The notes under the pieces are model-generated. The model was not told where the DNA came from. It did no database searches and worked only from the letters and a program-made list of their open reading frames with translations. Positions 1 through 64,000 of a stretch of 64,000 nucleotides of DNA are shown here, one piece after another. Position numbers and translations under genes: made by a program. This DNA is from Kribbella pratensis (GTDB lineage: Bacteria > Actinomycetota > Actinomycetes > Propionibacteriales > Kribbellaceae): assembly GCF_004365355.1 (NCBI RefSeq), contig NZ_SODP01000002.1:677838-741837 (forward strand). Direction: 5' to 3'. Position 1 is the stretch's first letter. The number at the start of each line of letters is the position of its first letter.

Positions 1-258
1 TTCCAGTACGCCGGCACAGCCCGCAACCGTCTCGATCAGCGCAGCCCGGATCCGCGGCCGCCGGTCGTTCTCGCCAGGCCCGGGCGCGAGCCGGGCCGGA
101 ATGTCGAGGTTGTCCGCGAACAGCCGCAGCTGCCGCTGGTCGGACCGCGTCACCCGCTGGGTGATCTGGTCGCCAACAGCCAGCGACCAGCTCCCCGTGT
201 CCCGCTCGACGAGCTCGTTGATACTCCGGATCAGACCACTGACCTGTGCGTCCGCCAC
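1..258 (-). CDS. Partial unknown protein, N-terminal 86 residues
   Basis: The minus strand is open from a GTG at 256-258 through the left edge of the window, with GC-rich third codon positions as in real genes nearby. The visible protein begins [20 protein letters not shown] and continues with a polar, helix-rich segment. A stop lies in frame at 307-309, so the start must be downstream of it, and the GTG is the first plausible one. I do not recognise the family. It is divergently placed from the carboxylase beta gene. The stop codon lies outside the window. Confidence 0.5.
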
Positions 259-347
259 GACCAGAACGTACCGGCGGCCAGGTTCAGCGACGCGCTGCGG
301 CGGACGTCACAGGCGGTACGGCGTACTGGCGCGTAGGCTGCGCGTTC

Positions 348-1934
348 ATGGGAGAGACGGTGAACATCCACACCACGGCCGGGAAGCTCGCGGACCTCGA
401 GCACCGGCTGGACGAGGCCGTACATGCCGGTTCCGAGCGCGCCGTGGAGAAGCAGCACGCGCGCGGTAAGAAGACCGCTCGCGAGCGGATCGAACTGCTG
501 CTCGACGAGGGCTCCTTCTCCGAGCTGGACGAGTTCGCCCGCCACCGCTCGACCAGCTTCGGCCTCGACGGTAACCGCCCGTACGGCGACGGCGTGGTGA
601 CCGGATTCGGCACCATCGACGGCCGTCAGGTGTGCGTGTTCGCCCAGGACTTCACCGTCTTCGGCGGCAGCCTGGGCGAGGTCTTCGGCGAGAAGATCGT
701 CAAGGTGATGGACCTGGCGATGAAGATCGGCTGCCCGCTGATCGGCATCAACGACTCCGGCGGCGCCCGGATCCAGGAGGGCGTGGTCTCCCTCGGTCTG
801 TACGGCGAGATCTTCCGCCGCAACGTCCGCGCATCCGGCGTGATCCCGCAGATCTCGCTGATCATGGGCCCGTGTGCCGGCGGCGCGGTGTACTCCCCCG
901 CGGTCACCGATTTCACCGTCATGGTCGACGAGTCGTCGTACATGTTCATCACCGGCCCGGACGTGATCAAGACCGTCACCGGCGAGGACGTCACCCAGGA
1001 GGAGCTCGGCGGCGCGCGGACGCACAACACCAAGTCCGGCAACGCGCACTACCTCGGCAGCGACGAGGAGGACGCGATCGAGTGGGTGAAGGCACTCGTC
1101 GGTCACCTCCCGCAGAACAACCTCGAGGACCCCCCGGTGTACGACGCCCCGGATGACGCAGGGGATCTCGAGCCGACCGAGACCGACCTGGCGCTCGACA
1201 CGCTCGTCCCGGACTCGCCGAACCAGCCGTACGACATGCACACCGCGATCGAGGCGGTCGTCGACGACGGCGAATTCCTCGAGGTGCATGCACTGTTCGC
1301 GCCGAACATGATCGTCGGCTTCGGCCGGGTCGAGGGCCGCCCGGTCGGCGTGGTCGCGAACCAGCCGATGCAGTTCGCCGGCACGCTCGACATCGACGCG
1401 TCCGAGAAGGCGGCCCGCTTCGTCCGCACCTGCGACGCGTTCAACCTGCCGATCCTGACCTTCGTCGACGTCCCCGGCTTCCTGCCCGGCACCGACCAGG
1501 AGTGGAACGGCATCATCCGCCGCGGCGCCAAACTGATCTACGCGTACGCCGAAGCCACCGTCCCGATGATCACCGTGATCACCCGCAAGGCCTACGGCGG
1601 CGCGTACGACGTGATGGGCTCGAAGCATCTCGGCGCGGACATGAACATCGCCTGGCCGACCGCGCAGATCGCGGTGATGGGCGCGCAGGGCGCGGTCAAC
1701 ATCCTGTACCGCCGCGAACTGGCCGGCGCCGAGGACGCGGAGACCCGCCGGCAGCAGCTCATCACCGAGTACGAGGACCACCTGGCGAATCCGTACATCG
1801 CCGCCGAGCGCGGCTACATCGACGCGGTCATCAAGCCCAGCGAGACCCGCGCCGAGATCATCCGCGCCCTCCGCCTCCTCCGCACCAAGCGCGACACCCT
1901 GCCCCCGAAGAAGCATGGGAACATCCCCCTGTGA
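348..1934 (+). CDS. pccB: Acyl-CoA (propionyl-CoA) carboxylase, carboxyltransferase beta subunit
   Basis: Transfers carboxyl from carboxybiotin to an acyl-CoA, giving malonyl- or methylmalonyl-CoA in the cytoplasm. The 528-residue protein has the family's usual length and two crotonase-like carboxyltransferase halves. The biotin/CoA-site signatures [12 protein letters not shown] (about residue 172) and [11 protein letters not shown] (about 380) are visible, and it ends in the typical RTKR...KHGN tail. ATG 348 gives homologous N-terminal length; GTG 360 is an in-frame alternative with GGGAGAG just before it. The stop overlaps the epsilon-subunit start (GTGA), so the two are translationally coupled. 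The biotinylated alpha chain is not adjacent; the gene at 44477 is the candidate partner. Acyl chain length preference cannot be read from sequence alone. Confidence 0.93.
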
Positions 1935-2131
1935 CCACTCTCCAGATCACCAAAGGCAACCCGACCCCGGAAGAGCTGGCCGCCCTGGTCACGGTCCTGG
2001 CCGCCCGCGCCGCCGCCCCCGCGCCCGCACCTGACCGGCAACGAGCCAGCAACTGGGCAACGTACTGGCGCAACGCCCGCACCCCGTTCCACCCCGGCCC
2101 GGGACAGTGGCGCGCCAGCGCTCATCCGTAA
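1931..2131 (+). CDS. pccE: Acyl-CoA carboxylase epsilon subunit
   Basis: A 66-residue protein starting with GTG that overlaps the beta-subunit stop by 4 bp. It shows the family pattern: an N-terminal [18 protein letters not shown] segment, an Ala/Pro-rich linker, and a C-terminal tryptophan-containing W...R..FHPGPGQW-like tail. Epsilon subunits are actinobacterial accessory proteins that stabilise or activate the alpha-beta carboxylase complex. Position directly after pccB and shared translation support this call strongly even though the sequence is short. Confidence 0.88.
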
Positions 2132-2142
2132 ACACTGGCGGT

Positions 2143-2502
2143 ATGGCTAAGTACGCGGTCAATCCCGAGGCGGTCGACAACGCGCGGAAGCTGATCGACG
2201 CGCGGCAGTACGTGCTGGACAGCGACTGGGGTGAGGTCCAGCCGCGGGCCGACGACCAGAACTCGTACCTGGACAAGCACACCTGGGCGGAGTACGGCGC
2301 TTGGCACCTCGGGCTTACCGAAGGCGCCGGCGACGAGACCAAGGCACGCTACGCGTTCGTGCTCGGCGATTTCCGCCGGATCCATCGCACCGCGCTGATC
2401 GCCGCCGTCTACCGAGCCTCCGAATGGCGCCACAAAGAGGTCGAACTCGCGGCCCACGACCTCCTGCAGCTCCTCGACAAGAAGACCGGCCTCACCGCCT
2501 GA
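2143..2502 (+). CDS. Small conserved hypothetical protein
   Basis: A 119-residue soluble protein without signal peptide or membrane segment. It begins MAKYAVNPEAVDNARKLID and contains a conserved-looking central block (DWGEVQP, WAEYGAWHLG, FVLGDFRRIHR) and EVELAAHDLLQLLDKK near the end. ATG 2143 is chosen; upstream in-frame codons overlap the epsilon gene and look non-coding. I recall similar actinobacterial proteins of unknown function but cannot name a role. It ends immediately before the convergent Maf-fusion gene, with adjacent stop codons. Confidence 0.8.
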   Translation: MAKYAVNPEAVDNARKLIDARQYVLDSDWGEVQPRADDQNSYLDKHTWAEYGAWHLGLTEGAGDETKARYAFVLGDFRRIHRTALIAAVYRASEWRHKEVELAAHDLLQLLDKKTGLTA

Positions 2503-3693
2503 TCAGCTTCGTCGGAAGCGGAGCACGGGGTACGTCGGGGCCTGGCCGGTGTTGCGGGTAGGGCCGGGGAATGTCGTCGCGCCGTCCAGGACGAGGCCGT
2601 AGCGGGCTGCGACTGCGACGAGATGCGCGATGGCGTCCTGCGAGCGGTTGTCGTCCGGGCCGCGGTCGTCGGCGTACCGGCTGGCGTCGGACTTGTCCGT
2701 GGTCGTGACGAAGACGCCGTCGGTGCGGAGGACCCGGGCGACCTCGGCGATCACGGGCTCGCTGTTGCCGAGCAGGTGCAGCAGCCAGACGGCAACGACG
2801 GCGTCGCACCGGCGATCCGCGATCGGCAGCCGCGTCGCGTCGGCCGCGGCAACGTGGCCCGGGAGCCGGACGCGTGCGTGCTGGAGCATCGCGGCCGAGA
2901 TGTCCACGCCGTGCACCAGGTTGCCCAGGGCAACCAGCTCGGCGCCGACGATGCCGGTGCCGACGGCGAGTTCGAGCACGCGACCGCCCTTGGGCAGCAG
3001 CGAATCGACCGCGCGCGCCGCCGCCTCCGCGCGGACGACGCCGCCGCGCGTCTCGTCGTACGTCGAGGCGACGGTCTCGTCGTACACGTAGGTGGAGGTG
3101 GTCTTCCACAGCTCGGGCCAGGCGATGCCGACCTGCGCGAGCATGCGCCGGAGTAACGGCAACGAGAGGCCGACGACGTTGTGGTAATCGCCTTCGACGC
3201 CGGTGACGAACGGACCGCCGAGACCGTCGACGGTGAACGCTCCGGCGACGACGAGCGGTTCGCCGGTCGCGACGTACGCGGCGATCTCGTCATCGGTCAG
3301 GTCGGCGAAGTGGACCGTGGTCGACGCCAGCTCCCGCAGTTCCTGCTTGGCCGAGGTGTCGATCAGGCAGTGCCCGGTGTGCAGTACGCCGCTCCGACCG
3401 CGCATCATCCGCCAGCGCTCGCGAGCGGCCTCGGGCGTCTCGGGTTTCCCGTACGGCTCGCCGTCGAACTCGAGCACCGAGTCGCACCCGAGCACCGTCG
3501 CATGATCGCTCAGGTTCGCGACCACCGCGCGCGCCTTCAGCGTCGCGAGCAATCGCGCCAGCTCTCCCGGATTCTCCGCGGTCACGTCGTCCTCGTAGAC
3601 GCCAGACACGATCACCTCGGGTTCGATACCCGCACTGCGCAGCGTCTTCAGCCTGGCCGGCGACTTCGAGGCCAGGACGAAACGGATGCTCAC
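2503..3693 (-). CDS. maf: Maf nucleotide pyrophosphatase fused to a SAM methyltransferase
   Basis: Residues 1 to about 195 are a complete Maf domain (LASKSPARLKTLRSAGI at the start, LGCDSVLEFDGEPYGKPET about 68, GDYHNVVGLSLPLL about 167). Maf proteins hydrolyse non-canonical or modified nucleoside triphosphates. Residues about 205-396 form a class I methyltransferase (motif I VLELAVGTGIVGAELV about 240, then HGVDISAAMLQHAR and an LRTDGVFV post-motif). Most bacterial Maf proteins are about 200 residues, so this one is double length by fusion, with no break in the reading frame. Its ATG overlaps the stop of the upstream DUF885 gene (ATGA). The methyltransferase substrate is unknown. Confidence 0.9.
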   Translation of the reverse strand: MSIRFVLASKSPARLKTLRSAGIEPEVIVSGVYEDDVTAENPGELARLLATLKARAVVANLSDHATVLGCDSVLEFDGEPYGKPETPEAARERWRMMRGRSGVLHTGHCLIDTSAKQELRELASTTVHFADLTDDEIAAYVATGEPLVVAGAFTVDGLGGPFVTGVEGDYHNVVGLSLPLLRRMLAQVGIAWPELWKTTSTYVYDETVASTYDETRGGVVRAEAAARAVDSLLPKGGRVLELAVGTGIVGAELVALGNLVHGVDISAAMLQHARVRLPGHVAAADATRLPIADRRCDAVVAVWLLHLLGNSEPVIAEVARVLRTDGVFVTTTDKSDASRYADDRGPDDNRSQDAIAHLVAVAARYGLVLDGATTFPGPTRNTGQAPTYPVLRFRRS

Positions 3694-5393
3694 AGCTTCG
3701 CCAGCGCCCGGCGCAGTGGGTCCAGGCCGATCGATCCGAGGTTCAGCGCGTCGGAGTGGAACGTGCGCAGGTCGAACGCGGATCCCTTGCGCTGCTTGGC
3801 TTCCTCCCGCGCCTGCAGCCAGATCCGCTCACCGACCTTGTACGACGGCGCCTGTCCCGGCCAGCCGAGGTACCGGTTGAGCTCGGCGTGCAGGAACTCG
3901 GTCTCCATCCGGCAGTGCGCCCGCAGGAACTCGAACCCGAGCTCGGCATTCCACCGCTCCCCCGGCCGCCAGCCGAACGGGTTGTCACGCGGAACTTCCA
4001 GCTCCAGATGCATGCCGATGTCAACGATCACCCGCGCCGCCCGGAAGCCTTGCGCGTCCAGCATGCCGAACCGCGCGCCCGGCTCCTCGAGGTATCCCAG
4101 CTCCTCCATCAGGCGTTCGGCGTACAGCGCCCAGCCCTCGCCGTGACCGGACACCCAGCACGCGATCCGCTGCCAGCGGTTGAGCAGGTCGGTCCGCAGC
4201 ATCGTCTGCGCGACCTGGAGGTGATGCCCGGGCACGCCCTCGTGGTAGACGGTCGTGACCTCGCGCCAGGTGGCGAACTGCTCGACGCCGTTCGGCACCG
4301 CCCACCACATCCGGCCCGGCCGGGTGGTCAGGTCCTCGCTCGGCTGCGTGTAGTAGATCGAGCCGTCCGACGTCGGCGCGATCATGCACTCGAGCGTGCG
4401 GATCTCGTCGGCGATGTCGAAGTGGGTGCCGCCCAGCTCGGCGACGGCCGCGTCGGACAGCTGCTGCATCCAGTCCCGGAAGGCGTTCTTGCCGCGGATC
4501 GTCCGCGCCGGATCGTTGTCCAGCAGCGCAGCCGTTGCCTCGATGCTCCGCTCGCCGCCGTTCAGGCCGGCGGCGATGTCCTGCATGTCGTTCTCGATCC
4601 GGGCCAGCTCGGCCCAGCCCCAGGCGTACGTCTCCTCGAGGTCGATCGCCGCGCCCAGGAAGCTGCGCGAGGCCAGCTCGTACACCTCCCGGCCGCACGC
4701 GTCCCGCTGCGGCGCCCGCGGGGCGAGGTCGGTCGCCAGCCAGGCTCCGAACTGGTCGAACGCCTTCCGGGCCGAGGCGGCCGCGGCCTCGACCGTCGGC
4801 TTGACCGCACCCTCGGGGGCCTGCGCTGCCAGCCCGGCGAAGAAGTCGTCGCCGTCGGCACCGGTCCAGCTGGCGATCCGCTCGGCCAGCCCGTTGACCT
4901 GACGCACCGCGGAGATCCGGCCCTGTGCGGCCTGTTCGAGCAGCGTGTCGCGGTACCCGTCGAGCGCCGTACCGATCTGGTTGAGCCGGATCGCGACCGT
5001 CTCCCAGTCCTGCTCGGTGTCGGTCGGCATCAGGTCGAACACCTGCCGCAACGCCGCCGGAACCGATGAGATCGCGTTCAGCTGGTGCTGCGGTACGCCG
5101 GCCTCGTAGCGCTCGAGCTCCAGCCCGAGGCGCTCGACCAGCGCGTCCTTGGCGACCTCCTCACGCGGGCTCGCGGGCTCGATCGGCTGCGCCTCCGCGA
5201 GGGTCTGCCGGGTCAGCTCGATCCGCGCCTCGAACCCGGCCGGCGTGAAGTCCGGCAGCTCGTGGTCGTGGCCGGCGATCCCCAGCTCGGTGGCGGCGAT
5301 CGGGTCGAGCACGATCTCCTGCTCGAGGTGCCGTTCAGCCAGCCGGTCGATCGGACTGTTCGGTGTGCGGGCATCAGTCACGGGATCGTTCAC
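3690..5393 (-). CDS. DUF885 family putative metallopeptidase
   Basis: A 567-residue protein without signal peptide. It carries the DUF885 hallmark YHEGVPGHHLQVAQ (about residue 383), an HExxxH-like zinc site, and the downstream EGWALYAERL motif that usually supplies the third ligand, followed by DIGMHLE. Family members are predicted peptidases, mostly uncharacterised. The gene is the upstream member of a two-gene unit with the Maf fusion (4-bp ATGA overlap). Function beyond zinc-dependent hydrolase is inference. Confidence 0.88.
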   Translation of the reverse strand: MNDPVTDARTPNSPIDRLAERHLEQEIVLDPIAATELGIAGHDHELPDFTPAGFEARIELTRQTLAEAQPIEPASPREEVAKDALVERLGLELERYEAGVPQHQLNAISSVPAALRQVFDLMPTDTEQDWETVAIRLNQIGTALDGYRDTLLEQAAQGRISAVRQVNGLAERIASWTGADGDDFFAGLAAQAPEGAVKPTVEAAAASARKAFDQFGAWLATDLAPRAPQRDACGREVYELASRSFLGAAIDLEETYAWGWAELARIENDMQDIAAGLNGGERSIEATAALLDNDPARTIRGKNAFRDWMQQLSDAAVAELGGTHFDIADEIRTLECMIAPTSDGSIYYTQPSEDLTTRPGRMWWAVPNGVEQFATWREVTTVYHEGVPGHHLQVAQTMLRTDLLNRWQRIACWVSGHGEGWALYAERLMEELGYLEEPGARFGMLDAQGFRAARVIVDIGMHLELEVPRDNPFGWRPGERWNAELGFEFLRAHCRMETEFLHAELNRYLGWPGQAPSYKVGERIWLQAREEAKQRKGSAFDLRTFHSDALNLGSIGLDPLRRALAKL

Positions 5394-5486
5394 AGGCCGA
5401 CCCTACCGTCCGGGGGCGCACGATACTGACCTGTTTGTTGCCGATACTGTGGCGGTCGCTTTCTGACGCACAGGAGAGGAACGGCG

Positions 5487-6686
5487 TTGAGCCAGCCACC
5501 CTATGGGCCGCCCGGCCAGAACCCTTACAACTCTCCCTACCCGCCGCAACAACCGCAGTACCAGCAGCCCGCCTACGGACCGCCACAGCGCCAGTACGGC
5601 GGGCCGCCGCCGCCAGGCCCCGGCTTCGGCTGGGGTCCCAACTTCGGGCCGCCCGGTCCCGGCGGACCCGGCGGTCCTGGTCCCGGTCCGGGCTGGCAGC
5701 CGCAGCGGCCGCGGAAGAAGTCGAAGGCGCCGCTGATCGCGATCCTGTCGATCATCGGCGTCGCGATCGTCGGCGGATGGATCATCGGCGTCGTCAAGAA
5801 GAACGCCGACAACATCACCACGCCGCCGGTGAGCCCGAGCCGCTACACCCCGGAGCCGACCGGGGCTCCCACCGAAGAGCCCACCGAACAGCCGACGGAA
5901 CAGCCCACCGAGCAGCCGACCAGCACGGAGACGACGACCACGACCGCGCCCAAGGTGCCGGACTCGACGGTCGTGGCCAAGAACGCGCTGTACAAGGTCG
6001 GCCAGATGAAGACGGTCAACTGCAAGGAGCCGCGGGTCCGGCCGACCAACGCGCGCAACGCGGCGGCGTACTGGACCGCGATCAAGCCCTGCCTGGACAA
6101 GGCCTGGGCGCCGCTGGTGGCGAAGGCCGGCTACAAGTTCCGTCCGCCGACGATGACGTTCTGGGCGGGCACGAACGCGACCGGGCCGTGCGGCACCGGC
6201 CCGGTCGAGGTGCCGTACTTCTGCTCGGCCAACAACAACCTGTACATGAAGGTCGACGTGTTCGTGAAGGCGTACATGGAGTACCCGGACGCGGAGTCCA
6301 AGGCGTACGCGCGGATGTGGTACTCCCGCTCGATCGCGCACGAGTACGGGCACGGCGTACAGAACATGACCGGCATCCTGCAGGCGTCGGACAACATCCG
6401 CTACGAACTGACCAACTACGACGACCGGACCCGGCAGACCCGCCGGATGGAGCTGCAGGCGAACTGCTTCGCCGGCGTATTCCTCGCGGTGAACAAGCGC
6501 AGCTACCCGATCAGCGGCGAGATGCTCTACGTCTGGAACAAGTGGGTCGTGACGGCCGGTGACAAGCCGGAAGAGGGCGACCACGGCAGCGTGGCGAGCC
6601 AGCAGCGGTTCATGGGCACGTCGTTCAAGACCGGCAACCCGGCCAGCTGCAACACGTTCGCGGTGTCACCCAGATACGTCAGCTGA
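5487..6686 (+). CDS. Membrane-anchored neutral zinc metallopeptidase
   Basis: The start is TTG 5487, favoured by AGGAGAGG at 5472-5479. Residues 1-75 are a Pro/Gly/Gln/Tyr-rich cytoplasmic tail, followed by one transmembrane helix (APLIAILSIIGVAIVGGWII, about 80-100), a Thr/Pro-rich linker containing the repeated EQPT motif, and an extracellular catalytic domain. The domain has SIAHEYGHGVQ (HExxH) near residue 285 and MELQANCFAG downstream, the pattern of the YpfJ-type neutral zinc metallopeptidase family. The substrate is unknown. Its 3' end overlaps the convergent YjbR gene by 21 bp. Confidence 0.9.
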   Translation: MSQPPYGPPGQNPYNSPYPPQQPQYQQPAYGPPQRQYGGPPPPGPGFGWGPNFGPPGPGGPGGPGPGPGWQPQRPRKKSKAPLIAILSIIGVAIVGGWIIGVVKKNADNITTPPVSPSRYTPEPTGAPTEEPTEQPTEQPTEQPTSTETTTTTAPKVPDSTVVAKNALYKVGQMKTVNCKEPRVRPTNARNAAAYWTAIKPCLDKAWAPLVAKAGYKFRPPTMTFWAGTNATGPCGTGPVEVPYFCSANNNLYMKVDVFVKAYMEYPDAESKAYARMWYSRSIAHEYGHGVQNMTGILQASDNIRYELTNYDDRTRQTRRMELQANCFAGVFLAVNKRSYPISGEMLYVWNKWVVTAGDKPEEGDHGSVASQQRFMGTSFKTGNPASCNTFAVSPRYVS

Positions 6687-7007
6687 CCCCGGCGGCGCGA
6701 CCTGCTGCCAGGAGTCGAGCAGGATGTCGTACAACTCGTCGGCGTCCTCGAGCGCGGCGAGGCGGGCCCGAACCCAGTTCGAGCCCGCCTCGTGCTTCGG
6801 CACCCAGAACTTCTCGGGTTCCGCCGCGATCAGTTCTTCGCGTTCCAGCCGGGGACACCGGACCGCGAACGACGTCTGGTCGTCCGGCACCGTGACGAAC
6901 ATCCGCCCGGCCACGTCGAACGTCGGGTGTCCCCACCGCTGCTTCTCCACCGTCTCCGGGAAGGACAGCGCGATCCGTCGTACGTCGTCTGCGTCCAGCA
7001 CGGTCAC
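6666..7007 (-). CDS. MmcQ/YjbR family protein
   Basis: A 113-residue protein of the YjbR fold, with VRRIALSFPETVEKQRWGHPTFDV near the N-terminus and KHEAGSNWVRARL in the second half. These proteins resemble a double-wing DNA-binding fold but the role is not established. The ATG overlaps the stop of the upstream MFS gene by 4 bp, so the two are probably cotranscribed. The 3' end overlaps the convergent peptidase gene. Confidence 0.85.
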   Translation of the reverse strand: MTVLDADDVRRIALSFPETVEKQRWGHPTFDVAGRMFVTVPDDQTSFAVRCPRLEREELIAAEPEKFWVPKHEAGSNWVRARLAALEDADELYDILLDSWQQVAPPGSADVSG

Positions 7008-8404
7008 ACTTTAGAGCGACCCGGCAGCAGGACTGCGACCAGCGCACCGGCGGCGACGATCGCGGCGCCCGTCCAGACCGCGGGCACCAGGCCGGCGGCG
7101 TAGCTGGTCGGCGACTCGTACGATCCGGCCGAGGCGAACACCGACGCCAGGACGGCGACACCCATCGCGACCCCGACCTCGCGGATCGTGTTGTTCGTAC
7201 CGGACGCGACGCCGCGGTCCGCGTCGGACGCACTGTTCATCACCACGCTCGCGGACGGCGCGAAGGTGAGCCCCATGCCGACCCCGGCGAGGATGAACGG
7301 TACGACGAGATCGCCGTACTGCGTTGTGGCCGTGGTGATCAGCGCGATCCACCCGAGCGCGGCAGCCAGGAACGTCTGTCCGACGACGATGAGCGTGCGC
7401 GGGCCGACTCGATCGACGATCAGGCCGGCGATCGGTGCGACCACGAGCGGCGCCGCGGTCCACGGCAGCGTGCGTACGCCGGACTGGAACGGCGTGTAGC
7501 CCTGCACGACCTGGAAGAACTGCGCCAGCAGGAACACCGATCCGAACACGCCGACCGCGAACGTGAACGAAACGACGTTCACCACGCTGAACGAGCGGAC
7601 CGAGAACAACCGCAGCGGGAGCATCGGAGCGGACGTCCGAGCCTCCCAGCCGATGAACGCAGCGAGCAGTACGACGCCCGCGATCAGCGAACCGAGGACG
7701 CTGCCGGACGTCCAACCGTCGCCGGCTCCGTGCACGACACCCCACACGATCGACAGCACGCCGGCCGTCGCCAGAACCAGTCCGAGCAGGTCGAGCCGCT
7801 TCGCCGTACCCCTGGACTCGGTCAGCACCCGAGCGGCGAGCAGCACTGCGAACACCCCGACCGGAACGTTCAGCCAGAAGATCCACTGCCAGTTCAGACC
7901 GTCGACGACGGCTCCGCCGACCACGGGACCGACGGCGACGCCGAGGCCCGAGATGCCACCCCAGATGCCGATCGCCGCGCTGCGCTGCTTCTCCGGCACT
8001 GCGCCGGCGAGCAATGTCAGCGACAGCGGCATCACGGCCGCGGCGCCGATGCCCTGGATCGCGCGGAAGACGGTCAGCATCCACGGCTCGGTCGCCAGTG
8101 CGCAGGCGGCCGACGCGAGGGTGAACAGCGCGATCCCGGCCAGGAACACCCGCCGCCGGCCGAGCCGGTCGCCGATCGCGGCCGCGGTCAGCAGCAGCGC
8201 GGCGAAGGCCAGCGTGTAGGCGTTCACGAACCACTGCAGGTCCGACAGCGACGCCCCGAGCTCGGTCTTGATCACCGGCAGCGCGTTCGTCACGACCAGG
8301 TTGTCCAGCGTGACCATGAAGGTGGGAATCCCCACCGCGGCCAACACCACCCCGAGCCCACGGCTCCGGGTCCCCACCACATCCCTCTCGACGAGAGCGG
8401 TCAT
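7004..8404 (-). CDS. MFS drug exporter, DHA2 (EmrB/QacA) type
   Basis: A 466-residue membrane protein with about 14 hydrophobic segments. DHA2 hallmarks are present: MVTLDNLVVTNALPVIKTEL in helix 1, LGRRRVFLAG in the loop after helix 2, and AIGIWGGISGLGVAVGPVVGG (antiporter motif C). It should export drugs or metabolites in exchange for protons. ATG 8404 is preferred over an upstream in-frame ATG at 8437, which lies in the promoter region. It is divergent from a TetR gene and its promoter carries repeated operator-like sites, so local repression is likely. Confidence 0.92.
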   Translation of the reverse strand: MTALVERDVVGTRSRGLGVVLAAVGIPTFMVTLDNLVVTNALPVIKTELGASLSDLQWFVNAYTLAFAALLLTAAAIGDRLGRRRVFLAGIALFTLASAACALATEPWMLTVFRAIQGIGAAAVMPLSLTLLAGAVPEKQRSAAIGIWGGISGLGVAVGPVVGGAVVDGLNWQWIFWLNVPVGVFAVLLAARVLTESRGTAKRLDLLGLVLATAGVLSIVWGVVHGAGDGWTSGSVLGSLIAGVVLLAAFIGWEARTSAPMLPLRLFSVRSFSVVNVVSFTFAVGVFGSVFLLAQFFQVVQGYTPFQSGVRTLPWTAAPLVVAPIAGLIVDRVGPRTLIVVGQTFLAAALGWIALITTATTQYGDLVVPFILAGVGMGLTFAPSASVVMNSASDADRGVASGTNNTIREVGVAMGVAVLASVFASAGSYESPTSYAAGLVPAVWTGAAIVAAGALVAVLLPGRSKV

Positions 8405-8426
8405 CGCAAGCTCCAAGTTGTAATTG

Positions 8427-8471
8427 ACTGATAACAAGCTTGGTGACGAGAGTATGCATCCACTGATAACA
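8427..8471. promoter_or_regulatory. Paired operator candidates in the TetR/MFS intergenic region
   Basis: The 10-mer ACTGATAACA occurs twice in direct orientation, at 8427-8436 and 8462-8471, 35 bp start to start, in a short AT-rich stretch of an otherwise GC-rich sequence. The extended form after the first copy reads ACTGATAACAAG. The position between divergent regulator and exporter genes makes these likely binding sites for the TetR protein. Confidence 0.5.
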
Positions 8472-8477
8472 TGTCAA
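8449..8477 (-). promoter_or_regulatory. Predicted promoter of the MFS exporter gene
   Basis: On the minus strand a consensus -35 TTGACA (8477-8472) is followed by a 17-bp spacer and a weak -10 TACTCT (8454-8449). One copy of the ACTGATAACA repeat lies inside the spacer, the other lies at 8427-8436 just downstream of the expected transcription start. That layout suits repression by the neighbouring TetR protein. Confidence 0.5.
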
Positions 8478-8498
8478 GCGTGATCGAGAGGAGCTGGG

Positions 8499-9038
8499 AT
8501 GACGAGGGCTAGGTTGACCGCGAAGGAGCGGGTCGGGGAGGTCCTGGAGGCGGCCGTCCGCGCGTTCGCCGCGTCCGGGTACGAAGGCACCAAGACCGAC
8601 GAGATCGCCCGGATGGCCGGCGTCTCACAGCCCTACGTGATCCGGCTGTTCGGGACCAAGCAGCAGCTGTTCCTGGCCGCCGTGCAGAGCGTGTGCGCAC
8701 GGATCGAGGAGATCTTCCGCGAGGCCGCCGACGAGTCTCCCGACCTCGGCGCGCTGGGCCGCAACTACAAGGCGCTGCTCGCCGAGCCCGAGCTGCTCTT
8801 GGTCCTGCTGCACGGCTTCTCGGCCAGCGGCGACCCGGCCATCGGCGACTGCGTCCGCGAACGCTTCGGCAGCATCTACTCCCTGATCCGCGAGCTGACC
8901 GGCGCATCACCCCAGGAGGCCCGCGAGTTCCTCTCCGCCGGCATGCTGCTGACCGTGATGTCCGCGATGCAGGTCATCGGCCCGAACGCGATCCCGATGC
9001 CCTGGGCCGAGGAGATCGAAGGCACCCTCGGCAACTAG
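8499..9038 (+). CDS. TetR family transcriptional regulator
   Basis: A 179-residue protein with an N-terminal helix-turn-helix (about residues 10-55; GYEGTKTDEIARMAGVSQPYVIRLFGTKQQLF) and a helical ligand-binding C-terminal region. GAGAGGAG precedes the ATG by five bases. It is divergent from the DHA2 exporter, the classic arrangement for a ligand-relieved repressor of a pump. The inducing ligand cannot be deduced. Confidence 0.92.
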   Translation: MTRARLTAKERVGEVLEAAVRAFAASGYEGTKTDEIARMAGVSQPYVIRLFGTKQQLFLAAVQSVCARIEEIFREAADESPDLGALGRNYKALLAEPELLLVLLHGFSASGDPAIGDCVRERFGSIYSLIRELTGASPQEAREFLSAGMLLTVMSAMQVIGPNAIPMPWAEEIEGTLGN

Positions 9039-9583
9039 CCCCGATCCAGCTTCTGGCCGGCGGCGAACCAGATGGTCGCCGTCCCCAGCGCCATCGCGAC
9101 AACCGTCACCACCAGCGACCCCGGCACGTCCGCTCCCTGAACCAGCGCGGCAGCCAGCGCCACCACCGGCACCAGCAGCAAGGCGATTGCCGTAGGCAAC
9201 CACCAGCGCCGGAGCGCGGCCGGATGAACCCGGGCGTACGACGGCAGCTGAGCAGCGAACGCGGCCGCCAGATGCACCACCACGAGCGCCAGCGCCGTCA
9301 GCACCAGGCTCCAACTGATCTCGGCCGGCGCCCGCATCAACCACCCGAGCGCCACAACCAGCACGAACACCACTCCCGCCGGCGAATCCGGCAACACGAT
9401 AGTTGCCAACAGCATCGGTACGCCGACCAGCGGGATCAGATCGAGCTGGTCCCACGACTGAACAGCCGGCACGACGAGCGCGACAGCGCCCGCGACCGCC
9501 ATCAGCATCCGGGCATACACAACAGCCCGCCCGGACGCGCGCAACTGTGCGAGCCAGAGCGTGATCTTCTCGGCAGCGTTCAT
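9035..9583 (-). CDS. Hypothetical membrane protein of the MoxR/DUF58 operon
   Basis: A 182-residue protein, mostly hydrophobic, with about five predicted membrane segments and a short cytoplasmic start (MNAAEKITLWLAQLRASGRA). ATG 9583 overlaps the stop of the DUF58 gene (ATGA), which fixes the start over longer in-frame alternatives. It is the last gene of a five-gene operon. The stop overlaps the convergent tetR stop. No family recognised. Confidence 0.8.
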   Translation of the reverse strand: MNAAEKITLWLAQLRASGRAVVYARMLMAVAGAVALVVPAVQSWDQLDLIPLVGVPMLLATIVLPDSPAGVVFVLVVALGWLMRAPAEISWSLVLTALALVVVHLAAAFAAQLPSYARVHPAALRRWWLPTAIALLLVPVVALAAALVQGADVPGSLVVTVVAMALGTATIWFAAGQKLDRG

Positions 9584-10881
9584 GAGCGGATCCTCGGTGC
9601 CGCGGACAGCCGCGCGGCGTCCCGCAGTACCTCGTCCAGCGTCCCGGAGCCGCGCCACGGAACGGTCGGTACGCCGAGGTCGCTGAGCCGATCGAGGTCG
9701 CGGCGACGCTCGAGCAACCGGAGGCGCCACGCGAGCGGCCACGATCGCGAGTCGTGGGCGTCGACGTCCATGATCGACTCGACATCCGGCGGCAAGGTGT
9801 CGATCGCGATCACCGTGCAGCCGGAGTGGACGAGCGTGACGATGTAGCCGAGCATCACCGGACGCAGCAGCGGACTGAGCACCAGCACCAAACTGTCCGA
9901 CCGGACCCGATTGCGCCGGGCCAACTGCTCCTCGTCCTGCTGCCGACCGCGCCGATCAGCATGGACCAGCGTGTCGAGGATCCGCCGCAGATGCGCGCGC
10001 CCGCTCCCCGACCGCACACCGCGGAACAGGCTGCCGGTGTCGATCAACCGCACCCGGTCGCCGTTGCGCAAGTAGTGCTCCGCAACCGCGGCGGCCGCTC
10101 GTACGGCGGTGTCCAGGCTCGACGACCGCCCGTCGATCCCTTCACTGACTCCGATCTCGCCGCCGGTGTCGACCATGATCACGACCTCGGTGTCCCGGTC
10201 CGACCACGTCGAGGTGACGTGCAACTCCTGTGTCCGCGCCGACACGGCCCAGTTGATCCGCCGCAGCCGGTCGCCAGTCCGGAACGGTCGTACGCCGGCC
10301 AGCTCCGTCCCCTCACCCGGCCGCCGCGACCGGTGCAACCCGACCAGCCCGGCCGGCCGAGGTACGGCGTCGACCGCCTCGAAACCCTCCCGCAGCGGCA
10401 ACGTCGTCACCGTCTGCGACTCCACCGACGTCACCTGGATCCGGTACGCGCCGACCGACGAGGTCGCGGTAACCGTTGGCCGCTCCAACGACCGCAGCCC
10501 CCACCGCTTCGACCGTACGCCGACCTCGAGTGTGACCTCGCCGTTCGACACCGGCTCCGCGATCGCCGCCTGCGGCGGGTCGTACTGGAACCAGGCCGTC
10601 CGCGGCAGCGCCGCCACGATCAGATCGATGTCCGGGTCAACTCCATCCGGCACCCGGAGCCGGTAGGTCGTCCCCTGCCCCTCGAACAACACGTCCGCGT
10701 CGAGCTCCGTGTGCACCTCCGGCCGCTCCCGAGGCCGGAAGAACCGTCCCCAGGCCGCCAGGAACGCCAACGGCAACCCGAACACGGCGGCATCCGGCCG
10801 CCGGAACAGTACGGCGACCGCCAGCAGCACCGCGGCCGCGCAGATCGCCCGGATCTGCGCGTGCGTCGGACGCCAGCTCAT
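9580..10881 (-). CDS. DUF58 domain protein
   Basis: A 433-residue protein with two N-terminal membrane helices, then a DUF58 domain with the diagnostic GEGTELAGVRPFRTGDRLRRINW segment (about 190-215) and a von Willebrand A-like core (VVIMVDTGGEIG). DUF58 proteins are regularly encoded beside MoxR ATPases and are thought to be their partners in assembling or activating cell-surface or metal-dependent complexes. Here it overlaps the MoxR gene by 4 bp. The specific client is unknown. Confidence 0.9.
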   Translation of the reverse strand: MSWRPTHAQIRAICAAAVLLAVAVLFRRPDAAVFGLPLAFLAAWGRFFRPRERPEVHTELDADVLFEGQGTTYRLRVPDGVDPDIDLIVAALPRTAWFQYDPPQAAIAEPVSNGEVTLEVGVRSKRWGLRSLERPTVTATSSVGAYRIQVTSVESQTVTTLPLREGFEAVDAVPRPAGLVGLHRSRRPGEGTELAGVRPFRTGDRLRRINWAVSARTQELHVTSTWSDRDTEVVIMVDTGGEIGVSEGIDGRSSSLDTAVRAAAAVAEHYLRNGDRVRLIDTGSLFRGVRSGSGRAHLRRILDTLVHADRRGRQQDEEQLARRNRVRSDSLVLVLSPLLRPVMLGYIVTLVHSGCTVIAIDTLPPDVESIMDVDAHDSRSWPLAWRLRLLERRRDLDRLSDLGVPTVPWRGSGTLDEVLRDAARLSAAPRIRS

Positions 10882-11855
10882 CTAGCGGCGACCACGGTAG
10901 GCGGCGCGGCGACCGAACCAAGCACGGTCCGCACGACGGTCGCCCCAGTCACCTCGTGCAGCCACAGCTCCGGCCGCACGGTGATCCGGTGCGCCAGCGC
11001 AGCCACGGCCACCGCCTTCACATCCTCCGGTACGACGTAGTCGCGGCCCTTGATCACCGCGTACGCCCGCGCCGTCAGCAACAGCGCCAGCGAACCACGC
11101 GGCGACGCACCGACCAGCACCTGAGAGTCCCGACGGGTCGCGGCGGCGAGGTCGACGCAGTACTGGCCGACGGTGTCGTCGACAGTGACCCTCTCGACGG
11201 CCTGCTGTGCAGCGAGCAGGCCGGCTGCGTCGGTCACCGCTTCGACGGTCTGGTCTTCACGTCGACGGCTCATCCGGCGCCGCAGTACCTCCCACTCCTC
11301 CGCGGGGCTCGGGTAGCCGAAGCCGATCCGCAGCATGAACCGGTCGAGCTGTGCCTCCGGCAGCGGGTAGGTGCCCTCGTACTCCACCGGGTTCGCCGTC
11401 GCGAGCACGTGGAACGGGGTCGGCAGCGGGAACGTCTGCCCCTCGACGGTGACTTGGTGCTCCTGCATCGACTCCAGCAGCGCGGCCTGCGTCTTCGGTG
11501 GCGTGCGGTTGATCTCGTCCGCCAGCAGCAGGCCGGTGAAGATCGGGCCGGGCCGGAAGACGAACTCGGACTCCTTCTGGTCGTACACGAACCCGCCGGT
11601 GACGTCCGACGGCAGCAGGTCCGGCGTGAACTGCACCCGCCGGAACTCCAGCCCGAGCGCCTGCGCGAACGACCGCGCGGCCAGCGTCTTCGCGAGACCC
11701 GGGTAGTCCTCGAGCAGCACGTGCCCGCCGGCCAGGACGCCCGCCAGCACCAGCTCGAGCGCCTCGGCCTTCCCGACCACGGCCTGGCTGACCCGCTCCA
11801 GCACCTGCCGGCTCAGGTCAGAAACCTCGCCCAGAGTGAGCTCGCCATCAGTCAC
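10878..11855 (-). CDS. MoxR-type AAA+ ATPase
   Basis: A 325-residue AAA+ protein of the MoxR family. The Walker A equivalent is a degenerate GHVLLEDYPGLAKT (about 48-61), Walker B is GLLLADEINRTPPKTQAALLE, and the sensor region ATANPVEYEGTYPLPEAQLDRF is canonical. MoxR ATPases act as chaperones that fold or insert cofactors with VWA-type partners. Neighbouring DUF58 and DUF4129 genes are the standard actinobacterial set. Confidence 0.93.
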   Translation of the reverse strand: MTDGELTLGEVSDLSRQVLERVSQAVVGKAEALELVLAGVLAGGHVLLEDYPGLAKTLAARSFAQALGLEFRRVQFTPDLLPSDVTGGFVYDQKESEFVFRPGPIFTGLLLADEINRTPPKTQAALLESMQEHQVTVEGQTFPLPTPFHVLATANPVEYEGTYPLPEAQLDRFMLRIGFGYPSPAEEWEVLRRRMSRRREDQTVEAVTDAAGLLAAQQAVERVTVDDTVGQYCVDLAAATRRDSQVLVGASPRGSLALLLTARAYAVIKGRDYVVPEDVKAVAVAALAHRITVRPELWLHEVTGATVVRTVLGSVAAPPTVVAAR

Positions 11856-11864
11856 AGGTATTCC

Positions 11865-12452
11865 TCACAGGTTCTCGATGGTGTGGATCGCGTACTCGAT
11901 CTCGTCGAGCGACGCCGTGCGCTTGTCGTCACCGGTGATCAGCTGCCAGAGCCGCTCGCCGGTGATCTCGCGAGCCCGGTCCGGCTCGAGTTCGGGGTCG
12001 ACGCCGTGCCGGTGCACCAGGCGGTCGGTGGCCAGCTCGAGCAGCATCGGCCGGACCCGGCGTACGAAGGTCTGGGAGCCTTCCCCGGCACGCCGCTCGC
12101 GGCTCGACTCCTGCAGCCAGGTGGCGATGAACTGGGTCCGGTTCTCGCTGGTCCGCGTACGCAGCGCGGCAAGCTTGTCGTCGTGCTGACCGGGCCAGCT
12201 CGTCTCGACGACCTGCGGCAGGACCAACCGGATCGCCAGCGACCCGATCCCGACCGCGAGCGCGGTACCCACGAACCACAGCGGCCGCGGCGCCATCCCT
12301 GCCGCGCCGAACACCGCCACCAGCAGCAAACTCGCCAGCACCGCGATGCCGACGTGCTGCAGGAGCAGCTTGTTCAGCCGCAACGACCGGCTCTTCTTGA
12401 CCTCCGGCGGCGGCCCCTTCTCCTCCAGGGGCGACCAGCGGTACGACGTCAT
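11865..12452 (-). CDS. Hypothetical membrane protein of the MoxR operon
   Basis: A 195-residue protein with a basic N-terminal tail, two adjacent membrane helices (about 35-80) and a charged cytoplasmic C-terminal half. The ATG overlaps the DUF4129 stop by 4 bp, and 9 bp separate it from the MoxR gene. Position in the operon suggests a part of the same membrane complex, but I do not recognise the family. Confidence 0.8.
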   Translation of the reverse strand: MTSYRWSPLEEKGPPPEVKKSRSLRLNKLLLQHVGIAVLASLLLVAVFGAAGMAPRPLWFVGTALAVGIGSLAIRLVLPQVVETSWPGQHDDKLAALRTRTSENRTQFIATWLQESSRERRAGEGSQTFVRRVRPMLLELATDRLVHRHGVDPELEPDRAREITGERLWQLITGDDKRTASLDEIEYAIHTIENL

Positions 12453-13171
12453 CCGGCGACCTCCGCTGTGTCGGGACGAGCCGCCGCGAGGTCGTCACGC
12501 AACCGCAGCAACGCTGCTCGCGCTTCGGTCCGCGCTTCCTCGCTCGAACCGTGCGTCGAATACCGCGCTTCGCGATACAGCGCGCCGAGCCGGACCAACT
12601 GCCGCTCGGAGATCCCGCCGATGCCGAGCACCCGCACGGTGAACTCGGCCGGTGTCTCCGCCGGATCCCGCGGTACTCCGGCCGACGCGGCCGCTTCCTC
12701 CAACGCCACCCAGCACGCGATCACCGCATCCGTCGCCTTGCCGGAGTCGATGCGCGCGAGTCCTGCGTCGACAGCCTCGGCCAGACGCTCGGTCTTGACC
12801 CGCTCCCAGTCCGTGTCGTCGGGCTCGGCCTGCGGCAGCCGCACCTTGCTGACGATCCGGTAGATGACCAGGCCGATGAACACCAGCACTGCCGCGATCG
12901 CCAGGTAGATCACCGCCTGCCACAGCGCCTTCAGCCAGCCCGGCATCTCGACCGGCTTGACGTCCCGCGGCGACGGTGTGGCCGTCGGCGGCGGCGCAGC
13001 GGTGTCGGACGGCGTGAACGTCGGCAGCGGTCGCGGGCTGGCCTTGAGCGTGCTGTCGCTGATTGGCCGGACCGGCCCGCTCGCCGAGGCGAGCACGACG
13101 AAGCCGGCCGCGACAACCCCCACGAGCACCACGGCGGCCACCGCGAGCGCACCCCGCCGCTGCGTCTGCAT
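12449..13171 (-). CDS. DUF4129 domain membrane protein
   Basis: A 240-residue protein with an N-terminal helix that may be a signal anchor (about 8-28), a Pro/Thr-rich external linker (PLPTFTPSDTAAPPPTATPS), a second helix (about 85-108) and a C-terminal cytoplasmic DUF4129 domain with conserved TPAEFTVRVL and LGALYREARYS. This is the first gene of the MoxR operon. DUF4129 proteins typically accompany DUF58/MoxR and transglutaminase-type proteins. Function undetermined. Confidence 0.87.
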   Translation of the reverse strand: MQTQRRGALAVAAVVLVGVVAAGFVVLASASGPVRPISDSTLKASPRPLPTFTPSDTAAPPPTATPSPRDVKPVEMPGWLKALWQAVIYLAIAAVLVFIGLVIYRIVSKVRLPQAEPDDTDWERVKTERLAEAVDAGLARIDSGKATDAVIACWVALEEAAASAGVPRDPAETPAEFTVRVLGIGGISERQLVRLGALYREARYSTHGSSEEARTEARAALLRLRDDLAAARPDTAEVAG

Positions 13172-13188
13172 CTGGGCAGGCTACCCCT

Positions 13189-14400
13189 TCAAAAGCCCGT
13201 GTCGAGGAAGGGGAGTCGAGATGTGGAAAACGCTTCCGCAGTCGTGGCCAGGGCGCCCGCCGTGTGCTCGTCGACCAGACCCGCCCGGCCGAGCCTGGCC
13301 AGTGACGGGCGACCGAGGTAGACGGCGCCGAGATCACGCACATGCAGCGTCAGGTCGGCCTCCCGCGACGTCGACTCGCAGCGAGCACCTTCCGGTCCGC
13401 CGTCGAGGTGCCAGCGACCCGCGTTCCACGGCAGGAAGTCGTCGACCACCCCGATGACGACATCGACGTCACGCGCATACGTCCGCCCGGCGAGCGCCGT
13501 ACCGACGTCGACCGGCCGAACCCACAGGCCGTCCCGGGTGATCGGCGACGGTGCCCGCGGGTCGAGCAGGAGGTCGAGCAGCGGGTCGTCGGAGGGGAGC
13601 ATCCCGCAGCGCGTCTCGCTGAGCAGGTCCGGCTCGAGCAGGTACCTCCACAGCGCCGCATGGGACGCAATGTCGACCGCATGCACGCGGTGCACGTCGA
13701 CGTACCCCTTCTCTGCCCTTTTGGTCCGGTAGTGGGCGAACCCGGTCAGCTCGCCGTCGCGCTCGGCCAGCACGCACCGGACCTTCGATCCGTTGGCAGG
13801 ACTGCCGGTCAGGTTGTCGCTGATCGTGTACTCCTGCCAGCGCTCGTCGTGCTGGAACATCCCCGGCCGCTCCAGCGCCAGCTTGTTCCGCAGCTCCCCG
13901 CAACGGGCCAGACTCTCGCGTACGTCGACGTACCGGATCTTCACGTCGTCGATGCCGGCCACCGCGCGCAGCGTGCGCGACACCTTCGGTACGACGATCT
14001 CCTGGTGATCGGCCGCGAGCCCGTACCCGAACCGCGGGTAAATGACCGCCTCACTCGCCGTCAACGCGGCCAACGGCTCCGTGCCGGCCTCGTGAATGTC
14101 GGTGAGCTGTGTCCGCATCAGGTCCCGCAGGATGCCCCGCCGCCGATGCGTGGCCCGGACGCCGACCATCGTCACGCCCGCGACCGGCAGCTGCCCGCCG
14201 GGGACCGTCATCCGATGCGAGAACGCGCCGGTGTGCCCGACGAGCTGCCCGTCGTCGATCGCGACCGTCGACCGTTCGCGCTCCCAGATCTTCCGCTCGG
14301 ACTCGTACTGCGCGTCGGTCCACGGCGACGAGAACGCCATGTCCAGGAGCTCCAGGAGCTCGTCCCATTCACCGCTGAACTGCTCGATCGCGATCGCCAT
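13189..14400 (-). CDS. Eis-like GNAT N-acetyltransferase
   Basis: A 403-residue protein with the Eis architecture: an N-terminal GNAT domain containing the acetyl-CoA loop GVRATHRRRGILRDLM (about 80-95), a second GNAT-like domain, and a C-terminal sterol-carrier-like domain ending LPFLDTGF. The free C-terminal carboxylate is part of the active site in known Eis proteins, and the ending here fits. Known members acetylate aminoglycosides or lysines; the natural substrate here is unknown. An ATGAAA-N5-TTTCAT palindrome lies 37 bp upstream of the start. Confidence 0.88.
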   Translation of the reverse strand: MAIAIEQFSGEWDELLELLDMAFSSPWTDAQYESERKIWERERSTVAIDDGQLVGHTGAFSHRMTVPGGQLPVAGVTMVGVRATHRRRGILRDLMRTQLTDIHEAGTEPLAALTASEAVIYPRFGYGLAADHQEIVVPKVSRTLRAVAGIDDVKIRYVDVRESLARCGELRNKLALERPGMFQHDERWQEYTISDNLTGSPANGSKVRCVLAERDGELTGFAHYRTKRAEKGYVDVHRVHAVDIASHAALWRYLLEPDLLSETRCGMLPSDDPLLDLLLDPRAPSPITRDGLWVRPVDVGTALAGRTYARDVDVVIGVVDDFLPWNAGRWHLDGGPEGARCESTSREADLTLHVRDLGAVYLGRPSLARLGRAGLVDEHTAGALATTAEAFSTSRLPFLDTGF

Positions 14401-14436
14401 GTCCCTTGCCTATCAGACAATCGGACCTCTGGACTG

Positions 14437-14453
14437 ATGAAAGCCGTTTTCAT
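14437..14453. promoter_or_regulatory. 17-bp palindrome upstream of the Eis-like gene
   Basis: ATGAAA (14437-14442), five bases, then TTTCAT (14448-14453), a perfect inverted repeat in an AT-rich patch 37 bp before the Eis-like start. A dimeric repressor site is the simplest reading. No regulator gene is adjacent. Confidence 0.4.
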
Positions 14454-14470
14454 ATACCCAGGAGATGACC

Positions 14471-14482
14471 GACCCCGGGGTC
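14471..14482. terminator. Possible short hairpin after the maleylpyruvate-isomerase-like gene
   Basis: GACCCCGGGGTC is a 12-bp perfect palindrome two bases beyond the stop at 14485 (minus strand). It has no loop and no T tract, so it could be a weak terminator or chance GC sequence. Confidence 0.25.
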
Positions 14483-14484
14483 TT

Positions 14485-15180
14485 CTAGCCCAGCAACGGC
14501 AGGCGGCTCGCGTGTGGGCCGAGCATCTCCAGGTCGTCCTCGTCGAGCGGCAGCCGACCGGTTGCCTTCAGCACGTACGTCGTGGTGTCCCAGCCGATCA
14601 CATCCCACGCGTCCGGGCCGAACAGCCCGTCCAGCGTGCGCGCGGTCACCTGCAGTCCTTCCGGATCCGGCTCCGGCGCGTACGGCAGCCCGACGGTCAG
14701 ATCGAGGTGATGGACCGTTGCCTCAAGCACCAATGTCGCGACGAAGTCGACCGCCCGCAGGACATGCCCCTGGGTCTCGATCCGGCGGCCCTTCGTGGCC
14801 AGCCCCAGCGCGGAGGCTCGCACTGCGGCCTCCGACACCTCACGCCAGTGCTGCACGAGCAGACCGGGCCTGCGGTACGACGCCGCGATGCCTTGGACGA
14901 AGCTGGTGTCACCGTCGGGGTGCGGCGGGAAGTCCCTCCAATAGCTGACGAAATCCCGATCGGGCTCGACCACGGCGGGGCTGGCGAAGGCGATCAGCGC
15001 GCGCTGCGCGTCGTACAGCAGGTGCACGAGCAGCGGGCCGACGGGCATGCCGGGGCAACGGGTCTCGCGCTGGAAGTCCGCGTCGCTCAGCCCCTGCACC
15101 GTCTCGGTCAGCCGTCCGTACGTCCGGCCCAGCGTGGCGGCCAATCCCAACGGGAGCGCCCCTCGTTCGGGTGCCTTCAT
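14485..15180 (-). CDS. Maleylpyruvate isomerase N-terminal (DinB-like) domain protein
   Basis: A 231-residue helical protein resembling mycothiol-dependent maleylpyruvate isomerase family proteins (LTETVQGLSDADFQRETRCPGMPVGPLLVHLLYDAQRAL near the N-terminus, VLEATVHHLDLTVGLP about 165). The paired histidines fit a DinB-type metal site. GGAGGA precedes ATG 15180 with good spacing and decides against the longer frame. The substrate is unknown; mycothiol-linked chemistry is an inference from the family. Confidence 0.82.
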   Translation of the reverse strand: MKAPERGALPLGLAATLGRTYGRLTETVQGLSDADFQRETRCPGMPVGPLLVHLLYDAQRALIAFASPAVVEPDRDFVSYWRDFPPHPDGDTSFVQGIAASYRRPGLLVQHWREVSEAAVRASALGLATKGRRIETQGHVLRAVDFVATLVLEATVHHLDLTVGLPYAPEPDPEGLQVTARTLDGLFGPDAWDVIGWDTTTYVLKATGRLPLDEDDLEMLGPHASRLPLLG

Positions 15181-15211
15181 CCGCGGTCCTCCTCGGTGTG
15201 CTCCTCCGAAC

Positions 15212-16000
15212 TTAGCTCGGGAAGCTCTGCCGCGCAGTCTCGAGATGGGCGGCCGCGCTCGCCTCGAGGTGGCTGAGGTCGGAAGCAACGGTCGCGAAGG
15301 TGTAACCCTGCTCGATCCGGAGGTTCGCGGAGTCGCCGTCGAAGGTGTGGATGCCCGCCGCGATCCCGGCCTCCTGCGCGGTCCGCGCGATCAGTTCGAG
15401 CGCCTCCTCGAACGGGCCTTCGATCTCCGGGTCGCCCGGGAACCGTGCGCCCAGCGCGAGACCGAGGTCCGACGGGCCGACGTACACGCCGTCGAGGCCG
15501 GGAGTCGCGCAGATCTCGGCGACGTTCTTCAGCCCGAGCGGTGTTTCGATCATCGCGAGTACGACGGTCTGTGCGTTGCTGTCGGCCGGCACCGGGCCGA
15601 TCCGCAACGACGCCCGCATCGGCCCGAACGAGCGCACCCCGGTCGGCGGGTACTTCGCCGCGCGGACCGCTCGTGCGACATCGTCCGCGGTGTCGATCAG
15701 CGGCACGATCACCCCGGTCGCGCCGGCATCCAGCGCCCGGCCGATCGGTGTCGGATCGTTCGCCTCGACCCGCACCAGGCCCGCCGTCGGGCGCGGCCCG
15801 ATCGCGGCCCCGGCGTCGATGGCGAGCAGGCCGGTCATCAGGCCTTGGTACCCGATCAGGCCATGCTGTCCGTCGAGCACCACATAGTCGTACCCCAGCC
15901 TGGCAATGCGCTCGGCGACCGGTGGGGCGTCCAGCGTGATCCAGTAACCGACCAGCTTCTCGCGGGAGCGGACGCGGCCCGCGAAACCGTTGACACTCAC
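15212..16000 (-). CDS. HpcH/HpaI family aldolase
   Basis: A 262-residue TIM-barrel aldolase. Family landmarks are GYDYVVLDGQHGLIGYQ (about 36-52), RVEANDPTPIGRALDAGATGVIVP, AMIETPLGLKNVAEI with the metal-binding Glu, and GVYVGPSDLGLALG with the metal-binding Asp. It should catalyse retro-aldol cleavage of a 2-keto-3-hydroxy acid or acyl-CoA such as a citramalyl- or hydroxymethyl-type substrate. GTG 16000 is the first start downstream of the carboxyltransferase stop, 14 bp away. It is the last gene of the MerR-controlled acyl-CoA operon. Confidence 0.87.
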   Translation of the reverse strand: MSVNGFAGRVRSREKLVGYWITLDAPPVAERIARLGYDYVVLDGQHGLIGYQGLMTGLLAIDAGAAIGPRPTAGLVRVEANDPTPIGRALDAGATGVIVPLIDTADDVARAVRAAKYPPTGVRSFGPMRASLRIGPVPADSNAQTVVLAMIETPLGLKNVAEICATPGLDGVYVGPSDLGLALGARFPGDPEIEGPFEEALELIARTAQEAGIAAGIHTFDGDSANLRIEQGYTFATVASDLSHLEASAAAHLETARQSFPS

Positions 16001-16014
16001 GCAGCGCAGACTAT

Positions 16015-17544
16015 CTACACCGGCGGTACGCCGTGCCGGCGGTGCGAGAAGGTCCGGTCCTTGGACTGCGCCGCGGCGAGGCGCGCGATCAGGTCGTTGC
16101 GGAGGTCCTCCGGCTCGACGATCGCGTCGATGACCAGGTCCGCGGCCAGGCGCAGGATGTCGATATCGGTCTCGTACTCCTCGCGGAGCTTCGCGACGTA
16201 CTCGACGCGTTCGCCCTCGTCGGCGATCTCCTGGATCTTGTTGTAATACACGGCATTGATGGCCGCCTCCGGACCCATCACGGCGATCTTCGCGGTCGGC
16301 AGCGCGACGCACGCGTCCGGCGAGAAGCCCGGTCCGCACATCGCGTAGAGGCCGGCGCCGTACGCCTTGCGGACGATCACCGACACCGTGGGCACGGTCG
16401 CCTCGGAGACCGCGGTGATCATCTTCGCGCCGTGCCGGATGATCCCGGCCCGCTCGACCTCGCTGCCGATCATGAACCCGGGCACGTCGCACAGATAGAT
16501 CAGCGGCACGTTGAACGCGTCGCACAGCCAGATGAAGCGCGCCGCCTTGTCCGCCGAGTCGACGAACAGCACCCCGCCCTTGACCGCCGGCTGGTTCGCG
16601 ACGATCCCGACCACCTGCCCCGCCAGCAGCCCGAACCCGACGACCAACTCCGGCGCATACGCCGGTTTGATCTCGAAGAACGTGTCCGCGTCGACGACCG
16701 CATCGATCACGTCGTGGATGTCGAACCCGATGCTCTCCTCGGCCGGGACCAGATCCCGGGTGAAGTCGCGGCCGGCGTCCGAGGCGTCGTACGACGGCGG
16801 CCGCGAGCGCCACGAACCGGGCAGGTACGAGAAGTACTGCTTGGCGAGCTCGATCGCCTCGGTGTCGTCGGACGCGAGCAGGTCGCCGCAGCCGGACACG
16901 CTGGTGTGCATCCGGGCGCCGCCCATCTCCTCCAGCGTGACCTTCTCGCCGACGACCATCTCGGCCATCCGGGGCGAGCCGAGGTACATCGAGGCGTTGC
17001 CGTCGACCATGATCACGATGTCGCAGAACGCCGGGATGTACGCGCCGCCCGCCGCGGACGGGCCGAACAGGCAGCAGATCTGCGGGACCTTGCCGGACAG
17101 CGCGACCTGGTTGTGGAAGATCCGGCCCGCGCCGCGGCGGCCCGGGAACAGCTCGACCTGGTCGGTGATGCGGGCGCCGGCGGAGTCGATCAGCCAGAAG
17201 ATCGGCAGCTCGTCGCGGAGCGCGACCTCGGTGATCCGGACGATCTTCTCGACCGTGCGCGCACCCCACGATCCCGCCTTGACGGTCGGGTCGTTGGCGA
17301 CGATCAGCGCCGGACGGCCGTCGACCAGCGCACGCCCGGTGACCACCCCGTCGGCGGGCAGACCGGGGTTGAGGGCGTTGGCCAACTGCGCTTCCTCGAC
17401 GAAGCTCCCCTCGTCGACGAGCAGGGCGATCCGGTCGCGGACGTAGAGCTTGTTCTGGCTCTGCAGCTTGGCCGCGGCCTTCTCGGGCGGCGCCAGCGTC
17501 GCTTCGCGGGCGACCTTGACCTCAGTCCAGTGATCGTGGGTCAT
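16015..17544 (-). CDS. Acyl-CoA carboxylase carboxyltransferase beta subunit (MCC/PCC-like)
   Basis: A 509-residue carboxyltransferase paralogous to the gene at 348 but clearly divergent. It has FGPSAAGGAYIPAFCDIVIMV (about 148-168), GSPRMAEMVVGEKV and VPGFMIGSEVERAGIIRHGAKM (about 360). Such genes beside an acyl-CoA dehydrogenase and a MerR regulator are typical of branched-chain amino acid or short acyl-CoA catabolism, where the enzyme acts on methylcrotonyl- or propionyl-CoA. No biotin carboxylase gene is adjacent, so it probably borrows an alpha subunit encoded elsewhere (one candidate is at 44477). Seven base pairs separate it from the acyl-CoA dehydrogenase gene. Confidence 0.9.
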   Translation of the reverse strand: MTHDHWTEVKVAREATLAPPEKAAAKLQSQNKLYVRDRIALLVDEGSFVEEAQLANALNPGLPADGVVTGRALVDGRPALIVANDPTVKAGSWGARTVEKIVRITEVALRDELPIFWLIDSAGARITDQVELFPGRRGAGRIFHNQVALSGKVPQICCLFGPSAAGGAYIPAFCDIVIMVDGNASMYLGSPRMAEMVVGEKVTLEEMGGARMHTSVSGCGDLLASDDTEAIELAKQYFSYLPGSWRSRPPSYDASDAGRDFTRDLVPAEESIGFDIHDVIDAVVDADTFFEIKPAYAPELVVGFGLLAGQVVGIVANQPAVKGGVLFVDSADKAARFIWLCDAFNVPLIYLCDVPGFMIGSEVERAGIIRHGAKMITAVSEATVPTVSVIVRKAYGAGLYAMCGPGFSPDACVALPTAKIAVMGPEAAINAVYYNKIQEIADEGERVEYVAKLREEYETDIDILRLAADLVIDAIVEPEDLRNDLIARLAAAQSKDRTFSHRRHGVPPV

Positions 17545-17551
17545 GCATGCA

Positions 17552-18715
17552 TCATTCCACCGGTAGCCCGAGACTCCGGGCGATGAGCATCCGCTGGACC
17601 TCCGACGTGCCCTCGCCGATCTCGAGGATCTTGGCGTCGCGGTAGAAGCGGGTGACCGGGTACTCCTCCATGAAGCCGTAGCCGCCGAAGACCTGGGTGG
17701 CGATCCTGGTAGCCGTCACGGCCGACTCCGTCGCATACAGCTTGGCAACGGATGCCGCCTGCTTGAAGTCGGCCACGGACGCGCCGGCGTCCTTCAGCGC
17801 GGCCGCCCGGTAAACGAGCAGCTCCGCGGCGTCGGCCATCACCTTCAGGTCGGCGATCTGGAACGCGACACCCTGCTTGCGCCCGATCGGCCCACCGAAC
17901 GTCTGCCGCTCACCGGCGTACTGCACCGACAGCTCCAGGCAGGCGCGGATGCAGCCGAGCGCGACCGCCGCGATCGCGACCCGCCCGTCGTCGAGCGTCG
18001 CGAGGAACTGCGCGAACCCCTTGCCGCGCCGGCCGAGCAGGTTGCTCTCGGGGACGCGTACGCCGCTCAGCGACAGCGGATGCGTGTCGCTCGCGTGCCA
18101 GCCGAGCTTGTCGTACGCCGCCTCCGCCACGAAGCCCGGCGTACCGGCCGGGACGATGATCGTGGAGATCTCCGGCTTGCCGTCCGGGCGCTCACCGGTC
18201 CGCGCGGTGACCGTCACGCACGAGGTGATCGACGAGCCGGAGTTGGTGATGAACTGCTTCGAGCCGTCGATCACCCACTCGCCGCCGTCCAGCACCGCGC
18301 GGGTCTTGGTCGCGCCGGCGTCCGAGCCCGACTCGGGCTCGGTGAGGCCGAACCCGGCCAGCTTCTCCCCGGCCACCAGGTCGGGCAGCCAGGTCGCCTT
18401 CTGCTCGTCGGTGCCGTACGTCAGGATCGGGTTGATCCCGAGCCCGACCGCTGCCTCGAGCGTGATGCCCATCGACTGGTCGACCCGGGAGATCTCCTCG
18501 ATCGCCACACACAGGCTGGTGAAGTCACCGCCGGCGCCGCCGTACTCCTCCGGCGCGGTCAGCCCGAACAGGCCGAGCCGCCCCATCTTCTGCACGACCT
18601 CCACCGGGAAGTAGTGCTTGCGGTCCCACTCGGCCGCATGCGGCGCGATCTCCGCCTCCGCGAAGTCGCGAACGCTCTGGCGGAACTCCCGGTGTTCCTC
18701 GGACAGCTCGAACAT
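17552..18715 (-). CDS. Acyl-CoA dehydrogenase
   Basis: A 387-residue FAD flavoprotein with the three-domain ACAD layout: helical N-domain (FELSEEHREFRQSVRDFAE), beta domain (GFGLTEPESGSDAGATKTRA about 117-136), and C-terminal domain with VFGGYGFMEEYPVTRFYRD and EIGEGTSEVQRMLIAR. It oxidises an acyl-CoA to the 2-enoyl-CoA and passes electrons to ETF. Its place before a carboxyltransferase and an aldolase and next to a LiuR-like MerR gene suggests an isovaleryl- or related short-chain substrate; this is inference. AAAGGG lies before ATG 18715. Confidence 0.92.
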   Translation of the reverse strand: MFELSEEHREFRQSVRDFAEAEIAPHAAEWDRKHYFPVEVVQKMGRLGLFGLTAPEEYGGAGGDFTSLCVAIEEISRVDQSMGITLEAAVGLGINPILTYGTDEQKATWLPDLVAGEKLAGFGLTEPESGSDAGATKTRAVLDGGEWVIDGSKQFITNSGSSITSCVTVTARTGERPDGKPEISTIIVPAGTPGFVAEAAYDKLGWHASDTHPLSLSGVRVPESNLLGRRGKGFAQFLATLDDGRVAIAAVALGCIRACLELSVQYAGERQTFGGPIGRKQGVAFQIADLKVMADAAELLVYRAAALKDAGASVADFKQAASVAKLYATESAVTATRIATQVFGGYGFMEEYPVTRFYRDAKILEIGEGTSEVQRMLIARSLGLPVE

Positions 18716-18732
18716 GCGGCACCCTTTCGCGC

Positions 18733-18754
18733 TTGACGCTTACGTAAACGTAAA
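18733..18754. promoter_or_regulatory. 22-bp palindromic operator between acyl-CoA dehydrogenase and MerR genes
   Basis: The 53-bp divergent gap holds a near-perfect palindrome starting TTGACGCTTAC and ending GTAAACGTAAA; 18 of 22 positions are symmetric around the central ACGT. The core repeats TTACGTAA/ACGTAAA. It resembles the A/T-flanked ACGT sites described for LiuR-type MerR regulators of leucine/isovalerate catabolism. It lies 18 bp from the dehydrogenase start and 14 bp from the merR start. Confidence 0.65.
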
Positions 18755-18768
18755 GCACGCTGGGCTGC

Positions 18769-19182
18769 ATGCACAATAGCCAGGTGTCCGCTGAGACCTG
18801 GTCCATCGCCGAGCTCGCCACGGAGTACGACGTCACGCTCCGAACCATCCGCTTCTACGAGGACCGCGGCCTCCTCACCCCAGAACGCCGCGGCACGGCC
18901 CGCGTCTACCACCCCCGCGACAAGGTCCGCCTGGGCCTCATCCTCCGCGGCAAACGACTCGGCTTCTCTCTCGACGAGATCGCGAAGATCGTCGACATGT
19001 ACGACGCCGAACCCGGCGAGGAGGGCCAGCTGGTCTACCTCCTGGACCAGATCACCCACCGCCGCGCCGAACTCGAACAACGCCGCCGCGACATCGAAGA
19101 AACCCTCGCCGACCTCTCCGAAGTAGAAGCCCGCTGCCGCGCAGACCTCTCCGCCCTCAGATCGCCTCTTCGTAAGCCCTGA
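18769..19182 (+). CDS. MerR family regulator (LiuR-like)
   Basis: A 137-residue MerR protein with an N-terminal winged helix (WSIAELATEYDVTLRTIRFYEDRGLLTPER, about 11-40) and a dimerisation coiled coil with THRRAELEQRRRDIEETLADL. There is no cysteine pattern typical of metal-sensing MerR proteins, which favours an acyl-CoA type effector. ATG 18769 is used; GTG 18784 is an in-frame alternative. Divergence from acyl-CoA dehydrogenase across a palindrome indicates that it controls that operon. The 3' end overlaps the convergent marR gene by 26 bp. Confidence 0.88.
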   Translation: MHNSQVSAETWSIAELATEYDVTLRTIRFYEDRGLLTPERRGTARVYHPRDKVRLGLILRGKRLGFSLDEIAKIVDMYDAEPGEEGQLVYLLDQITHRRAELEQRRRDIEETLADLSEVEARCRADLSALRSPLRKP

Positions 19183-19588
19183 GCGTCTTCACGAACAACT
19201 CCCGCTCGGCATCGGTCAGCGGCTCCAGCGCTGTCCGCCAGGCTCGCGCACCCCGGGCCAGCCAGGCGTCGATGGAGGGGCGGTGGGAGTCGGCGAGCGA
19301 GACGATGGCGCGGCGGCGGTCAGTGGGGTCTTCGGCTCGGGTGAGGATCCCTTTGCGGGTGAGCTCGGTCACCATCAGGCTGACGGTGGCGGGCGTTACT
19401 TCCAGGCGTTCGGCCAGTTCGTTGACGCCCAGCGGGCCGTCGAAGAGCAGGTAGGCGAACAGGCTGAGGTGCCTGGGCGCGAGGTTCATGCCGGCCAGCT
19501 CCGCCGGGACCTTCAAGCGCTTGGTGCGGCCCACCATGCGGGGCATGAGCAGCAGGAGTGTGCGAATGCTGTCGTCGACGCTTGACAT
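19157..19588 (-). CDS. MarR family regulator
   Basis: A 143-residue winged-helix protein with the MarR core LGVNELAERLEVTPATVSLMVTELTRKGILTRAEDPTDRRRAIVSL (about 53-97), including the wing motif DPTDRRR. It is divergent from the reductase-hemerythrin fusion gene, and a CTTTGC-N2-GCAAAG palindrome lies between the two. That arrangement suggests repression of the divergent gene and itself. The effector is unknown. Confidence 0.88.
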   Translation of the reverse strand: MSSVDDSIRTLLLLMPRMVGRTKRLKVPAELAGMNLAPRHLSLFAYLLFDGPLGVNELAERLEVTPATVSLMVTELTRKGILTRAEDPTDRRRAIVSLADSHRPSIDAWLARGARAWRTALEPLTDAERELFVKTLRAYEEAI

Positions 19589-19607
19589 ACCTTTGTCCTC
19601 AAAACTA

Positions 19608-19621
19608 CTTTGCTTGCAAAG
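19608..19621. promoter_or_regulatory. MarR-type operator palindrome
   Basis: CTTTGC TT GCAAAG: perfect 6-bp arms around two bases, in the 64-bp AT-rich gap between the marR start and the start of the fusion gene. Its size and position are typical for a MarR dimer site. Confidence 0.6.
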
Positions 19622-19652
19622 CTAAATTACTTCTCGAGCCAAAGGTATGCGC

Positions 19653-20408
19653 ATGCTGCTCCAGCTCACCACCACCGGCGCGCGGTCCGGCGTACAGCGC
19701 ACGGTCACCGTCGCATACGCCGAGGACGCCGGCCGCCTGCTCGTCTTCGCCAGCAACGCCGGCCGACCGCAGGCCCCTGCCTGGCTGCACAACCTCCGCG
19801 CCGACCCGCACGTCACCGTCGAGGTCAACGGCACCCGGTACGACGCCATAGCCGAGGAGCTCACAGGCTCCGAACGAGACCGCTTGTACGCGGAACAAGC
19901 CGAACGCGATCCGGCCTTCGCGGCGTACCAGGAGAACACGTCCCGCGTGATCCAGGTCGTCGCTCTCACCCCGGCCCGGGTCGGCGCGGCGACAGCACAA
20001 CTCAAGGAGATCCACGCCGGCCTCCGCGAACAACTGACGACAACCCTCGCTGCGGTCGACGCCTATCTCGCCGGCGATGCGCCCGCGCCGAGCCGATTCC
20101 AGACGCTGCACCAGCACTGCCTCTCGTTCTGCAGTTCGCTGCACGCGCACCACTCACGTGAGGACGGCGTCTTCCCACGACTGGCCGCGAACTTCCCAGA
20201 ACTCAAGCCGGCCCTCGACCGCCTGGCCCGCGAGCACACTGCAGTAGCCGCGCTCAACGAGCAGCTGACCGAAACCCTCGACCAACTCATCGCCGACCCA
20301 GCCCAGGCGCAGCACCTCCGCGCCACCCTCACCCAACTCGCTACGGACCTGGAGACGCACTACGCGTACGAAGAGGCCCGCCTAGGTCCAGCCCTGGACG
20401 CGGCTTAG
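19653..20408 (+). CDS. F420/flavin-type nitroreductase fused to a hemerythrin HHE domain
   Basis: Residues 1 to about 110 resemble the split-barrel deazaflavin-dependent nitroreductase (Ddn) family (LLQLTTTGARSGVQRTVTV, LVFASNAGRPQAPAWLHNLRADPHVTVEV). Residues about 115-251 form a hemerythrin HHE four-helix domain with candidate di-iron ligands in FQTLHQHC, SLHAHHSREDGVFP, LAREHTAVAAL and LETHYAYEEARLG. AAAGG lies at 19641-19645, seven bases before ATG 19653, so this start is preferred over ATG 19647. The combination suggests redox or oxygen/NO-linked chemistry; the substrate is unknown. The Ddn part lacks the usual N-terminal extension. Confidence 0.85.
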   Translation: MLLQLTTTGARSGVQRTVTVAYAEDAGRLLVFASNAGRPQAPAWLHNLRADPHVTVEVNGTRYDAIAEELTGSERDRLYAEQAERDPAFAAYQENTSRVIQVVALTPARVGAATAQLKEIHAGLREQLTTTLAAVDAYLAGDAPAPSRFQTLHQHCLSFCSSLHAHHSREDGVFPRLAANFPELKPALDRLAREHTAVAALNEQLTETLDQLIADPAQAQHLRATLTQLATDLETHYAYEEARLGPALDAA

Positions 20409-20632
20409 TCGGTCTTGCGGCCGTAGAGCCAGTAGGCGATGGGGGCGGTGCCGAGTGAGTTGAAGAGGGTGAGCACCAGGGCCCACAGCGGCTTGGGGCC
20501 GCGGACCTGCGTGGCGGGGCGCCGGGCGAGGTCGGCCAGCGCGACGGCTTTCATCATGCCTTCGACGACGGCCGCGATCATGATCAGTCGCCGGTACCGC
20601 GGGTCCAGGTCGGCCCATCTCTTTCCGCTCAC
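20405..20632 (-). CDS. Small two-helix membrane protein, last gene of the nitrate operon
   Basis: A 75-residue protein with two hydrophobic segments: RLIMIAAVVEGMMKAVAL and LWALVLTLFNSLGTAPIAYWL, ending YGRKTD. The second segment resembles the N-terminal membrane motif of phospholipase-D nuclease family proteins, which often occurs alone in actinobacteria. GTG 20632 follows a GGTGG-rich leader; an in-frame ATG farther upstream (20656) is possible. It follows the sirohydrochlorin chelatase gene closely. Role unknown. Confidence 0.7.
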   Translation of the reverse strand: MSGKRWADLDPRYRRLIMIAAVVEGMMKAVALADLARRPATQVRGPKPLWALVLTLFNSLGTAPIAYWLYGRKTD

Positions 20633-20655
20633 TCCACCACCATGCGCCCGCAGCA

Positions 20656-21333
20656 TCAGACAGGCAAGCAGGCCGCGCTGTGGGTGAAGCGGCGGAGGGC
20701 GAGCGCCGCCAGGCGTGGGTCGGCGCCAAGCGGCGCGCTGACGAGATGGCCCCGGGCGTGCCGTCGGACGAGGCCCTCGAAGAAGCCGGGTGCCAGGAGG
20801 TACGTCGCGACCGCGACTCGGCCCGGCGTCCGGGCGAGGACGGCTGGGAGGCGTTCGCCGGCGCCGGAGAGGTAGCCGACTCGCACCGGTCGATCGATGC
20901 GGCGGGACAACAGCGCGGCGGTCTCCTCGCAGTCGAGCAACGCGCGGGCGTCGGAGGAGCCGGCCGCGGCCAGTACGACGTGGTCGATGCGGGACAGATC
21001 GCCGAGCCGATCGGCCAGGATCTCGGCGAGGACGGGATCGGGCCCGAGCGCCTCCGCCGCGTGCACCTGTCCCGGATAGCGCTCCACCTCGGCCGCGACG
21101 TCGACGTACACGTGGTAGCCGGAGCTGAGCAACAACGGCACCACGACGGCCTCGTTGCTATCAGCAACCACTCGGCGCATCAGCTCGGGTAGCGCCGGAA
21201 GGTTGAGATCCACGAATCCGAGCGAGATCGGGACGTCCGGCCGCTGCCGCGCCATCTCGCGCACGAGGTCGTGCACCACCCGGATCCCGCGCGGATCCGC
21301 CGTACCGTGGGCAACGGCAACCAGATCGGTCAT
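20656..21333 (-). CDS. Sirohydrochlorin chelatase (CbiX/SirB-like)
   Basis: A 225-residue class II chelatase with two CbiX-like halves. The N-terminal VAVAHGTADPRG supplies the first metal-binding His, and VPLLLSSGYHVYVDV the second. It inserts iron (or cobalt) into sirohydrochlorin. Its place downstream of nirB, nirD and uroporphyrinogen-III synthase points to the iron reaction that makes siroheme for nitrite reductase. The start overlaps the upstream stop by 4 bp. Confidence 0.9.
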   Translation of the reverse strand: MTDLVAVAHGTADPRGIRVVHDLVREMARQRPDVPISLGFVDLNLPALPELMRRVVADSNEAVVVPLLLSSGYHVYVDVAAEVERYPGQVHAAEALGPDPVLAEILADRLGDLSRIDHVVLAAAGSSDARALLDCEETAALLSRRIDRPVRVGYLSGAGERLPAVLARTPGRVAVATYLLAPGFFEGLVRRHARGHLVSAPLGADPRLAALALRRFTHSAACLPV

Positions 21334-22454
21334 GAAGGCACCCCCGCCGGCTCGACGGCGAGCCGGTAACCACGGCGGACCACTGTGCGGACCAATTCGG
21401 GGCGACCGACGGCCGTGCGGAGGCGGTTGACGGTGACCTCCACGGCATGGACGTCCTCGGCACCCGGCAACACCGCGAGCAACTCCGGCCGGGACACCAC
21501 ATCACCGCCCGCGGCAACGAGAGCAGCCAGCACTGCACGAGGCCCAGGACCGAGCGGGAGTACGACGCCGTCCAGCACCGCCGCGCCGCCGCGGATCACC
21601 AACTGCCCGAACGCCGTCTCGATGGACCGCGCGTTGTCGTCGGTCAGCCGATCGGTCACGATCCGGATCAACGCACCCAGCCGGAACCGATCCGGCACCA
21701 GCGGCTCCAGCCCCAACGCCACAAAGGGCCCCGCAGTCACCGGTCCGACGCACGCGTTCAGCACGCGCCCTGTCCGCAGCGTCGCCACCAACGCGTCGTA
21801 CTGCCCGGTCAGCGCCGCCGCGTCAAGCATGGCCTGCGCACCCGGCGCCGACGTGTGAACGACGGCATCCACGGTGCCCGCACAAATCTGCGAGATCATC
21901 CGCTCGACGACAACCGGATCAGGCGCCGGTCCCCACCGATACACCTCCAGCCCGCGCACCGACGCTCCCGCCGTACGCAAGGCATCCTGCAACGCGGGAT
22001 CCGACAGACCGTGCAGTTGTACGACGATCTTCCGGCCGTGCACGCCCTGGGTCCGTAACCACTCCACCACCTCGGCCGTCGTCTCCGACCGCGCCGACCA
22101 GTGCTCGACCAGCCCGGCTGCCCGGATCGCGCCGCGCGCCTTCGGGCCGCGGGCGAGGATCCTCGACTGCTCCAACGTGCTCAGCAGATCAGCGGCCAGC
22201 CCCGCGGTGTCGGCCGCCTCGACCCAGCCGCGGAACCCGACCGCGGTGGTGACCACGACATCGTCCGGCGGGTTCGCGATCACCCGCCGGGTGGCCTCGA
22301 TCAGCGTGTGGTCGTCCGCGACCGGCACGATCTGCAGCGTCGGCGCATGCAGCACCTTCGCGCCGCGCCGCTCGAACGACGCGATCAGATCCTCGGCACG
22401 CCGATGCGCGGTGATCGCGATCGTGCAACCGCTGAGCGGCCCCTGCCTAGCCAC
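21330..22454 (-). CDS. hemD: Uroporphyrinogen-III synthase with C-terminal winged-helix domain
   Basis: Residues 1 to about 265 are a HemD fold (GCTIAITAHRRAEDLIASFERRGAKVLHAPTL at the start, VVHTSAPGAQAMLDAA and LNACVGPVTAGPFVALGLEP later), which closes the tetrapyrrole ring to uroporphyrinogen III. Residues about 285-374 are an OmpR/PhoB-type winged helix (GPGPRAVLAALVAAGGDVVSRPELLAVL, VEVTVNRLRTAVGRPELVRTVVRRGYRL). This combination is known in actinobacteria, where it is often annotated as a bifunctional HemD/response regulator. Position in the nitrate operon suggests siroheme supply and possibly feedback control. It overlaps nirD by 8 bp. Confidence 0.9.
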   Translation of the reverse strand: MARQGPLSGCTIAITAHRRAEDLIASFERRGAKVLHAPTLQIVPVADDHTLIEATRRVIANPPDDVVVTTAVGFRGWVEAADTAGLAADLLSTLEQSRILARGPKARGAIRAAGLVEHWSARSETTAEVVEWLRTQGVHGRKIVVQLHGLSDPALQDALRTAGASVRGLEVYRWGPAPDPVVVERMISQICAGTVDAVVHTSAPGAQAMLDAAALTGQYDALVATLRTGRVLNACVGPVTAGPFVALGLEPLVPDRFRLGALIRIVTDRLTDDNARSIETAFGQLVIRGGAAVLDGVVLPLGPGPRAVLAALVAAGGDVVSRPELLAVLPGAEDVHAVEVTVNRLRTAVGRPELVRTVVRRGYRLAVEPAGVPS

Positions 22455-22764
22455 CGTTGCCCACCACGACCTGACCGTCGACGACCTCGACCGGATACAC
22501 CGGCAGCGAGACGTCCGGGTCGTCCAGGCACTCGCCCGTGCGTAGCGAGAAGACCTGCTTGAACATCGGCGACGCCACCGTCGGTACGTCGCCCCGGCTG
22601 CCGACGATGCCGCGCGACATCACGTTCGCCCCGCTGAACGGGTCCTGGTTGCCCAGGGCAAACACTTCGCCGTCGTGAGTGCGGAACAACGCGATCTGCA
22701 CATCCCCGAGCAGGGCGGCGACACCACGCTCCGGCAGCAGGACGTCGTACTCACAGACCATCAT
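22447..22764 (-). CDS. nirD: Nitrite reductase small subunit NirD
   Basis: A 105-residue Rieske-like protein: LGDVQIALFRTHDGEVFALGNQDPFSGANVMSRGIVGS and VASPMFKQVFSLRTGECLDDPDVSLPVYPVEVVDGQVVV. The Cys/His Rieske ligands are absent, which is normal for NirD. It is the small subunit of assimilatory NADH-dependent nitrite reductase. GGAGGT stands six bases before ATG 22764, and that ATG overlaps the nirB stop (ATGA). Confidence 0.92.
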   Translation of the reverse strand: MMVCEYDVLLPERGVAALLGDVQIALFRTHDGEVFALGNQDPFSGANVMSRGIVGSRGDVPTVASPMFKQVFSLRTGECLDDPDVSLPVYPVEVVDGQVVVGNGG

Positions 22765-25700
22765 CGGCGTACCTCCAATCGGGGGCCGGCCAGCAGGACC
22801 GGCTCGAGCTGCCCGCGTTCGGCCGGGCTGGCCGGGCGCGGCTGACTGCGCTCGACGACGTAGCGCAGGTCGGCGTCGGGCTGATCCGGCGCGTTCACGA
22901 ACGACACGAACCGGGCCAGCTTCTGCGGGTCGTTCAGCGTCGCCTGCCACTCGTCGACGTACGAGTCGACATGGCGAGCCATCGCCGCGTCGAGATCGGC
23001 GGCGATACCGAGGCTGTCGTTGAGTACGACGTCGCGGACATGGTCGAGTCCACCCTCGAGCTCCCGGATCCACACCGCCGTACGCTGCAGCCGGTCGCCG
23101 GTGCGGATGTAGTACATGAGGAACCGGTCGATCGCTTGGAACAGCTCCTCATCGCTGAGATCGGACGCGAGCAGCTCCGCATGCCGGGGCGTCATCCCGC
23201 CGTTGCCGCCGACGTACACGTTCCAGCCCTTCTCGGTCGCGATCACGCCGACGTCCTTGCCGCGGGCTTCGGCGCATTCGCGCGCGCATCCGGACACGCC
23301 GAGCTTGAGCTTGTGCGGCGACCGCAGCCCGCGGTACCGCAACTCCAGCGCGATCGCCATGCCGACAGAGTCCTGTACGCCGTACCGGCACCAGGTGGAT
23401 CCGACGCACGACTTCACCGTCCGCAGCGCCTTGCCGTACGCATGCCCTGACTCGAACCCGGCGTCGACCAGCCGCTTCCAGATCGCCGGCAACTGCTCGA
23501 TGCGTGCGCCGAACAGATCGACACGCTGCCCGCCGGTGATCTTCGTGTACAGCCCGAAGTCGCGCGCCACCTCGCCGATCGTGATCAGACCCTCCGGCGT
23601 GATCTCACCGCCGGGGATGCGCGGTACGACGGAGTACGTGCCGTCCTTCTGCATGTTGGCCATCACGTGGTCGTTGGTGTCCTGCAGCGTCGCGCGCTCG
23701 CCCTCGAGGACGTGGCCGGCCGGGTCGAGGCTCGCCAAGATCGACGCCACCACGGGCTTGCAGATGTCGCAGCCGCGCCCGGTCCCGTGCCGCTCGACGA
23801 TCTCGCTGAACGTCCGCAGCTCGGTGATCCGGACGACGTCGAACAGCTCCGCCCGGCTCAGCGCGAAGTGCTCGCACAGCGCCTTGCTGACCTCGACACC
23901 GGCCTTGGTGAGCTCGGCGTTGAGCAGGTTCTTCACAACCGGCAGGCACGAACCACAGCTGGTTCCCGCCTTGGTCCTCCCGCAGACCGACTTGATGTCG
24001 CCGCAGCCTTCATCGCGTACGGCGCACCGGATCGTCCCCGCCGACACGTTGTTGCACGAGCACACCGGCGCGTCGTCCGGTAGCTCGAGCTGGACCGGCG
24101 CGGCACCTTCCGGCAGCAGGAACGCGGCCGGGTCCGCACCGAGCTCGCGGCCGACCATCGGGCGCAGTCCGGAGTACGCCGAGGCGTCGCCGACCAGGAT
24201 GCCGCCGAGCAGCGTCCGCGCGTCGTCGGACAGCACGAGCTTCTTGTAGACGCCGGCCACCGGATCGGCGTACACGATGTCGAGTGCGCCCTCGGTCGCG
24301 CCGAACGCATCGCCGAAGCTCGCGACGTCGACGCCGAGTAGCTTCAGTTTGGTCGACGTGTCCGCGCCGGGGAACGTTGCCTCGCCACCTAGTAGGCGGT
24401 CGGCAACGATCTCGGCCATGGTGTAGCCGGGGGCAATCAATCCCCACACGCGGCCTTCGATACAAGCTACTTCGCCGATCGCCCACACGCCGGGCACCGA
24501 CGTACGGCAGGCCTCGTCCACGACGACGCCGCCGCGCTCGCCGATCTCCAGACCGGCCTCGCGACCGAGCTCATCGCGCGGACGGACACCGGTCGCGAAC
24601 ACCACGACGTCAGCCGGCAGGTCGGGGCCGTCAGCAACGGCCATCGCCCGCGCCGCACCTTGCGGGGTGAGCTTGACGCGCTGGCACTGAGTTGCCGTCA
24701 GTACTTCGACGTCGAGCCCCTCGATCAACCGCGACAGCGCGGAACCGCCGCCCTCGTCGACCTGCAACGGCATCAGCCGCGGCGCGAACTCGACGACCTT
24801 CGTCGCCGCATCCAGCGCCCGCAGTGCACCGGCCGCCTCCAGGCCGAGCAGACCGCCGCCGACGACGACACCGTTGACCTTCTTGCCTTCCGACTTCAGG
24901 CGTTCGACGTACACGCGCAGTGCGGCGACGTCGTCGATGGTCCGGTAGACGAAGCAGCCTTGCGCGTCGTTGTTCTTCACGGGCGGGATGAACGCCGCGG
25001 ACCCGGTCGCCAGGACCAGTTCGTCGTACCCGACCTCCTCGCCGCGCGCCGTCGTCACGGTCTTCGCCGTCGTGTCGATCGAGGTGATCCGGACGCCCTT
25101 GCGAAGGTTCACCGCCGGGTCGTCCCACAGGTCAGGGTCGCCGAGGGACAGGTCTTGCGGGTCGCGGCCGGAGAAGTAGCTGGTCAGCGCGACCCGGTCG
25201 TACGGGAGCCGTGGCTCCTCGGCGAACACCGTGATGCGATAGGTGATGTCGGTGTCGCGTTGCCGCAGCGCCTCGACCAGCCGGTGCGCGACCATGCCGC
25301 CGCCTACCACCACAACGTGCTTGGCCTTCTTCAGCTCTGCCATCGTCGCCCTCCTGCTCGGGACTGGTTCGGTCTCGCCGCGCCGGAAGCGGTCGAGCAG
25401 TTCGCCGACGGCGCCGGTGCAACTCCCGCACCCGGTCGTCGCCCGCGTCGTGGCGGCGATGCCGTCGACACTGTCGGCACCTCCATGCCAGGCCGCCTCG
25501 ATCGCGGCCCTGGTAACCCCGTTGCACCGACAGACCGCCGGCACCCTCTTGGTCGGTACTTCGGTTGCCGTGAGCAACCCCTCCGCAACAACCGGCGTCC
25601 CCCGATCCGCCAGCAGTACCAGTTCCGCCGCCACCTCAGGCGCCCCCACCACCACCGCCGAACGCACGACGCCGTCCCGCAGGACGGCCCGCACATACCT

Positions 25701-26657
25701 GCTGCCGTCCTCCAGCCGCACAACCTCGCCGGTCTCGTCCTTGTCGCCTAGCACAAGCACGTCAAGCCCACCCGCGGTCAGCCGCACGACCTCGTAGTCG
25801 GGCAGCTCCGTCGTCTCTCCCGAGAAGCGCCGGGACAGGGCTTCGGCGTGCGACCACGCGGACGCGACCGTGCCGGTCAGGCGGCCTTCGACCTCGGCGC
25901 AGTCACCGATTGCGTGAATGCTTGGGTCGTCGGGGCTCGTGAGCGTGTGGTCGACGACAATGCCGGTGCGGACTGTAAGCCCCGTAGCCAGCTCGGTCCG
26001 CGGTTGCACGCCGCACGCGACCACGAGCAAGTCGCCGAATACCTGCCGCCCACTGCGCAACTTCAACGCCCGGAAGCGCCCGTCCCGAATGTCGGTCCCG
26101 TCGAGCGTGGTGTTGAGCAGTACTTCGACACCCAAATCCCGCACTGCCCGCGTGACCCGCCGCCCAGCAGACGCCCGGATCGTCTTGTCCAACAGCGTTT
26201 GCCCGTCGTGCACCAGCGTCACGGCAACCCCGCGCTCCCGCAGCGCACAAGCAGTCTCGACGCCAAGCACACCACCACCGAGTACAACCGCCCGCCTCAC
26301 CGAGCCCGCCGCCTCCACGACTGCCCGCGCATCATCCACCGACCGCAGCGTCTGCACTCCATCCGCTGCGACAACCTCACCAGGGACCGTCGGCACTGCC
26401 CCGGTCGCGAACACCAGTCGGTCGTAACCCCATTCGCGCCCAGTGGCATCGCGCACCACGCGGCGGTCCCGGTCCGCCGCCACGGCGGTAGCCATCGGTT
26501 CATCGCCCATCAGCGGCTCAGCGCGGCCGGCGACGTACTCGGTCAGCCTGCTCCGGTTGTACGACGGCTCGTCGCCTAGCACCGTCACGTCGTACGACGG
26601 CAACAGCTCGGCCAACCGGCGCCCGGCCATGCCGCCGCCGATGATCACAACCTTCAT
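22761..26657 (-). CDS. nirB: NasB-like FAD/[2Fe-2S] module fused in frame to nitrite reductase large subunit NirB
   Basis: One uninterrupted frame of 1298 codons. Residues 1 to about 365 are an FAD/NAD(P)-dependent reductase (VVIIGGGMAG start, VVLGGGVLGVETA NAD site), and about 372-425 a BFD-like [2Fe-2S] domain (VCRCNGVTR and TGCGSC). Residues 439-1298 are a complete NirB: FAD/NAD domains, a BFD domain (VCSCNNVS, TSCGSC), and a siroheme/[4Fe-4S] domain with SCVGSTWC and SGCARECAE. NirB reduces nitrite to ammonium with NADH. NasB-like proteins pass electrons to nitrate reductase, whose gene lies directly upstream with a 4-bp overlap. No stop separates the parts, yet a strong AGGAGGG stands five bases before the codon-439 ATG (25343), so a free NirB of 860 residues may also be made. 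Confidence 0.88.
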   Translation of the reverse strand: MKVVIIGGGMAGRRLAELLPSYDVTVLGDEPSYNRSRLTEYVAGRAEPLMGDEPMATAVAADRDRRVVRDATGREWGYDRLVFATGAVPTVPGEVVAADGVQTLRSVDDARAVVEAAGSVRRAVVLGGGVLGVETACALRERGVAVTLVHDGQTLLDKTIRASAGRRVTRAVRDLGVEVLLNTTLDGTDIRDGRFRALKLRSGRQVFGDLLVVACGVQPRTELATGLTVRTGIVVDHTLTSPDDPSIHAIGDCAEVEGRLTGTVASAWSHAEALSRRFSGETTELPDYEVVRLTAGGLDVLVLGDKDETGEVVRLEDGSRYVRAVLRDGVVRSAVVVGAPEVAAELVLLADRGTPVVAEGLLTATEVPTKRVPAVCRCNGVTRAAIEAAWHGGADSVDGIAATTRATTGCGSCTGAVGELLDRFRRGETEPVPSRRATMAELKKAKHVVVVGGGMVAHRLVEALRQRDTDITYRITVFAEEPRLPYDRVALTSYFSGRDPQDLSLGDPDLWDDPAVNLRKGVRITSIDTTAKTVTTARGEEVGYDELVLATGSAAFIPPVKNNDAQGCFVYRTIDDVAALRVYVERLKSEGKKVNGVVVGGGLLGLEAAGALRALDAATKVVEFAPRLMPLQVDEGGGSALSRLIEGLDVEVLTATQCQRVKLTPQGAARAMAVADGPDLPADVVVFATGVRPRDELGREAGLEIGERGGVVVDEACRTSVPGVWAIGEVACIEGRVWGLIAPGYTMAEIVADRLLGGEATFPGADTSTKLKLLGVDVASFGDAFGATEGALDIVYADPVAGVYKKLVLSDDARTLLGGILVGDASAYSGLRPMVGRELGADPAAFLLPEGAAPVQLELPDDAPVCSCNNVSAGTIRCAVRDEGCGDIKSVCGRTKAGTSCGSCLPVVKNLLNAELTKAGVEVSKALCEHFALSRAELFDVVRITELRTFSEIVERHGTGRGCDICKPVVASILASLDPAGHVLEGERATLQDTNDHVMANMQKDGTYSVVPRIPGGEITPEGLITIGEVARDFGLYTKITGGQRVDLFGARIEQLPAIWKRLVDAGFESGHAYGKALRTVKSCVGSTWCRYGVQDSVGMAIALELRYRGLRSPHKLKLGVSGCARECAEARGKDVGVIATEKGWNVYVGGNGGMTPRHAELLASDLSDEELFQAIDRFLMYYIRTGDRLQRTAVWIRELEGGLDHVRDVVLNDSLGIAADLDAAMARHVDSYVDEWQATLNDPQKLARFVSFVNAPDQPDADLRYVVERSQPRPASPAERGQLEPVLLAGPRLEVRR
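25341..25355 (-). promoter_or_regulatory. Internal ribosome binding site and start for stand-alone NirB
   Basis: On the minus strand AGGAGGG (25355-25349) is followed by CGACG and ATG (25343-25341), then codons for MAELKKAKHVVVVGGGM, the typical start of an independent NirB. It sits inside the continuous frame of the longer fusion. It is the strongest Shine-Dalgarno match in the operon and is unlikely to survive by chance if unused. Confidence 0.6.
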
Positions 26658-28756
26658 GCCGACACTCCCGTCACCGGTAGAACGGCGGCGGTGACTTCGA
26701 CGGCACACGCCTTGAACTCGGGCATCCCCGACACCGGATCGAGCACATCGTTGGTCAGCTCGTTGACAGCCTCGACCCCACCGAAATGGAACGGCACGAA
26801 CACCGTGTCCGGCCGTACGTCGGTCGTCACGCGCGCCGGCAACACCATCGACCCGCGCGCCGTACGCAACCGCACCGGCCGCCCGTCGCCGATCCCCAGC
26901 TGCGCTGCCACCCGCGGATGAAGCTCCGCGAACACCTCCGGCTCCGCCTCAGCCAACTCCGGCACACGCCGCGTCTGCGCGCCGCTCTGGTAGTGCTGCA
27001 ACAGGCGCCCAGTCACCAAGTACAGCGGAGATTCCGCGTTGAGATCATCCGCCACCGGCCGATGATCGACAGCCACCACCCGCGCCCGCCCGTCCGGCGT
27101 GGGGAACCCGTCCGCGAACAATCGCGGCGTACCAGGATGCCCTTCGTGTGGCACCGGCCAGAACAACTCCTCGCCCGCGTCCAACCGCTCCCACGTGATC
27201 CCCGAATAGTCGGCCCGCCCACCGGCACTCGCCCGCCGAAGCTCCTCGAAGACCTCAGCCGGATCGGTCGAAAACCCTTTACTACCGAGCCTTTCGGCCA
27301 AACCGGCGAAAACCGCGAGATCGCTCCGCACTTCACCAGGAGGCGCTACGGCGGTACGCCGCCGCAGTACCCGTCCCTCGAGCGACGTCATCGTGCCGTC
27401 CTCTTCGGCCCACTGCGTCACCGGAAACACCACATCCGCCAGCAGCGCGGTCTCGGACGGGACTACGTCCGTCACGACCAATAGCTCTAGTGAAGCGAGC
27501 CGCTCGCGCACGGAGGCGAGGTTCGGCGCCGACACCAGCAAGTTGCTCCCGTGAACCATCAAGGCCTTGGGCCCGTCCGGTTGCCCGAGCGAGTTGATCA
27601 GTTCAACCGCGCTCTTCCCGGGGCCGGGCAGGTCCTCCACACCCCAGACCCGCATCAGGTGCGCACGAGCCGCCGGGTCGGAGATGCTCCGATAACCAGG
27701 GAGCTGATCCGCCTTCTGCCCGTGCTCGCGACCGCCCTGCCCGTTCCCCTGCCCCGTGATGCACCCGTACCCGCTTCCCAACCGCCCAGGAAGCCCGAGC
27801 GCCAGCGCGAGGTTGATACAAGCAGTCACCGTGTCAGTGCCTTTGCTGTGCTGCTCGGCCCCGCGCCCGGTCAGGATGAACGCACCCGCGCCACCATGAA
27901 CCGGAGCCGCCGCTGCCAGCACCCGCGCGGCCCGGCGGATCGTCGCGGCAGGCACACCAGTCACCCGCTCAGCCCGCTCCGGCCACCACGACGCCGTGGA
28001 GCGAATCAGCAGGTCCGGATCGTCGACCCGCTCGGCCAAGTAGGCCGTGTCCGCAAGGCCTTCCTGCAGCACCACGTGTGTCAGAGCGAGCACCAAGGCG
28101 AGGTCCGTGCCAGGTGTGGCTTGCAGGTGGATGCCGCCGTCGTCCGCGGTGAGTCCGGCGGTGGCCGAGAGGCGCGGGTCGACGACCAGAAGCCCACCCG
28201 CGTCCCTCGCCCCTTGCAGCTGTGCGACCGCCGGCGGCATCGTCTCCGCGATGTTGCTGCCGACCAGCAGGATCGCGCCGGCACCGCCCAGATCCGCCAG
28301 CGGGAACGGCAGCCCCCGGTCGATCCCGAACGCCCGGTTCGTCGCGGCTGCCGCCGACGACATACAGAACCGGCCGTTGTAGTCCACATTCGCCGTCTTC
28401 AACGCCACCCGCGCGAACTTCCCCAGCGCGTATGCCTTCTCGTTCGTCAGCCCGCCGCCGCCGAACACCGCCACCGCGTCCCGGCCGTGCGTGTCCTGCA
28501 GCGACTGGATGCGTGAGGCAACGAAATCCAGCGCGGTGTCCCAGCTCGTCTCCACCAGTTCGCCCGCGGCGTTGCGGATCAGCGGCGTGGTGAGCCGATC
28601 CGGCACCGTGAGTACGTCGGGAGCCGTCCAGCCCTTGCGGCACAGCCCGCCTCGGCCGGCGGGGCGCACCTCCACGGCACCCGGTCGCGCGACCGGGTGC
28701 AGCGTGGTGGCGCACTGCAGAGCGCAGTACGGACAGTGAGTAAGGACAGAGCTCAC
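26654..28756 (-). CDS. nasA: Assimilatory nitrate reductase, molybdopterin catalytic subunit
   Basis: A 700-residue Mo-bisMGD oxidoreductase. The N-terminal [4Fe-4S] motif is complete (Cys8, Cys11, Cys15 and Cys39 in HCPYCALQC and GGLCRKGW). GGGGLTNEKAYALGKFAR, VGSNIAETMPP, GRGAEQHSKGTDTVTACINLALALG and a C-terminal molybdopterin dinucleotide-binding domain (YLVTGRLLQHYQSGAQTRRVPEL) follow. It reduces nitrate to nitrite in the cytoplasm. It lacks the C-terminal BFD-like domain found in many NasA proteins; the neighbouring fusion supplies one. GTG 28756 overlaps the narK stop, with AGGAG five bases upstream. Confidence 0.92.
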   Translation of the reverse strand: MSSVLTHCPYCALQCATTLHPVARPGAVEVRPAGRGGLCRKGWTAPDVLTVPDRLTTPLIRNAAGELVETSWDTALDFVASRIQSLQDTHGRDAVAVFGGGGLTNEKAYALGKFARVALKTANVDYNGRFCMSSAAAATNRAFGIDRGLPFPLADLGGAGAILLVGSNIAETMPPAVAQLQGARDAGGLLVVDPRLSATAGLTADDGGIHLQATPGTDLALVLALTHVVLQEGLADTAYLAERVDDPDLLIRSTASWWPERAERVTGVPAATIRRAARVLAAAAPVHGGAGAFILTGRGAEQHSKGTDTVTACINLALALGLPGRLGSGYGCITGQGNGQGGREHGQKADQLPGYRSISDPAARAHLMRVWGVEDLPGPGKSAVELINSLGQPDGPKALMVHGSNLLVSAPNLASVRERLASLELLVVTDVVPSETALLADVVFPVTQWAEEDGTMTSLEGRVLRRRTAVAPPGEVRSDLAVFAGLAERLGSKGFSTDPAEVFEELRRASAGGRADYSGITWERLDAGEELFWPVPHEGHPGTPRLFADGFPTPDGRARVVAVDHRPVADDLNAESPLYLVTGRLLQHYQSGAQTRRVPELAEAEPEVFAELHPRVAAQLGIGDGRPVRLRTARGSMVLPARVTTDVRPDTVFVPFHFGGVEAVNELTNDVLDPVSGMPEFKACAVEVTAAVLPVTGVSA

Positions 28757-30129
28757 ACGCGCTCCTGGCTGAGCGGTCCGCCCTTGCGGAGGTAGCAGAA
28801 GTACGTCACCGCCAGGCACAGCACGTAGAACCCGCAGAACACGTACAGCGCCGGGATCAGCGAGCCGAAGTGACTCGTCGACATCGCGAACCCGCGCGGC
28901 ACCAGGAACCCGCCGTACGCACCGACCGCCGACGCGATCCCGATACAGGCCGCCGCCTCACGCCGCGCCCGGCCCGGGTCGCCCGGCGTCGTCAGCCGGA
29001 ACACGGCCGGGATCATCCGGTACGTCGACCCGTTGGCCGCGCCGCTCGCCACGAACAGGACGAGGAAGCTGATCAGGAACGCCGCGAAGCTGCCGGACTT
29101 CACCGACACGATCGCCGCCAGGATGCCGAGCCCCATCACCACGAACGAGCAGACCGTGATCCACGCGCCGCCGATCCGGTCGGCCAGCTTGCCGCCGAAC
29201 GGCCGCGCCACCGACCCGACCAGCGCGCCGAGGAACGCGAAGTGCGCCGGCGTGATGTCCGGGAACGTGGTCTTGATCAGCAGCGGGAACGCCGCCCCGA
29301 AGCCGATGAACGACCCGAACGTGCCGATGTACAGGAACGAGATCACCCAGGTGTGCGGCCGCTTCGCCGCGGCGATCGACGTACGGAACGAGGAGTTCGC
29401 CACCGAGAGGTTGGCCATCACCTTCCACGCCCAGAACGCGGCCAGCACGATCAGCGGCAGCCACATCAGCCCGGCCCGGTTCAGCGACAGCCCCGCGCCG
29501 GCGACGATCACGATCGGCACCAGGAGCTGGACGACGGCGACGCCGAGGTTGCCGCCGGCCGCGTTGATGCCGAGCGCGAAGCCCTTCTCCTTCTCGGGGT
29601 AGAAGAACGAGATGTTGGTCATGCTGCTGGCGAAGTTGCCGCCGCCGACACCCGCGGTCGCCGCGACCAACGCCATCAGCCAGAACGGTGTGTCCGGCCG
29701 GGTCATGAAGTAGGACAGCCCCGCGGTCGGGATCAGCAGGAGCAGCGCCGAGAACACCGTCCAGTTCCGCCCGCCGAACCGCGGTACGGCGAACGTGTAC
29801 GGCAACCGCAGCGTCGCGCCGACCAGACTCGGCAGCGCGACCAGCCAGAACAGCTGGTTGGTGTCGTAACTGAATCCGGCCCTAGGCATCGACACGACGA
29901 CGATGCTCCACAGCTGCCAGACGGAGAAGCCGAGGAACTCGGCGAAGATCGAGGGCCACAGGTTGCGCCGCGCGATCGCACGGCCCTTCCCGGCCCAGAA
30001 CATGGCGTCCTCGGGATCCCAGACGTCGATCCAGCGTCCGCGCCGCGGCGCCTCGACGGTCCCCACGGTGCCCACGGTGCCGTGGGCGTCCCTGGTGGTG
30101 ACGGTCTTCGGTCCTGCCTCGAGCGTCAT
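28753..30129 (-). CDS. narK: Nitrate/nitrite MFS transporter NarK-type
   Basis: A 458-residue NNP-family MFS protein with about 12 helices. The family signatures GVGGGNFASSMTNISFFYPEKEKGFALGINAAGGNLGVA (two nitrate-signature stretches with the FYP motif) and SYDTNQLFWLVALPSLVGATLRLPY are present. It brings nitrate into the cell for the reductases encoded downstream. CGGAG lies about seven bases before ATG 30129; ATG 30156 is an in-frame alternative with a GAGG nearby. First gene of the nitrate operon, preceded by two GlnR-type sites. Confidence 0.93.
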   Translation of the reverse strand: MTLEAGPKTVTTRDAHGTVGTVGTVEAPRRGRWIDVWDPEDAMFWAGKGRAIARRNLWPSIFAEFLGFSVWQLWSIVVVSMPRAGFSYDTNQLFWLVALPSLVGATLRLPYTFAVPRFGGRNWTVFSALLLLIPTAGLSYFMTRPDTPFWLMALVAATAGVGGGNFASSMTNISFFYPEKEKGFALGINAAGGNLGVAVVQLLVPIVIVAGAGLSLNRAGLMWLPLIVLAAFWAWKVMANLSVANSSFRTSIAAAKRPHTWVISFLYIGTFGSFIGFGAAFPLLIKTTFPDITPAHFAFLGALVGSVARPFGGKLADRIGGAWITVCSFVVMGLGILAAIVSVKSGSFAAFLISFLVLFVASGAANGSTYRMIPAVFRLTTPGDPGRARREAAACIGIASAVGAYGGFLVPRGFAMSTSHFGSLIPALYVFCGFYVLCLAVTYFCYLRKGGPLSQERV

Positions 30130-30185
30130 CGCAAGTCTCCGATCATCCGACCTCATCGATTAGGCCTGGACGTTATGACCGGGGT

Positions 30186-30223
30186 GTTTCCGCGTAGTCA
30201 TCTTGTTGTTACGCCGCCGAAAC
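30186..30223. promoter_or_regulatory. GlnR-type operator in front of the nitrate operon
   Basis: Two 16-bp sites of the GlnR pattern GTNAC-N6-GAAAC lie exactly six bases apart. The site at 30208-30223 is a perfect match on the plus strand (GTTAC, six bases, GAAAC). The site at 30186-30201 reads ATGAC, six bases, GAAAC on the minus strand, one mismatch. They therefore face each other as an inverted pair. GlnR is the global nitrogen regulator of many actinobacteria and activates nitrate assimilation genes. The sites lie 57 bp upstream of ATG 30129, a position suited to activation. Confidence 0.72.
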
Positions 30224-30276
30224 GGCTCCCGCACACCCACTGCGGGGTGGTGAGAGATCGCGGGTACTGTGCCGAC

Positions 30277-32415
30277 GTGAACCGGTGGACGTGGCGAGCG
30301 GCGATTGCCGCAGTACTGATCGGCTGGCTGGTGCTGGGCGCCCTGGGCGGACCGGCGGTCGGAAAGCTGAGTGAGGTCCAGCAGAACGACAACGCGAACT
30401 TCCTGCCGAAGCAGGCCGAGTCGACGTTGGTGGCCAACGAGTCGGCGAAGTTCGTCGACTCCAAGGCGCTGCCGTACTTCGTCCTGATCGAGCGTGAATC
30501 GGGGATCACCGCGGCGGACCTGGACGCGGCCAAGGCGTTCATCGCGCGGATCCCTTCGCTGGATATCGGTAACGGCAAGAAGCTGGGTTCCTATCTGACT
30601 GCTCCGGTTGCCGCTCCGATCCCGTCGGAGGATCACAAGGCGCTCCTGATCACCGTCCAGACGGACGGCGACCGCGCCGACGAGGTGGTCAAGCAGGGCA
30701 CCACCGTGCTGTTCGCGGTCGCCGACACGCTGCGGACCGACATCAAGCAGAACCTCACACCGACTGGCCTGCAGGTGTACGTGACCGGCCCCGGCGGGGT
30801 ATTCGCGGACTTCGTGGTCGCGTTCAGCGGGATCGACGGGATCCTGCTCGGGGTCGCGCTCGCGGTCGTGTTCGTGATCCTGCTGATCGTCTACCGCAGT
30901 CCGATCCTGCCGATCGCGGTCCTGCTGACCGCGGTCTTCGGCCTCGCGCTGGCCGCGCTGGTGGTGTACCCCCTGGCGAAGAACGGCGTACTCCAGCTGA
31001 ACGGTCAGAGCCAGGGCATCCTGTTCATCCTGGTCGTCGGAGCCTCGACCGACTACTCGCTGCTACTCGTCTCTCGTTACAAGGAGGAGTTGCACGACTA
31101 CGAGAGCAAGTTCGAGGCGATGCGGGTCGCCTGGCGAGCGTCGATCGAGCCGATCGCGGCCAGCGCGGCGACGGTCATCCTCGGTCTGCTGTGCCTGCTG
31201 CTTTCCCAGCTCGGCAGCACGAAGGGTCTCGGCCCCGTCGGCGCGTTCGGGATCGCCGGCGCGTTCGTCGCGGCGATGACGTTCCTGCCCGCGATCCTGC
31301 TCGCGTTCGGCCGGCGGATCTTCTGGCCGTCGATCCCGCGCGTCGACCACGTCCACTCCCGCGACCAGGTCGGCGGCAAGCGCCTCTGGGGCCGGATCTC
31401 CGGGCTCGTCGGGCGGCACTCCCGCCGGGTCTGGGTGATCAGCGCGCTCGCCTTGCTCGCGTGTGCGGCGTTCCTCCCGACGTTCAAGGCGAGCGGGACC
31501 TCGCAGGAGGACCTGTTCCTCAACACGGTCGAGTCGGTTACCGGGCAGAAGGAGTTGGCCAAGCACTTCGACGCGGGCGCCGGTACGCCGGTGCAGATCC
31601 TGACCCCGGTCGCGCAGGCGGACCAGGTGGTTGCGACCGCGTTGAAGGTCGACGGTATCGGCGCGGCATCCGCTTCAGTCGCTCCCGGCGTACCGCCGAA
31701 GGTCGTCGACGGCAAGGTGCTGGTCCAGGCCACGCTCAAGGTGCCGGCCGACTCACCCGAGGCGACGCAGGTCGTGAAGCATCTGCGGTCCTCGCTCGAC
31801 GCGGTCAGTCCGGACATCCTGGTGGGCGGCAACACCGCGATCAACCTCGACGTACTGGACGCCGCGCAGCGGGATCTTCGCGTCATCATCCCGACCATCC
31901 TCGCGGTGATCTTCGTCGTACTGATGCTGCTGCTGCGATCGCTCGTGGCCGCCGTACTGCTGGTGATCGCGAACGTGCTCTCCTTCGGCGCGACGCTCGG
32001 CGTCAGCGCACTGATGTTCAACCACGTCTTCGGGTTCCCCGGCGCGGATCCCGGTATCCCGCTCTACGCCTTCGTCTTCCTAGTTGCCCTAGGCATCGAC
32101 TACTCGATCTTCCTGATGACCCGCGTCCGCGAGGAATCCCAGGAACACGGCACCAGACCGGGCATCCTCGTCGGCCTGGCCGTCACGGGCGGCGTCATCA
32201 CCTCCGCCGGCGTAGTCCTGGCCGCCACCTTCTCCGCCCTCGCCGTCCTCCCCATCCTCTTCCTGGCCCAAATAGCCTTCATGGTCGCCTTCGGCGTCCT
32301 CCTCGACACCACTGTCGTCCGCTCCCTCCTCGTCCCCTCCCTGGCCCACGACATAGGCCCCCGAGTCTGGTGGCCCAGCAAACTATCCAAAGAAACAAAG
32401 GAAGATTCGGAGTAG
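30277..32415 (+). CDS. MMPL/RND family transporter
   Basis: A 712-residue membrane protein with two repeats of one helix, a large external loop and a helical bundle, as in MMPL proteins. Visible features are an N-terminal helix (AAIAAVLIGWLVLGALGG), LFILVVGASTDYSLLLVSRYKEEL (about 250-270) and VFLVALGIDYSIFLMTRVREES (about 596-617), where the Asp-Tyr pairs form the proton relay. Substrates of the family include lipids, pigments and drugs; none can be assigned here. GTG 30277 gives the family's N-terminal length. It has no clear Shine-Dalgarno, so a short-leader transcript is possible. Confidence 0.88.
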   Translation: MNRWTWRAAIAAVLIGWLVLGALGGPAVGKLSEVQQNDNANFLPKQAESTLVANESAKFVDSKALPYFVLIERESGITAADLDAAKAFIARIPSLDIGNGKKLGSYLTAPVAAPIPSEDHKALLITVQTDGDRADEVVKQGTTVLFAVADTLRTDIKQNLTPTGLQVYVTGPGGVFADFVVAFSGIDGILLGVALAVVFVILLIVYRSPILPIAVLLTAVFGLALAALVVYPLAKNGVLQLNGQSQGILFILVVGASTDYSLLLVSRYKEELHDYESKFEAMRVAWRASIEPIAASAATVILGLLCLLLSQLGSTKGLGPVGAFGIAGAFVAAMTFLPAILLAFGRRIFWPSIPRVDHVHSRDQVGGKRLWGRISGLVGRHSRRVWVISALALLACAAFLPTFKASGTSQEDLFLNTVESVTGQKELAKHFDAGAGTPVQILTPVAQADQVVATALKVDGIGAASASVAPGVPPKVVDGKVLVQATLKVPADSPEATQVVKHLRSSLDAVSPDILVGGNTAINLDVLDAAQRDLRVIIPTILAVIFVVLMLLLRSLVAAVLLVIANVLSFGATLGVSALMFNHVFGFPGADPGIPLYAFVFLVALGIDYSIFLMTRVREESQEHGTRPGILVGLAVTGGVITSAGVVLAATFSALAVLPILFLAQIAFMVAFGVLLDTTVVRSLLVPSLAHDIGPRVWWPSKLSKETKEDSE

Positions 32416-32457
32416 CGGCCGGCTCCGCTGACCAGCCGGAGCATGCTTGCCCGGTCA

Positions 32458-33099
32458 TCAGTTCATCAACGTACGCAGGGTCTCGGTCACGGTCTGCAGA
32501 TCGTCGTCTCTGACGTACGTCGACAACGCCGTGACGTCGGCGCACTTCCCAGACTGGCGGCGCTCTTCACGACGTTGTCCTGCCCTGAGTCGAGCACGAC
32601 ACCTCTGCCGCCACAGCAGCATCCTTCGACACGACGACCATCTGGTACCCGCGGTAGTCGCTAACGACGCAGCGGTTGCCGATAGGCGGGGCGGCGCTTC
32701 GCCAGCCGCTTGTGGCGCGAAGCCGCATGGTCATCCCGTACCGACAGTGGGCAGACCCTGCTCCAGCCGTTACAGCGACTCCCATCAAATAGCCGACACC
32801 CTGCGACTGGATCGACCAGCCCGGGACCGCGACCGACGCACCCGCATTCGCGTTGTAAATTTCGACACGACGAACCATCTGGTACCCGCGGTAGTCGCTG
32901 ACGACGCAGCGGTCGCCGATAGCGGGGATGCGCTTCGCCAGCCGCTTGCGGCGTGAAGCCGCATGGTCATCCCGTACCGATAGTGGGCAGACTCTGCTTC
33001 AGCCGCTACAGCGACTCCCATCAAGGAGCCGACACACTGCGACTGTATCGACCAGCCGGGGACCGCGACCGGCGTACCCGCATTCGCGTTGTAAATAAC
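32458..33099 (-). pseudogene. Decayed unknown gene containing a 236-bp internal tandem duplication
   Basis: The minus strand shows protein-like stretches that change frame: IYNANAG and VAVPGWSIQSQ, then RCVVSDYRGYQMVVVSKDAA, then DNVVKSAASLG, then CADVTALSTYVRDDDLQTV with a stop at 32458-32460. Each stretch is open and GC-biased at third positions but they are joined only by frameshifts. The RCVVSDYRGYQMV block occurs twice because of the duplication. I do not recognise the family. It is probably a dead C-terminal gene fragment; the start is not identifiable. Confidence 0.4.
32625..33097. repeat. Two tandem copies of a 236-bp repeat
   Basis: Copy 1 runs from 32625 to 32860 and copy 2 from 32861 to about 33097. 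Both begin TTCGACACGACGA and end near CGCATTCGCGTTGTAAAT. Differences are scattered substitutions plus a few single-base indels (for example one extra A in copy 2 near 32873), so the duplication is not very recent. The block fills most of the gap between the MMPL gene and the DUF222 pseudogene. Confidence 0.85.
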
Positions 33100-33148
33100 G
33101 GCTTTCGCGGCTGGTTCGATTTGGCCGCGGAGCGTCGAACAGCTAGAA

Positions 33149-33164
33149 TCGAACACATGTTCGA
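33149..33164. promoter_or_regulatory. LexA SOS box overlapping the DUF222 start codon
   Basis: TCGAACACATGTTCGA is a perfect match to the actinobacterial LexA consensus TCGAAC-N4-GTTCGA. It begins at the last base of a -10-like TAGAAT (33144-33149) and covers the ATG at 33157. LexA bound here would block transcription until DNA damage. SOS boxes in front of 13E12-family DUF222/HNH genes are known in mycobacteria. Confidence 0.8.
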
Positions 33165-35338
33165 CACTGATCTGAGTGAGCTCTCCACGGCCGACCTGCT
33201 GGAGTCGGCCGCCGAGCACCGCGCGATCGCCAACCGGGCCGACGCGCGACTGCTCGAGCACGCCCAGATCTACGCCGACCGGTTCCACCCATCGGTCTGC
33301 GGCATCCGGCCTGGTCGCCGGTCGGCTGACGGACGCGAGCGCGCCGTGGTACTGGGCGGCGACGGCTGCCCGGAGATCGCCGAGTTCGCCATCGCCGAAT
33401 TCGGCGTCATGCTCGCGATCTCGCCGATGGTGGCACGCCAGTTCCTCGGCGAAGCGTTGGCCTTGCGGCACCGGTTCCCGTTCACCTGGGCCCGCGTACT
33501 CGCTGGCGACGCCACCCCTGGAAAGCCCGCCAACTCGCCACGCAGTGCCTGAAACTGTCCGAAGACGCCGCCCGGTACGTCGATCGTCGCGTCGCACCCC
33601 TGATCGACTCCATCACGCCGTACCGCCTGGACAAGATCATCCGCGCCGCCAAACTCCACGCCGACCCCGACCTGGCCCGCGACGAGGCCGCCGAGGCCGC
33701 CCAAGAGCGCGGTGTCTTCGTCGGCCGCAGCGACCACCACGGCAACAAAACCATCTACGCCAAGGCCCCGGCCGGCGCGGTGATCCGCCACGACGCGACC
33801 ATCGCCGCGATCGCCGAGGCCCTCAAGACCTTCGGCGACACCCGCCAAGTACAGCACCGCCGCGCCGACGCCATCGGCATCATCGCCGACCCCCGCTTCA
33901 CCCAAGAACTCCTCAACCAAGCCCGCAACCACCCCACCCCCACAACCACGTCCGCAAACCCGTCCACAACGACGTCCACAACGACGTCCGCAGCCAAGTC
34001 CACGACCACCGCCGCCTCCCCCGCCCACACCACAGGCTCGGCTTCAAGCCCCGCCCGACCGCCGGCGAACACGACAACCTCCGAAGCAGCCCCTGGCCCG
34101 CGCCGCGTGAAAGCAGCCTCGCAATCAGCCGCCGGCACACGATCCCCCGCGACAGGCCACAGCGCGCCCACCCCCCGCGACACGACGACGGGCCCCAGCG
34201 CATCCGGCCCACGCGAGACGGCGACAGGCCGCAATGCGTCCAGCCCACGCGATACCGCGACAGGCCACAACGCATCCAGCCCACGCGACACCGCGACCGG
34301 CCCCAACGCGCCCACCCCACGCGATACCGCGACAGGCTCCAGTGCGTCCGCCCCCGCGATATGGCGCCGGGTCGCAACCCGCTCGGCCCACGCGACCGCT
34401 CGAACGACACACCGTGCACATCGGCAGACCCGGCGCGCGCTGGTTCGACGGCGCACCCGGCAAGCCCGCCGTACGGCGGCCCACGCAACCGCACGAGCGA
34501 CTCACCGTGCACGTCAGCACACCCGACCCGCAATGACACCACGGCCGACCCGGCAAGCTCGGCGTACGAACGCCGGCGGGCCGTTGATGCCAACCTGGCT
34601 GATCCCATCGAACTGCGGGAAGCTCCGCCGGACGACGATGTCGGGCCATATGATCCCGATCCGCCGAGCGATCCATTCGACACTCGGCCGATGGGCTACG
34701 TACCCGGGCCACGGACCGAACCCGACCACGGCGTACCGATGGACGGTGCCGACCGGCGGGCACTCGACGCACGCCTCGCACAGATCAAACACGACGCCCA
34801 CACCAACCCCACCAGCGCCAGCGGACAGGTGCGCCCGGGACAGACCGAGGTCTACGTCCACCTCACCGACCTCACCCTGGCCACCGGCACCGGCGTCCTC
34901 CGCGCCGAGGGCATCGGCCCACTCCTCGCCGACCAACTCACCGAACTCATCGGCCACGCGCCCTACACCGTCAAACCCATCATCGACCTCAACAACGCCA
35001 TCAGCGCCGACGCCTACGAAGTCCCCACCCGCATCCGCGAACGCATACGCCTCACCTACCCCGTCGAACTCTTCCCCTACGGCACCCGCGAAACCCACCA
35101 CACCATCGACCTCGACCACATCCAGTCCTACAACCCCCACGGCCCCACCGGCCAAACCAACACCCGCAACCTCGCCCCGCTCAGCCGCTTCGGCCACCGG
35201 GTAAAGACGCACGCCCGCGGCTGGACCGTCCGCCGCGTCAACACCAAAACCCTGGAATGGACCACACCCCACGGCTTCACCTTCCACGTCGACCCCACCG
35301 GAACCCACCGCCTGCCCAACTCCCCACCGGCCAGCTGA
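33157..35338 (+). pseudogene. DUF222/HNH endonuclease (13E12 repeat family), broken by two frameshifts
   Basis: The N-terminal DUF222 part starts at ATG 33157 (MFDTDLSELSTADLLESAAE). After codon 120 the frame breaks in a C run at 33515-33518: one missing base would restore ...ATPWKARQLATQ. The second frame runs through EALKTFGDTRQVQHRRADA and a Thr/Ala/Pro-rich linker with 36-bp repeats. It breaks again at 34351-34355, where one repeat unit lacks the A of CCCACGCGA. The third frame carries the HNH part (TIDLDHIQSYNPHGPTGQTNTRNLAPLSRFGHRVKTHARGW) to the stop at 35336-35338. Corrected, it would be about 727 residues. The two deletions could be decay or assembly error. Confidence 0.82.
34173..34387 (+). 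repeat. 36-bp coding tandem repeats in the DUF222 pseudogene
   Basis: Six consecutive units of 36 bp (34173, 34209, 34245, 34281, 34317, 34353) encode the 12-residue motif PRDTATGxNASS. Unit 6 is 35 bp long because the A in CCCACGCGA is missing, which creates the second frameshift. Partial copies flank the array. They form a low-complexity linker between the DUF222 and HNH parts. Confidence 0.85.
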
Positions 35339-35392
35339 TCTGGAGACGACCGAGTCTGAGCGAGGCCGGCACCCCGGTACGGCGCGGCGCAA

Positions 35393-35640
35393 TGAGTGAT
35401 CTCGCGCCGTTCCCGGGTACGACGACTCGCGCGGATCGAGCATGACCAGACCCGAGTCGGCGTCGTCAAGCAACTTGTAGAACGTGCGCAGCCAGGCCGC
35501 CTGCTCCGGCGTGAACTCCGGACCGGCAACGGCGGGCCGGAGGGTACGCCGACACGAACGCCCGCTGCGTCGAGGCGATCGCGAGCCGTTGTGCCGCCGC
35601 CCGAAGTGCACCACCACCCCACCGAACGCCACCACCCCCA
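35393..35640 (-). pseudogene. Possible decayed gene fragment
   Basis: On the minus strand two neighbouring stretches look protein-like but are in different frames: LRAAAQRLAIASTQRAFVSAYPPARR and then EFTPEQAAWLRTFYKLLDD followed by ADSGLVMLDPRESSYPGTA. No start, stop or family can be assigned. It may be a remnant joined by a frameshift near 35520. The evidence is only the look of the amino-acid composition. Confidence 0.22.
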
Positions 35641-35699
35641 GCCGGGCAGGTCGACGGTACTGCCGCAGCCGAGAACGGTGCACCCGGGCGCCGACCTCC

Positions 35700-35970
35700 A
35701 CCCACCGCGCACCCCAGGCGCCGTCGTCCGCCCACGGTGCAGCCAGACGTCGTCGTCCTACCCACCACGCGACCCAGACACAGTCGTCTCACCCATCACG
35801 CACCAGCCTCTGTCCTCCCATCCACCACACAACCAGTCACCATCGCCCTGCCGACCACGCACCGCCCGCACCCGCCGTACAACCAGAAGCCATCGCCCCA
35901 CCCACCGCACAACCGGGGGCCGTCGTCCGATCCGTTGCCTCACCTACCGCTCAACCACTCACCGTCCTCC
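35700..35970. repeat. Degenerate minisatellite of about 30-bp units
   Basis: Motifs of the type CGTCGTCC or CATCGCCC followed by CCACC-ACGCAACCAG recur at 35722, 35751, 35782, 35811, 35841, 35891, 35921 and near 35962, mostly 29-31 bp apart. The units are imperfect. No reading frame is convincing across them. I see no gene in 35641-36020. Confidence 0.55.
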
Positions 35971-36020
35971 GCCGCCGCGCTACCTCCTCGTCAGCTCGCT
36001 AATCAGGTAGCGACGATTGA

Positions 36021-36042
36021 GCGATCTCTTCGAAGGGATCGC
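36021..36042. repeat. 22-bp near-perfect palindrome
   Basis: GCGATCTCTTC followed directly by GAAGGGATCGC; the arms are 11 bp with a single mismatch. It sits at the end of the degenerate stretch, 160 bp before the YdeI/DUF1905 gene. It could be a terminator-like hairpin or a binding site. The rest of 36043-36202 shows nothing I can support. Confidence 0.5.
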
Positions 36043-36202
36043 TTGCGGTCGGTCGCCTAGGTCTCCGCGTCGTGCGCCGGCACGTCGAACGACATGGCGG
36101 CCGCAGTCGCAGCCGGGGTCGCACGCATGGGATCGGATGTCTCCAGAGCTGGGTGAGTTCTCGTCGCGATCGCCCGCTGTCGTTCGTATTAACGTGGAAC
36201 GC

Positions 36203-36643
36203 ATGGAGACGTTCGAGGGGCGGATTGTGGTCAACGAGGGCGGTGGGGCCTGGGTTGAGGTACCGGCGGAGGTGGTTGGGGCCCTTGGTGGGGGCGGGCG
36301 GATTCCGGTGCGGGCCACGTTCGACGGCGTTGAGTATCGGGGATCGATCGCGTCCATGGGTGGGTGCATGGCGCTTGGGATTCTCAAAGGCATCCGGGCC
36401 GAGCTGGGGAAGGGTGACGGGGACGCCGTGAGGGTGACGGTGGAGCGGGACACGGCTGAGCGGACGGTTGACGTGCCTGAGGACCTCGCGGCGGCGTTAA
36501 AGAAGGCTGGGTTGTGGGAGGCGTTCGACAGGCTGGCGTACAGCCATCGGCGGGAGCATGTGCAGGCGATCCTCGACGCCAAGAAGGCCGAGACGCGCGA
36601 GCGGCGGATCGGTAAGGCGTTGGAGATGCTCAGGTCTTCTTGA
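36203..36643 (+). CDS. DUF1905/YdeI (OmpD-associated) family protein
   Basis: A 146-residue protein. Residues about 1-85 are a DUF1905 barrel (FEGRIVVNEGGGAWVEVPAEVVGALGGGGRIPVRATFDGVEYRGSIASMGG), and the rest is the YdeI/OmpD-associated tail (VPEDLAAALKKAGLWEAFDRLAYSHRREHVQAILDAKKAETRERRI). The family is annotated as bacteriocin-protection related, but its biochemical role is unclear. ATG 36203 matches the domain start. The 3' end overlaps the convergent LuxR gene by 14 bp. Confidence 0.85.
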   Translation: METFEGRIVVNEGGGAWVEVPAEVVGALGGGGRIPVRATFDGVEYRGSIASMGGCMALGILKGIRAELGKGDGDAVRVTVERDTAERTVDVPEDLAAALKKAGLWEAFDRLAYSHRREHVQAILDAKKAETRERRIGKALEMLRSS

Positions 36644-39632
36644 GCGAGGCAAGTTCGGTTCGGTTGGAGACGCCGAGTTTGGCGTAGACATGGGCCAGAT
36701 GGGTCTTGACCGTGCCACGACTCATGAACAGACGCTCGCCGATCTCGGGGTTGCTAAGCCCTTCGACGGCTAGGTCGACGACCTGCTGCTCCGTCGGCGT
36801 GAGGCTGGCCCAGCCGGAGGACGGGCGGCCACGAGCTCCCCGAGTACGGCGGGCATAGGCAACGGCGTCGTCCAATGACAGGGGCGCCTCGCCGGAGGAG
36901 GTCGGCAAATCGGGGTGATCGGGCGGCGTGGCCAGGCCGAAAGCCGTGCGGGTCGCGGCTGCAGCGGTGGCCAAGCGGGCGGCATCAGCGGCGCGGTTGG
37001 TGTGGTTTGCCAAGAGGGCAAGGGATTCCAGGCTGTCGATGATGTACGTGCGCAGCCCGTGATCCACCCGGATCGTCAACGCCTGATGCAACAGATCCGC
37101 CGCCTTCTCCGGCTGTGCAGTGATAGCGACACGACCGAGCTGGTCGAGCGCATCCGCAAGGATCCGCGGCAAGTTGTACCGACGAGCCAGTACGACGGCT
37201 CGCTCGAGCAGCTCCGACGCATCATGCCCGCCGGCACGCCGAGCGGCCGCAACCGATGGCAGCAGCATGGCGGGTACGAACGTCTCCGCCAACGGACCGT
37301 CCGCCGCGGTCTCACGGGCAACCCACTCCACAGCAGCGTCGTACTCACCACTCCAGTAAGAGATCAGCCCCATCACCTGCCCGAGATTCGGTACGACGGC
37401 GCCCGCGGTCTCCGCCAAATCGAGCAGCGGCTGCATCAGCGAACGTGCCTCGTCCAGCCGACCGGTCCGCACCAGCAGCGTCGCCATCTGCCCTCGAGCG
37501 GTTCCCACCCGGTGGAAATCAGCCAGCGGTTCGGCCGCGGCCAGAGCGCGCTCGCCGATCTCGACGGCCTTCAAAGGTTCGCCCGTCGACATCAGGCTCT
37601 CGGACCACACGGTCAACACCGTCGACGCAATCCCGCGTTCGCCGCTGGCGATCAGGCCGTCAGCGGCCAGGTCGAGCAGCGGCCGCAGTTCGTCATGCCT
37701 GTCCCACAAGGAAAGCAGGACGCACTGCAAGGCGATGTTCGCGTTGCGCGCCGACTCGTTGTCCCCCGCCAGCTGCAAACCCTCAGCCGTCAGATCCCAT
37801 GCCTTCTGGAAGTCCGTGAAGAACTCGCCGACAGCCACCAGCGCCAGGAAGAGCGACCGCAACCGGTTGTCACCCAGTTCGGTAGCGATCGCGAGCCCAC
37901 GACCCGCCGCGTCGTACCCGAACGGATCGACCGTGTCAGCGACCGTCGCATAGCCGTAGAGCAAACGGGCCTGAAGCAACGACCGGTCATCCGGCGCGAG
38001 CTCGATCGCTCGGCGCAGGTATCCGATGCCCTCGTTGCCCGTCGCCTGCAGGTTCCACAACCAGCGCAGCGCGGCCGCCAGCCGACGGCCGCGATCGTGG
38101 TCCGTCGACAGCCCGTACTCGAGAGCCGCCCGGTAGTTCTCTCGATCAGGCTCGATCCGTGCCCGCCAGGCCTCGCGATCCACGTCCAGCAAGGGCTCTG
38201 CGTCCTCAGCCGCGGTCAGGTAGTGCGTGAGGTGACGCGAGCGAGTCTCCTCGGTCTCGCCGGCCTCCGCCAAGCGCGCCGCGGCGTACTCGCGGATCGT
38301 CTCGAGCAGGCGATACCGCCCGCCCTCCGCCACGACGAGCGATTTGTCGACAAGCCGCGCAAAATCCTCGAGTACGACGTCGCACACCGCCGCCGCTGCG
38401 TCCAGCGTGAAACCGCCCGCGAAGACTGCCAACTTCCGGAACACTTGCCGCTCGTCCGGAGAAAGCAGGTCGTAACTCCAGCCGATCGAGGCGGCGAGAG
38501 TCTGCTGCCGGGCCGCAACCCCTCGCACGTTCTTCGTCAGCAAGCCGAACCGATCGTCCAGGCCGGCTGCGATCTGCGAAGGCGTCAACGTGCGTACCCG
38601 AGCAGCGGCCAGTTCGAGTGCCAACGGGATGCCGTCGAGCCGAAGGCAGATGGAACGGATGGCCTGCTCCGACTCAGGAAACTCCGAGCCGGCCCGCTCG
38701 ACGAACAGCTCTCGCGCCTCATCCGGGGCAAGCGCAGGCACTCGCCAGATCGCCTCGCCCGGCAGGTCGAGCGGCTCACGGCTGGTCGCGAGTACGGAAA
38801 TCTCCGGGCACCCGGTGTGCAGCGCGAGGACGAACTCCGCTACCCCGTCGATGATCTGCTCGCAGTTGTCCAGGCAGATCAGCGCGCGCTTGGTCCGCAG
38901 TTGACCAAGCAGAAGGCGGTCCCCCGACTCCACGAGCAGCCCGATCGCGGCAGCGACGGCCTCCGGGATCTGCCCGGCCTCGGTGATCGCAGAAAGATCG
39001 ACCCACCAGACCCCGTCCGGCCAGCGCTCGGCCAATTGGGCTGCGGTCTGCGCAGCCAACCGGGTCTTGCCGCTGCCGCCTGGGCCGGTGAGGGTGACGA
39101 GCCGGCTGCCGGAGAGTTGCGTTCGCAATGCGGCGACCTGGGTCTGCCGGCCAACGAAGCTGGTGAACATCACCGGCAGGTTGTTGGGCACCTGGTCCAG
39201 CGAGCGCAACGGCTGAGTCGTCGAAGTCAGCTCGAGGATGCGCTCCGGCGAACCGAGATCCTGCAACCGATGTACGCCGAGATCGGCAACGCCGACGACA
39301 CCCACAGCTGTCGTTGCCGTGAGCAACGTCTGACCCGGATTGGCGATCGCCAGCAGTTGCTCCGCATGCCGGACGGCCGGCGCGGTCGTCGGCGCGGTGT
39401 GCAGAGCGATCCGGAGCAGCTCCCCCGCCGGCACCAGCGATGCCGCCTCGCGAAGCTCTGCAGCCGCAGCGATTGCGTCGGCGGGTTCGTCGTACGCGAG
39501 AACGGGCCAGCTGGCGTCCCGGCGTACGAGCAGCTCGCCCGGCAGCTCGGCAGCCAGCCCGGCCAGGCGTGCGTAGGCAGGCGCGCTGGCGGCGCCGGCG
39601 TACGACGCGGCAAGAACAGTCACCCCACCCAT
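36630..39632 (-). CDS. Large LuxR-type ATPase regulator with degenerate cyclase-like N-terminus
   Basis: A 1000-residue regulator. Residues 1 to about 150 resemble a class III nucleotide-cyclase homology domain (RIALHTAPTTA, QLLAIANPGQTLLTATTAV, LGVHRLQDLGSPERI) but the metal-binding aspartates are not visible. About 160-400 is an NB-ARC/AAA core: PNNLPVMFTSFVGR, P-loop LTGPGGSGKTRLAAQ, Walker B ALICLDNCEQ, and GIPLALELAAARVRTL. Helical TPR-like repeats follow, then a C-terminal LuxR helix-turn-helix (LTPTEQQVVDLAVEGLSNPEIGERLFMSRGTVKTHLAHVYAKLG, about 938-985). It is divergent from the Nramp-like gene and may control it. The signal is unknown. Confidence 0.9.
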   Translation of the reverse strand: MGGVTVLAASYAGAASAPAYARLAGLAAELPGELLVRRDASWPVLAYDEPADAIAAAAELREAASLVPAGELLRIALHTAPTTAPAVRHAEQLLAIANPGQTLLTATTAVGVVGVADLGVHRLQDLGSPERILELTSTTQPLRSLDQVPNNLPVMFTSFVGRQTQVAALRTQLSGSRLVTLTGPGGSGKTRLAAQTAAQLAERWPDGVWWVDLSAITEAGQIPEAVAAAIGLLVESGDRLLLGQLRTKRALICLDNCEQIIDGVAEFVLALHTGCPEISVLATSREPLDLPGEAIWRVPALAPDEARELFVERAGSEFPESEQAIRSICLRLDGIPLALELAAARVRTLTPSQIAAGLDDRFGLLTKNVRGVAARQQTLAASIGWSYDLLSPDERQVFRKLAVFAGGFTLDAAAAVCDVVLEDFARLVDKSLVVAEGGRYRLLETIREYAAARLAEAGETEETRSRHLTHYLTAAEDAEPLLDVDREAWRARIEPDRENYRAALEYGLSTDHDRGRRLAAALRWLWNLQATGNEGIGYLRRAIELAPDDRSLLQARLLYGYATVADTVDPFGYDAAGRGLAIATELGDNRLRSLFLALVAVGEFFTDFQKAWDLTAEGLQLAGDNESARNANIALQCVLLSLWDRHDELRPLLDLAADGLIASGERGIASTVLTVWSESLMSTGEPLKAVEIGERALAAAEPLADFHRVGTARGQMATLLVRTGRLDEARSLMQPLLDLAETAGAVVPNLGQVMGLISYWSGEYDAAVEWVARETAADGPLAETFVPAMLLPSVAAARRAGGHDASELLERAVVLARRYNLPRILADALDQLGRVAITAQPEKAADLLHQALTIRVDHGLRTYIIDSLESLALLANHTNRAADAARLATAAAATRTAFGLATPPDHPDLPTSSGEAPLSLDDAVAYARRTRGARGRPSSGWASLTPTEQQVVDLAVEGLSNPEIGERLFMSRGTVKTHLAHVYAKLGVSNRTELASLKKT

Positions 39633-39726
39633 GCCGGTCAGTCTGCCATCCGGTTGTGTCGGGTCGCCGATGTCGACAGTATTCGTTACCCTCCCGGTCA
39701 GGGGGTCGAGGAGAGTGAGGAGCCTG

Positions 39727-41163
39727 ATGGCAGACACCACATCGACTGACCACGGACGATTCGCACTACCGACCAAGAATCTGCCCGCACCGCAAGTTCG
39801 CGACCTTCCCGAGCCGCCCACGAAGACCTGGAAGATCATCGGCCCCGGCATGGTCGGCGCCGGCGTGGGACTGGCCTCGGGTGAGTTCATCCTCTGGCCG
39901 TACATCTCCAGCCAGGTCGGCCTGGTGTTCCTCTGGGGCGCCGTCGTCGGCGTGGTGGTCCAGTGGTTCCTGAACATGGAGATCGAGCGGTACACGCTGG
40001 CAACTGGTGAGACAGCGTTGACCGGCTTCAACCGGTACGGGAAACACTGGGGCCTGTTCTTCGCGATCATGACGTACTTCGCGAACCTCTGGCCCGGCTG
40101 GGCGACGAGCTCGGCGAGCATGCTCACCTACCTGTTCGGCGCCGGCGATCCGCGCTGGATCGCGATCGGGATGCTGTTGCTGATCGGCGCGATCCTGACG
40201 TTCGCGCCGGTCGTCTACGTGATGCTGGAGCGGCTGATCGCGGTGAAGATCGCCGCGGTCGCGCTGCTCGTGATCCTGGCGCTGGTGTTCGCGATCCGTG
40301 GGAAGACGTACAGCGCTCTCGGTGACGCGGTCACGCACCCGCAGTTCCCGGCCGACCAGCTCGGGTTCGCGCTCGTGATGGGTGCGATCGCGTACGCCGG
40401 TGCGGGCGGCGGCCAGAACCTTGTCCAGAGCAACTGGATCCGGGACAAGGGTTTCGGCCAAGGCGCGCACGTGCCGCGGCTGACGTCACCGGTGACGGGT
40501 GAGACCGAGGCGGATCCGACCGCCAACGGGTACACGTTCACACCCGACGACGCGAACCTGGCCCGCTGGAAGCGCTGGTGGAAGTTCGCGAACATCGAGC
40601 AGGCCGCGACGTTCGTCGCGATCACCGTGATCACGATCGCGTTCACGTCGATGCTCGCCCACGCCACCCTGTTCGGGAACCCGGACGTCAAGAACAACAT
40701 CGGCTTCCTGAAGATCGAGGGTACGACGCTGCAGACACTCGTCGGCGGCTGGTTCGGGTACCTGTTCTGGGCGATCGGCGCGTTCTCGCTGTTCGCCGCC
40801 GCGGCCGGCATCGTCGACTACACGTCACGCCTGTCGTCGGACATGATCAAGTCCCGCTACCTGCGCGAGTCGAAGATCACCGAGTCCAAGCTCTACTTCT
40901 GGCTGGTCTGGGGACTCGTTGCCTTCGGCATCATCGTCCTCCTGGCCGGACTGACGCAGCCGCTGGTCCTGCTGGTCATCTCCGCCTGCACCGCCGGCAC
41001 GATGATGTTCGTGTACTCCGGCCTGCTCTGGTGGATGAACTCGCGCGCCCTCCCGCACGCGATCCGGATCACCACCTGGCGAGCCGTCGTACTGGCCTTC
41101 TCGTTCCTGGCATTCGGCTTCCTGGCGGTCTTCACCATCATCGACCAGGTCAAGAAGCTGTAG
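39727..41163 (+). CDS. Nramp-like transporter lacking the canonical metal motifs
   Basis: A 478-residue membrane protein with about 11 helices and the overall Nramp layout. The canonical helix-1 DPGN is replaced by ASGE (about residues 50-53, in GAGVGLASGEFILWPY), and the helix-6 MPH region reads GAGGGQNLVQSNW. These residues bind Mn/Fe in true Nramp proteins, so divalent-metal transport should not be assumed. GAGGAG stands before ATG 39727. It is divergent from the LuxR-type ATPase regulator. A hairpin follows its stop. Substrate unknown. Confidence 0.83.
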   Translation: MADTTSTDHGRFALPTKNLPAPQVRDLPEPPTKTWKIIGPGMVGAGVGLASGEFILWPYISSQVGLVFLWGAVVGVVVQWFLNMEIERYTLATGETALTGFNRYGKHWGLFFAIMTYFANLWPGWATSSASMLTYLFGAGDPRWIAIGMLLLIGAILTFAPVVYVMLERLIAVKIAAVALLVILALVFAIRGKTYSALGDAVTHPQFPADQLGFALVMGAIAYAGAGGGQNLVQSNWIRDKGFGQGAHVPRLTSPVTGETEADPTANGYTFTPDDANLARWKRWWKFANIEQAATFVAITVITIAFTSMLAHATLFGNPDVKNNIGFLKIEGTTLQTLVGGWFGYLFWAIGAFSLFAAAAGIVDYTSRLSSDMIKSRYLRESKITESKLYFWLVWGLVAFGIIVLLAGLTQPLVLLVISACTAGTMMFVYSGLLWWMNSRALPHAIRITTWRAVVLAFSFLAFGFLAVFTIIDQVKKL

Positions 41164-41171
41164 GCGGACCC

Positions 41172-41948
41172 TCAGCCGAGGAAGGCCACGACGGCTTCCT
41201 CGGCTGCGGTACGGCGTACCACCTGCGAGCGCTCGCGGACCGTGCGATAGACCTCGACCGACGCCTTCAGAGCGCGCAGACAATCCTCGCGATCGGCCGT
41301 CGCGACCGTCTCACGGAGCGCCGGCACGAGCTCCGGCGCCAGCGTTTCCAGCCGCCGTACGCCGGCCGGCCGCATGGTCCGGCCGATCCCGGCCAACGGC
41401 GCGATCGCGGCGCCGCGGATCATGTCGAGCGCCTCGATCGCCTCGAACAGCTCGCCCCGGGCGATCTTGACGGCGGTGTAGTGCACCCAGACCCAGAACC
41501 GGTCCTCGATCAACTGCACGTCCGGCTGTGGCCAGCACGGCGTCGACTCCGCGAGCACCCGGTCGACGGTGTCGTCCCGCTGCCACAGCACCAGACCGTT
41601 CTCGACCCGGTTCCGATAGCCGTCGGGCGTCACGAACTTCAGGTCGACATGTACCAGCGGCGGCCCGAACAGCGCGATCAGCAGCCGCGGCTCGCCAACA
41701 TGTTCCCCGGTGAAGCTCGACAGCAGCGGCCCGACCCGCCCGGCGAACTCCTTCGCCTCGGCCAGGCACCCCGGCTGCCCCTCCGCCGTACACACCAGCA
41801 CGAGATCCAGATCCGAATACTCATCGCTGGTGCCCGAGGCAACCGATCCCCCGACCACCACCGCGAGCACCCTTGCATCGGCGGCAGCCTCCGCGACCAC
41901 CCTCTCCGCAAGCCCCCGAAGGTGCTCCGGCACGCCGACCAGTTCCAC
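41172..41948 (-). CDS. Nucleotidyltransferase domain protein
   Basis: A 258-residue protein with the minimal nucleotidyltransferase motif VVVGGSVASGTSDEYSDLDLVLV (GS...DxD, about 30-52) and a later acidic position in VHVDLKFV. The C-terminal half is helical. It resembles streptomycin/spectinomycin adenylyltransferase-type proteins but the substrate site is not distinctive, so a resistance role is only possible. The last codons form one arm of the convergent terminator. Confidence 0.82.
   Translation of the reverse strand: MELVGVPEHLRGLAERVVAEAAADARVLAVVVGGSVASGTSDEYSDLDLVLVCTAEGQPGCLAEAKEFAGRVGPLLSSFTGEHVGEPRLLIALFGPPLVHVDLKFVTPDGYRNRVENGLVLWQRDDTVDRVLAESTPCWPQPDVQLIEDRFWVWVHYTAVKIARGELFEAIEALDMIRGAAIAPLAGIGRTMRPAGVRRLETLAPELVPALRETVATADREDCLRALKASVEVYRTVRERSQVVRRTAAEEAVVAFLG
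41173..41206. terminator. Bidirectional hairpin between convergent genes
   Basis: CAGCCGAGGAAG (41173-41184) and CTTCCTCGGCTG (41195-41206) form a perfect 12-bp stem with a 10-base loop. It begins 10 bases after the Nramp-like stop and overlaps the last codons of the convergent nucleotidyltransferase gene, so one hairpin could end both transcripts. There is no long T tract, as is common in actinobacteria. Confidence 0.7.
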
Positions 41949-42011
41949 AGTTCCTCCTCGATCAGGTCAGCAGGCCATCATCACCCACCGCCCACCACGA
42001 GGGCGACCGAA

Positions 42012-42944
42012 TTAGACCCGCGGGCCGTAGGCCTCCGGGGCGCCGTTGGCGGTGGTGAAGAGGGAGTAGATGGAGGTCGTCGCGGTGATGAAGAGGCGGT
42101 TGCGTTTGGGGCCGCCCCAGGTGAGGTTGCTGACGGTTTCGGGGACGAGGAGTTTGCCGAGGAGAGTGCCGTCGGGGTGATAGATGTGGACGCCGTCGGC
42201 GGCGGAGGTCCAGATGCGGCCCTGCGTGTCGAGGCGGAAGCCGTCGAAGATGCCGTTGCCGCACTCGGCGAACAGTTCGCCGCCGGAGAGCTTGTCGCCG
42301 TCGACGGTGAAGACGCGGAGCGTGCCCTCCTCCGAATCGGAGATGTAGAGCAACGACTCGTCCGGCGAGAACGCGATCCCGTTCGGCCGGTTGAAGTCGT
42401 CCGCGACACGGGTCAGTACGCCGTCCGTCCCGACGCGGTACACATGGCACCCGCCGGTCTCGATCTCGCCCTTGTAACCCTCGTAGTCGCTGTCGATCCC
42501 GTACGCCGGATCCGTGAACCAGATCGACCCGTCACGCTTCACGACGACGTCGTTCGGGCTGTTCAGCCGCTTCCCGTCGTACTCGTGCGCGAGCACCGTG
42601 ATCCCGCCGTGGTGTTCGGTCCGCGTCACGCGCCGGTTGCCGTGCTCGCAGCTCACGAGCCGGCCCTCGGTGTCGCGGGTGTGGCCGTTGGTGTTGCCGG
42701 CCGGGTGCCGGAAGACGGAGACCTGGTACGACGTCTCGTCCCAGCGCAGGATGCGGTCGTTCGGGATGTCGCTCCAGAGCAGGTACCGCCCCGCGGCGGA
42801 GTACACCGGGCCCTCGACCCAGCGACCGCCGGTCCACAGCCGCTCGAGCTTGTTGTCTCCGCGGATCCCCGCGAACCTGTCGTCGAGCTTCTCCCAGACG
42901 GCCGGCGCGGTCCCTGCCAACGGCTCGAGAATTCCCGTCATCAC
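42012..42944 (-). CDS. SMP-30/gluconolactonase family protein (copy 1)
   Basis: A 310-residue six-bladed beta-propeller lactonase. Family signatures are WTGGRWVEGPVYSAAGRYLLWSDIPNDRILRW (first metal Glu in EGP), NSPNDVVVKRDGSIWFTDPAYGI (Asn and Asp ligands), RPNGIAFSPDESLLYISDS and GIFDGFRLDTQGRIWTSAADGVHI. It hydrolyses a sugar lactone or similar. It is closely similar to the gene at 42975. A LacI-type operator lies 20 bp upstream, which suggests carbohydrate control. Confidence 0.9.
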   Translation of the reverse strand: MMTGILEPLAGTAPAVWEKLDDRFAGIRGDNKLERLWTGGRWVEGPVYSAAGRYLLWSDIPNDRILRWDETSYQVSVFRHPAGNTNGHTRDTEGRLVSCEHGNRRVTRTEHHGGITVLAHEYDGKRLNSPNDVVVKRDGSIWFTDPAYGIDSDYEGYKGEIETGGCHVYRVGTDGVLTRVADDFNRPNGIAFSPDESLLYISDSEEGTLRVFTVDGDKLSGGELFAECGNGIFDGFRLDTQGRIWTSAADGVHIYHPDGTLLGKLLVPETVSNLTWGGPKRNRLFITATTSIYSLFTTANGAPEAYGPRV

Positions 42945-42963
42945 GACTCCTCACGAACTCGGC

Positions 42964-42977
42964 TGCAAACGCTTTCA
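42964..42977. promoter_or_regulatory. LacI-family-type operator upstream of SMP-30 copy 1
   Basis: On the minus strand TGAAAGCGTTTGCA, a match to the LacI-family operator style with a central CG flanked by A/T-rich arms. It lies 20 bp upstream of the copy-1 start and overlaps the last bases of SMP-30 copy 2. No lacI gene is in the vicinity. Confidence 0.5.
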
Positions 42978-43907
42978 GCTGAGCCTATCCGCGAACCCCA
43001 GTTGAGCGCCTTGCGCGGTTGTCAGCCAGGACCAGACCGACGTTGTCGCCGTGATGAACAGGCGGTTGCCCTTGGGGCCGCCGAAGGTCAGGTTGGACAC
43101 GACATTCGGTAGCAGCAGTTTGCCGATCAGCGTGCCGTCCGGGTCGAAGCAATGCACGCCCTCGTGCGTCGCCGCCCAGACCCGGCCGGCGCTGTCCACC
43201 CGGATCCCGTCGAACATCCCGGCCTCGCAGGGCGCGAACACCTCGCCGCCGATCAGCTTCTCGCCGTCGACGTCGAAGCGCCGGATGTGCTTCTCCGGCG
43301 TGTCGACGACGTACAACTGCTGCTCGTCCAGCGTGAACGCGAGCCCGTTCGGGCGGGTGAAGTCGTCCGCGACGACCGTCAGTACGCCGTCCGGCGCGAT
43401 CCGGTAGACGTGGCACCCGTCGAGCTCCTGCTCGGCCGCATGGCCCTCGTAGTTCGAGGTGATCCCGTACGGCGGATCGGTGAACCAGATCGAGCCGTCG
43501 CTGTGTTCGACCACGTCGTTCGGGCTGTTGAGCCTGCTGCTGCCGAGGTGCGAGGCGAGCACGGTGCGGCTGCCGTCGTACTCCGTCCGCACGACCTGGC
43601 GATCGCCCTGTGAGCAGCTGATCAGGCGGCCGGTGCGGTCGATGGTGTTGCCGTTGACGTAGCCGGATGGCTCGCGGAACACGCTGACGTGTCCCGAGAC
43701 CTCGTCCCAGCGCAGCATCCGGTCATTCGGGATGTCGCTGAAGATCAGGCAGCGCCACGCCGGCGAGTACGCCGGTCCTTCGAGCCAGCGGCCGCCGTCG
43801 TACAGGCACTCGACGTACTCGTCGCCGGCGATGCGGGCGAAACGCTCGTCGAGCACCACCAACTCGGCGCGGATCCGCGGCAGGGTGTTGGTGAGTGCAA
43901 TCGTCAT
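42975..43907 (-). CDS. SMP-30/gluconolactonase family protein (copy 2)
   Basis: A 310-residue paralogue of the downstream gene, with the same blade motifs: YDGGRWLEGPAYSPAWRCLIFSDIPNDRMLRW, NSPNDVVEHSDGSIWFTDPPYGI, RPNGLAFTLDEQQLYVVD and GMFDGIRVDSAGRVWAATHEGVH. The catalytic Glu, Asn and Asp positions are retained. ATG 43907 gives the same length as copy 1. It is divergent from an Lrp-type regulator with an inverted repeat between them, so it is probably the regulator's target. The substrate is unknown. Confidence 0.9.
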   Translation of the reverse strand: MTIALTNTLPRIRAELVVLDERFARIAGDEYVECLYDGGRWLEGPAYSPAWRCLIFSDIPNDRMLRWDEVSGHVSVFREPSGYVNGNTIDRTGRLISCSQGDRQVVRTEYDGSRTVLASHLGSSRLNSPNDVVEHSDGSIWFTDPPYGITSNYEGHAAEQELDGCHVYRIAPDGVLTVVADDFTRPNGLAFTLDEQQLYVVDTPEKHIRRFDVDGEKLIGGEVFAPCEAGMFDGIRVDSAGRVWAATHEGVHCFDPDGTLIGKLLLPNVVSNLTFGGPKGNRLFITATTSVWSWLTTAQGAQLGFADRLS

Positions 43908-43963
43908 ATCCGAACCATATCCTGCTATCATCGCTTCGAACAGAATGAGATATGGATTTGGAT
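43908..43963. promoter_or_regulatory. Inverted-repeat operator between SMP-30 copy 2 and the Lrp gene
   Basis: ATCCGAACCATATC (43908-43921) is mirrored by GATATGGATTTGGAT (43949-43963); the arms match over 13 bases with one extra base and one substitution, spaced 27 bp. The whole gap is AT-rich compared with the surroundings. Two Lrp-family dimers on such spaced arms would cover both promoters. Confidence 0.6.
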
Positions 43964-43967
43964 GCAG

Positions 43968-44411
43968 ATGACCATAGATGATGTGGATCGCAAGCTTCTG
44001 CTCGCGCTCCAGGCGGATGCCGCGCAGTCGTACGCGGCGCTCGGCGAGATCGCCGGGTTGTCGGCCGGGTCGGCCCACGAACGGGTGCGCAAGCTGAAGG
44101 CGTCCGGCGTGATCCGGCGTACGACGATCGACGTCGACCCGGCCGCGCTCGGCCGCGGCGTACTCGCGTTCGTCCTGCTCGAGGCAAACGCCTGGATGGG
44201 CGATTCGCGCGAGGCGTTGCTGGACATCCCGGCGGTCGAGGAGGCGCACATCATCGCGGGGCCGGCGTCGGTGCTCGTGAAGGTCCGGACGACGACCACC
44301 GAGGACCTGCAGGCCACACTGCGCGCGCTCCACGAGGTCGACGGCGTGACCGGCACGCAGACCGTCGTCGTACTGGAGTCGTTCTTCGAGCGGCAACCCG
44401 CCGTTGTGTGA
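43968..44411 (+). CDS. Lrp/AsnC family regulator
   Basis: A 147-residue protein with an N-terminal helix-turn-helix (DDVDRKLLLALQADAAQSYAALGEIAGLSAGSAHERVRKLKASGVIRR, about 4-52) and a C-terminal RAM ligand-binding domain (VEEAHIIAGPASVLVKVRTTTTEDLQATLRAL). ATG 43968 is used; ATG 43962 two codons earlier is possible. Divergent from an SMP-30 gene across an inverted repeat. The effector may be an amino acid or a lactone-pathway metabolite; this is speculation. Confidence 0.9.
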   Translation: MTIDDVDRKLLLALQADAAQSYAALGEIAGLSAGSAHERVRKLKASGVIRRTTIDVDPAALGRGVLAFVLLEANAWMGDSREALLDIPAVEEAHIIAGPASVLVKVRTTTTEDLQATLRALHEVDGVTGTQTVVVLESFFERQPAVV

Positions 44412-44476
44412 GGAACACCCTGTCTCCTTCGACGGCCGGTTCACCCTAGACTCGGGCCAGCCGAAGGGAGTCAGCT

Positions 44477-46264
44477 GTGTCCGACAGCAAGCAGATCACC
44501 AAGGTGCTGGTCGCCAACCGGGGCGAGATCGCCGTCCGGGTCGTCCGGGCCGCCGCCGACGCGGGGCTGGGCAGCGTCGCGCTGTACGCCGACCAGGACC
44601 GCGACGCGCTGTTCGTCCGGCTCGCCGACGAGGCGTACGCGCTGGACGGGTCGACACCGGCCGACTCCTACCTGAACATCTCGAAGATCCTGGACGTGGC
44701 GGCGCGCTCCGGCGCGGACGCCGTCCACCCCGGCTACGGCTTCCTGGCCGAGAACGCCGAGTTCGCGCAGGCTGTGATCGACGCCGGCCTGATCTGGATC
44801 GGCCCGCCGCCGTCGGCGATCGACTCGCTCGGCGACAAGGTCAAGGCGCGGCACATCGCGGAGAAGGTCGGCGCGCCGCAGGTGCCGGGGACGCCGGATC
44901 CGGTCGACGGGTCCGATGAGGTCGTCGCGTTCGCGGAGGAGTACGGGCTGCCGATCGCGATCAAGGCGGCGTACGGCGGTGGTGGTCGCGGGATGAAGGT
45001 CGCGCGGACCATGGAGGAGATCCCGGAGCTGTTCGAGTCCGCGACCCGCGAGGCCGTGAGTGCCTTCGGGCGCGGCGAGTGCTTCGTCGAGCGGTACCTG
45101 GACAAGCCGCGGCACGTCGAGACCCAGTGCCTGGCCGATGCTCACGGCAACGTTGTCGTGGTGTCGACGCGGGACTGCTCGCTGCAGCGCCGGTACCAGA
45201 AGCTCGTCGAGGAGGCGCCGGCGCCGTTCCTCTCGCCTGAGCAGCTGGAGCTGTTGTATTCGTCGTCCAAGAAGATCCTGCGCGAGGCGGGGTACGTCGG
45301 GGCGGGTACGTGCGAGTTCCTGGTCGGGCAGGACGGGCTGATCTCGTTCCTCGAGGTGAACACGCGGCTGCAGGTCGAGCACCCGGTGTCCGAGGAGGTC
45401 ACCGGGCTGGACCTGGTGCGGGAGATGTTCCGGATCGCCCAGGGCGAGGAGCTCGGGTACGACGACCCGGTCGTGTCCGGGCACTCGATCGAGTTCCGGA
45501 TCAACGCGGAGGACGGCGGGCGCGGGTTCCTGCCGGCGCCGGGAACGCTGACTCGGTGGCATGCGCCGTCAGGTCCTGGCGTGCGGCTCGACGGCGGGTA
45601 CGACCAGGGCGAGACGGTGCCGGGCGCATTCGACTCGCTGGTCGCGAAGCTGATCGTGAGCGGCCGCGACCGTCAGCAGGCGCTCGAGCGGTCGCGGCGG
45701 GCGTTGCGTGAGTTTGTCGTCGAGGGGATGCCTACAGTCATCCCGTTCCACCAGGCTGTCGTGTCGGATCCGGCGTTCGTCGGGACGGACGGGTTCAAGG
45801 TCCACACGCGGTGGATCGAGACGGAGTACGACAACCAGCTCACGCCGTACGAAGGCCCGCTCGGCGAGCCGTCCGAGGAGGGCGAACGCGAGAAGGTGAC
45901 GGTCGAGGTCGGCGGCAAGCGACTCGAAGTCGTGCTGCCTGCGGGTCTCGGCGCTGTCGGTGGTGCTCCTGTGGCCGGCGCCGGTGCTGCTGCCGGGAAG
46001 AAGAAGCCGTCCCGGCGTGCCGGCGGAACCAAGAGCTCCGCCGCCTCGGGTGACTCTCTCACCTCACCGATGCAGGGCACCATCGTCAAGATCGCCGTCG
46101 AGGAAGGCGCCACCGTCGCCGAAGGCGACCTCATCGTCGTCCTCGAAGCCATGAAGATGGAACAACCCCTCAACGCCCACAAATCCGGCACCGTAACCGG
46201 CCTAACCGCCGAAGTAGGCGCCACCGTCTCCGCCGGCGCCGTAATCTGCGAAATCAAAGACTGA
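44477..46264 (+). CDS. accA: Acetyl-/propionyl-CoA carboxylase alpha chain (biotin carboxylase + BCCP)
   Basis: A 595-residue biotin-dependent carboxylase subunit. Residues about 8-455 are biotin carboxylase: [34 protein letters not shown]-grasp glycine loop [12 protein letters not shown], and [22 protein letters not shown]. After a variable linker, about 525-595 is the biotin carrier domain, with Lys560 of EAMKMEQ as biotinylation site. It carboxylates biotin with ATP and bicarbonate and hands it to carboxyltransferase beta subunits such as those at 348 and 16015. GTG 44477 follows GGGAG. A hairpin terminator follows the stop. Confidence 0.94.
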
Positions 46265-46285
46265 GAACACCACCCTAAGGACACC

Positions 46286-46325
46286 GCGCCGCGGCGGCCA
46301 TCTTGTTGGCCGCCTCCGGCGGCGC
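46286..46325 (+). terminator. Hairpin terminator after the carboxylase alpha gene
   Basis: An inner stem GGCGGCCA/TGGCCGCC (46293-46300, 46307-46314) with a 6-base loop is extended by an outer stem GCGCCGC/GCGGCGC (46286-46292, 46319-46325). It starts 22 bases beyond the stop. The rest of the gap up to 46500 holds no further gene that I can support. Confidence 0.7.
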
Positions 46326-46500
46326 GCCGGTTGCGGTCGTGGGGACTCAGGTCGGCGGACCAACGGGGCTCGGGAATGGATGGACCGCGGTGGTGCTGCA
46401 GGTCGACCACGCAGCCGATCGCTCGGATCCGCCGGGAGGTGATGCGCCGGCCTTCTCCTCGCTCGGTACGGACCTGAGGCTCTGGCATAGTGCGGAAGCT

Positions 46501-47160
46501 ATGAATGATTCGGTGGCGCAGTCGTGGAGTTCGATCACCGGGTGGCTGGCGGAGCACCTGCCGCACGGGTTGGAGCACCTTCAGCCGCCGGCAACGCTGG
46601 CCGATATCTCCGGGCTTCGGGCGGCGATGGGACACCGGCTGCCGAGCGATCTGATCGCCTGGCTCGGGTTGAACAACGGGTTCGGGTGGCAGGCGGATTT
46701 CGGCAGGCTCATCCCGTTCCTCTACATCCCGATGGGAATCGATCACATGCTGCGGGATCGCGAGATGCTGCAGAGGATTACCGCCACGGTCTCTCCCGAC
46801 CGACCACTCTCCGACGAACAGGAGCCGGCAGGCACCCGTTCCTTCGACTGGCTCGACGCGTTCCTGCCGATCGGCGACGCGGGGACCGACTGCCACTTGT
46901 TCGTCGACCTTCGTGAGGGTGAGCATCACGGGTGCGTCGGCACTTTCGACAACGAATCAGATGGGTTCTCCATCCCGGAGTGGTTCAGCATCACCGAGAT
47001 GCTGGCCGATGTCGCGGATGCGCTGACTCTCAACCAGCCCGCCCTCCAGGATCACGGTCGCCGTCTCCACGCCGCGACGCCGTTCCCAACTCGCCCGCCG
47101 CACGCGTGGACGCCGTACATCGACGATGGGCGCCTCCGGTGGAGCTCCGTCGAGCTCTGA
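46501..47160 (+). CDS. SMI1/KNR4 family protein
   Basis: A 219-residue soluble protein with the SMI1/KNR4 (SUKH) pattern: PPATLADISGLRAAMGHRLPSDLIAWLGLNNGFGW near the N-terminus, then a central FLPIGDAGTDCHLFVDLREGEHHGCVGTF and EWFSITEMLADVADAL. SUKH proteins include toxin-immunity proteins as well as housekeeping forms; no toxin gene is adjacent here, so immunity is not supported. ATG 46501 is chosen because the upstream in-frame sequence contains the terminator. Confidence 0.8.
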   Translation: MNDSVAQSWSSITGWLAEHLPHGLEHLQPPATLADISGLRAAMGHRLPSDLIAWLGLNNGFGWQADFGRLIPFLYIPMGIDHMLRDREMLQRITATVSPDRPLSDEQEPAGTRSFDWLDAFLPIGDAGTDCHLFVDLREGEHHGCVGTFDNESDGFSIPEWFSITEMLADVADALTLNQPALQDHGRRLHAATPFPTRPPHAWTPYIDDGRLRWSSVEL

Positions 47161-47166
47161 CAGCAT

Positions 47167-47610
47167 GTGCGGGTGAGTTCGCCCACGGAGCCTTCGCTGG
47201 TACCTGAGTTGTTGGTCGGGGATGTCACGAGGAGCGTCGAGTTCTGGTGTGGGTTGTGTGGGTTCGTGGTCGAGTACAAGCGTGAGGAGGAGGGGTTCGC
47301 GTACGTCGTACGCGGATCCGCGCACGTGATGCTCGAAGAGCAGGGCGTCGGGCGGAACTGGGTCACCGGACCGCTGGAGCGACCGCTGGGGCGCGGGATC
47401 AACTTCCAGATCAGCGTCCCGGACCTCACACCGATCCTGTCGGCGCTCGCCGCCGCCGACTATCCGCTCTTCATGGAGCCGGAGACCAAGTGGTATCGCG
47501 TCACGCCTCAGGAAGAGACCGGCGTCAGCCAGTTCCTCGTCGCCGACCCCGACGGGTATCTGATCCGCTTTCAGACCTCACTCGGCCGCCGGTCCAGCGC
47601 CGCCACGTAG
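47167..47610 (+). CDS. VOC superfamily (glyoxalase/bleomycin-resistance-like) protein
   Basis: A 147-residue protein with a single VOC module (LVPELLVGDVTRSVEFWCGLCGFVVEYKREEEGFAYVV) and a metal-site-like end (QFLVADPDGYLIRFQ). The bleomycin-resistance type is suggested by the HVMLEEQG strand. GTG 47167 is used; GTG 47173 is two codons inside. It starts six bases after the SMI1/KNR4 stop, so the two are probably cotranscribed. Ligand unknown. Confidence 0.85.
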   Translation: MRVSSPTEPSLVPELLVGDVTRSVEFWCGLCGFVVEYKREEEGFAYVVRGSAHVMLEEQGVGRNWVTGPLERPLGRGINFQISVPDLTPILSALAAADYPLFMEPETKWYRVTPQEETGVSQFLVADPDGYLIRFQTSLGRRSSAAT

Positions 47611-47660
47611 ATCGCCACAATCCCCCGGCGGCCGTCGGGGCTGTGAACACCCGCGGGCGG

Positions 47661-47718
47661 CCTTGGACAGGTTATTCCTTGTCCAAGGACCCCATAGGTT
47701 GTCCAAGGGCCCCACGGG
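47661..47718. repeat. Hairpin arm with two alternative partners and a 20-bp tandem repeat
   Basis: CCTTGGACA (47661-47669) is the exact complement of TGTCCAAGG, which occurs at 47680-47688 and again at 47700-47708. The latter two belong to a 20-bp tandem repeat (47679-47698 and 47699-47718) that begins TTGTCCAAGG in both copies. The upstream arm can thus pair with either copy. It lies between the VOC gene and the cyclophilin gene. Confidence 0.65.
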
Positions 47719-47842
47719 TTGTTCGACGTCTCCATGTGCATTCTCAGCTGCTCCAGGGAGATTGACCGGCGGGATTGACAGACAGTTCTCAGGTTTTCGC
47801 TGTAGGTTCCCGTGCAGGCATTCCGGTGAGGAGGGTTACTGC

Positions 47843-48703
47843 ATGTCCAAGAAGACCCATCAGCAGCAGCTGGCGGCGCGGAAGGCGAAGCGGCTGGCCG
47901 AGCGGGAGAGCGAGCGGCGCCGGCAGCGGCGGAACCTGGCGATCACGATCGCCTCGGTGGCGACGGTCGTCGTGGTGATCGTCGGGGTCTTCGTGGTGTT
48001 CGGGGTGGGTGGTGACGACAAGCCGGCGGCCGCGCCGAGTGACCAGGCGTCGGCGGGGCCGCAGAACAAGCCGACGAGCATTCCGACCGCGATGGCGCCG
48101 GCGCCGAAGCGGGCGACGCCGCTCCCGGCCGAGGTCAACTGCACGTACAAGAAGAGCGCCGAGCCGGCCAGCAAGAAGGTGAACCCGCCGGCCGACGGGA
48201 AGACCAAGGCGTCGGGTACGTCGAAGGTCAGCCTGAACACGTCGATCGGCGACCTGCAGCTGACGCTGGACAGCGCGCTGGCGCCATGTACGGTGAAGAA
48301 CTTCCTGAGCCTGGTCGGGCAGAAGTACTTCGACAACACCAAGTGCCATCGGTTGACCGTCGGCGAAGGTCTGCAGGTGCTGCAGTGCGGCGACCCGACC
48401 GGGACCGGGTCGGGCGGGCCCGGCTATAGCTTCGCGGACGAGGTGTATCCGACGCTGAAGTACGGGCGGGGTGTACTCGCGATGGCGAACTCCGGGGCGA
48501 ATACCAACGGGAGCCAGTTCTTCATCGTGTACGGCGATGCGTCGGGGCTGACGCCGCAGTACACGGCGTTCGGGACGATCGACGAGGCGAGCGCGAAGCT
48601 GATCGACAAGGTGGCGGAAGCTGGTGTGACCCCGCAGAACGGGCCGCAGGACGGCACTCCCATCACCCCGGTCGAAATCAAAACAGCAACTGCAGCAGCT
48701 TAA
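47843..48703 (+). CDS. Membrane-anchored cyclophilin-type peptidyl-prolyl isomerase
   Basis: A 286-residue protein with a basic, coiled cytoplasmic start (KKTHQQQLAARKAKRLAERE), one transmembrane helix (about 33-55), a Pro/Ala-rich linker and an external cyclophilin domain (about 130-280) with TVKNFLSLVGQKYFDNTKCHRL, GGPGYSFADE, GVLAMANSGANTNGSQFFIVYG and YTAFGTIDEAS. It should catalyse prolyl isomerisation outside the membrane. GAGGAGG stands eight bases before ATG 47843. A strong hairpin follows. Confidence 0.92.
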   Translation: MSKKTHQQQLAARKAKRLAERESERRRQRRNLAITIASVATVVVVIVGVFVVFGVGGDDKPAAAPSDQASAGPQNKPTSIPTAMAPAPKRATPLPAEVNCTYKKSAEPASKKVNPPADGKTKASGTSKVSLNTSIGDLQLTLDSALAPCTVKNFLSLVGQKYFDNTKCHRLTVGEGLQVLQCGDPTGTGSGGPGYSFADEVYPTLKYGRGVLAMANSGANTNGSQFFIVYGDASGLTPQYTAFGTIDEASAKLIDKVAEAGVTPQNGPQDGTPITPVEIKTATAAA

Positions 48704-48715
48704 GCAAAAGAAACC

Positions 48716-48748
48716 GCGCCGCCCGTCCCCTGCTGGGACGGGCGGCGC
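48716..48748. terminator. Strong hairpin terminator between cyclophilin and GH76 genes
   Basis: GCGCCGCCCGTCCC (48716-48729) and GGGACGGGCGGCGC (48735-48748) form a perfect 14-bp stem with a 5-base loop, 12 bases after the cyclophilin stop and 6 bases from the convergent GH76 stop. It can serve both transcripts. Downstream GGTGTTTAAG supplies a short T run. Confidence 0.85.
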
Positions 48749-48754
48749 TGGTGT

Positions 48755-49912
48755 TTAAGCCAGTAGGTCGTACCTGGAGCGAGGCCAGGCGAGGAGAGCG
48801 TGGATTTGGGTTATGCCGGATTGTTGGAGGAGTTCTACTGAGCCTGCGCCGAAGTGGTACAGGTTGGTGGCGGGGTCTCGGGTGGTGGTCCAGTTGTAGT
48901 CGGCGTAGGACTGCATTGCCTTGCGGTAGCTGGGGTTCGGAGCTACCGAGTCCAGGATCAACAGGTTCTTGAACCAGATCGAGTTGAAGGCAGCGCCCTG
49001 TTTCGCGAGGATCTCGGGGGTGTTGTAGAACGCCAGCGACGCCGCCGCGACCGACTTCGCGTCGCGGAGGTACTTCGGGTTACCGGTTGCCTTGAACAAC
49101 AGAACCCCGGCGCCGAGCATCACGCCCTGGTTGTAGCTCCACTGGGTCTTCTCGACGTTGCCGGCCAGGTCGATGTGGTCCCAGTACAGGCCGTTCGGGG
49201 CGAGCATGCAGGTCTGGGCCCACGTATACATCCGCTGCGCCCACGTCAGGTACGACTTGTCCCGCGTCAGCAAGTACAGATGCGCGCCGAGCTCGGCGCC
49301 CGGCCCGTTCGACACCGTGTTGCGGTCCTGGCTCCACGGGGCCTGGGTCCAGAAGACGCCGCCGGCGCACGGGTGCGACGGATCGGTGTCCCAGCCGTGG
49401 ACGACGAGCGCGAAGATGTCCTTGGCGCGAGCGAGTGCAGCGCGGTCACCAGTCCGCTTGTACCGCTGGATCAGGTTCAGCCCGATCCACTCGTTGTCGT
49501 CGTAGAACTTGTCCCCGCCTTGGCCGTTCGGCGGCCGCACGTACGAGTCGTACCCGGTCGGCGTCGTACCTGAGTTCCAGTAGAACTCGTACGCCGCGAG
49601 CCGCCGGTCGGCCTCCGCCGCCGCCTTGCGGCCCGCACCGGGGATGCCGGCCAGGTCCTCGGCCGCGATCGACGCCTGCGAGTACGGCCAGACGTACGAG
49701 TACGGGTTGGTCTGCGTGTTCGGATACTCCTCCAGCAGCAGTCCACCGTTGCCGGCGTCGAAGTACGTGTTGATCGCGTCGTACGACGCGCGCGCCCGAG
49801 CTGCGTTCGGCTCGGTCGCCGCATCGGCCGTGGTCATACTCAGCGACCCGAGAACGGTGACCGCGAGCACTCCGGCGGCCAGACGAGTTGATATACCAAA
49901 TTTCCTGCGCAT
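48755..49912 (-). CDS. Secreted glycoside hydrolase family 76 protein
   Basis: A 385-residue exported enzyme. The signal peptide is clear (MRRKFGISTRLAAGVLAVTV followed by LGSLSMTTADA, cleavage near residue 32). The mature part is an (alpha/alpha)6-type GH76 domain with the catalytic tandem Asp in KFYDDNEWIGLNLI (about 139), plus YWDHIDL and QWSYNQGVMLGAGVLL. GH76 enzymes are endo-alpha-1,6-mannanases acting on fungal or mycobacterial-type mannans. ATG 49912 is used. Confidence 0.9.
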   Translation of the reverse strand: MRRKFGISTRLAAGVLAVTVLGSLSMTTADAATEPNAARARASYDAINTYFDAGNGGLLLEEYPNTQTNPYSYVWPYSQASIAAEDLAGIPGAGRKAAAEADRRLAAYEFYWNSGTTPTGYDSYVRPPNGQGGDKFYDDNEWIGLNLIQRYKRTGDRAALARAKDIFALVVHGWDTDPSHPCAGGVFWTQAPWSQDRNTVSNGPGAELGAHLYLLTRDKSYLTWAQRMYTWAQTCMLAPNGLYWDHIDLAGNVEKTQWSYNQGVMLGAGVLLFKATGNPKYLRDAKSVAAASLAFYNTPEILAKQGAAFNSIWFKNLLILDSVAPNPSYRKAMQSYADYNWTTTRDPATNLYHFGAGSVELLQQSGITQIHALLAWPRSRYDLLA

Positions 49913-49989
49913 CGACCTACTCCTCCTGGGCGGTGGCGGTTGACATCGATGTCACGTTCTAACCGGCGCACGGACACGACGTCAATGGC

Positions 49990-51228
49990 TCAGCGGTCAG
50001 GCTCTTCGACAACGCTGGTTGGTATATCAAGCTTGCGCGCCGGGAAGCTGATCCAGCCGGACCTGAGATGCAGCCGGATCCGGACCTGGTCCGCGGTCAG
50101 CACCCGCTTGCCCTTCGACCCGACGGCCTCGATGGTCAGCGCCCGACCGCCGCCCGGGCCGACGCCGCTGCGCTTGAGCACCCGCACATACCGGATCGAT
50201 CCGACGGCGAAGACGGATTGCATCTCCGCCGCCGACCGCGTCACGGTCCAGGTCACGTTCGGGTTGCCGTTCTTCGGGTATGCGTCCCAACTGTCGGCCT
50301 TCATCACCTGGTACGGCACGTCCCCCGCCGCGGTCGCCCCGCCGTTCGACGACGAGAACTCGGCGATGATCGGCTTGCCGTTGTACAGCCGGATCTGCCC
50401 CGCGGTCGCCGCGATCGCGTTGTTCGTCGACGTCTCCTCCGAGTCGTACCCGCCGTACACCTGGCAGGACGTCGTATCGCACAGGTCGTACGCCTTGCTC
50501 GACGCGCGATCGCGATGGAACACCGAATAGGTGCGCGCGGCAACGGCCTGGGCTTGTAGGGCAGCCGGTCTCCAACTGGACACGGCCTCCCGCGGTACGA
50601 CGCCGCGCAGGTAGTACTCCAGCGGTACGACGTTCACCGTGTCCAGATGCGTACCGGACACGTCGATCGCCCGCAGCGCGCCGCGATACCGCCGTACGGC
50701 GCCGCTCGGCAGGATCAGGCCGATCACGGCGGCTCCCTCGAACTGCGCCATGCCCGTGAACGTCTTGTACAGCGTCCATTTCTTCGTCTTCGCGTCGTAC
50801 GAGCTGAGCTTGGTCCCGTGCTCGCCGTTAGCGTCGATCGACCACTGGTTCCGGTTCGATGCCTGGGGCAATACATAGACCTTGCCGGTGGCAAAGGACC
50901 GGACGCTCAGCTTGTTCACCGCTCCGACCCGCACGCCGTCGGTGGTGTCCGCGCTGATCCGGACGCGGATGCTGCCGGTCGCCTTCCCGGTCGTCGTACC
51001 CGGGTAGTAGAAGTCCAGGATCTGCTTCACCGACTTCCCGGCCAGCGCGGCGCCCTGCGCGCCGTACTGCGACAGCCCGCGGCCGTGGCCGAAGCCGCGA
51101 CCCGTGATCGTCGTGTCCGGTGCCGTTGCCGTCGGCACGAAATCGCGGGCCTGCGCGGTCGCGCTGATCACCGTGGACGACAGGACGACGGCCGCGATCG
51201 CACGCCCAGAAATCGGTACCGCTCTCAT
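49990..51228 (-). CDS. Secreted SpoIID/LytB domain protein
   Basis: A 412-residue exported protein with an N-terminal signal peptide (RAIAAVVLSSTVISATAQA). GFGHGRGLSQYGAQGAALAG (about 46-65) and the SpoIID core PLEYYLRGVVPREAVSSWRPAALQAQAVAARTYSVF (about 200-235) are typical, as is the AEFSSSNGGAT motif. SpoIID-type proteins cleave denuded peptidoglycan glycan strands; in non-sporulating actinomycetes they are thought to remodel the wall. The ATG overlaps the stop of the upstream amidase gene by 4 bp. Confidence 0.9.
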   Translation of the reverse strand: MRAVPISGRAIAAVVLSSTVISATAQARDFVPTATAPDTTITGRGFGHGRGLSQYGAQGAALAGKSVKQILDFYYPGTTTGKATGSIRVRISADTTDGVRVGAVNKLSVRSFATGKVYVLPQASNRNQWSIDANGEHGTKLSSYDAKTKKWTLYKTFTGMAQFEGAAVIGLILPSGAVRRYRGALRAIDVSGTHLDTVNVVPLEYYLRGVVPREAVSSWRPAALQAQAVAARTYSVFHRDRASSKAYDLCDTTSCQVYGGYDSEETSTNNAIAATAGQIRLYNGKPIIAEFSSSNGGATAAGDVPYQVMKADSWDAYPKNGNPNVTWTVTRSAAEMQSVFAVGSIRYVRVLKRSGVGPGGGRALTIEAVGSKGKRVLTADQVRIRLHLRSGWISFPARKLDIPTSVVEEPDR

Positions 51229-52604
51229 GAAGCTCTCCCGTACACAAGATTGACCTGACGTGTGCGGCGGTCCCAGACGAGCCAGCCGCGCTGGAACTTC
51301 TGCCGGGAGCCGCCCGGCACGCGGTACACCTCGGTGATCGGCAGCCCGAGCCGCGCACTGCCGGCACCGAGCCGGCGGAAGCGCGTCCGAAAGGCGCCGG
51401 CCGTCGAATGGGTGCCGCTGGCAACGGAGTAGAAGACGTCACGGGTGGCGAAGTACGTCGCCCAGCCGGTGCGGGTCCGGTGCTCGCCCCAGAACGGCTG
51501 GCCGATGGTGCGGAACCCGAGCGTGCGCGCGTACCGGTAGATCGGCGTCGAGAAACTCCCACCCATCAACGTGTTCACGCGTTGCCTCAGCCAGCCGAGT
51601 TTGTTGTACAGCTGCGTCCCGGGGCAGGCGGTCGCCTTGGTGTCGCGATGGCCGGAGACGGTGTGCAGACTGCTGCCGTCGAGCCGGATCGTTGCCTGCG
51701 GCGACCGATAGTTGGCGTCCAGCTTCCACGCGATCACCCGCGCGGTGGACTCGAGCATCGCGGCCGGCGGCGCGGCCTGCTCGAAGTTGCCGATCAGCGC
51801 GACGCCGAACGAGTTCGCGTTGAACGCGGCCGTGTGCGCGCCGAGGACCGGCAGTTGCGCACCGCCGTACCTTCCTTCGAAGACACGGCCGAAGCGGTCG
51901 ATGAGGAAGTTGTAGCCGAGGTCGCACCAGCCGCGGCTCTTCACGTGGTACGCGTACATCGCCCGCACCATCGCCGGGACCTGCGTTCGCGTGTAGTCGT
52001 TGCGATCGGCCGTGTGGTGCACGAACGCCGCTAGCACCGTCGTCGTGTACTTCGGACGCGCGCACGCGGCCCCGTTGTGACTACGGAGTCGCTCGTCGGC
52101 ACCCCAGCGCTTCCGGCTCACCATCAACGGCATCGGGTACGGCGCTCGCGAGGCGGCCGGCTCGATCGACTGCGCAGACGGCTGACCGGCATCGGACGCG
52201 AGCACACCGGGCTGGATCAGCACGACCTTGGCGCCGGCGATCGTCGTACCGGCATCGGTCGTGGCACTGGCCTGGACGCCGGTGGCATTTCCGACCCACA
52301 AAGGTTCGGTGCCGCCGCGCGTAATTCCTTCAGGCACCAATGGATCTGGACCGTGATCGTCTTCGACCGATAACGATTGCCAGTCGGTCCATTGTCCGTT
52401 CTGCTCGACGCGGACCTTCGCGGTGACGTTCTGTGTGCCTTCGGGCCAGGTGACGGCGACCATGCCGAACGGGTCGGTCTGCGCCCGGACGGACGGGCCG
52501 TCGAGCGGGATCTCCTGGTAATCGGCGGTGGATTCGTTGTGCTGCAGAGGAATCAGGGTGGCCGCGGTCAGCACGAGTGGGAGTAGTCGGGCAGTCCTGC
52601 GCAT
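51225..52604 (-). CDS. Secreted PGRP-type N-acetylmuramoyl-L-alanine amidase with LGFP repeats
   Basis: A 459-residue exported enzyme. GGAAGG stands seven bases before ATG 52604 and the signal peptide RTARLLPLVLTAATLIPLQ follows. After a non-catalytic N-domain, the amidase domain spans about 170-330 with zinc ligands in AAFVHHTADRND, SGHRDTKATACPG, and YNFLIDRFGRVFEGRYGG. The C-terminal part contains LGFP-type repeats (LGFRTIGQPFWGE, LGLPITEVYRVPGG) that bind cell wall. It cleaves the muramoyl-alanine bond and forms a unit with the SpoIID gene. Confidence 0.92.
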   Translation of the reverse strand: MRRTARLLPLVLTAATLIPLQHNESTADYQEIPLDGPSVRAQTDPFGMVAVTWPEGTQNVTAKVRVEQNGQWTDWQSLSVEDDHGPDPLVPEGITRGGTEPLWVGNATGVQASATTDAGTTIAGAKVVLIQPGVLASDAGQPSAQSIEPAASRAPYPMPLMVSRKRWGADERLRSHNGAACARPKYTTTVLAAFVHHTADRNDYTRTQVPAMVRAMYAYHVKSRGWCDLGYNFLIDRFGRVFEGRYGGAQLPVLGAHTAAFNANSFGVALIGNFEQAAPPAAMLESTARVIAWKLDANYRSPQATIRLDGSSLHTVSGHRDTKATACPGTQLYNKLGWLRQRVNTLMGGSFSTPIYRYARTLGFRTIGQPFWGEHRTRTGWATYFATRDVFYSVASGTHSTAGAFRTRFRRLGAGSARLGLPITEVYRVPGGSRQKFQRGWLVWDRRTRQVNLVYGRAS

Positions 52605-52759
52605 GAGCCAGCCTTCCGGCGGTGTACGACGGGCGCTGGGCGGTGTCACCGATTATGCGCGGTCGGTGATGCTTTCCCCGGGATTGCGTCACCCTGCGTG
52701 GCGTCGGTGTCTTGAGGCATTCGATAGGCTCTGCGTAAAGCCCCCGAGAGAGGCCCGAC

Positions 52760-53620
52760 ATGGACTTCATCCTGATCATCGCTGTCGTGGTGATCGCGGT
52801 TCTGGCGTACCGCTCGTATCGTCGGACCCAGCTGCAGAAGAAGCAGCAGCACGAGATCACGGCCGCCGAGCTGGAGTCGGTGAAGCGCACCGCCGACGAA
52901 GACATCACTCGCTTCGGCGAGGAGCTGCAGGACCTCGACCTGGAAATGGTCGGCAAGGACCTCGGCGACGGTGCCCGCCAGGACTACCAGCGCGCCCTGG
53001 ACTCGTACGAGTCCGCCAAGCAGGCGATCGGCCAGGTCACCCAGGCGGATCAGATCAAGCACGTGGTGGAGATCCTCGAGGACGGCCGGTACGCCGCGGC
53101 CTGCGTCAAGGCCCGCGTGAACAACCAGCCGCTGCCGCAGAAGCGGCCGGCGTGTTTCTTCAACCCGCAGCACGGCCCGTCCGTGGTCGACGTGATGTGG
53201 TCGCCGCCCGGTGGCGCGCCGCGTGAGGTGCCGGCCTGTGCGGCCGACGCCGAGCGGGTCCGCGCCGGCGCCGAGCCGGACGTCCGCAAGGTCATGGTCG
53301 GCCCGCAGCGCGTGCCGTACTGGGAGGCCGGTCCGGCCTACTCGCCGTACGCGCAGGGTCTGTTCGGCGGCGTCGGCGGTGTGCTGACCGGCATGTTCAT
53401 CGGCACCGCGCTCGGCGGCATGTTCGCCGGCGGTGGGTACGGCGACTACGCAGCCGGCTACCAGGACGGCCAGGCCGACGGCGGTGACTACGGCGACGGC
53501 GGCGGAGATGGTGGCGACGGCGGAGGCGGCGACGGCGGGGGCGACTTCAACCCCTTCGACGGCGGCGGAGACGGCGGCGGCTTCGACTTCGGCGGCGGAG
53601 ACTTCGGCGGCGACTTCTAG
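52760..53620 (+). CDS. Membrane-anchored protein with Gly/Asp-rich tail
   Basis: A 286-residue protein with one N-terminal helix (FILIIAVVVIAVLAYRSY), a coiled charged segment (about 25-115; EITAAELESVKRTADEDITRFGEELQDLD), a compact region with VMWSPPGGAPREVPAC and RVPYWEAGPAYSPY, a glycine-rich hydrophobic stretch, and a tail of Gly/Asp/Phe repeats (about 235-286). Similar actinobacterial proteins are annotated with DUF1542-like names; function unknown. The tail may be flexible or metal-binding. Confidence 0.82.
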   Translation: MDFILIIAVVVIAVLAYRSYRRTQLQKKQQHEITAAELESVKRTADEDITRFGEELQDLDLEMVGKDLGDGARQDYQRALDSYESAKQAIGQVTQADQIKHVVEILEDGRYAAACVKARVNNQPLPQKRPACFFNPQHGPSVVDVMWSPPGGAPREVPACAADAERVRAGAEPDVRKVMVGPQRVPYWEAGPAYSPYAQGLFGGVGGVLTGMFIGTALGGMFAGGGYGDYAAGYQDGQADGGDYGDGGGDGGDGGGGDGGGDFNPFDGGGDGGGFDFGGGDFGGDF

Positions 53621-53622
53621 CG

Positions 53623-54522
53623 CTACTCGCCGAAGAGGGACGGGGTGCCCTCTGCGGTCGTCAGGTAGTAGACGGGGTCCTTGAAGGTGCCCGGGACCTT
53701 GCCCAGGCCCTGGATGACGGTCGCGGCTCCGTTGGCGTGACCAACGGCGTAGAGGTACGCCGCACCGCTGTCCTTGTCGATTGCCGTGAGCAACGTGCTC
53801 TGGGTGCCGCACTTCTCGGCGACCAGGAAGTCGAACTTCTGCCAGGTCGACGCGCGGACCTTCTTGACGGTCGGCGCGGCCGTGCTCGTCGGGATGTGGA
53901 TGGTGTACAGCGCACCGCCGTTGGTGAGCGCCAGGAACGTGTCGTAGGTCAGCGTCTCGCTGATCAGCGCCATCGTCTTGACGGCCGAGTAGCCGGCGTA
54001 CCGCGTGACCTGCCTGTTCGGCCCGTACCGGTACAACACCCCGTCGCCGCGCAGCCGGTAGTCGGACCCACGCACGGTCTTGCCCCAGTAGAACGACGAC
54101 TCGATCGCCTTGTAGCCCTGGTACCCGACGCCGAGCGACTTCAGGCTGCTCGTCGGCTTACCGGTCGAGTCATGTCCGTACTCGCCGTAGTACAGCGTGC
54201 CGTTGACGACGACCTGGCCGTACGTCGTGTCCTCGCCCGCGACACCGACCGTGGTGGTCCACGTCGACGCGATCTTGGCGAGCCCCGGCGCGAACAGATG
54301 CGGGCCGACCGCCCGCGACGACTTGATCGGCGACGACGCGGTCACGCCCGTGTTCGCGATGTCCCCGCCGGCCGTGATCGACCCAACCGACATGCTGCAG
54401 GCTGCGGTGGCAGTCGTGGGAGCGGCGATCGCGGTACTACCCGAGGCGGCCCCCAGACCAGCCAGCAGTACGGCGGACGTCACGGCGGCGGCGGAGGCTC
54501 GTTTCAGCAGGAAGTTGTTCAC
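53623..54522 (-). CDS. Secreted protein of unknown function
   Basis: A 299-residue protein with a signal peptide (RASAAAVTSAVLLAGLGAAS, cleavage near residue 33). The mature part contains repeated short blocks rich in Tyr/Gly (YYGEYGHDSTGKP, DGVLYRYGPNRQ, GGALYTIHIPTS, GAAYLYAVG), which looks like a beta-propeller or lectin-like repeat protein. No catalytic motif is visible. It is divergent from hypA. Confidence 0.75.
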   Translation of the reverse strand: MNNFLLKRASAAAVTSAVLLAGLGAASGSTAIAAPTTATAACSMSVGSITAGGDIANTGVTASSPIKSSRAVGPHLFAPGLAKIASTWTTTVGVAGEDTTYGQVVVNGTLYYGEYGHDSTGKPTSSLKSLGVGYQGYKAIESSFYWGKTVRGSDYRLRGDGVLYRYGPNRQVTRYAGYSAVKTMALISETLTYDTFLALTNGGALYTIHIPTSTAAPTVKKVRASTWQKFDFLVAEKCGTQSTLLTAIDKDSGAAYLYAVGHANGAATVIQGLGKVPGTFKDPVYYLTTAEGTPSLFGE

Positions 54523-54605
54523 ACCTCACCCGATGCGCCCTCGGCCGCCGAAGTTGCGTTCTCCGGCCCTTGCTGGGCGTGGACGGTCCGCCTAGCGTCG
54601 GGAGC

Positions 54606-54935
54606 GTGCACGAGCTCGCCATCACGGAGAGCATTGTCGATGCGATCGTCGAGAAGATCGGCGACGGACCGGTGGCGGCTGTCCGGCTCGAGATCGGGCG
54701 GCTGTCCGGGGTGGTGACCGATTCGATCCGGTTCTGCTTCGAGATCGTTGCCGGCGGGACCGGGCTCGAAGGGGCGCGGCTGGACATCGACGAGCCATCG
54801 GGGCGCGCGTACTGTCGGAACTGCCGGCTGGAGTTCACGCTCGACGACCCGATCATGCTGTGCGACTGCGGCAGCGCCGATCTCGACGTACTGGCCGGCC
54901 GCGAACTGCGGATCATCTCGGTGGAGGTGCGGTGA
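54606..54935 (+). CDS. hypA: Hydrogenase nickel incorporation protein HypA
   Basis: A 109-residue protein starting GTG (VHELAITESIVDAIVEKIGD), with His2 as the nickel ligand after start-Met recoding. The zinc-finger region has CRNC at about 62-65 and LCDCGS near 80, so the second pair is C-x-C, not the usual C-x2-C. HypA delivers Ni to the hydrogenase large subunit with HypB. One base separates it from hypB. First of the two forward hyp genes. Confidence 0.9.
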   Translation: MHELAITESIVDAIVEKIGDGPVAAVRLEIGRLSGVVTDSIRFCFEIVAGGTGLEGARLDIDEPSGRAYCRNCRLEFTLDDPIMLCDCGSADLDVLAGRELRIISVEVR

Positions 54936-54936
54936 C

Positions 54937-55743
54937 ATGTGCAGCACCTGTGGCTGCGGGGGCGAGGACGTAAGCACCCGCGTGACCCTGATCGAAGGAC
55001 ACACCCACGACCACGACCACCCACACGAGCACTCACACGAGCACCCACACGAGCACGGCACCCGGACGGTGCTGCTCGAACAGGACATCCTGGCGAAGAA
55101 CGACCTGCTCGCCGCCGGCACCCGCCGGCACCTGACCGACCACGCGATTACCGCGATCAACCTGATGAGCTCCCCCGGCTCCGGCAAGACGACGCTGCTC
55201 GAGCGGACCATCACCGACCTCGACGGCCGCCGCGAGACCCTCGTGATCGAAGGCGACCAGGAGACCTGGCTGGACGCCCAGCGGATCCGGTCCACCGGCA
55301 GCAAGGTCGTCCAGATCAACACCGGCGCCGGTTGTCACCTGGACGCGGAGATGCTCGACCGAGGCCTGGCCGAGCTCGCGCCACCCGACGGCTCGCTGGT
55401 GTTCGTCGAGAACGTCGGCAACCTGGTCTGCCCGGCCCTTTTCGACCTCGGCGAGTCGGCCCGGGTGGTGATCATCTCGGTCACCGAAGGCGCGGACAAA
55501 CCCGCCAAGTACCCGTACATGTTCCGCACCGCCGACCTCGTCCTGCTGAACAAGGTCGACCTGCTCCCGTACGTCGACTTCGACGTCGACCTGTGCCTCG
55601 AGCTGATCCACCGGGTCAAGCCGGACGTCGAACTGCTGCCCGTCTCCGCCACCCGCGGCGACGGGCTCGACGCATGGCACGAGTGGCTCGCTAACAGATC
55701 CGCGGCAACTGCTCTCCGATCGGGGTATCGACCACCCGGGTAG
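54937..55743 (+). CDS. hypB: Hydrogenase nickel incorporation GTPase HypB
   Basis: A 268-residue SIMIBI-class GTPase. It begins MCSTCGCGGED, a Cys-rich nickel-site motif, followed by a histidine-rich stretch (about 22-41, HTHDHDHPHEHSHEHPHEHG) that can store metal. The P-loop is SSPGSGKTTLLE (about 78-89), and LLNKVDLLPYVDFD gives the NKxD guanine specificity. It transfers Ni to the large subunit with HypA. The last 53 bp overlap the convergent hypE gene. Confidence 0.93.
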   Translation: MCSTCGCGGEDVSTRVTLIEGHTHDHDHPHEHSHEHPHEHGTRTVLLEQDILAKNDLLAAGTRRHLTDHAITAINLMSSPGSGKTTLLERTITDLDGRRETLVIEGDQETWLDAQRIRSTGSKVVQINTGAGCHLDAEMLDRGLAELAPPDGSLVFVENVGNLVCPALFDLGESARVVIISVTEGADKPAKYPYMFRTADLVLLNKVDLLPYVDFDVDLCLELIHRVKPDVELLPVSATRGDGLDAWHEWLANRSAATALRSGYRPPG

Positions 55744-56752
55744 CACCGAAGGCCGTGCGCGTCACGACCATCCCCGGATGCGCCACCACACATTCGCCGA
55801 TCACCGCCGCGTCCGAACCGAGCGGATGCGACCGCATCGCCGCGAGTACGGCGTCGGCCTCGTCGCGCGGCACGATCGCGAGCAGCTTGCCTTCGTTGGC
55901 GACGTACAGCGGATCGAGTCCGAGGAACGAGCAGGCGTTCGCGACCGTCTCCGGCACCGGCAGCGCGCTCTCGGTCAGCTCGATGCCGACACCGGCCGAC
56001 TTCGCGATCTCGTTGAGCGAGGTCGCGACGCCACCCCTGGTCGGATCGCGCAGGACGTGCAGGTCCGCGCACACCGCGAGCATCGTCGCGACCAGGCCGT
56101 TCAGTGGAGCGCAGTCGCTGACCACCTCGGTGCCGAACGAGACGCCCTCGCGGACACTCATGATCGCGATCCCGTGCACCCCGATCTGGCCGCTGACGAT
56201 GACGACATCACCCGGCACGGCGCGCTGCGGACGGATGTCGACGCCAGCGGGGACCAGACCGACGCCGGCGGTGTTGATGTAGACGCCATCGCCATGTCCG
56301 GCATCCACGACCTTCGTGTCGCCTGTCGCGACGGTGACACCGGCCCGCCGCGCCGCGTCCCCGAGGTCTGCCGCGATCCGGCCGACCACGGACAGCTCGA
56401 CGCCCTCTTCGAGAATGAACCCACAAGACAGGTACGCCGCTTGCGCGCCGCTCATGGCGAGATCGTTGACCGTCCCGTTCACGGCCAGGTGCCCGATGCT
56501 GCCGCCGGGGAAGAACAACGGCTGGACGACGAACGAGTCGGTCGAGAACGCCAGCCGCACGTCCCCGAGAGTGAACACCGCCGAGTCCGTCAGGCCGTCG
56601 AGCACCGGATTCGCGAACGCGGGCACGAAGAGGTGCTCGATCAGCTCGGCCGACATCTGTCCGCCGCCACCGTGCCCCATCACGACGTTCGGGTGGTCGC
56701 GCAGCGGCAGCGGGCAGGTCCAGCCCTCGAAGTCGAGCGCCGGTTCAGCCAC
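55691..56752 (-). CDS. hypE: Hydrogenase maturation protein HypE
   Basis: A 353-residue PurM/AIR-synthetase-like enzyme with [17 protein letters not shown] at the start, [24 protein letters not shown], and [16 protein letters not shown]. It ends PRIC; the terminal Cys is carbamoylated by HypF and dehydrated to the thiocyanate used for the Fe(CN) ligands. Its start overlaps the hypD stop by 8 bp. Confidence 0.94.
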
Positions 56753-57863
56753 CGGTGGTCACCACCTCGGTGGGTGTCTCCAGCCGGCGGTACAGGTAGT
56801 ACGCCGCACAGGCGCCCTCGCTCGACACCATCGTGGCCCCGAGCGGGTTGCGCGGCGTACAGAGTGTCCCGAACGCGGAGCACTCGTGCGGCTTGATGAG
56901 ACCCTGCAGGACCTCGCCGCTGCGGCACACCGTCGACTCCTGCGTCGCGATGTCGCGGACCTGGAAGCGGTACTCCGCGTCGTACTCGCGGTAGCGCTCC
57001 GACAATCGCCAGCCGCTCTGCGGGATCATCCCGATCCCCCGCCAGGCCCGGTCGGTGGTCTCGAACACATCGGCCAGCATCGCCTTCGCAGCCGGGTTGC
57101 CCTCGTCCTTCACCGCCCGGCGGTAGGCGTTCTCGACCACGTGTTCGCCCTTCTCGAGCTGACTGACCGTGCGCAGGATCCCGGCCAGGATGTCCAGCGG
57201 CTCGAATCCGGTCACCACGATCGGTACGCCGTACTTGTCCGCGAGCTCCGGGTACTCCGCCGTGCCCATCACACTGCAGACATGGCCGGCGGCGAGGAAG
57301 CCCTGGACCCGGCAGGTCGGCGACTGCATGATCGCCTCGATCGCGGGCGGCACCCGGACGTGCGAGACGAGCAGGCTGAAGTTCGGGATGCCGAGCTTCT
57401 TGGCCTGGTAGACGGTCATCGCGTTCGGCGGGGCGGTGGTCTCGAACCCGATGCCGAAGAACACAACCTGCTTGTCGGGGTTCTGCTGCGCCAGCCGCAG
57501 CGCGTCCAGCGGCGAATAGACGACCCGGACGTCACCGCCCTCGCTCTTGATCCGGAACAGGTCGCGGCCGCTGCCGGGCACCCGCAGCATGTCGCCGAAC
57601 GAGCAGAAGATCACGCCCGGCTGGGCCGCGATCTCGAGCGCCTTGTCGATCGTCTCCAGCGGCGTCACGCACACCGGGCAGCCGGGGCCGTGGATCATCT
57701 CGACGCTGTCCGGCAGCAGCTGATCGATGCCGTGCCGGACGATCGTGTGTGTCTGCCCGCCGCAGACCTCCATCATCGCCCACTGTTTGGTCGCGGTGGC
57801 GTGGATCTGGTCGACCAGCTTGCCGGCCAGCACCGGATCGCTGAACTCGTCGAGGTACTTCAT
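56745..57863 (-). CDS. hypD: Hydrogenase maturation protein HypD
   Basis: A 372-residue [4Fe-4S] protein with [53 protein letters not shown], and C-terminal cysteines in [19 protein letters not shown] and [20 protein letters not shown] that bind the cluster. With HypC it holds Fe while CN and CO are attached. GGAGG stands six bases before ATG 57863, which overlaps the hypC stop by 4 bp. Confidence 0.94.
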
Positions 57864-58189
57864 CGCTCGCCTCCAGGATCCGACGCGGCCCATTCCGTCC
57901 CCGGCGGCCGGCGCTCACCGGCCTGCCGTGCGGCCAGCCCCCACTGGTCGCCGAACTCCTCCTCGAGCGCACCGAGCTTGCGGTACAGCGCGAGCGACTG
58001 CATCGCGGACTCCTCGTCGAGTCGCTGCAACGCGAAGCCGACGTGCACGATGGTGTACTCGCCCACCTGCAGATCAGGCAGATACTCCAGACAGACGTCC
58101 TTCAGCACGCCGCCGAAGTCGACCTGTCCCATCCGGGTGCCGTCCTCCTCCCGGATCTCCACGACCTTTCCCGGCACAGCCAGACACAT
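57860..58189 (-). CDS. hypC: Hydrogenase assembly chaperone HypC
   Basis: A 109-residue protein beginning [16 protein letters not shown], the hallmark with Cys2 as Fe ligand. [36 protein letters not shown] completes the small barrel. The C-terminal extension (about 80-109) is longer than in many HypC proteins. GGAGGGAA stands before ATG 58189. It partners HypD in building the Fe(CN)2CO group. Confidence 0.93.
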
Positions 58190-58202
58190 GATGTTCCCTC
58201 CC

Positions 58203-60479
58203 CTACCGGATCCGAGATCCCACGGCCAGCTGCCCGAGGGCGATCCCGGCGTCCGTCGGCGGCACCCGGCGATGCCGCAGTACGGCGAAGCCGGCACCGG
58301 TCAACGCCCTGGTAGTTGCCGATAGCAACACTTTGTTGACGAACACGCCGCCGGACAGCCCGACGGTGGTCAGTCCTTCGGCGGCGCGGACCCGTTCGGC
58401 CAGCGTCACCATCAGCTCGGCCAGACCCCGGTGGAACCGGGCGCTCACGACGCTCGGCGCGACCCCGGCCAGCACATCCCGCACGACCGCGGCCAGCACC
58501 GGCCCCGGGTCGATCTGGTCCGCGTCGACCTCGAACTCGTAGCCGCCGAGTCCTCGATCGGACGAGGCCAGTCCCTCCAGCTCGATCGCCGCCTGCGCCT
58601 CGTAACCGGCCCGGTGACACACCCCGGCCAGCGACGAGACCGCATCGAACAACCTGCCCATGCTGGACGTCGGCGCACACGCGATGTCGTGAGCCAACTG
58701 AGCCTCGAGCAGGTCCAGCTCCGGACCGCGGCACGCCTGCACCGACGGCAGTCGCGGATCCCAGCGCAGTCCCGCGGCGCGCAGATGCGACAACGCCATC
58801 CGGCACGGGTTGTGCACCCCGGCATCGCCGCCCGGCAGCGGCACGTACTTCAGATGTGCATACCTCTCGAAGCCGTCGTACCCGGTCAGCAGCACCTCGC
58901 CGCCCCACACCGCGCCGTCGTCGCCGTACCCGGTCCCGTCGAAGGCGAACCCGATGATCTCGCCGTCGTACCGGTGCTCCGCCATCAACGACGCGAGGTG
59001 CGCATGGTGATGCTGTACGCCGATCACCGGGCGACCGTCAGCGTGCCGCTCGGCCCACTGCCGCGACCGGTACGCCGGGTGCTTATCCGTCACGAGCAGC
59101 TCGGGCCGGACACCGGTCAGCCTCTCGAGGTGCTGCTCGGCACGCTCGAAGGCCTGCAAGGTCGCGAGGTCGTCCATGTCGCCGACATGGGCCGAGAGCC
59201 AGGCGAGGCGACCTTCGCCGAGGCAGAACGTGTTCTTCAGGTCACCACCGACCGCCAGCGCGGGCCGGACCGGGACGGGCAGGTCGACAGGGAACGGCGC
59301 ATACCCGCGAGACCGCCGTACCGGTAGCTCGGTGCTGTCGACGATCCGTACGACGGAGTCGTCGCAGGGGACGTGGATCGGGCGGTCGTGACCGAGCCAC
59401 GCGTCGGCCAGACCGGCCAGCCGGGTCATCGCCTCGTCGTCGGCGGTCACGATCGGCTCGCCGGACAGATTGCCGCTCGTCATCACCAGCACCCCGGGAC
59501 CGGGCTGGTCGAACAGGAACTGGTGCAGCGGCGTGTACGGCAGCATCACGCCGAGATCAGGGTTGCCGGGGGCAACGGCTTCGGCAACGGCCGCACCCGG
59601 CCGGCGCCGAAGCAGCACGATCGGGTGGCGGATGCCGGTCAGCAGCTCCTCCTCGTCGGCGTCGACCTCAGCGATCCGCCGGGCCGTGCCGAGATCGGCG
59701 GCCATCACCGCGAACGGCTTGTCACCCCGGTCCTTGCGCTTGCGCAGCGTCGTCACCACGGCCTGATCGGCGGCGTCACAGACGAGATGGAAACCGCCGA
59801 TCCCCTTCACCGCGAGGATCGCCCCGTCGACCAGCAGCGCGTGCGCCACCGCCAGCGCGTCCTCGTCGTGCGCCGGCTCCAGCCCGGGCTGCACGAGTTG
59901 CAGCCGCGGGCCGCAGGCCGGGCAGGCGATCGGCTGGGCGTGGAACCTGCGGTCGGCGGGATCGGCGTACTCGCGGGCGCAGTCAGGGCAGAGCGGGAAC
60001 TCCGACATCGTGGTGGCGGGCCGGTCGTAGGGCAGGCCGGTGATGATCGTGAAGCGGGGACCGCAATTGGTGCAGCTGATGAACGGATGCCGGTACCGCC
60101 GGTCGGACGGATCGGTGAATTCGGACCAGCAGTCCGCGCAGGTCGCCACGTCCGGTGACACCAGCGTGCGGCCGGCTCCGGCGGTGGAGTCGAGGATGGT
60201 GAACTCGGTCCCGCCCAGCACCGGCAGCGACTCGACGGCGACGGTCGAGACCACGGCCAACGGCGGAGCGGCGGTGCGGATGCGGCCCGCGAAGTCGGTC
60301 ACCGCCGCCTCGGGACCTTCGACCTCCGCGACGACTCCGGACGCGGTGTTGCCGACCTGGCCGGACAGCCCGAGTTCCCGCGCCAGGGAGTACACGAACG
60401 GGCGGAAGCCGACGCCCTGGACGACGCCCGTGACCAGCATCCGGCTGCGTACCCGTTCCGGTTCGTTCGTGAGGCTCAC
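58203..60479 (-). CDS. hypF: Carbamoyltransferase HypF
   Basis: A 758-residue enzyme that makes thiocarboxamide on HypE from carbamoyl phosphate. Domains in order: acylphosphatase (VTGVVQGVGFRPFVYSLAREL, about 16-36), two Zn-finger pairs (CADCWSEF, CTNCGPRF, CPDCAREY, CPACGPRL, about 115-200), YrdC-like (LAVKGIGGFHLVCDA, VMLPYTPLHQFLF) and Kae1-like (VQHHHAHLASLMAEH, GLSGGVFVNKVLL). GTG 60479 is preferred because the sequence before it holds an inverted repeat. GTG 60533 would add 18 unconserved-looking residues. Confidence 0.9.
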   Translation of the reverse strand: MSLTNEPERVRSRMLVTGVVQGVGFRPFVYSLARELGLSGQVGNTASGVVAEVEGPEAAVTDFAGRIRTAAPPLAVVSTVAVESLPVLGGTEFTILDSTAGAGRTLVSPDVATCADCWSEFTDPSDRRYRHPFISCTNCGPRFTIITGLPYDRPATTMSEFPLCPDCAREYADPADRRFHAQPIACPACGPRLQLVQPGLEPAHDEDALAVAHALLVDGAILAVKGIGGFHLVCDAADQAVVTTLRKRKDRGDKPFAVMAADLGTARRIAEVDADEEELLTGIRHPIVLLRRRPGAAVAEAVAPGNPDLGVMLPYTPLHQFLFDQPGPGVLVMTSGNLSGEPIVTADDEAMTRLAGLADAWLGHDRPIHVPCDDSVVRIVDSTELPVRRSRGYAPFPVDLPVPVRPALAVGGDLKNTFCLGEGRLAWLSAHVGDMDDLATLQAFERAEQHLERLTGVRPELLVTDKHPAYRSRQWAERHADGRPVIGVQHHHAHLASLMAEHRYDGEIIGFAFDGTGYGDDGAVWGGEVLLTGYDGFERYAHLKYVPLPGGDAGVHNPCRMALSHLRAAGLRWDPRLPSVQACRGPELDLLEAQLAHDIACAPTSSMGRLFDAVSSLAGVCHRAGYEAQAAIELEGLASSDRGLGGYEFEVDADQIDPGPVLAAVVRDVLAGVAPSVVSARFHRGLAELMVTLAERVRAAEGLTTVGLSGGVFVNKVLLSATTRALTGAGFAVLRHRRVPPTDAGIALGQLAVGSRIR

Positions 60480-60500
60480 CCCGCCGGGCGAAAAGAAATG

Positions 60501-60529
60501 GCGAATTCCGCGATCAGCGGACAATTCGC
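60501..60529. promoter_or_regulatory. Inverted repeat at the hypF start region
   Basis: GCGAATT (60501-60507) and AATTCGC (60523-60529) are perfect 7-bp arms 15 bases apart, in the gap between the two candidate hypF starts and downstream of the XRE gene. A dimeric regulator could bind here. Confidence 0.35.
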
Positions 60530-60563
60530 ACACTAAACCCCCCGACCGGTCGCATGCCAGAGA

Positions 60564-61031
60564 TCACGGACCGAAGATCTCGTGCACCTTGCGGAGGTCG
60601 CGCAGGCGCGGTTCGGTGTCGCCGCGCAGCCACCGGCTGATGGTCCGCACCGACACCCCGATCCGCTGCGCGGCCGCCTCCTGGGACAGGCCCTGGCCCC
60701 GCAGCACGCCGATCAGCCAATCGGCGAACGGCTCGGCCACCGGCTGCACCCGGCGGACGCCGGCGCCGTGCAGGACCTCGACCTCGACCCCGTCGGGGAA
60801 GATCCGCACGGTCACGTCGAAGACGTTGTCCTTCGCCCCGGCCGCGGCCAGCAGCGCGTCCGTGATGGCGTGGTACAGCGCCTGCCGCTCCTCGGTCTCC
60901 AGGGTGACCGGCTCGAGCGCCTCGCGGACGAACTGCTCGGCGTCCGGCAGCGATCCCGGCCGGGCCGCGAAGACCTGGGAGGCCACGACCACGGGCGAGA
61001 CGAACACCTCGCGACCGGGATCGTCGTCCAT
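60564..61031 (-). CDS. XRE-type helix-turn-helix regulator of the hydrogenase locus
   Basis: A 155-residue protein. The first 100 residues form an unfamiliar domain (LYHAITDALLAAAGAKDNVFDVTVRIFPDGVEVEVLHGAG). Residues about 108-145 are a Cro/CI-type helix-turn-helix (GVLRGQGLSQEAAAQRIGVSVRTISRWLRGDTEPR). It lies between hypF and the divergent structural genes, so control of both is likely. The signal is unknown. HTH at the C-terminus with a novel N-domain is less common than the reverse. Confidence 0.85.
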   Translation of the reverse strand: MDDDPGREVFVSPVVVASQVFAARPGSLPDAEQFVREALEPVTLETEERQALYHAITDALLAAAGAKDNVFDVTVRIFPDGVEVEVLHGAGVRRVQPVAEPFADWLIGVLRGQGLSQEAAAQRIGVSVRTISRWLRGDTEPRLRDLRKVHEIFGP

Positions 61032-61126
61032 TGGCCGAGAATATCGGTGGAAGCGGGGTTAAAAAGCTCCTCCGGAATGTCCTGGAATCGCCGAATCCCG
61101 GATTTCCGGACACCGCCATTAATAGC

Positions 61127-61171
61127 AGACACAAGTGTCTGTCCGTCGGCCCGCGACCGTCGTACGGTCGA
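61127..61171. promoter_or_regulatory. Two palindromes upstream of the hydrogenase structural genes
   Basis: CAGACAC AA GTGTCTG (61127-61142) and CGACCGT CGT ACGGTCG (61155-61171) both have perfect 7-bp arms. They lie 38-82 bp before the small-subunit start, in the 177-bp gap to the XRE gene. The TTAATAG at about 61119-61125 could be a -10 element. They are the best candidates for regulator sites. Confidence 0.45.
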
Positions 61172-61208
61172 AACGATCGGCATTCCGTGAGTGACGGAGG
61201 GTGGGGTC

Positions 61209-62279
61209 GTGTCCACGACGCTGGAACCGGGGCAGGCGCAGCAGGAGACCGACGAGGGTGTCGTCCACATCCTCTGGATGAACGGCGGACTGAGCTGCGA
61301 CGGCGATTCGGTCGCCCTGACCGCCGCCACCCAGCCGAGTATCGAGGAGATCGTCCTCGGCGCCCTGCCCGGGCTGCCGCGGATCGCGGTGCACTGGCCG
61401 CTGATCGACTTCGAGTGCGGGCCCGAGACCGGTGCGGACAACTTCATCGCGTGGTGGCACAAGGCCGACCGCGGCGAACTCGAGCCGTTCGTGCTGGTGG
61501 TCGAGGGCTCGATCCCGAACGAGGCGATCCACGGGGACGGCTACTGGGCCGGCTTCGGCAACAACCCGGCCACCGGGCAGCCGATGAAGACGTCGGAGTG
61601 GCTGGACCGGCTGGCCCCGAAGGCCACCGCGGTCGTGGCCGTCGGCACGTGTGCGACGTACGGCGGGATCCACGCGATGGCGGGTAACCCGACCGGCGCG
61701 ATGGGAGTGCCCGACTACCTCGGCTGGAGCTGGAAGTCCAAGGCCGGGCTGCCGATCGTCTGCGTACCAGGTTGCCCCATCCACCCCGACAACCTGTCCG
61801 AGACGCTCGTCTACCTGCTGTACCAGGTCGCCGGCCAGGCCCCGATGATCCCGCTGGACGCCGAGCTGCGGCCGCAGTGGCTGTTCGGCCGGACCGTGCA
61901 CGAAGGGTGTGACCGGGCCGGGTACTACGAGCAGGGCGACTTCGCCAAGGAGTACGGCTCGCCCAAGTGCCTGGTGAAACTGGGTTGCTGGGGTCCGGTG
62001 GTCAACTGCAACGTGCCCAAGCGCGGCTGGATCAACGGCGTCGGCGGCTGCCCGAACGTCGGCGGTATCTGCATCGCCTGCACGATGCCCGGCTTCCCGG
62101 ACAAATTCATGCCGTTCATGGACGAACCGCCGGGCAGCAAGGTCTCCACCACCGCGTCGATGGTCTACGGCACCGTCATCCGCCGGCTCCGCAAGTACAC
62201 CCAGAACGCCGGCAACAAGGAACCGAAGTGGCGGCGCAAGGGCTCCGAACTCGCCACCGGCTACGAGAAGGTGTGGTAG
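61209..62279 (+). CDS. hhyS: [NiFe]-hydrogenase small subunit, group 1h-like
   Basis: A 356-residue Fe-S subunit. The proximal-cluster motif WMNGGLSCDGDSV has Cys30 and then Asp33 in place of the usual second Cys. A 3-Cys/1-Asp proximal cluster is characteristic of the group 1h (formerly group 5) actinobacterial-type, oxygen-tolerant, high-affinity hydrogenases. Other cluster motifs are VGTCATYGGI, VPGCPIHPDN, GCWGPVVNCNVPKRGW and GGICIACTMPGFPD. There is no twin-arginine signal, so the enzyme is cytoplasmic-facing. GGAGGG stands six bases before GTG 61209. Three bases separate it from the large-subunit gene. Confidence 0.88.
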   Translation: MSTTLEPGQAQQETDEGVVHILWMNGGLSCDGDSVALTAATQPSIEEIVLGALPGLPRIAVHWPLIDFECGPETGADNFIAWWHKADRGELEPFVLVVEGSIPNEAIHGDGYWAGFGNNPATGQPMKTSEWLDRLAPKATAVVAVGTCATYGGIHAMAGNPTGAMGVPDYLGWSWKSKAGLPIVCVPGCPIHPDNLSETLVYLLYQVAGQAPMIPLDAELRPQWLFGRTVHEGCDRAGYYEQGDFAKEYGSPKCLVKLGCWGPVVNCNVPKRGWINGVGGCPNVGGICIACTMPGFPDKFMPFMDEPPGSKVSTTASMVYGTVIRRLRKYTQNAGNKEPKWRRKGSELATGYEKVW

Positions 62280-62282
62280 GCC

Positions 62283-64000
62283 ATGACGACCACCGATCCC
62301 AAAGTCAGGCCCGAGACGACCGGCTCGCAGAGCTCCGACGTCGTCGAGATGGCCTGGGACCCGATCACCCGGATCGTCGGCAGCCTCGGCATCTACGCGA
62401 ACGTGAACTTCAAGTCCAAGACCGTCGAGGAGTGCCACAGCACCTCGTCGATCTTCCGCGGCTACAGCATCTTCATGAAGGGCAAGGACCCGCGCGACGC
62501 GCATTTCATCACCAGCCGGATCTGCGGGATCTGCGGCGACAACCACGCCACCTGCTCGGTCTACGCGCAGAACATGGCCTACGGCGTCGCGCCGCCGCAC
62601 CTCGGCGAGTGGATCGTGAACCTCGGCGAGGCAGCGGAGTACATGTTCGACCACAACATCTTCCAGGAGAACCTGGTCGGGGTGGACTACTGCGAGCGGA
62701 TGGTCAAGGAGACCAACCCGGGCGTCCTCGAGCTGGCGAACCGGACCGAGGCGCCGCACGCCGGCGACCACGGCTACCGGACCATCGGCGACATCATGCG
62801 CTCGCTCAACCCGCTGGAGGGTGAGTTCTACCGCGAGGCACTGCACGTCAGCCGCTACACCCGCGAGATGTTCTGCCTGATGGAGGGCCGGCACGTCCAC
62901 CCGTCGACGCTCTACCCGGGCGGTGTCGGCACGGTCGCGACCATCCAGCTCTTCACCGACTACCTGACCCGACTGATGCGCTACATCGAGTTCATGAAGA
63001 AGGTCGTGCCGCTGCACGACGATCTGTTCGACTTCTTCTACGAGGCGCTGCCCGGCTACGAGCACGTCGGCGAGCGGCGGATCCTGCTCGGCTGCTGGGG
63101 CAGTCTGCAGGACCCGGCGATCTGCGACTTCGACTACCGGACCATGGAGGCCTGGGGCCGGCGGATGTTCGTCACCCCGGGCGTGATCGTGGACGGCAAG
63201 CTGATCACGAACAGCCTCGTCGACATCAACCTCGGTCTGCGAATCCTGCTCGGCAGCTCGTACTACGAGGACTGGGCCGACGGATCGCACGAGAAGTTCG
63301 TCGATGTCGATCCGCTCGGCAACCCGATCGACGTCCGGCATCCGTGGAACCAGCACACCCTGCCCAAGCCGCAGAAACGCGACTTCTCCAACGCCTACAG
63401 CTGGACCATGTCCCCGCGCTGGTTCGACGGCAAGGACCACCTCGCCCTCGACACCGGCGGCGGACCGATCGCCCGGCTCTGGTCGACGGCACTGTCCGGT
63501 CTGGTCAACACCGACTACGTCCAGGCCACCGGGCACAGCGTGAAGATCCAGCTCCCGCGGACCGCGCTCAAACCGGCCACGGAGTACGAGTGGAAGATCC
63601 CGCAGTGGAGCAACGCGCTCGAGCGGAACCGGGCCCGGACCTACTTCCAGGCGTACGCCGCCGCGCTCGCGCTGCACTTCTGCGAGAAGGCGATGGCCGA
63701 GGTCCGCGCCGGCCGGACCGAGACGTGGACGCCGTTCAAGGTGCCCGACGACGCGATCTCCTGCGGCTTCACCGAGGCCGTCCGGGGCGTGCTGTCCCAC
63801 CACATGGTGATCCGGGACGGCAAGATCGCGAACTACCACCCGTACCCGCCGACCCCGTGGAACGGCAGCGTCCGGGACAGCTACGGCACCCCGGGTCCGT
63901 ACGAGGACGCCGTCCAGAACACGCCGATCTTCGAGGAGAATCCACCGGAGCGGTTCAAGGGCATCGACATCATGCGGGCGGTCCGCAGCTTCGACCCCTG
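62283..64000 (+). CDS. hhyL: [NiFe]-hydrogenase large subunit, group 1h-like (3' end beyond window)
   Basis: The first 572 codons of the catalytic subunit. The N-terminal L1 motif is RICGICGDNHATC (Cys81, Cys84, His88), supplying two of the four Ni ligands. Typical blocks such as ITRIVGSLGIY, GRHVHPSTLYPGGV and LLGCWGSLQDP follow. The window stops after the DP codons and two bases (TG) of the Cys codon of the C-terminal L2 motif DPCxxC. The cytoplasmic enzyme should oxidise H2, in related enzymes at atmospheric concentrations. Confidence 0.9.
   Translation, partial: MTTTDPKVRPETTGSQSSDVVEMAWDPITRIVGSLGIYANVNFKSKTVEECHSTSSIFRGYSIFMKGKDPRDAHFITSRICGICGDNHATCSVYAQNMAYGVAPPHLGEWIVNLGEAAEYMFDHNIFQENLVGVDYCERMVKETNPGVLELANRTEAPHAGDHGYRTIGDIMRSLNPLEGEFYREALHVSRYTREMFCLMEGRHVHPSTLYPGGVGTVATIQLFTDYLTRLMRYIEFMKKVVPLHDDLFDFFYEALPGYEHVGERRILLGCWGSLQDPAICDFDYRTMEAWGRRMFVTPGVIVDGKLITNSLVDINLGLRILLGSSYYEDWADGSHEKFVDVDPLGNPIDVRHPWNQHTLPKPQKRDFSNAYSWTMSPRWFDGKDHLALDTGGGPIARLWSTALSGLVNTDYVQATGHSVKIQLPRTALKPATEYEWKIPQWSNALERNRARTYFQAYAAALALHFCEKAMAEVRAGRTETWTPFKVPDDAISCGFTEAVRGVLSHHMVIRDGKIANYHPYPPTPWNGSVRDSYGTPGPYEDAVQNTPIFEENPPERFKGIDIMRAVRSFDP

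Follow-up and report, generated by a model that had tools for sequence, protein, structure and literature searches.

A NasB-NirB gene fusion specific to Kribbella, with a probable internal start for free NirB, in a nitrate-assimilation operon

An old question in nitrate assimilation is how cells prevent the build-up of nitrite produced by nitrate reductase. In Paracoccus denitrificans, according to published accounts, a NirB-type protein that goes by the name NasB acts together with NasG to feed the nitrate reductase NasC (PMC5424462, PMC4724949, PMC3475470). The flavoprotein Flp of Bradyrhizobium japonicum is described as serving NasC and not nitrite reductase, such that an flp mutant fails on nitrate only. 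Here we describe an operon of Kribbella pratensis in which a NasB-type electron carrier and a complete NirB share a single open reading frame. All coordinates refer to the window, by which we mean the entire stretch of 64,000 nucleotides that was analyzed. No NasB-NirB fusion was reported in the literature searched, to the extent that its texts were accessible (papers naming both Kribbella and nirB lay outside its scope), nor is one reported in the available parts of PMC10704036, PMC4724949, PMC5424462, PMC3475470, PMC4453227, PMC6400420 and PMC11005335. We consider it reasonably probable that this is a Kribbella-specific fusion within a nitrate-assimilation operon of the GlnR type, that it probably yields two proteins, and that it couples nitrate reduction to nitrite reduction.

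The fused frame and its operon

The fused frame occupies 22761..26657 on the minus strand and comprises 1298 codons plus a stop, with no stop in between; the mechanical open reading frame begins further upstream, at a GTG at 26708 that lies within nasC, and the ATG at 26657 was taken as the start. Its first 438 codons (25344..26657, minus strand) encode the NasB-type module, which consists of a FAD/NAD(P) reductase (residues 1 to about 370) and a Fer2_BFD [2Fe-2S] domain (25392..25535, minus strand; residues 375-422, Pfam PF04324), and which is here a part of the fused frame and not a separate polypeptide. A linker (25320..25391, minus strand; residues 423-446) leads from the BFD domain to the Rossmann fold of NirB, the spanning peptide being GETEPVPSRRATMAEL, and the complete NirB of 860 residues follows (22761..25343, minus strand). 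Pfam and NCBIfam searches of the whole chain returned two Pyr_redox_2 stretches, the NirB model TIGR02374 at residues 448-1244 and NIR_SIR at 1075-1211, the NirB part having flavin domains, a BFD stretch and sirohaem domains of its own. By itself this part scored 1036.5 bits with TIGR02374 (cut-off 578) and 1051 with PRK14989 (cut-off 883). None of the NasB-specific NCBIfam models reached its cut-off on the NasB module, which the domain search and the predicted structure identify as a FAD/NAD reductase with a BFD domain. The AlphaFold model of residues 1-560 (32 rows), the second half of which is poor and which gives nothing on complexes, resembles ferredoxin reductases of the TodA/BphA4 type over the NasB module (Foldseek matches) and has low confidence in the linker, with pLDDT <50 at residues 430-436. 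A preliminary description of this locus had proposed just such an open frame, joining a FAD/NAD(P)-BFD module of 438 codons to a complete NirB, with possible products of 1298 and 860 residues; the frame scan and the domains agree with it, and both lengths correspond to the frame as read from the ATGs at 26657 and 25343.

The operon, all of it on the minus strand, has the order narK, nasC, nasB:nirB, nirD. It opens with a narK-type nitrate/nitrite transporter gene (28753..30156; MFS_1 and the NarU/NarK models, both NCBIfam matches being below their cut-offs), which is followed by nasC for the catalytic subunit of assimilatory nitrate reductase (26654..28756), the best NCBIfam match of which is the NasC equivalog NF047855, below its cut-off (703 of 1100 bits). 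The presumed GTG start of nasC overlaps the narK stop (GTGTGA) and its own stop overlaps the nasB ATG at 26657 (ATGA), while nirD, encoding a small subunit with a Pfam Rieske_2 domain (22447..22764), has its start within the nirB stop, again as ATGA. Since these other three junctions are all stop-start overlaps, the one between nasB and nirB is the sole junction of the operon without a stop. Downstream of nirD lie a uroporphyrinogen-III synthase gene with a winged-helix (Trans_reg_C) tail (21330-22454, minus strand) and then a gene for a CbiX protein (20656-21333, minus strand), for which a role in sirohaem supply is plausible.

Distribution within and beyond the genus

The own-family set consisted of 38 genomes, all of the single genus Kribbella, and the junction is free of stops in 36 of them. 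The gap between fixed alignment points measures 45 nt, with the exceptions of 42 nt in L035 and 48 nt in L040, such that every gap length is a multiple of three and the linker is constant to within one codon. The CRCN...CGSC motif of the Fer2_BFD domain is kept in all 36 fused genes. Outside Kribbella, a stop separates NasB from NirB in 59 of 59 loci where the two are adjacent (at least three genomes being counted twice, as L058/L108, L064/L141 and L069/L148), and NasB is not adjacent in 25 further loci. In a wider search of 394 genomes from the class and 396 from the phylum, drawn evenly and with matches taken within an E-value limit, our own genome alone spans the junction without a stop among the matches listed, and G104 and G319 span it with one TAA; a distant fusion could exist beyond these matches. 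Within this sampling NasB-NirB is a fusion specific to Kribbella, a new combination of known parts. The preliminary description had proposed looking for the stop-less junction in relatives and would have counted two separate genes in all of these, with only free NirB detected, against its proposal: within Kribbella the junction turns up and the proposal stands, and the two-gene state holds outside the genus, where the fusion is absent. One record named Streptomyces sp. SID13031 (L102) carries the Kribbella fusion at 82% identity, and its name looks wrong.

In the two remaining Kribbella genomes, G027 and G023, NasB is missing from the locus, and nirB comes directly after narK with an overlapping or adjacent start preceded by AGGAG. 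These sites, from which nasC and the nasB module have been lost, lie around position 5638 of L042 (G027) and around position 8013 of L043 (G023). Neither genome contains a close NasC, the best NasC-like matches being 38% and 35% identical, respectively. In the NirB tree Kribbella forms one clade (100/100) with G023 and G027 nested inside fused groups, and because both sit among fused genomes they are most simply explained by two losses. As each of the two losses took NasC along with NasB, the module appears to be tied to nitrate.

Upstream of narK, on the minus strand, there are two GlnR-like boxes (30186..30223), defined as GTNAC-N6-GAAAC matched at no fewer than 8 of 9 positions within 220 nt upstream; the one at 30208-30223 matches at 9/9 and the one at 30186-30201 at 8/9. 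All 28 distinct narK upstreams from Kribbella contain a 9/9 box. Ahead of nirB a box occurs in just 1 of 38 Kribbella cases (0.5 expected from base shuffles), as against 48 of 80 distinct upstreams outside the genus (1.5 expected). Allowing two mismatches, the pattern has 81 matches window-wide versus 116 expected, and we therefore confined its use to 9/9 and 8/9 matches near start codons. In Aeromicrobium (L058) and in G104 (L059) the nasB stop TAA, which is in the NirB frame, lies inside the GlnR-like box. Loss of the box could consequently delete a promoter and the nasB stop together, and from this arrangement we infer a possible route to the fusion in which both would have gone at once.

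Such a route could also have produced a fusion of no consequence, in which the intergenic promoter and stop were lost, the tether is passive, only co-expression matters, and the internal Shine-Dalgarno sequence discussed below is retained as the source of most NirB. Ribosomes already cross from gene to gene at the stop-start overlaps elsewhere in the operon, the box of L058 and L059 offers a means of removing the stop, and free NirB suffices in the two lineages that lack the module. Against this, no stop has been regained in 36 genomes of a genus with a mean dS of about 0.5-1, and the length of the linker is nearly fixed. We regard a neutral origin and persistence as unlikely, though deserving of serious attention, and retain a functional fusion as our preferred reading.

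A second start inside the frame

In the preliminary description an AGGAGGG had been placed five bases before the NirB ATG and called a strong internal ribosome site. The motif is indeed located there (25349..25355, minus strand), encoded by two AGG arginine codons, and the in-frame ATG which it precedes (25341..25343, minus strand; codon 439), the predicted start of free NirB, is an ATG in 36 of 36 fused genes. The Shine-Dalgarno sequence reads AGGAGG in 32 of them, AGAAGG in three and AGGAAG in one, and no other site in the gene carries AGGAGG in as many as five of the 36 genes. At codons 435 and 436, all 71 arginine codons are AGG or AGA, the one other genome having a lysine AAG at 436, versus an AGR share of 3.3% in the 89 other arginine columns (30 or more Arg each). 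Consistent with the position of the predicted start, the free NirB of G023 and G027 begins 3-5 codons from the equivalent of the internal ATG.

Could the second start be a relic, with the 1298-residue fusion alone being made and AGG-AGG persisting by descent or through a constraint on the amino acids? The codons are partly inherited within the genus, as the first base of arginine is unchanged in 64 of 91 arginine columns. However, AGG is exchanged with CGN at arginine columns 377, 383, 405, 935 and 1091, no pair other than this one is fixed as AGR among all 91, and the arginine run sits in the very linker that AlphaFold predicts with low confidence. A relic thus strikes us as improbable, and given that AGG and CGN replace each other at further arginine columns of these genes, codon choice is the observation to which we give the most weight.

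Other measures are less distinctive. A nine-codon scan for synonymous conservation places the junction 41st of 1222 windows, that is, only moderately low, which is why the case for the Shine-Dalgarno sequence has to be built on codon choice. As a yardstick, the Shine-Dalgarno sequence of nirD, which lies within the 3'-terminal part of nirB, shows the same degree of conservation (GGAGG or AGGAG in 35 of 36). The median duplex energy at the junction is -10.8 kcal/mol (-12.6 in the window), compared with -10.5 at the nasB start, and about 8% of 458 other internal in-frame ATGs match the junction energy when spacing is ignored. What one looks for in an in-frame internal start, a conserved Shine-Dalgarno sequence and start codon inside the frame, is present here, and the internal start is probably maintained by selection. 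Because a ribosome site has been kept in this way, the frame is likely to give rise to two products, the 1298-residue chain and free NirB.

Nothing was found in favor of a merger of two separate genes by an error of sequencing or assembly, and this reading can be set aside, given that the junction is the same in 36 of 38 genomes, finished single-contig ones included.

Electron supply to NasC and likeness to described systems

The reading that we prefer can be laid out as follows. Initiation at the ATG at 26657 would produce the NasB-NirB chain and initiation at the internal AGGAGGG-ATG would produce free NirB. Electrons would pass from NADH to FAD and on to the BFD [2Fe-2S] cluster of the NasB part, and then to NasC, itself devoid of a BFD domain; the NirB part, together with NirD, would reduce the nitrite that NasC produces. 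Covalent joining would set a lower limit to the carrier-to-NirB ratio and, provided that NasC docks onto the NasB module, would keep the enzymes that make and remove nitrite in one place. Reduction of nitrite by NirB takes six electrons and reduction of nitrate takes two. The internal start would supply extra NirB, the partner with the larger electron demand. A bifunctional electron hub in this sense, and with it delivery from the NasB module to NasC, is suggested by family knowledge, by the pattern of losses and by one extreme variant, and a sharing of electrons between nitrate and nitrite reduction is plausible on sequence grounds.

Pfam finds only two molybdopterin domains in NasC, in keeping with the earlier remark that this enzyme lacks a BFD domain. 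The accompanying suggestion that the fused module replaces a missing NasC domain does not hold, as none of the 63 loci outside Kribbella whose NasC shares 57% identity or more has a BFD-like extension either (the longest extension being 47 residues). Since these unfused relatives, in which NasB is separate where adjacent, share the absence, it predates the fusion. The overlap of the NasC stop with the NasB start (ATGA or GTGA) is kept in 35 of the 36 fused genomes, the 36th being a triple fusion. The module is under purifying selection: its dN/dS is about 0.25, with 0.14 for its BFD domain, as compared with 0.09-0.12 for NirB. Its rate of evolution is roughly double that of NirB.

In the exceptional genome, Kribbella sp. 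VKM Ac-2568 (G019, to which L041, L082 and L105 all belong), a single frame, starting at a GTG, runs through nasC, nasB and nirB and encodes 1865 residues (L041:1588-7185, minus strand). By Pfam it contains the molybdopterin domains, a BFD domain at 941-989 and all of NirB. Its NasB lacks residues of about 1-110 and 213-288, which are the two segments that together make up the FAD domain, and what remains between NasC and NirB has a degraded NAD motif and an intact BFD domain. The dN/dS of the remnant is 0.26 versus 0.23 within the clade, with 0.14 for the BFD domain and 0.08 for NirB; the remnant is hence mildly relaxed, with BFD and NirB still constrained. The internal Shine-Dalgarno sequence and ATG are retained. 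No report of the fusion was found in a literature search for the strain, and this frame, known from a single assembly of a single genome, may represent a gene in decay. If it is real and expressed, NasC could obtain its electrons, via the kept BFD domain, only from the NirB flavin or from an outside donor. We view it as possible, albeit on balance doubtful, that the NirB flavin feeds nitrate reductase through the fused BFD domain as a shared hub, of which VKM Ac-2568 would be the single-chain extreme. Should this be true, the chain would convert nitrate to ammonium with NirD as its sole partner, and the internal start would still supply additional free NirB.

A carrier covalently tied to nitrite reductase, in a frame that probably also supplies additional NirB, represents a natural construct for testing the coupling of the two steps. 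Two synonymous changes of arginine codons would remove the Shine-Dalgarno sequence and leave the protein unchanged, and the genus itself offers a series of genomes that are fused (36/38), have lost the module (2/38) or are fully fused (1 of the 36).

The nasABGHC system of Paracoccus denitrificans is similar in that a single NirB-type protein, which oxidises NADH, provides for the reduction of nitrate as well as nitrite; it differs in that NasC receives its electrons by way of the Rieske protein NasG, with no extra flavoprotein module fused, and its "NasB" is the nitrite reductase and not a carrier of the Kribbella type. Bradyrhizobium Flp and the NasB-type carriers of Bacillus and actinomycetes, encoded beside NasC, are likewise FAD/NAD flavoproteins for nitrate reductase, but are separate proteins with NirB unattached. 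The nasACKBDEF nitrate operon of Amycolatopsis mediterranei, also an actinomycete, is described as being under the control of GlnR and as containing genes for both the carrier and nitrite reductase, which are separate if judged from the seven-gene name alone. The ichthyosporean CS-pNR combines a nitrate reductase module with FAD-type domains of NAD(P)H nitrite reductase (PMC6400420), a logic close to that of the VKM Ac-2568 triple fusion; it is, however, eukaryotic, its nitrate reductase is of another family, and the nitrite-reducing part is not retained. A long and a short product from one frame with two ribosome sites are also known for infB, clpB and cheA (PMC11005335). Unlike in those genes, the short form in Kribbella would be a complete enzyme whose homologues exist as separate proteins, and the long form is a gene fusion. 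By analogy, the Kribbella chain could feed NasC alone, as Flp does, or both steps, as in Paracoccus.
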